Shown here: positions 1 through 19,898 of the stretch, one piece after another
How positions within the stretch are numbered: position 1 is the stretch's first letter
Layout: every line of letters begins with the position of its first letter
NCBI RefSeq assembly: GCF_000330505.1
Contig: NW_004440443.1
Location: forward strand, 36,287-56,184
Source of the DNA: Entamoeba invadens IP1
Taxonomy: Eukaryota > Evosea > Mastigamoebida > Endamoebidae
Direction: 5' to 3'
DNA: 19,898 bases
Translations under genes and position numbers: made by a program
The notes under the pieces: generated by a model
The model's input: only the letters and a program-made list of their open reading frames with translations
Databases searched by the model: none
Told to the model about the DNA's origin: nothing

Positions 1-414
1 GACCACCACCACTACCACCTTTAACAAAAAAAATATTTGCCGCGAGTGTTTTTTGAAGGAAGTCCACTTTTCAGCCACTGTTTGTGCGTCCCCATGTCAC
101 CCACTTTCCTTGTCCGTACTGTGTGGACGCGGATGTGGTTCCCCCCGCTTGCGGGGGGGTCAGGGGGGATCCGCGCCAAGGGAGGACTTGGAAAGTGGGT
201 GAAACGGTGCACAAACAGACTGTTTGAGTGCGTCTTTATGAGCCTTCTTTTCAATGCTCCGTCTCACTCGGTTTCCACTGACTCGAGGTGAATTTTCGGC
301 ATTTCTTGAATTCGGGAACCAGACCTAATATTATCCCAGTTTCCTATTTACTATAATTTTAATTTGAATATGATTCGAAATAGAAAAAATAAATCTATTT
401 TAAGAGGTGGTGGT
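1..414. repeat. GC-rich nested palindromic repeat bounded by inverted GACCACCACC
   Basis: GACCACCACC at 1-10 is inverted at 405-414. Inside lie perfect arms CTGTTTGTGC (78-87) with GCACAAACAG (209-218), CACCCACTTTCC (98-109) with GGAAAGTGGGTG (190-201), CGCGGAT (128-134) with ATCCGCG (169-175), and a C-run/G-run hairpin at 141-158. The nested order makes one long interrupted stem-loop of about 140 bp. Base composition is far richer in GC than the rest of the window. The boundaries resemble terminal inverted repeats, but the left flank is missing, so no target duplication can be checked. It could be a non-autonomous transposon, another repeat family, or a structured RNA. Both strands stay open for about 80 codons here, which I take to be a composition effect, not a gene. 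Confidence 0.6.
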
Positions 415-812
415 CAATGTAGGTCCCGTTACACTTTCAAATAAATTGTATATAAAATTAAACCAAAAAACTAGTTGGTTTTACATAAAATAATTAAAAA
501 ACAAGATATCAATTTTATATATATATATATATTATTAAAAAGGTAAGTATATTGTATTGAATATCATATATATATGAAGTCAATAACATTATAACGAATA
601 AAATTTCCAGTTAACACAACAATGAACAAACACAAAGTTCTTCAAATTAATTTATAACAATTACAAACGATTGAAAATAAGCAATTTGGATTGTTTTAAT
701 AAATAAAAAATAATAAATTTGTTATAATAACGACTTATTCTATTTTAAAGTATTCGACAAATGTATTATCAAACGGTATTTTAAACTAAAAATAAATATA
801 TCAAAAAGTAAA
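415..812. other. AT-rich spacer, no gene seen
   Basis: Very AT-rich sequence with a TA dinucleotide run near 518-530. It is the 3' flank of the minus-strand ubiquitin-like gene. I see no gene or RNA here. Confidence 0.5.
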
Positions 813-1046
813 TTAAATACCACCACGAAGTCTAAAAGTAGTAAACAAAGTACTTTGTGAGTTAATTCCAACGTCTTGGACAATCATATCATCAGTCAAA
901 TTCTTGCCCATAAAAACAAAAGAAAATTGGTCGAGTTCCATTCCTTGTTTTTCTCTGAATTTTAATTTGACATCTTTAATGGTGTTCTGCAATTCCACTT
1001 CGAGTGTAACTATTCTCCCAGTGATTGTCTTGACGAATATTTGCAT
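813..1046 (-). CDS. Divergent single-unit ubiquitin-like protein
   Basis: The 77-residue product aligns with ubiquitin over its whole length without gaps. It starts MQIFVKT and ends RLRGG followed by one isoleucine, so the Gly75-Gly76 conjugation end is present with a one-residue tail of the kind removed by deubiquitinases. Lysines are kept at positions 6, 27, 29, 33 and 48. Position 11 is Arg and position 63 is Ser, so K11 and K63 chains could not form on it. The Leu8/Ile44/Val70 patch reads Ile/Val/Thr, and His68 is Phe. These changes set it apart from the near-invariant eukaryotic ubiquitin. It is one unit, with no second repeat in frame. It may be a specialised modifier or a relaxing duplicate; the intact frame and GG end favour a functional protein. 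Confidence 0.85.
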   Translation of the reverse strand: MQIFVKTITGRIVTLEVELQNTIKDVKLKFREKQGMELDQFSFVFMGKNLTDDMIVQDVGINSQSTLFTTFRLRGGI

Positions 1047-1684
1047 GTTATGGTTAATTTAGTTCTGGTAGTCTTTATTTTTTTATAATAATAATAATCA
1101 TTACTTTTTTATCTAAAGATTATTTTGATAGTCAAAAGCAATAAATGAATTAAAATCGTACCATTTTTTTTAAACAATCATTAGATTACATTATTTATAT
1201 CAAAAAGATCATAAAAAAACAAACAACGATTACCAAATTCATGATTTTGGCTGATGAGGCGTTATTAAATTTGTTGTAAACTATTGTTTCGATTAAAAAA
1301 CTAAGATTAATATGGTTATAAAATAATAATCATTGTATGATAAAAAATAAAACTTTGAGTTTGTGGGAAATAAACTGGCTCGTTTAAAAATATAGTAAAA
1401 TATAAAATCATTGCTTTAAAATATAATAGATTAAAAACATATTAATAGCCATTTGCCATAATTAAACAAACGTTAATGTTGGGCGAATTATGAGAAGAGG
1501 GAAAGTTTGACAAATTATAATTTTTGTAAAATACTATAATTTATTGTTATCTTGATATAAATATATTAATTCCCTTATCTATGTACTTATCTGTGTATTT
1601 AATAAATTTAATATGAATGTAATAAAATAAAATACTATTTTGAAAAAAAATTCAATTGAAATGACTTTATGAAAATTAAATATA
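1047..1684. other. AT-rich spacer upstream of the ubiquitin-like gene
   Basis: No open frame or structured RNA is seen. The minus-strand promoter of the ubiquitin-like gene must lie at its left end, but I could not pick a convincing TATA or initiator. Confidence 0.4.
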
Positions 1685-1888
1685 CAGATGTGGGATTAAA
1701 GGTTCGACGAGTACCAAGGTTTCGACTTATATATTAAATACTATTTGAATAGTAATGAACAATTTTTTAATTTATTTTTAAAACATCGTCCAAATATAAC
1801 TTTTAATATTTAGTTTTTACATTGGTATAAAAATTATTAAATATTTGTCGAAACCATGGTCCTGGTCGAAACCTTAGTACCACATCTG
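1685..1888. mobile_element. 204-bp MITE with 42-bp terminal inverted repeats and TA flanks
   Basis: The left arm (1685-1726) begins CAGATGTGG and ends GGTTTCGAC. The right arm (1847-1888) is its reverse complement with 35 of 42 positions matching. TA dinucleotides lie directly outside both ends (1683-1684 and 1889-1890), as expected for a target-site duplication in the Tc1/mariner/pogo superfamily. Each arm contains a GGTTYCGAC-type motif twice (near 1700 and 1718 on the left), possibly paired transposase binding sites. The roughly 120-bp centre is AT-rich with no coding capacity. It is a non-autonomous element needing a transposase from elsewhere. Family assignment is inference from ends and target site. 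Confidence 0.8.
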
Positions 1889-2780
1889 TAATCAATTAAA
1901 AATTATCTTTACAAGAATAAAAAATAAACAATTTATGATATTTTATTGATACAGTTGTTTAAAAATTATTATCAAATTATAATCAAAAATGTCTTTATTT
2001 TATATTATCATAATTGTTTTGTTTTATTAAAACATAATTGTGATAAATTGTGTATTGTATTTTAAAAATGTTAAAACGACAATTGTGAAAAAAAATAAAT
2101 GTATATAATGTTTTGATTACATGTAATTATCAACAAAAAGTTGTTTATTGATGAATTTTGATGTTCTGTTTATTTTATCTTTTTTTAACCATGTTAACAC
2201 TTTAAATAACATTGAACAAAATTCAAGTGGTCTAAAAATCGGGAAATGTCGAGTTTATTAAATAAATTTCCGTTTTTTTAGAGTTTATATTATGTGCATA
2301 AACAATACACAAGCCAAAAAAAAAAAATTAATCAAAAATTCGATTAATATCCCTGGAAAAACAGGTCAAAACAAAAATAAGGGCGTTCTTTTAAGTGTTA
2401 AGTGGTTGTTTTTTGTGTGTTAAGTTGCTTTAGTTAATTTGATAATTATAATTATAATTATTATAATGTATGGTTATATTTCTAATTGTGAAATGGTTTT
2501 CGAATAATTAAAAACACATAAAAGAAATAATAAATGATATTGAGGGTTGTTATGTTTGGCAATAACTTATTAATTATTTTTAAAACGAAAATACAAACAA
2601 AATTATTAAGAATTCTTTTTATCTTTTTATCTTTTTATTTAATACAAATAAAGAATAAAACAGAAGGTGTTATGAGGTTGACTTAACTATATTTATTTAA
2701 TATAACAACTATTTATCAATAAAATAAAAAACTAATTATACAAAAATAGTAAAAATATGATAAAGAATAGTATCCGAGTA
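1889..2780. other. AT-rich spacer, no gene seen
   Basis: Low-complexity AT-rich DNA. Near 2238-2271 a GGAAAT/ATTTCC inverted pair is followed by a T run, and a small CCTG/CAGG hairpin occurs near 2351. Neither is strong enough to call an RNA gene. Confidence 0.4.
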
Positions 2781-2788
2781 GTATATAA
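2781..2788 (+). promoter_or_regulatory. TATA-like box of the U1 snRNA candidate
   Basis: GTATATAA lies about 29 bases before the proposed RNA 5' end at about 2810, which is normal TATA spacing. It is the clearest promoter-like motif near the structured RNA. Assignment rests on position only. Confidence 0.5.
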
Positions 2789-2809
2789 GGGTCGAAATAA
2801 ACTCCAAAA

Positions 2810-2944
2810 ATCAACAAACTTTTCCTTGTTAGTGTTGCTTCAAGAAACAGCACTAGCTCAGATGCGTGTTCCTGTGCACTTCGGACATTAGCGTCTGATG
2901 GTTTACCCTGGGAACAATTTTTGTATTGCCTTTTAATGGGCGCC
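2810..2944 (+). ncRNA. Candidate U1 spliceosomal snRNA with 5' end matched to GUUUGU donors
   Basis: U1 base-pairs with 5' splice sites to start spliceosome assembly in the nucleus. The 5' tail holds CAACAAAC (2812-2819), the exact complement of GUUUGUUG. Helix H can form between UUUCC (2821-2825) and GGGAA (2910-2914). Stem-loop I is a 10-bp stem (2828-2837 with 2848-2857) with the 10-nt loop CUUCAAGAAA, sharing UCANGAA with the known U1-70K site GAUCANGAAG. Stem-loop II (2859-2897) ends in a 10-nt loop UGUGCACUUC closed by CC/GG, matching 7 of 10 positions of the U1A site AUUGCACUCC. A tiny third stem lies at 2900-2907. The Sm site AAUUUUUG is at 2916-2923, then a short 3' hairpin (2927-2942). 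Ends are approximate. The order of parts is that of U1; stems III and IV are unusually short. Confidence 0.75.
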
Positions 2945-3507
2945 TTAACATTTTATATTACGTTCCATTACTATAACTTTTAATATTATAATTTTTAATT
3001 ACAATACATTATTGTTTTATTATAAAATATCTTATTTTGATTTTAATAACACTTAAAATCAACCCTTCCTGTTAGAAGTTATTTAACACTTTCACAACCC
3101 AAAACTTTTTTTTAAGAAGAAAAATAAGTAAAAAAGGAAATTGCCCAAATCATTTTTTATTATTTTTATTCCAAAACCCCTTTCTAACCCAAACCGGCCA
3201 ATAGTCAGTTTTATTTTACTTAAAATAATTAACAAATGAAAACTCAATTACTTAAGATTGATCAAAAATAATCTTTTTGGACGAAATTTCATATCGCTTT
3301 ATCGTGTTTCAACATATATAAAAACGCAACATCGTCAATCCACTTAATGACAAACAATGTCAAATAGTCACATTAACAAATATAACGACAATATAAACAC
3401 CAATATCATTATAATCAAATGACAATAAACCTTTTATATAAAAAACAACCAAATATATTAAACCATCATTAGACCCCATTTTTCTTCTAATGCTTTGCTC
3501 TTGTTTA

Positions 3508-3539
3508 ACACAAATAAACTCATTCATGTTTATTTGTGT
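3508..3539. repeat. Perfect 12-bp inverted repeat, 8-base loop
   Basis: ACACAAATAAAC (3508-3519) is followed eight bases later by its exact reverse complement (3528-3539). It is not next to a recognised gene end. It could be a transcript hairpin or a footprint of an element. Confidence 0.6.
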
Positions 3540-3631
3540 GACTATAAAATATACAATTCAAAATTGAGTTGATACAAAAAAAAAATAAAAAATTTCAAAA
3601 ATTTGTTTTGTGTATGAAGGCAAAAAAAGTG

Positions 3632-3693
3632 TTTAGGTAACAGAAAAAAATAAAAACTTATTATTATTACGTTTCTGTTTTGAACTTGTTAAA
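3632..3693 (+). repeat. 62-bp dispersed repeat, copy A
   Basis: It matches 14835-14896 in inverted orientation at about 59 of 62 positions, and the match stops sharply on both sides. Within it AACAGAAA and TTTCTGTT can pair as an 8-bp hairpin. The family is unknown to me. Flanks differ between the copies, so this is a mobile or structured short unit and not a large duplication. Confidence 0.7.
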
Positions 3694-4074
3694 TACAAAT
3701 TTAAATTTTCGAAAATTGACTACTTATTTTATAAAATTAAAAAAATAGTTAAACAAACTATAAAAATAATAATAATAATTAAATTATCAAGATCAGTACT
3801 ATTTATCATTGCAATTTGTAGTAATATAATTGACTGAAAATATCAACTTTTAGAAAATGTAAACTTGAGTTACAAATCAGTTTTCCACTCATGGATAGCT
3901 GATATCCATTACATGGATAGCATTTAATGGTGCTGTTGAGTATTTATAACACGTACTATGTCAAGTTTTTATTTGTTAAATAATTAAAATAGTATCTATT
4001 AGTTTTCAAACTAAAAATCAAACTAATAATATGAAACTGATTAAAAAAACATTATTTTTTTGACAGTCAAATAG

Positions 4075-4507
4075 AAAAGTGTGTTGTCACTTTGCTCTGA
4101 AATACTTTTGCCTCGTGTGGACTCGCAGAACGATGATGTTAAAAACACTGTGTTGCGATGTATTTCTGGGGTCGCAGCCAATATGGACGACACATTCATC
4201 ACACAAATTACACAAAAGTTTATTCAAGAATTCAAAAAGAAAAAAAGATGAACCAAACACAAATTTTGTTTAACTCCTTGTTGTACTTTTGTATGTGGTT
4301 CGCAAAAAAATTCGTGAGAGATATCTTCTGCGTTATCATGACAAAGTTTGCAATTTTATAATTGCGACTTTGTTAAAAAGGACCTTGGTCTATAACGTCT
4401 ATGTGTTAGAAATTGAAGAAAACAACGACGAGTTAACGTCGATTTTCAAAGCGACTGTTCTCTGGTTTATTTATAATGAGACATTGTTTATATGTGATAC
4501 TACTTGA
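4075..4507 (+). pseudogene. Coding-like relic in two frames, unidentified
   Basis: From 4075 to 4251 one frame is open without an ATG start and reads like a helical protein (for example SLCSEILLPRVDSQNDDVKN), ending in a lysine-rich tail and a stop. A second frame, open across 4289-4507, also reads plausibly (RKKIRERYLLRYHDK). Codons are richer in G and C than the flanking spacer, as in true coding DNA here. The 4075 frame directly follows a TAG that could be a splice acceptor, but I found no convincing upstream exon with a GTTTGT donor. The simplest reading is a truncated, frameshifted gene fragment. I do not recognise the family. An alternative is one exon of a gene whose other exons I missed. 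Confidence 0.4.
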
Positions 4508-5331
4508 CGATAATTATGTCTTTTTGATATTTTAACTCTAATTGCGAATTGCTAAAAAATGAGACTTTAAATTTGAAAGCAATATACAACTTTGTTACTA
4601 AAATATTTGTTTGTTTATCGGGGTTTTTTCGTGTGTATTACAATACACATTTTCCCTTTTTTTTGAATTAGTGAAATTATATTTAAAAACGTAAATTTTA
4701 AAACATTTTAAAGCAAAAACATTTTTTTAAGATATTTTAATTAACACCTAAAAAACATTGTTTTTTAGGTGTTAATTATTTAAATAAACACAAGAAGAAA
4801 TGCGTAATAAACAAAATTATATATACATATATTTTAAACAGTTTAATTCATATTTAAGACCACTAAAACATCAACTATTTACAACAGGGAGTTCTAACCG
4901 TTAAGTTTTAGTCAATAAGAATTTACATATTTTAGTGTAGTTTTTAACTATATTTTCTGTTTTGAGTAAATTATAATTATAATTTGGTAAAATATAAATT
5001 ACCAAAAAATATACAATTATTGTTGAAATAATAAATATTATATTTTATGAATAACATGAAGTATAACTTATAAAGTTGAATTTTTATACGAATCATCACT
5101 TATAATCTGTTTATAATTAATAAGGTTATTTCGAGTTTATAATAACTTATAAAATGTTATGTTTTTGAAATTCAAATATTTAAAACATCAAAATAATCTT
5201 ATAAATGAATTCTTAATTATGAAATTTCCAAAATTAGAAACTTCATTTAGTTTGTATTTGTCATGAAACAGGACAACAAATTATATAAAAACATGAATAC
5301 TCTAAAATTTTAATATCGAATAAATTATTCA
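4508..5331. other. AT-rich spacer with two hairpins
   Basis: No gene seen. TGTGTATT (4632-4639) pairs with AATACACA (4642-4649), followed by pyrimidine runs that could end a transcript. A much stronger hairpin lies at 4738-4778. Confidence 0.4.
4738..4778. repeat. Perfect 19-bp inverted repeat with 3-base loop
   Basis: The arms 4738-4756 and 4760-4778 are exact reverse complements around the loop ATT, with the core AACACCTAAAAAAC. The perfect arms imply recent origin or selection. No gene ends directly beside it, so a transcript terminator role is uncertain. It could equally be a tiny hairpin element. Confidence 0.65.
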
Positions 5332-5926
5332 ATGTTAACTACTAACTCTTCAAAATATATTTCAATTGCTGTTTTGTTTTTAACTGGCATGGTTTCTCTT
5401 GTTTGTTATTATAATAAGTTTATTTTTTATTTGACTTAATGACATATAGATTGCATGGGTTGTGTGTTTGGTAATCATTACAAACATATTCTTTGGGTTT
5501 ATAAAAACAAAAGAATATGATAAGGTTACCATTTCTTTCTTTGGTAACATGACGTATCTGATATCTCTGACTTTTCCTCTTGTGTTCTTCTTTTTATCTT
5601 TCAAAAAATGGCGAGGTGATATATCAAAAGCAACAAGAATTTCTTCTATTTTGATCTTTTTCATATCAAACCTTGTAATGGGTTTAACTTATATTATTCC
5701 TTATTATTATGTGAATTATGGTATGTTATGTCCAAAATGTGAAGAAACTCCTCAATCCTTGTTAAGCTACCATCTCAGTCTGGGGTTTCTTGGATTTGGA
5801 ATTGTTTCTATGTTGTGTATGATATGTTATTCGATATTCGTTAGAGTTCAAAAATGTAATAAAAGAAAAGAAATTCCATTTGAGAAAATGACAGTCGAAG
5901 AAAACTTTTCAAATAAAACTAATTAA
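5332..5926 (+). CDS. Two-exon four-TM membrane protein, tetraspanin-like layout
   Basis: Exon 1 (5332-5400, 23 codons from ATG) joins exon 2 (5450-5926) through a 49-nt phase-0 intron with donor GTTTGT and acceptor TAG. The 181-residue product has TM segments near residues 11-38, 57-73, 87-111 and 131-153. Between TM3 and TM4 is a short loop with a CPKC motif, and the tail is charged (RVQKCNKRKE). Splicing completes TM1, which the continuous exon-2 frame lacks; that frame also has no early ATG. The layout, with a short inner TM2-TM3 loop and an outer Cys loop, resembles tetraspanins, but the outer loop is only about 20 residues and has no CCG motif. Function unknown; plasma or endomembrane location is likely. 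Confidence 0.7.
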
Positions 5927-7181
5927 AAAGTTTTTATTCAAAGTATTTTTGGTTAAACATATGATATAATAAAATTATTGTTTCGTGTAACATTTAAACA
6001 TACAGTAGGGAAAATGAAATTTAGCCCAAAGAAATTCCTATATTTTTCTTTAAAAACACGGGTTTTTACTAAAAAAACAAATATTTTGGAAATTTGACTT
6101 TTATTTAGGTATAGTTTATTATTTTAATATAACAATAGAAATAAATTGGTTTTTCTTTGGGCTAAGGTTAATTTGCTGGGCGAAGGTTTAATAACCCAAC
6201 TGTATATCTGTATGTAAATAATACAAAAAATTATTACAAATTAATAATTTCATAAAATAAATGTGAATAAAAATACAAATTTAATCATTAAAGTATGTTA
6301 TTTCATTATTTTTTATCATTTTGGATTTTTTCATATGGTGTTATGAAAAATGAAACAATAAACACAAAATATCTTATTCAACGATGTTTTGTTGTTAAAA
6401 TATGTAAAATTATATGTGTTGTAATTATTTAATAAAGATATTGTAATATAATTGTTTTTAAACACAGAGTTGATAATATAAGTGTTAATATCTATGTTTT
6501 TTAAAAAAACTTAAACTTGTTAAATAATAATATTGATTATCATTAATTTTTAAAATAACTGATATTTTATTACACTATCAATTAAAATTTTTAATACCAA
6601 TAGATGAAAATATAGGTGATGGTATTTATCTGTAAAAATGTGAATTGACAACACTATTGAATGTTTTTTATATATATATTCATTATTAAAAAAATGTGAC
6701 TGATTATTATATGATTTAATTAAAATAATTATAATAATATAACAAAGATTAATAATAATAAATTTATTATATAAGTTACTAAATCAATAGTTATAATTGA
6801 TAAAAATATTCAAAAATATGATTTATCTCCGATTTAATTTTAAAAAAAAATTTAACTATAAACAATAATAAAAATAAACTAGTAACATAAATTATGTTAA
6901 GTTCCTTTTAATTCTTGCTAAATAACTATTTATTAACATATCAAATAATCAACTTCAAAATAAAAAAAAAATGTTAAAAGTTCTTGACAAACTAGTGATA
7001 CTATATTTAGTAGTATAATAAATTATAAAATATAATACAATAAACTTAAAACACAACTTAAAATTCTTTTCAACACTGTCTTTTTAAAAAAATGAAACCA
7101 GAAATCATAGCAAAAATAACAATTAAAAAAATATAACAACCCCACTATAACTAAATATCTTTGATCTTACAAATCAATAGT
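5927..7181. other. AT-rich spacer containing a 200-bp MITE
   Basis: Apart from the element at 6003-6202, this is low-complexity AT-rich DNA with no gene that I can support. Confidence 0.4.
6003..6202. mobile_element. 200-bp MITE-like element with CAGT ends and TA flanks
   Basis: It starts CAGTAGGG and ends with the reverse complement of CAGTTGGG (7 of 8 match), with TA directly outside at 6001-6002 and 6203-6204. A second, subterminal inverted pair is perfect over 14 bp: TTAGCCCAAAGAAA (6021-6034) and TTTCTTTGGGCTAA (6152-6165). The right subterminal part is longer than the left by about 20 bp, with a repeated GGGCTAAGG/GGGCGAAGG motif. The centre is AT-rich and non-coding. Ends and target site fit the pogo/Tc1/mariner superfamily. 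It shares no arm sequence with the 1685-1888 element, so it is a different family. Confidence 0.7.
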
Positions 7182-7991
7182 ATGACTGCAACAGAATTTG
7201 ATGCTGACGAAAGTTTGTTTTCAAATAAAAAGTTCTCAAATCACAAAACGAAAGGGTGATTATATTATGTGTTTTAAAAAATTATAATTTTTAACAAAAC
7301 GAATTATCGAAAAACAATTTTTAAAAATATGGTATTAATTGTTATACGTGATTATACAAATTGTTTGTGTGATTTAAACACGTAAAAATATACAACTTCA
7401 TATATATACAACAAATCGTTTCACATTCGTTTTGCCAAATTAATTATAATATTGTGAACTATAAATAAACTATATTTCTCTTATATTTTTAACTCAATTT
7501 TGTTATATTTCTTCTTCCCATTTTAATAATTATTTGTTTAATTTGATTATAGTTAAATAAAGCTATATTCAATACATTTTAGTCCCTTTTTTGTGACTAT
7601 CGCGGTATAGTATTATTAGTTTACTTACTATTATGTTTAAGAATACACATGACTCGTAGAATTTACTCAAAAGGATACCCACGAAATGCTAGTGAAAGAC
7701 GAGAACGAGACGGCGAACACATTGAATGTAACGGCACAAGCGGGGTACACCTTTGCGACACTGGAAAACCAAAATGTGAAAAAGCAGACGGAGAACATTA
7801 AAGAGATTAAAGAGAACGCAGAGGCGGTGGACAAAAAAGTCCAAGAGGCCGATGACACTTCGAAACATATTCGACAAATGCGGTGTGAAAGTCGTAAGTG
7901 GACTATTATCGGAACTACTGTTGGTATTGCCATTGCTTTGATCATCATTATCATCATCATCATTGTGCTTGTTGTTGTGTTCAAGAAATGA
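7182..7991 (+). CDS. Tail-anchored SNARE, probable Q-SNARE; spliced start proposed
   Basis: The continuous frame 7686-7991 (101 residues) has one SNARE-type heptad coiled coil (about residues 3-65), then one TM segment (about 74-98) and a two-lysine end. The motif AGYTFATLENQ resembles the first SNARE motif of SNAP-25-type and Qb proteins, making Gln29 the likely zero-layer residue. SNAREs drive membrane fusion; this one would sit in a membrane by its C-terminus. Starting at 7686 barely covers the motif. A better model has exon 1 at 7182-7212 (MTATEFDADE), donor GTTTGT at 7213 and acceptor TAG at 7657-7659. Both sides are phase 1, giving about 120 residues. That intron would be 447 nt, long for this genome. 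The TM is encoded by an ATC/ATT run giving eight isoleucines. Confidence is good for SNARE-like, lower for exon 1. Confidence 0.65.
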
Positions 7992-9035
7992 TCTGTTGAA
8001 CATTGCTAATCAATTAATCCGTTTTTTTTTTCTATGTTACTGTCGTTTTATATATTATTATTGTTTATTTAAATTGGCAGTCATAGTGTATCCTTTTTGA
8101 ATTATAAATATAAATTTTATTTATAAATTGAATAAAACTATTCAAATGTCAGTGTTTGTAGATACAACATTATTTGAAAAGGTGGAAAAACAGTTCAATT
8201 TTATGAAACTATAAAGTGTTGTTGTATAATTACAAACTTAAACTTTTTATTCATTTTTTAATATCAATGAAGAATTATTACTTATTCTTGATTTATTAAT
8301 GATATTTTTCATATTTAATTATAAAGTAGTTCATAAATAATATCCATCTTTTAACCACTTCTCCATCGATGATAATTTATATTAGATTTGTAATAATTTA
8401 AAGAGTAATGTTAATAATATTGTTTAAATGCACTATATGTAGACTTTAGACTTTATCTAAAAAATAGTTTATTGTATTTTTAATTGTGATTTTATTTACT
8501 AAAAGTATTTATACCAAAAAAATATTTTCATTGGCTTGTAAGTTAATAATAATCATAATTTAAAAAACACTTATAATAGTTGATTATTGTTTATACTTAA
8601 CAACATTAAACTTGCCATAATTATGTGAATATAACATCAATAATATATTCCAAAGATTATAATAAATAATAATAATATTAACAAAAAATAAATAATATTA
8701 ACTCACACACCGAAACAATATCATTTCAATGTTAAGTGTATTTTTTATATAACTGGTCAAATATTGTTATAATTTTATATAAAAGTATCGATTTAAAATA
8801 ATAAAACCTTAAATATTAGTTTTTGGAATTTATTGTTATTTCATTTTTATAATTACTTTTAATTGAATTACTGTCTGATGTATGTCCAATCAAAATCCAC
8901 TCATTCATTTTATTATTTGAATAAAAAACGACTGAAATTTATAAACAAATAAATTTGTAATTTGAAAAAAATGACAAACTTAAATTTATTTTTCATTCTC
9001 CTATATTTAAAATAACACGTTTATAATAATATAAA

Positions 9036-9053
9036 ATAACGATAACGATAACG
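9036..9053. repeat. ATAACG hexamer, three tandem copies
   Basis: Three exact tandem copies followed by a partial fourth. A simple microsatellite in spacer DNA. Confidence 0.8.
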
Positions 9054-9567
9054 ATACTTAACAGATATATATAAATATATATATATTACTTGATAAATAA
9101 CTTTAATTTTGTCATTATTATATAGTACTTTTTAATTAAAAAATAATCACAAGTATAAATCACTTTTGAGTGTATTTCCATCTAAAATATCATCTGATGT
9201 TTCTGAAAAATAACATTTGATTGATACATTTATAATTATTATAAACAAATCTATTAACTTTAATACCTTTGCCAATAAACAGTAAAAATAAATTATTATT
9301 TGTACCCATTCAAAATATAATTAACCCAAATTTTATTCTTCTATTTTATTACAACCATATTAATTAAAATCGAAGTAAATAATCTTTACAATAATAATAA
9401 TATATATTTCGAACAAATTTTGAAAACCTCAAATCCAACATTTTGTTTTTAAGTTATTGTTATTTTTCAAAAAATCTCCTCAGTTTGGGTTTTCTGTGTA
9501 ACTTCTATTATTAGATTTTTATTTATGAAATTTATTTATTTTAAATTATTAATATATAGTAAAATAA

Positions 9568-9594
9568 TTAATAATATTAATAATATTAATAATA
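9568..9594. repeat. TTAATAATA nonamer, three tandem copies
   Basis: Three exact 9-bp copies in AT-rich spacer. No function is suggested by context. Confidence 0.8.
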
Positions 9595-9852
9595 TTCTTA
9601 ACTTGTGTTTTTATTCTGATTTTTAGGCAGTTGGTTTTTTAAGAAAAAAGAGACCAACAGACAGTCCAATATTATTGTCTTTTTAATGAAAAATGCGTTC
9701 AGAACATCAAACACGATGGATTGCATTTTGTTTATATAAAGACAAAATGAAAAAATGAAGGAAAGAGACAAAAACGTGTTGAACAATTTAAAGAAAAGTT
9801 TTGTCAAACTTTTTATAACAAAACTACAATGCCCAATTCAATCAAACACAAA

Positions 9853-10845
9853 ATGACTTCAAAATCAAAGAAAGTGTTTTTAGTGCTTGGAGCAGTTTAT
9901 TTTGTAATGTGTTTTGTTTGTTCTATTTTTTACTTTTAAATATCTTAATCAGTATAATTCAATTGAACACACATCAACAATTGTTTCTTAGACATTTTAA
10001 AACCTTCTTTGTGTATTATTAATCATTTTGGATTTAACGTTTTTAATGTATTTGAAATCTTGTTTCTTGTGTGTAATTTCAATGTTATATATATATATAA
10101 TTAATTTTACTATAATACTATAATATTATAATAATTAAATACTATAATAATTCTATAATAATTCTATAATAATTACTTAATACTGACACATAGATATTTT
10201 CAACAATGGGTGCTATATCCAAATTGTGGGCATTATATAGTATGAGTAATTATTATGGAGAAGACCGGACAGTTGTATTGGGATCTGCACTTTGTTATTT
10301 AATAGTGACAATCATGAGCGTCTTCTTTTCATTTTTGGTCTTGGGGTATTTAGTGTACTTCTATGTATCTCAAAGATCAGAAAGGATGTATATAGATATG
10401 GTATTAAAAGGTATGATGGTATTTCTTTTAATAGTATCTTTGTTCCTTGTGAATGTTCCGAAACAAAATCTGTTTCAAAAATATGTCATTGAAGATGTCA
10501 AACAATTTGAATATGAAGTTTGTGTTTCATTGTTCGATAAATTTGAAAATTTATAATAATGAATAGCACAAATGTTGTGTATTGCAGTCTAAAGATTTAA
10601 ATGAGATATCCCCCACATGTGGGTGTGTTTACAAATATGAAGAATACAACACTTTAAATTCAGACTGTGGGGTATGTCGGACACAAAGTGATTTAACCAC
10701 GGTAGTGTTGATAACTCCCAAATCTGTTTCTATTATAGAGGAAATACTGATGTTAGTTGGAGTAATGGGTATCTTTGGTCTTGTTATTTGGACTAATATA
10801 AATTCTGCAAAAAAGACAAAAATGGTTTTTGATGATCCATTTTAA
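9853..10845 (+). CDS. Three-exon tetraspanin-like protein
   Basis: Proposed exons are 9853-9915, 10194-10517 and 10567-10845, all phase 0, with donors GTTTGT (9916 and 10518) and acceptors TAG (10193 and 10566). The 221-residue product has TM1 (about 8-29) completed only by joining exons 1 and 2, TM2 (about 50-79), TM3 (about 90-109), a Cys-rich outer loop (about 110-184) and TM4 (about 185-206) before a short tail ending DDPF. The loop has a CC pair at 132-133, PTC at 145-147 and Cys at 149, 163 and 166, like the CC...PxxC plan of tetraspanins. Tetraspanins organise membrane microdomains. The 278-nt first intron is long and carries an 11-bp tandem repeat; without it the gene would start at ATG 10206 and lack TM1. 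CAG at 10587 is an alternative in-frame acceptor. Confidence 0.7.
10140..10172. repeat. 11-bp tandem repeat inside proposed tetraspanin intron 1
   Basis: One TACTATAATAA and two TTCTATAATAA copies in tandem, ending about 20 bases before the proposed acceptor. Expansion here may explain the long intron. Confidence 0.7.
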
Positions 10846-11729
10846 TAATAACAAAAGTTAGTTTTGGAGCTAAAACAATGTAATTATTAGTTTAGTATAT
10901 TTTTAGTTAAAAACAAACATTATTATTTGCTCGTTAATTTCATTGTATTATTTAAATACTATTAGTTTTACTATGTATTATATGGTACATTTGTATATTA
11001 TATTTAATATATTTATTAGTAGTTTTGGTTTTAAAAGAGTTATTTATTTATAATAAAAATATTAAATAAATTAACTATATTTTAATAATGATCATTATAA
11101 TTCAATAAATAGTTTTGATTAATATTGGTTATATTGTTAACTTATTGTGGATTAAAATAAAAAGTGTATCTACTTTGATAATACAATATGAAATTGTCAC
11201 TAATTCATTGATTTTAACATGGATATTATATAATTTTTAAAAGAGTTGAAATAATTAATTAAATACTAATATAATATCATAACTAAATTAGTTGAATTAT
11301 TATATAATATATGTTATGCAATAATATTATTTTATTCAAAAAAGTGTAAAAACTTTAATTAAAATGGATTGGAACATAAATAATACGTACAAACATTTTT
11401 ATGTATATAAAAGTAATATAAAATATGCTATAGTATCGAAATTAATTTGTTTTTTAAATCATCTATTTTATCAAATAGATTGTAATTAAAATCCTAACCT
11501 GAAAGTTAAAAATATTACCTTTGTTATGGAAAAAATAAAAATATGTAACTTAACTTCGATTTATTAAAAAAACATTCATTTTAATCTTTTGACATTTTTT
11601 ACTCTGCTTGAAACATTTTATTAATTTATAAACAATTCAAAAATTTTTTATTATTTAAACAAAAAAATTAGGAAACAATTATTTATTATTTAAACTGTTT
11701 GTTTAAATCTTTGAAAACCAAACAACTTT
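10846..11729. other. AT-rich spacer, no gene seen
   Basis: Low-complexity AT-rich DNA between the tetraspanin and the small lysine-rich ORF. I see no RNA or coding signal. Confidence 0.45.
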
Positions 11730-11972
11730 ATGGAAAGACTCGACTTTCAAACACTCAGAAGGATGAATCACTCACAATTAAAACCATACTTTGAACAACT
11801 CTTTGCTTCTGAATTCCGCATTGCGAACAAAACTCCTGAAAATGATCAAGTTCAGAAATTTGTTGAAAAGGCAATGAAAAAGGTGAACAAGTATTTTGGA
11901 GAAGTCAAAAATGATGAACAATTGAACAAAAAACCAAAAAAGGAGAAATTTCAAACTGAGAACATTGATTAA
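11730..11972 (+). CDS. Small lysine-rich hypothetical protein
   Basis: An intact 80-residue frame from ATG, with codons richer in G and C than its flanks, which supports coding. The first 55 residues look helical (DFQTLRRMNHSQLKPYFEQL), with further helix through KFVEKAMKKVNKYF. The last 25 are lysine-rich and probably disordered (NKKPKKEKF). There are no TM segment, signal peptide or cysteines. The basic tail could support nucleic-acid or nuclear binding, but that is only a guess from composition. No family recognised. It stands alone, about 880 bp after the tetraspanin and convergent with the TLDc gene at 12532-13458. Confidence 0.55.
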   Translation: MERLDFQTLRRMNHSQLKPYFEQLFASEFRIANKTPENDQVQKFVEKAMKKVNKYFGEVKNDEQLNKKPKKEKFQTENID

Positions 11973-12531
11973 CAAACTCTGTACATTAAAACATATTTTG
12001 TTTCTGTATTCATTCATACCAAATATTAAAAATATTTGGACTTATATTCAAATTATTCAAATTATAAAAATTTAACAATAAAATAATGATATTTTGCTTT
12101 ATTAACTTTTAAATAAAATTAATTTGTTTGTAACTTTTTAATTTGGAGAAGCTAAAAATAATATATATTTGGTTATATACATTGTTAAATAATTTAAATT
12201 GTGTATGGTTTTCATATAGTTAATAACTAATATAATGTGTAAATTAACAATAAAATAAATTCACCACCATTATTGTTTTATATATACAATTGTTGTCAAT
12301 CAAACTGTTTGTTATAACTTTTAATGTTCAATAATAATATCAATAAAGTGTAGTTGTCATTTTTGAAAAAATAGACATTTGCATAAATGCTGTGTAATAT
12401 ATATAATATTACATAATTAAAAATATAATCATTATATTCATTTTATAAATTAAATAATACTCATTCCTTGATATTAACTATTTATTAATTGAAATTAATA
12501 AATTCAATTCAAAACTGCGAAACTTCCAACA
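11973..12531. other. AT-rich convergent intergenic spacer
   Basis: It lies between the 3' ends of the small plus-strand ORF and the minus-strand TLDc gene. No gene or strong hairpin is seen. Confidence 0.45.
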
Positions 12532-13458
12532 TTAAATTAATTGTAACACCCAAATTTGTTTCAGTTTACTCTTTTCTCCACTAATGAAACACCCACATGG
12601 TGCAGTGTATGACTTTTGAGTAAAAGACATTTCCATTTCACCATCCACAATCATCGCCCCAATATCATAACCAATGCCAAATGCAAAACACGTTGGGTGG
12701 CGGTCTGAATTAACGATAAAGGCTCTTTTGAAACATTCTTCTGTTTGTCCAATTGCAAATTTTTGCACCGAGTACGCTCCATTTCTTTTAATTGTGAAAA
12801 TAGAAGCATTTTTGTCTGATATGAAGTCATTCACTTTCGTCACCTTTTCATAGAACACACCACCAAAGACATTGGAATAATTGTCTTCCACTACAACACA
12901 CAAATTTTGTTTTCCAACAACACTGTTGCAGAAGAAATTTTTGATCTTATCTTTGTTCTTAGCTGTGTCATAGAAAATGACTTGTTTCACATTTTTAGAT
13001 GTCAAACTTTCAATTTGTGAAGTTAAGAAACAGTTGCCACCATTTGGAGTGACTTGAAGAGATGAAGCTTCTTGTGCCTTTTGAGACGTCTGTATTTTCA
13101 TTTGTTTGATTTTCTCAATTTTGTCTTGACACTTTTGCGTCTCAAGTTTCTCAAGAATGTCAAGCACTCGATTGTGCTCTTCATAAAGTTGTAATATTTT
13201 GGCATTTTCATTTTCAAGGGTTTTTATAAATAATTTAAAAATAGAAATAGAGTCTTCAATTGTCTTTTGGTGTTTTTTCGATCGTTTTACTTTCTCGTCT
13301 AAAATGTCATATTGTGTTTCTGCTTTCTCATATCTTTTATCAAAACTTAATTGGGTGTTATCTTCAAATTTGGTAAATTCACTTTGTGACGCATTTTTGA
13401 TGTTCTCTGTAAGTAACTTCTCACATAGGGTTTGTGCCTCTTTGGCGATGATTTCCAT
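12532..13458 (-). CDS. Coiled-coil plus TLDc-like domain protein, paralogue 1
   Basis: The 308-residue intronless product has a helical, charged N-terminal half with predicted coiled coil (about 35-130) and a C-terminal TLDc-like domain (about 158-308). Domain landmarks are IFYD at 161-164, FFC at 175-177, the ED-N...NVFGG block at 191-200, YEKVTK at 203-208, the NASIFTIKRNG strand at 217-227, CFAFG at 257-261 and the closing WVLQLI. TLDc domains elsewhere occur in TBC1D24 and OXR1-type proteins linked to V-ATPase and oxidative stress; in Entamoeba, coiled-coil/TLDc proteins form a family of unknown role. The TLDc call is by motif pattern. The gene is divergent from a paralogue at 13821-14690 with the same layout, and the two share a 362-bp upstream region. 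Confidence 0.75.
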   Translation of the reverse strand: MEIIAKEAQTLCEKLLTENIKNASQSEFTKFEDNTQLSFDKRYEKAETQYDILDEKVKRSKKHQKTIEDSISIFKLFIKTLENENAKILQLYEEHNRVLDILEKLETQKCQDKIEKIKQMKIQTSQKAQEASSLQVTPNGGNCFLTSQIESLTSKNVKQVIFYDTAKNKDKIKNFFCNSVVGKQNLCVVVEDNYSNVFGGVFYEKVTKVNDFISDKNASIFTIKRNGAYSVQKFAIGQTEECFKRAFIVNSDRHPTCFAFGIGYDIGAMIVDGEMEMSFTQKSYTAPCGCFISGEKSKLKQIWVLQLI

Positions 13459-13820
13459 TTCTTTTTCCTTTCAAAGATGTAACACAACTTTAAAAATTTA
13501 TTTAAAAAATTGATGTCAGGTTTATACTATAATTATAATATTTTTAGTATTAAATTTAACTATTGAGTTGTGTTGCGACTGGAATGTATTTTTTTTATTT
13601 TCAAACAATAAAAAACCGAAAGGCCGTTTCCGATATAATTAAAATTTTACGTTACATGACATTATTTTTGTTTCAAAATATATAATATCGGAATGACCCC
13701 TATTTTACTTTTTGACATATATTTTGATAAAAAATGTGAAATTAAAATGTATTATAATAAGATTCTATTCAAAATCATAAATAGAAGCAATACAAGACTC
13801 TTCAACTGAAAAGGTGTTAA
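13459..13820. promoter_or_regulatory. Shared upstream region of the divergent TLDc pair
   Basis: This 362-bp spacer must hold both promoters. It contains a perfect 9-bp inverted pair, TTCCGATAT (13628-13636) and ATATCGGAA (13685-13693), in its middle, beside the GC-richer motif CCGAAAGGCCG (13616-13626). A symmetric binding site or a transcript hairpin is possible; nothing more specific can be read. Confidence 0.45.
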
Positions 13821-14690
13821 ATGGAGCAGTCTATTATTGACTTGTTCTTTACTAAATTTGTCCAACTCAATCATTACGCTTCCGAATTTAATGTGATGTG
13901 TGGCACACCAGATTTCCTTCAAGAAGTTAATGGGTCGACTTTATTTCGTCTCGAATACCTTTCAAAGACATATCAACAATTACAAACAGAAGTTGAAATT
14001 TCAAAAAAATACGAACAAAGTATAGCGGAATTTAAAAACTTGACAACAACCCTCTTCCAAACCCTAGAAGAAGAAAATAACAAAATCCAAAGGGTTTATG
14101 CCAAGTACAATAAATTGCTCGACAACACCATTGAATTGTTAAACGAAAATAAAGAAACACGACTGAAGGAAATCAAACAGCAAAGAATTGTCCCAGAAAC
14201 TTTTTCAATGATGAATTCGCTTGAGAGGAAAGAAATAGAAAAGATGAGTGGCCTTCAAGTCTCTGATATCATCTTTGAGGGGAAGGCATCTGAGTATTCC
14301 AATATTAAAGAATTCTTCTGTAAAGGAATCATGCAGAAAGAAAAGTTGTGCATTTTAATAGAAGACAATTTAAATAATAAATTTGGAGGTGTCGTCTATG
14401 AAAAGATTACAAAACAACAAAAATGCATTTGTGACCACAAAGCATTCATCTTTGTTCTTGAGAATAATGGAGCGTTCGATCCGATGAAAGTCATGTTAAA
14501 AACAGCAAAAGGGACTGAGGCGTTTGCTACTAACCAGATCGAAAGTAAAAAGTTGTTTACATTTGGGTCAGACATGTCTTTGACTTACAATGAATTGATA
14601 ATAAAATTTAAATGTATCAGTTTTAAGAAACTACTATTTAAATTTAGTACCACAGCAGTTAAGAGTATTGCTGTTATACAACTGAAGTGA
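13821..14690 (+). CDS. Coiled-coil plus TLDc-like domain protein, paralogue 2
   Basis: The 289-residue product matches the layout of the neighbouring minus-strand gene: coiled coil (about 45-125) then TLDc-like domain (about 148-289). Shared blocks include TLEEENNKIQ versus TLENENAKIL in the coiled coil, FFC at 165-167, ED-N...NKFGG at 181-190, YEKITK at 193-198, and the closing IAVIQLK. The CFAFG block of the other copy appears here as LFTFGS (245-250), and the region after it is shorter and more divergent (FKKLLFKFSTT), lacking the Cys-rich PCGCF stretch. Paralogue 2 may have changed ligand or be under weaker constraint. No intron is needed. Head-to-head placement suggests an inverted tandem duplication. 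Confidence 0.75.
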   Translation: MEQSIIDLFFTKFVQLNHYASEFNVMCGTPDFLQEVNGSTLFRLEYLSKTYQQLQTEVEISKKYEQSIAEFKNLTTTLFQTLEEENNKIQRVYAKYNKLLDNTIELLNENKETRLKEIKQQRIVPETFSMMNSLERKEIEKMSGLQVSDIIFEGKASEYSNIKEFFCKGIMQKEKLCILIEDNLNNKFGGVVYEKITKQQKCICDHKAFIFVLENNGAFDPMKVMLKTAKGTEAFATNQIESKKLFTFGSDMSLTYNELIIKFKCISFKKLLFKFSTTAVKSIAVIQLK

Positions 14691-14834
14691 TACTTTTATA
14701 TTCAAATTAAGTTATTTAATTTTTATAATTTTATTCGTATCGAATTGGCACTTAAAATAACGCTCCTGTTTTTCAATTGACTTGTTTTTATGTGGGTATT
14801 AATTCAATTTCAGATGATTTTATATTTTTCCTTG

Positions 14835-14896
14835 TTTAACACGTTCAAAACAGAAACGTAATAATAATAAATTTTTATTTTTTTCTTTTACCTAAA
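14835..14896 (-). repeat. 62-bp dispersed repeat, copy B (inverted)
   Basis: It matches 3632-3693 at about 59 of 62 positions on the opposite strand. One hairpin arm has a substitution relative to copy A. It directly abuts the TGCAGCG-type motif at 14899-14918, whereas copy A does not. Confidence 0.7.
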
Positions 14897-15006
14897 GGGG
14901 TGGAAAAAAAGCGCTGCAAGAAAAAAAGCGATGTAGTCAAATTTATAGTTTTTTATTAATTGTTTTATAATTTGTTGTATAGATATGTTTTCCAATATTC
15001 TGTGAT

Positions 15007-15579
15007 ATGATTCAAAAAAACGAGGTTTACAAAGAAAAACTTATTCAAAAAAATTGCCCAAGTTGTGAAAGTCAATGTGTAAATTGTTTTTTATTGCTAA
15101 AGAAAGTTGAGTTTGCTGAGATAAAACACGAAGAGTTTCAATTTGTTTCTTCGAAAATCTTCATTGAGGACAATTTATTGTCAAAAATCCCAGAAAGAGT
15201 TCGAATTTTTTGCTCATTTTTTTATTATTTTTTTCAACATAAATTTCCATTTTTTGCGAAAATACAAAAACTTAAAATCGAAACCCCGCGAGTGCACCTT
15301 ATTTTCACACCCCCTACGAGTTTTTTTTCTTTTTTTTTCAAAATAAAAGGTGATCTTTTATTGGATATTCAACAGTGGGCACTCAACCACCCTGAACAAT
15401 GTCAGTCTCAATTTACAAGGCTTAAATTTTTGATTGAACGATTCACACCGTCACTTACGAAAGAAGGGGTGCACCTTAATTTCACACCCTGTACGAACGG
15501 ATTCCTCATTCGTTCAGAACTGCATTTAATGGCCAAACTTAAAAACGACATATTGAAGTACCACATGTCTAGAAGTTGA
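15007..15579 (+). CDS. Hypothetical 190-residue ORF with CxxC pairs, possibly part of a repeat
   Basis: An intact frame from ATG. Near the start CPSCESQCVNC gives two CxxC pairs (about residues 17-27), which could bind zinc. The middle is phenylalanine-rich because of T runs. Two diverged blocks 59 codons apart, VHLIFTPPT and VHLNFTPCT, come from 28-bp direct repeats at 15292-15319 and 15469-15496 (25 of 28 identical). The first 75 codons look coding; the rest less so. It lies inside a repeat mosaic, so it could be a transposon-derived fragment and not a cellular gene. No family recognised. There are no TM segments apart from the Phe-rich tracts. Confidence 0.4.
   Translation: MIQKNEVYKEKLIQKNCPSCESQCVNCFLLLKKVEFAEIKHEEFQFVSSKIFIEDNLLSKIPERVRIFCSFFYYFFQHKFPFFAKIQKLKIETPRVHLIFTPPTSFFSFFFKIKGDLLLDIQQWALNHPEQCQSQFTRLKFLIERFTPSLTKEGVHLNFTPCTNGFLIRSELHLMAKLKNDILKYHMSRS
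15292..15496 (+). repeat. Pair of 28-bp direct repeats
   Basis: Copies at 15292-15319 and 15469-15496 both run from GTGCACCTTA to TACGA with three differences, 177 bp apart, in the same reading frame. A shorter related TTCACACC...ACGA stretch starts at 15442. Confidence 0.7.
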
Positions 15580-16270
15580 GCGTCTCCACTCCCAGTCATT
15601 TTTAGAGTCCCCGTCGAACAAGCGATAAACAACTCGTTCTATTTTTTCACTTCCTTTTTTCAAAATTTTTTAATAAAATTGAAGCAAAACATGAAATATG
15701 GTAAATAAAATGGTAATAAGACGAATGTTTTGAATTAAAACGTTTGCAGCGGTAAAAAGACTTTGCATGTGTCCATCCGGGTTTTCAGTGTTTTTTGCCC
15801 TGAAATGCTCAAAAATTCAACTTTTTGAGGCAAAAATGATTTTGTGTTGCATTTCTTAATATAAAAAACATGTGAATGGTAATGCAGCGCTTTTATCCGC
15901 TGTGCAGGTGAAAGTTAAAAAGACGGGGAGGCTTTATCATGCTAGCCTGGAGTACGCCAGCCATAACTTTTTGGTGATAACAAACACTATACTGGTAATA
16001 TATTGTGTGTTTTTTGTTGAGAAGAGGTTAACGAATTAATTTTATGCCGTGAAAAAAGACCACATTTTTTCTCTGTTTTTTGGTAAATCTTGGCTTTATG
16101 GGAGAGTTTGTGTGTTACAATTGCTTTGATTTGGTAAAAAAATGTATGCATCGGTTTTAAGTTTTTGTATTTTTTTCATGTTTTTCACTTGAAGCAAAAC
16201 AAAAACAAGGTAAAAACAATTAATTAAATTGCTTGTGATTGGTATTGCAGCGGTTTTTTCCGCCGGGTAG

Positions 16271-17196
16271 ATAAATCTGCCAAAACTGCATTTTGATTAT
16301 TTAATGAGGAAAAAAGAAAGAAAAACGGTGAAAAACACATTGATAACAACTTTGTACGTCTTCTTTGGTTGTAGTTGCTCAAGCAAAACTCAACGGAAAA
16401 AACATTTTGAAACAGTTTCAACATGACATCCTTTAAATTTGCGTGTATTGCTAAGTTCAATAAAAACGATCGAAAAGAAATTAAAGGCTTTGGATGGCAC
16501 TTTATGTGCATTTTATAAGTAATTTTATGGTTTTATTTCATTTTTTGTTCAAGTATATACTATAATTATAGTTATTAATAATTAAAAAGAGAATTGGTTT
16601 TGTTACTGTTTGATAAGATTATAAACAAAGCAACTCTTTAAAAACTCATAAAACAAAACGTTTTTAGTAATCTAAAATATAATTGATAATTATCAAAATA
16701 TTATTAAAATATTATTAAGTATTTTTCTTAAAATATTAAAAACGAACTAACTTGAACATACATTAGATTAGAGTTAATAACTTTCTTTTTAGAATAAAGA
16801 ATGGTAAACAAAATAAATAAAATACAAACGTCTAACCAACAACGTAATGAATATAAGTTAAAAACAACAATATAAGACAATGATAACACCAATAAACATA
16901 ATAACACATTCATGTCCAAACCAATTGATACATCAAAAATTCCCCATCAAAAGTATAAATATAAATTTCGAGACGAAAAGATCGAAAGCCTTTCCAAAAG
17001 CATGAAAGGTCCCGTCGTACCTCGCTCGACTCGCATTATTGAGTATTTAAAAAAAATTTCCCTCTATTATTGATATTTTTAAACAACTTGACGAACATTT
17101 TAATTTCGTTTTGTTTATTTTCGAGATCAAGTAAGATATTGTTTGGAAAGATTACCCGAAAATACTTCAATTATTTTAAAGTCCAAAAATCTTTCA
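16271..17196. other. Spacer upstream of the transposase
   Basis: AT-rich, with a short GC-richer patch at 16980-17035 that includes a CCTTTC (16989-16994)/GAAAGG (17004-17009) hairpin. The transposase frame stays open back to 17104 without an ATG. No left terminal inverted repeat of the pogo type (TACAG...) is visible here. Confidence 0.4.
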
Positions 17197-18642
17197 ATGA
17201 CAAATGCTTTAGAAATTTTTTTTGGAACTTCTAAAAATAGAAGTGTGAGGTCTCAAATTAACAAAATTAAAAAAGAAGAAATTTTGGATAAAAAACCCGA
17301 AAAGGGAAGAAAAAGGATCCTCAATGATGAAGAAATTGAGGAAATTCAAAAAGCTATTAAAAATAGAAAAACAAAAAAAGCGAGTCAAGAAGAAACAAGT
17401 TGTTTTATTTATGAAAATTTCGGCAAAAAAATAGGAACCAAACAACTCCACAAAATAATTACACATGTTTTCGAAATTGAGCCTAAAATTGCACCAGTTA
17501 TGGAACTAAAACGCGCAGAAGTAACACAAGAGTCTATTTTGCAATATTATACGGAATTAAAGAAAAAAATAGACGGATGCCGTTTTGAGCTCATTTACAA
17601 CCTTGACGAGGTCGGTTTTGACCAATGGGTTGATGCTCGTTCCAAATTGGTTTACGTGGAAGTTGGTACGGGTGAATATGTTTTTAATGAAGTTGAACGA
17701 GACAATTCAAGAACAAGTATGCTATGTTGTGGTTGTCTTGATGGCACAAAAATGATTCCGCTAGTTGTAACAAAAAGGCTATCTATAGCCGATGAAACAA
17801 TTATTTCACTAAAAAGTCGGGCTTTAATACGACATCAAAAATCGGGAGTTTTAAATACAAAACTTTATACTTTGTGGTTGAAAAAAGTTTTTTTCCCGAA
17901 TATTAGGGTAAAACGCGACTACATGGGTGTAAGACAAGACACAAAAGCTTACCTCATTATTGATGGATTTTCGGGTCACTTTTCCGAAGAAATAGAAAAA
18001 TTATTTATGGAAAATTGTGTCGAAATAATCAGAGAAGTTCCCCATAGTTCCCATTTATGTCAGCCGATGGACTTGGGAATTTTCGGGATTCAAAAAACCT
18101 TTTTGGGAGACAAAACCAATTTTCTTCAACACAAATTTAACTTAATGGAAAAGGAAGGTAAAAAATATGAAAAAACTGGGAAAATTTTACAAATGGATTC
18201 TCAAGAGTTTAAAAATGTTTTAAAAAAATATTCACACATGTCCGAAGAAGAAAAAATAAAAGAGCTTGTTTACTCTTGGGAATGTGTCGCAAATGGTGAA
18301 AACATAATTAGTGCATTCAAACAAGCTGGTATTACTTTTTCACCACACATTCCTAATGATGCCGAATTGTTATTAATAGAAAGAAGTGATCCCGATTTCA
18401 ACCCATCAGATTTTGTAATAGGTGTAGCCAGGGTTGAAATAAATAGTGCCAGGGAAGTGTGCAAATTTTTGGGGAAAATGTCCGAACCAAAAACAACAAC
18501 ATCTACACGTGTTGCTCTTGAGAACACATTGGATAGAAAAAATAGATTGGAATGTGAAAAAATAGTGAAGGAAAAAAACGAGATGAAAGGTATCAATAAG
18601 AAGCTATTTATTGAAAAAAAGCCTCGATTAGAAAAACATTAA
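17197..18642 (+). CDS. Pogo/Tigger/Fot1-like DDE transposase
   Basis: From the first in-frame ATG (17197) the product is 481 residues. It would cut and paste its own element in the nucleus, inserting at TA. Three catalytic aspartates fit the DDE_1 (pogo) family: Asp137 in NLDEVGF, Asp256 in LIIDGFSGH and Asp292 in HLCQPMDLGIF. The last two are separated by 35 residues, the Fot1-like DD35D spacing. After them comes the family's W...NIISAFKQAGI segment. Upstream is a lysine-rich helical part (about 25-95), presumably the DNA-binding region, though a clear CENP-B domain is not obvious. The frame is open 31 codons further upstream without ATG, so an upstream exon or truncation is possible. The coding frame is intact, suggesting recent activity. 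A terminal-repeat-like sequence lies downstream at 18919-18981, but no left match was found. Confidence 0.9.
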   Translation: MTNALEIFFGTSKNRSVRSQINKIKKEEILDKKPEKGRKRILNDEEIEEIQKAIKNRKTKKASQEETSCFIYENFGKKIGTKQLHKIITHVFEIEPKIAPVMELKRAEVTQESILQYYTELKKKIDGCRFELIYNLDEVGFDQWVDARSKLVYVEVGTGEYVFNEVERDNSRTSMLCCGCLDGTKMIPLVVTKRLSIADETIISLKSRALIRHQKSGVLNTKLYTLWLKKVFFPNIRVKRDYMGVRQDTKAYLIIDGFSGHFSEEIEKLFMENCVEIIREVPHSSHLCQPMDLGIFGIQKTFLGDKTNFLQHKFNLMEKEGKKYEKTGKILQMDSQEFKNVLKKYSHMSEEEKIKELVYSWECVANGENIISAFKQAGITFSPHIPNDAELLLIERSDPDFNPSDFVIGVARVEINSAREVCKFLGKMSEPKTTTSTRVALENTLDRKNRLECEKIVKEKNEMKGINKKLFIEKKPRLEKH

Positions 18643-18918
18643 TTTATTTAATTAATAAAATTATTTTTTATATATCAAAAACAACTAATTTATAAATAAA
18701 ATGTTTTAATTACGACAAATCAACTTTCTTTAATAATAAATTGTATTTACTTAACTAATATCAAATTATTTAATTATTTTATATAGAAAAGTGATATTTT
18801 TAGACAAAAAGGAATTACTTTTTTGTTATAATTTTAGTACATAATTTAATATTTTTAAAGTAAATATATTTATTGTATTAATATATATAATAAATTAAAT
18901 TTATAATTTAATATAATA
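18643..18918. other. AT-rich 3' flank of the transposase
   Basis: Nothing coding. It may belong to the transposon if its right end is the sequence at 18967-18981. Confidence 0.4.
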
Positions 18919-18981
18919 CAGTAAAAATTCTATCGGTGTGTCTTTTTGACCAATCAAAAGTGGCATATAGAATTGTTACTG
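18919..18981. mobile_element. 63-bp TA-flanked hairpin with pogo-like CAGT ends
   Basis: CAGTAAAAATTCTAT (18919-18933) is inverted at 18967-18981 with 14 of 15 matching. TA sits directly outside both ends (18917-18918 and 18982-18983). The middle also pairs through CTTTTTGA and TCAAAAG, so almost the whole element folds. CAGT ends plus TA targets are typical of pogo/Tigger elements, and a transposase of that type ends 276 bp upstream. It may be a tiny MITE, or the right end of that transposon with a nested internal repeat. Confidence 0.65.
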
Positions 18982-18983
18982 TA

Positions 18984-19586
18984 ATTATTTTTATAAAATA
19001 CGAAATAAATTAATGAATTTGAAAATACTGAAATGTTATATGGAACGGAAAAACAACCATTTATATTAAAAATTTACTAAAATATTTTAAATTTAAAAAT
19101 ATCGATTAAAAATGTGTTTAAATAGTTTCTGAAATTCAATTTTATAATTTCATAACTTTCGGGTGTTTGTATAAATAAAAAAGTTCGAAACGTGTTCAAT
19201 ATTGTTTCTCTTTTTGTATTAATTCTTTACAATTATTTTATAATTGTTTATTAATATTTATAGTATTTTTTTAATTATCAAGTTTTTTGGCAGATTTTAT
19301 TTGATAATATCTTTTCGAATTTGTACAATGTCATTAAACAAATTGACAAAAAGTATCTTTATTTTTTTTTATTTTATATAAAAGGACAACTCAAAACCGA
19401 ATAATCAAATCATTTTATCTCTGTCAAGACAAGAAACATGTTTGTTAAATTATAAATAAGAGCGAAAGACATTAATCACGAAAAGGTTCGCAATTGGTGA
19501 ACATTGTATTGTTGAATAATAATGATAATACAAAGTTTAAAATCAAACAAAAGATAATTGTAATGACATGAAACGTCAATGAGAGG
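18984..19586. other. AT-rich spacer
   Basis: No gene supported. A TATATAAAAGG stretch at 19375-19385 looks like a TATA box, but I could not recognise a product downstream. Confidence 0.4.
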
Positions 19587-19668
19587 GTGTGTTTGAAGTG
19601 GGGTTATAACGCGAGAGTTGAAACCACGACGTTCCTTGTGGTCGTTATAATGGCTAAACGAAACACAC
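19587..19668. repeat. Nested palindrome near the right edge
   Basis: Three arm pairs are nested in order: GTGTGTTT (19587-19594) with AAACACAC (19661-19668), TTATAACG (19604-19611) with CGTTATAA (19643-19650), and ACCAC (19623-19627) with GTGGT (19638-19642). The sequence is GC-richer than its flanks. It could be a structured RNA or a small hairpin element. No TA or other duplication is evident. The open frame crossing it is probably chance. Confidence 0.55.
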
Positions 19669-19898
19669 ACCTGAAGACTAATTCGAACGTCTATCCTATT
19701 AAAGTGTTAATTGAAACTATATATTATTGTTTATTTTTTTATAAAATATACAATATGTTTATAAATAGTTTTTTAATTAATGGCATTTCAATTTGTTGAT
19801 TATTCCTATTATTTTACGTCTAAACAAGCTTATATTACTTTTAATAAACCTAATATAAATAGACACTTTGACATTCCCTCAATAATTATGATATTTGT

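Follow-up and report, generated by a model that had tools for sequence, protein, structure and literature searches.

Entamoeba splicing is portrayed without a U1 RNA in the available passages of the literature from 2018 to June 2026. Passages of PMC13292270 (2026) and PMC8876499 describe E. histolytica as being without the U1 snRNA, as possibly without it, or as not known to have it. The same statements are made in passages of PMC6085484, PMC6018208 and PMC6046404, which name Davila Lopez et al. 2008 on the missing U1. No report of a U1 snRNA in Entamoeba was found in the accessible text of open-licence PubMed Central papers. A first-pass annotation of the DNA studied here had noted that U1 is hard to find in Entamoeba, and these passages agree with it, as they call the U1 RNA absent or unidentified. 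Two proteins of the U1 particle, U1A and U1-70K, are included in the listed proteins of E. histolytica according to a passage of PMC6018208. A comparable case, likened by description, is that of the divergent snRNAs of Giardia, which were also found via a signal common to RNA genes; this signal is a 12-nt 3′ processing motif (PMC3510501).

In a 19,898-nt stretch of E. invadens DNA (the window), a U1 snRNA of about 135 nt is predicted at positions 2810-2944 on the plus strand, based on a match to the Rfam U1 model and on a second copy. We are highly confident, judging from its sequence, that it represents a functional U1 snRNA gene of Entamoeba with two dispersed copies, and it would very probably be the missing U1 of Entamoeba. 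The locus shares with the Rfam U1 family (RF00003) the order of 5′ tail, helix H, stem-loop 1, stem-loop 2, Sm site and 3′ hairpin, and also the UCANGAA and UGCACU loops. Between stem-loop 2 and the Sm word a remnant of stem-loop 3 is weakly predicted. The differences from the family are the tail, which is ACAAAC here and ACUUAC in the model, the stem-loop 3 of only 2 bp, and the length of about 135 nt compared with the 166 positions of the model. The size of stem-loop 3 of U1 varies among species.

All parts of the predicted RNA lie on the plus strand. Its 5′ tail is AUCAACAAAC, with a predicted start at about 2810. The CAACAAAC that the first-pass annotation had placed at 2812-2819 is located there; the 5′ end is better moved to about 2810, because this start gives the same distance to the TATA-like element as in the U2 genes. 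The assignment of the end comes from this common spacing, and an argument from introns is not used. The donor-pairing element ACAAAC occupies 2814-2819, which corresponds to RNA positions 5-10. Helix H had also been proposed earlier and is predicted here with a corrected pairing. Its 5′ strand at 2822-2826 and its 3′ strand at 2910-2914 are predicted to pair as UUCCU with GGGAA in the minimum-energy folds of both copies, calculated with the tail and the Sm site held open. Stem-loop 1 (2828-2857) consists of a 10-bp stem and an exact 10-nt loop in both copies, as first described. Its loop CUUCAAGAAA at 2838-2847 contains the U1-70K-type core UCANGAA and is aligned to GAUCAaGAAG of Rfam U1 in the covariance alignment.

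Stem-loop 2 (2858-2898) carries the U1A-type loop UGUGCACUUC at 2873-2882. Its UGCACU is aligned to the Rfam U1 consensus loop, and this core is present in both copies. The second 10-nt loop closed by CC/GG, as proposed in the first-pass annotation, is possible in the window copy, with −33.5 kcal/mol for the whole structure. The closing pairs differ in the copy on contig C55. A pairing compatible with both copies consists of six uninterrupted pairs around an 11-nt loop, and the whole structure then has −35.9 kcal/mol. A vestigial stem-loop 3 of 2 bp is weakly predicted at 2900-2908 in the constrained fold of both copies. The Sm-site word AACAATTTTTG is found at 2913-2923, and the Sm site AAUUUUUG noted earlier lies at 2916-2923. 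It sits between helix H and stem-loop 4, a short 3′ hairpin of 5 bp at 2927-2942 in the constrained folds. In the minimum-energy fold with the tail and the Sm site held single-stranded, both copies form the U1 junction at −35.9 kcal/mol each; to be noted, the unpaired 5′ tail is a constraint imposed on this fold, alongside the open Sm site. In the unconstrained fold of the window copy, stem-loop 2 is rearranged and the energy is −38.2 kcal/mol.

When the region 2806-2952 is scanned alone, U1 ranks first among 4227 Rfam families with 17.7 bits and an E-value of 0.0076, which is valid for this 147-base stretch only, as the stretch was chosen because of the finding; for the whole window the U1 E-value would be about 135 times larger, near 1. 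The alignment covers 2812-2949 and model positions 1-166 of 166. The families after U1 in the window copy are SmY, a viral frameshift element and U4, with E-values of 4.2 to 7.5. For the second copy U1 is again first by E-value in a scan limited to the copy (14.4 bits, E 0.069), and an unrelated microRNA model ties at 14.4 bits with an E-value of 2.1. Both copies (17.7 and 14.4 bits) remain far below the U1 gathering cut-off of 69.5 bits, which is a detection threshold and not a biological feature. The whole window gave no match at Rfam gathering cut-offs, and U1 was not among the matches listed in a permissive scan of 801 bases. The RF00003 search of the genome, with 41 of 356 candidates scored, gave no match.

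The scan also bears on the possibility that the locus encodes some other RNA of the Sm class, such as an SmY-like or other nuclear RNA, which is U1-like without selecting donors. SmY with 10.0 bits and U4 with 8.4 bits do match the Sm region and the 3′ end of the window copy, both weakly. However, U1 is the best family by E-value and is aligned over the whole RNA, and the locus has the two loop cores and the donor-complementary tail typical of U1. We consider a different Sm-class RNA highly improbable. SmY itself (RF01844) was rejected as an identity, because the scores of 10.0 and 11.9 bits fall short of its cut-off of 39 and the match is confined to the 3′ half.

Could the arrangement be a chance assembly of AT-rich hairpins? 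The fold has a z-score of merely −2.25 against shuffled sequences, and 4 of 200 shuffles fold at least as well. Furthermore, the loop cores TCANGAA and then TGCACTNC 15-45 bases on are found at 17 places genome-wide and at 18 places for the reversed control, so the pair of loop motifs alone is uninformative. The full architecture, with a 10-bp stem and exact 10-nt loop, AATTTTTG 33 bases downstream and ACAAAC upstream, is however found at 2 of these 17 places, which are both U1 copies, and at none of the other 15. At those 15 places the first stem has at most 4 bp, and the preceding 50 bases contain neither ACAAAC nor ACTTAC; L015, one of the 15, shows ATTTTTTG at +33, yet neither stem. The whole architecture exceeds chance expectation. 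The dispersed, constrained second copy and the signals common to U2 also argue against chance. With the tests of architecture, U2 pattern and copy differences, the chance reading is already very unlikely, and we rate its probability as next to nil.

The second, dispersed copy of the proposed U1 gene was identified by a genome search (35.0 Mb, 233 contigs) on contig C55 (L002:1541-1675). The two RNAs agree at 129 of 135 positions. An upstream block common to both copies, corresponding to the promoter region, extends over 2653-2809 on the plus strand with 143 of 157 bases identical. The 13 bases past the 3′ end (2945-2957, TTAACATTTTATA) are identical at 13 of 13 positions and could be a 3′ processing box, which is suggestive only. 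The outer flanks are unrelated; in ungapped comparison 83 of 200 bases match on the upstream side and 65 of 200 on the downstream side. The promoter, the RNA and a short tail were thus retained as a unit after duplication. Among the six differences between the copies, five are located in predicted pairs and are all pair-preserving, and one is in the U1A-type loop; the predicted pairs are formed in both copies without exception (36 of 36). The chance that six random changes all fit the fold is 0.042, a value that is supporting and not decisive because the tested fold is the one common to both copies. Stem-loop 2 holds five of the six differences, four of them pair-preserving; three are at its apex (RNA positions 72, 75 and 77), and the C55 copy has a U to G change in the U1A-type loop. 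The U1A-type hairpin thus differs between the copies, and they may represent separate U1 isoforms.

Comparison with the U2 genes of the same genome provides further evidence. Three U2 genes (L003-L005) were found with RF00004. They have GTATATAA, AACAATTTTTG and a downstream TTAAC in common with the locus, yet encode a distinct RNA, with 118-120 bits for the U2 model. The TATA-like GTATATAA at 2781-2788 on the plus strand begins 29 bases before the predicted 5′ end; this position, −29, is the same for the second U1 copy, and the element starts at −28 in all three U2 genes found. The Sm word AACAATTTTTG is identical in these three genes and both U1 copies, and it occurs four times on both strands of 192,461 bases (genome sample and window). 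TTAAC is present shortly past the RNA end in the three U2 genes found and in both U1 copies. In the whole genome, GTATATAA followed by AACAATTTTTG 98-128 bases on is found at five places, namely all three U2 genes and both copies of U1, and the reversed control gives 2 places in 35 Mb; these words occur in U2 genes, their presence in U1 was known before the search, and the spacing range was made wide enough to include the gap of 124 bases in U1, the U2 gap being 111. A distal upstream element TGAG...AACTATA, similar in U1 and U2, was considered and dropped, as 13 of 19 was observed and all 60 shuffles reached at least 13. As a pattern drawn from these genes, it matches two U1 genes, two U2 genes and a fifth place, and three places in the reversed control. 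The fifth place has no spliceosomal RNA match in 451 bases, and a snoRNA match of 15.5 bits there is weak.

As for the other spliceosomal RNAs, one U6 gene is over the cut-off (L006 on contig C42, 74 bits). Given the T-run after this gene, it is probably transcribed by pol III, unlike U1 and U2 here. The genome search with the Rfam models of U4 and U5 gave no matches, and neither did a U5 loop pattern allowing up to 3 mismatches. U4 and U5 were cloned from E. histolytica (passage of PMC13292270), and those of this genome are probably divergent too.

Transcript-confirmed introns of E. invadens have the extended 5′ consensus GTTTGT, which is also found in E. histolytica (passage of PMC4053983). 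The ACAAAC element forms six of six pairs with GUUUGU, while the canonical ACUUAC forms four of six (8 of the 9 donors listed); with a GTTTGC donor the numbers are five and three. When eight positions are counted, the candidate tail pairs better than the canonical one with 8 of 9 donors, and the two tie, with 6 and 6, at position 10518 of the window. The first-pass annotation had named four GTTTGT introns in the window. Two of these are plausible GTTTGT...TAG introns of 49 nt on the plus strand: removal of 5401-5449 links open frames 29 and 158 codons long, and removal of 10518-10566 links frames of 108 and 92 codons. The one at 9916 is ambiguous, and the one at 7213 is not intron-like.

More donors were sampled in 200 kb of contig C72, of which 27,437 bases are N; G+C is about 33% of called bases and 0.281 of all 200,000 letters including the N, and E. 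invadens is described as 70% A+T in a passage of PMC4053983. Eighteen GTTTGT joins were found in this sample, and nine of them were tested together with one GTTTGC join. A Pfam domain spans the junction in 7 of the 10 joins tested, and 3 of 10 gave no match. The domains across GTTTGT junctions are Ras, Rab, ATPase, hydrolase (two transport-ATPase segments), Rep_fac_C and DUF676, and a further Rab domain spans the GTTTGC junction. The E1-E2_ATPase junction match has 27.1 bits, just below the cut-off of 28.1. Since nine of the ten joins were preselected for GTTTGT, they indicate that such introns are real and do not give their frequency. De novo intron statistics yielded 12 candidate groups, 3 of them with a GTTTGT option. 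The GTTTGT hexamer ranked 311 of 2210, 58 of 2209, 32 of 2207 and 24 of 2204. Among the donor options of candidate groups GTTTGT was the most frequent, occurring in 3 of 15 and in 4 of 16 groups. As these statistics are inconclusive or weakly favourable, the intron evidence is carried by the domain-spanning junctions. The earlier proposal of a GTTTGT-matched U1 tail agrees with them, the tail being complementary to the donors of the domain-supported introns. A scan of viral contigs for the tail sequence gave no matches.

The donor match is also relevant for the view that Entamoeba splices without U1 RNA, in which U1C, U1-70K and U1A would read the donor as proteins and the locus would be a U1 relic. 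Splicing without U1 is stated or assumed in the literature passages, and the failure to reach the Rfam cut-off would suit a relic. Nevertheless, both copies keep all predicted pairs, both loop cores, the Sm site, the TATA element and the donor-matched tail. A relic is not expected to track donors, so this tail counts against it. We regard a U1 relic as very improbable.

A functional U1 particle also includes the U1C protein. A U1C gene encoding 96 amino acids was found (L016:1333-1620, minus strand), with a zf-U1 score of 42.2 bits in the family search and 40.9 bits in a second scan, and U1 snRNP C accounts for each of its five best matches in the PDB. In the zf-U1 family search another locus, L017, scored marginally with 22.5 bits (cut-off 22), and 2 of 14 prokaryote controls were also matched, so the identity of U1C leans on the PDB comparison. 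The Pfam model of the U1-70K N-terminus gave no matches and no candidates in an exon-by-exon genome search, which is poorly suited to intron-split genes; it matched none of its controls, so absence of the gene cannot be concluded.

The U1 identity given in the first-pass annotation is hence supported by the covariance ranking, the U2-like gene signals, the fold-respecting copy differences, the donor-matched tail and the U1C gene. The architecture, the copies, the common gene signals, the complementarity and the presence of the U1C gene are directly readable in the DNA, and the following scheme is what they suggest. Transcription of the RNA would start from a TATA-type promoter resembling the one of the U2 genes of this genome. 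Sm proteins would bind AACAAUUUUUG, U1-70K stem-loop 1 and U1A stem-loop 2. Together with U1C, the U1 particle would recognise introns by pairing of its ACAAAC tail with GUUUGU, and A4 of the RNA could extend the pairing to seven with GUUUGUU. The two middle bases changed from ACUUAC to ACAAAC would mirror the change of donors from GUAAGU to GUUUGU and would meet donor positions +3 and +4.

We think it likely that Entamoeba never lost U1, and that U1 was missed after its tail changed from ACUUAC to ACAAAC with the donors and its stem-loop 3 shrank. The two substitutions in the donor-pairing element, which accompany a genome-wide donor change, and the shrunken stem-loop 3 would be the reason why U1 escaped detection. 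If this is true, the model of donor recognition by proteins only would be wrong for Entamoeba, and the retention of U1A, U1-70K and U1C would be explained. It would also show clearly that the U1 of a genome and its donors can change in concert, here at two neighbouring positions. Now that a specific 135-nt sequence and its predicted ends are given, the claim of U1-less splicing can be tested.

Several other features were observed. For a partial NifS-type cysteine desulfurase of 237 aa the best NCBIfam model is nifS_epsilon, with 358 bits, below the full-length cut-off; in E. histolytica and Mastigamoeba balamuthi, ISC is described to have been replaced by NIF (passages of PMC6006210). Together with the base composition and the GTTTGT introns, this protein supports an Entamoeba origin of the genome. 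Two TLDc-like neighbours lie on opposite strands of the window, at 12532-13458 (minus) and 13821-14690 (plus), the second just under the Pfam cut-off; a protein search with a TLDc protein of the window matched that protein alone. At 7686-7991 on the plus strand a small protein resembling synaptobrevin is encoded, which has a hydrophobic stretch at its C-terminus and is also under the Pfam cut-off. The first 500 bases of the window have a G+C content of 42%, compared with 15-36% in the remaining 500-base stretches. Finally, an open frame of 499 aa at 17143-18642 on the plus strand contains a DDE_1 transposase-type domain with 50.7 bits.
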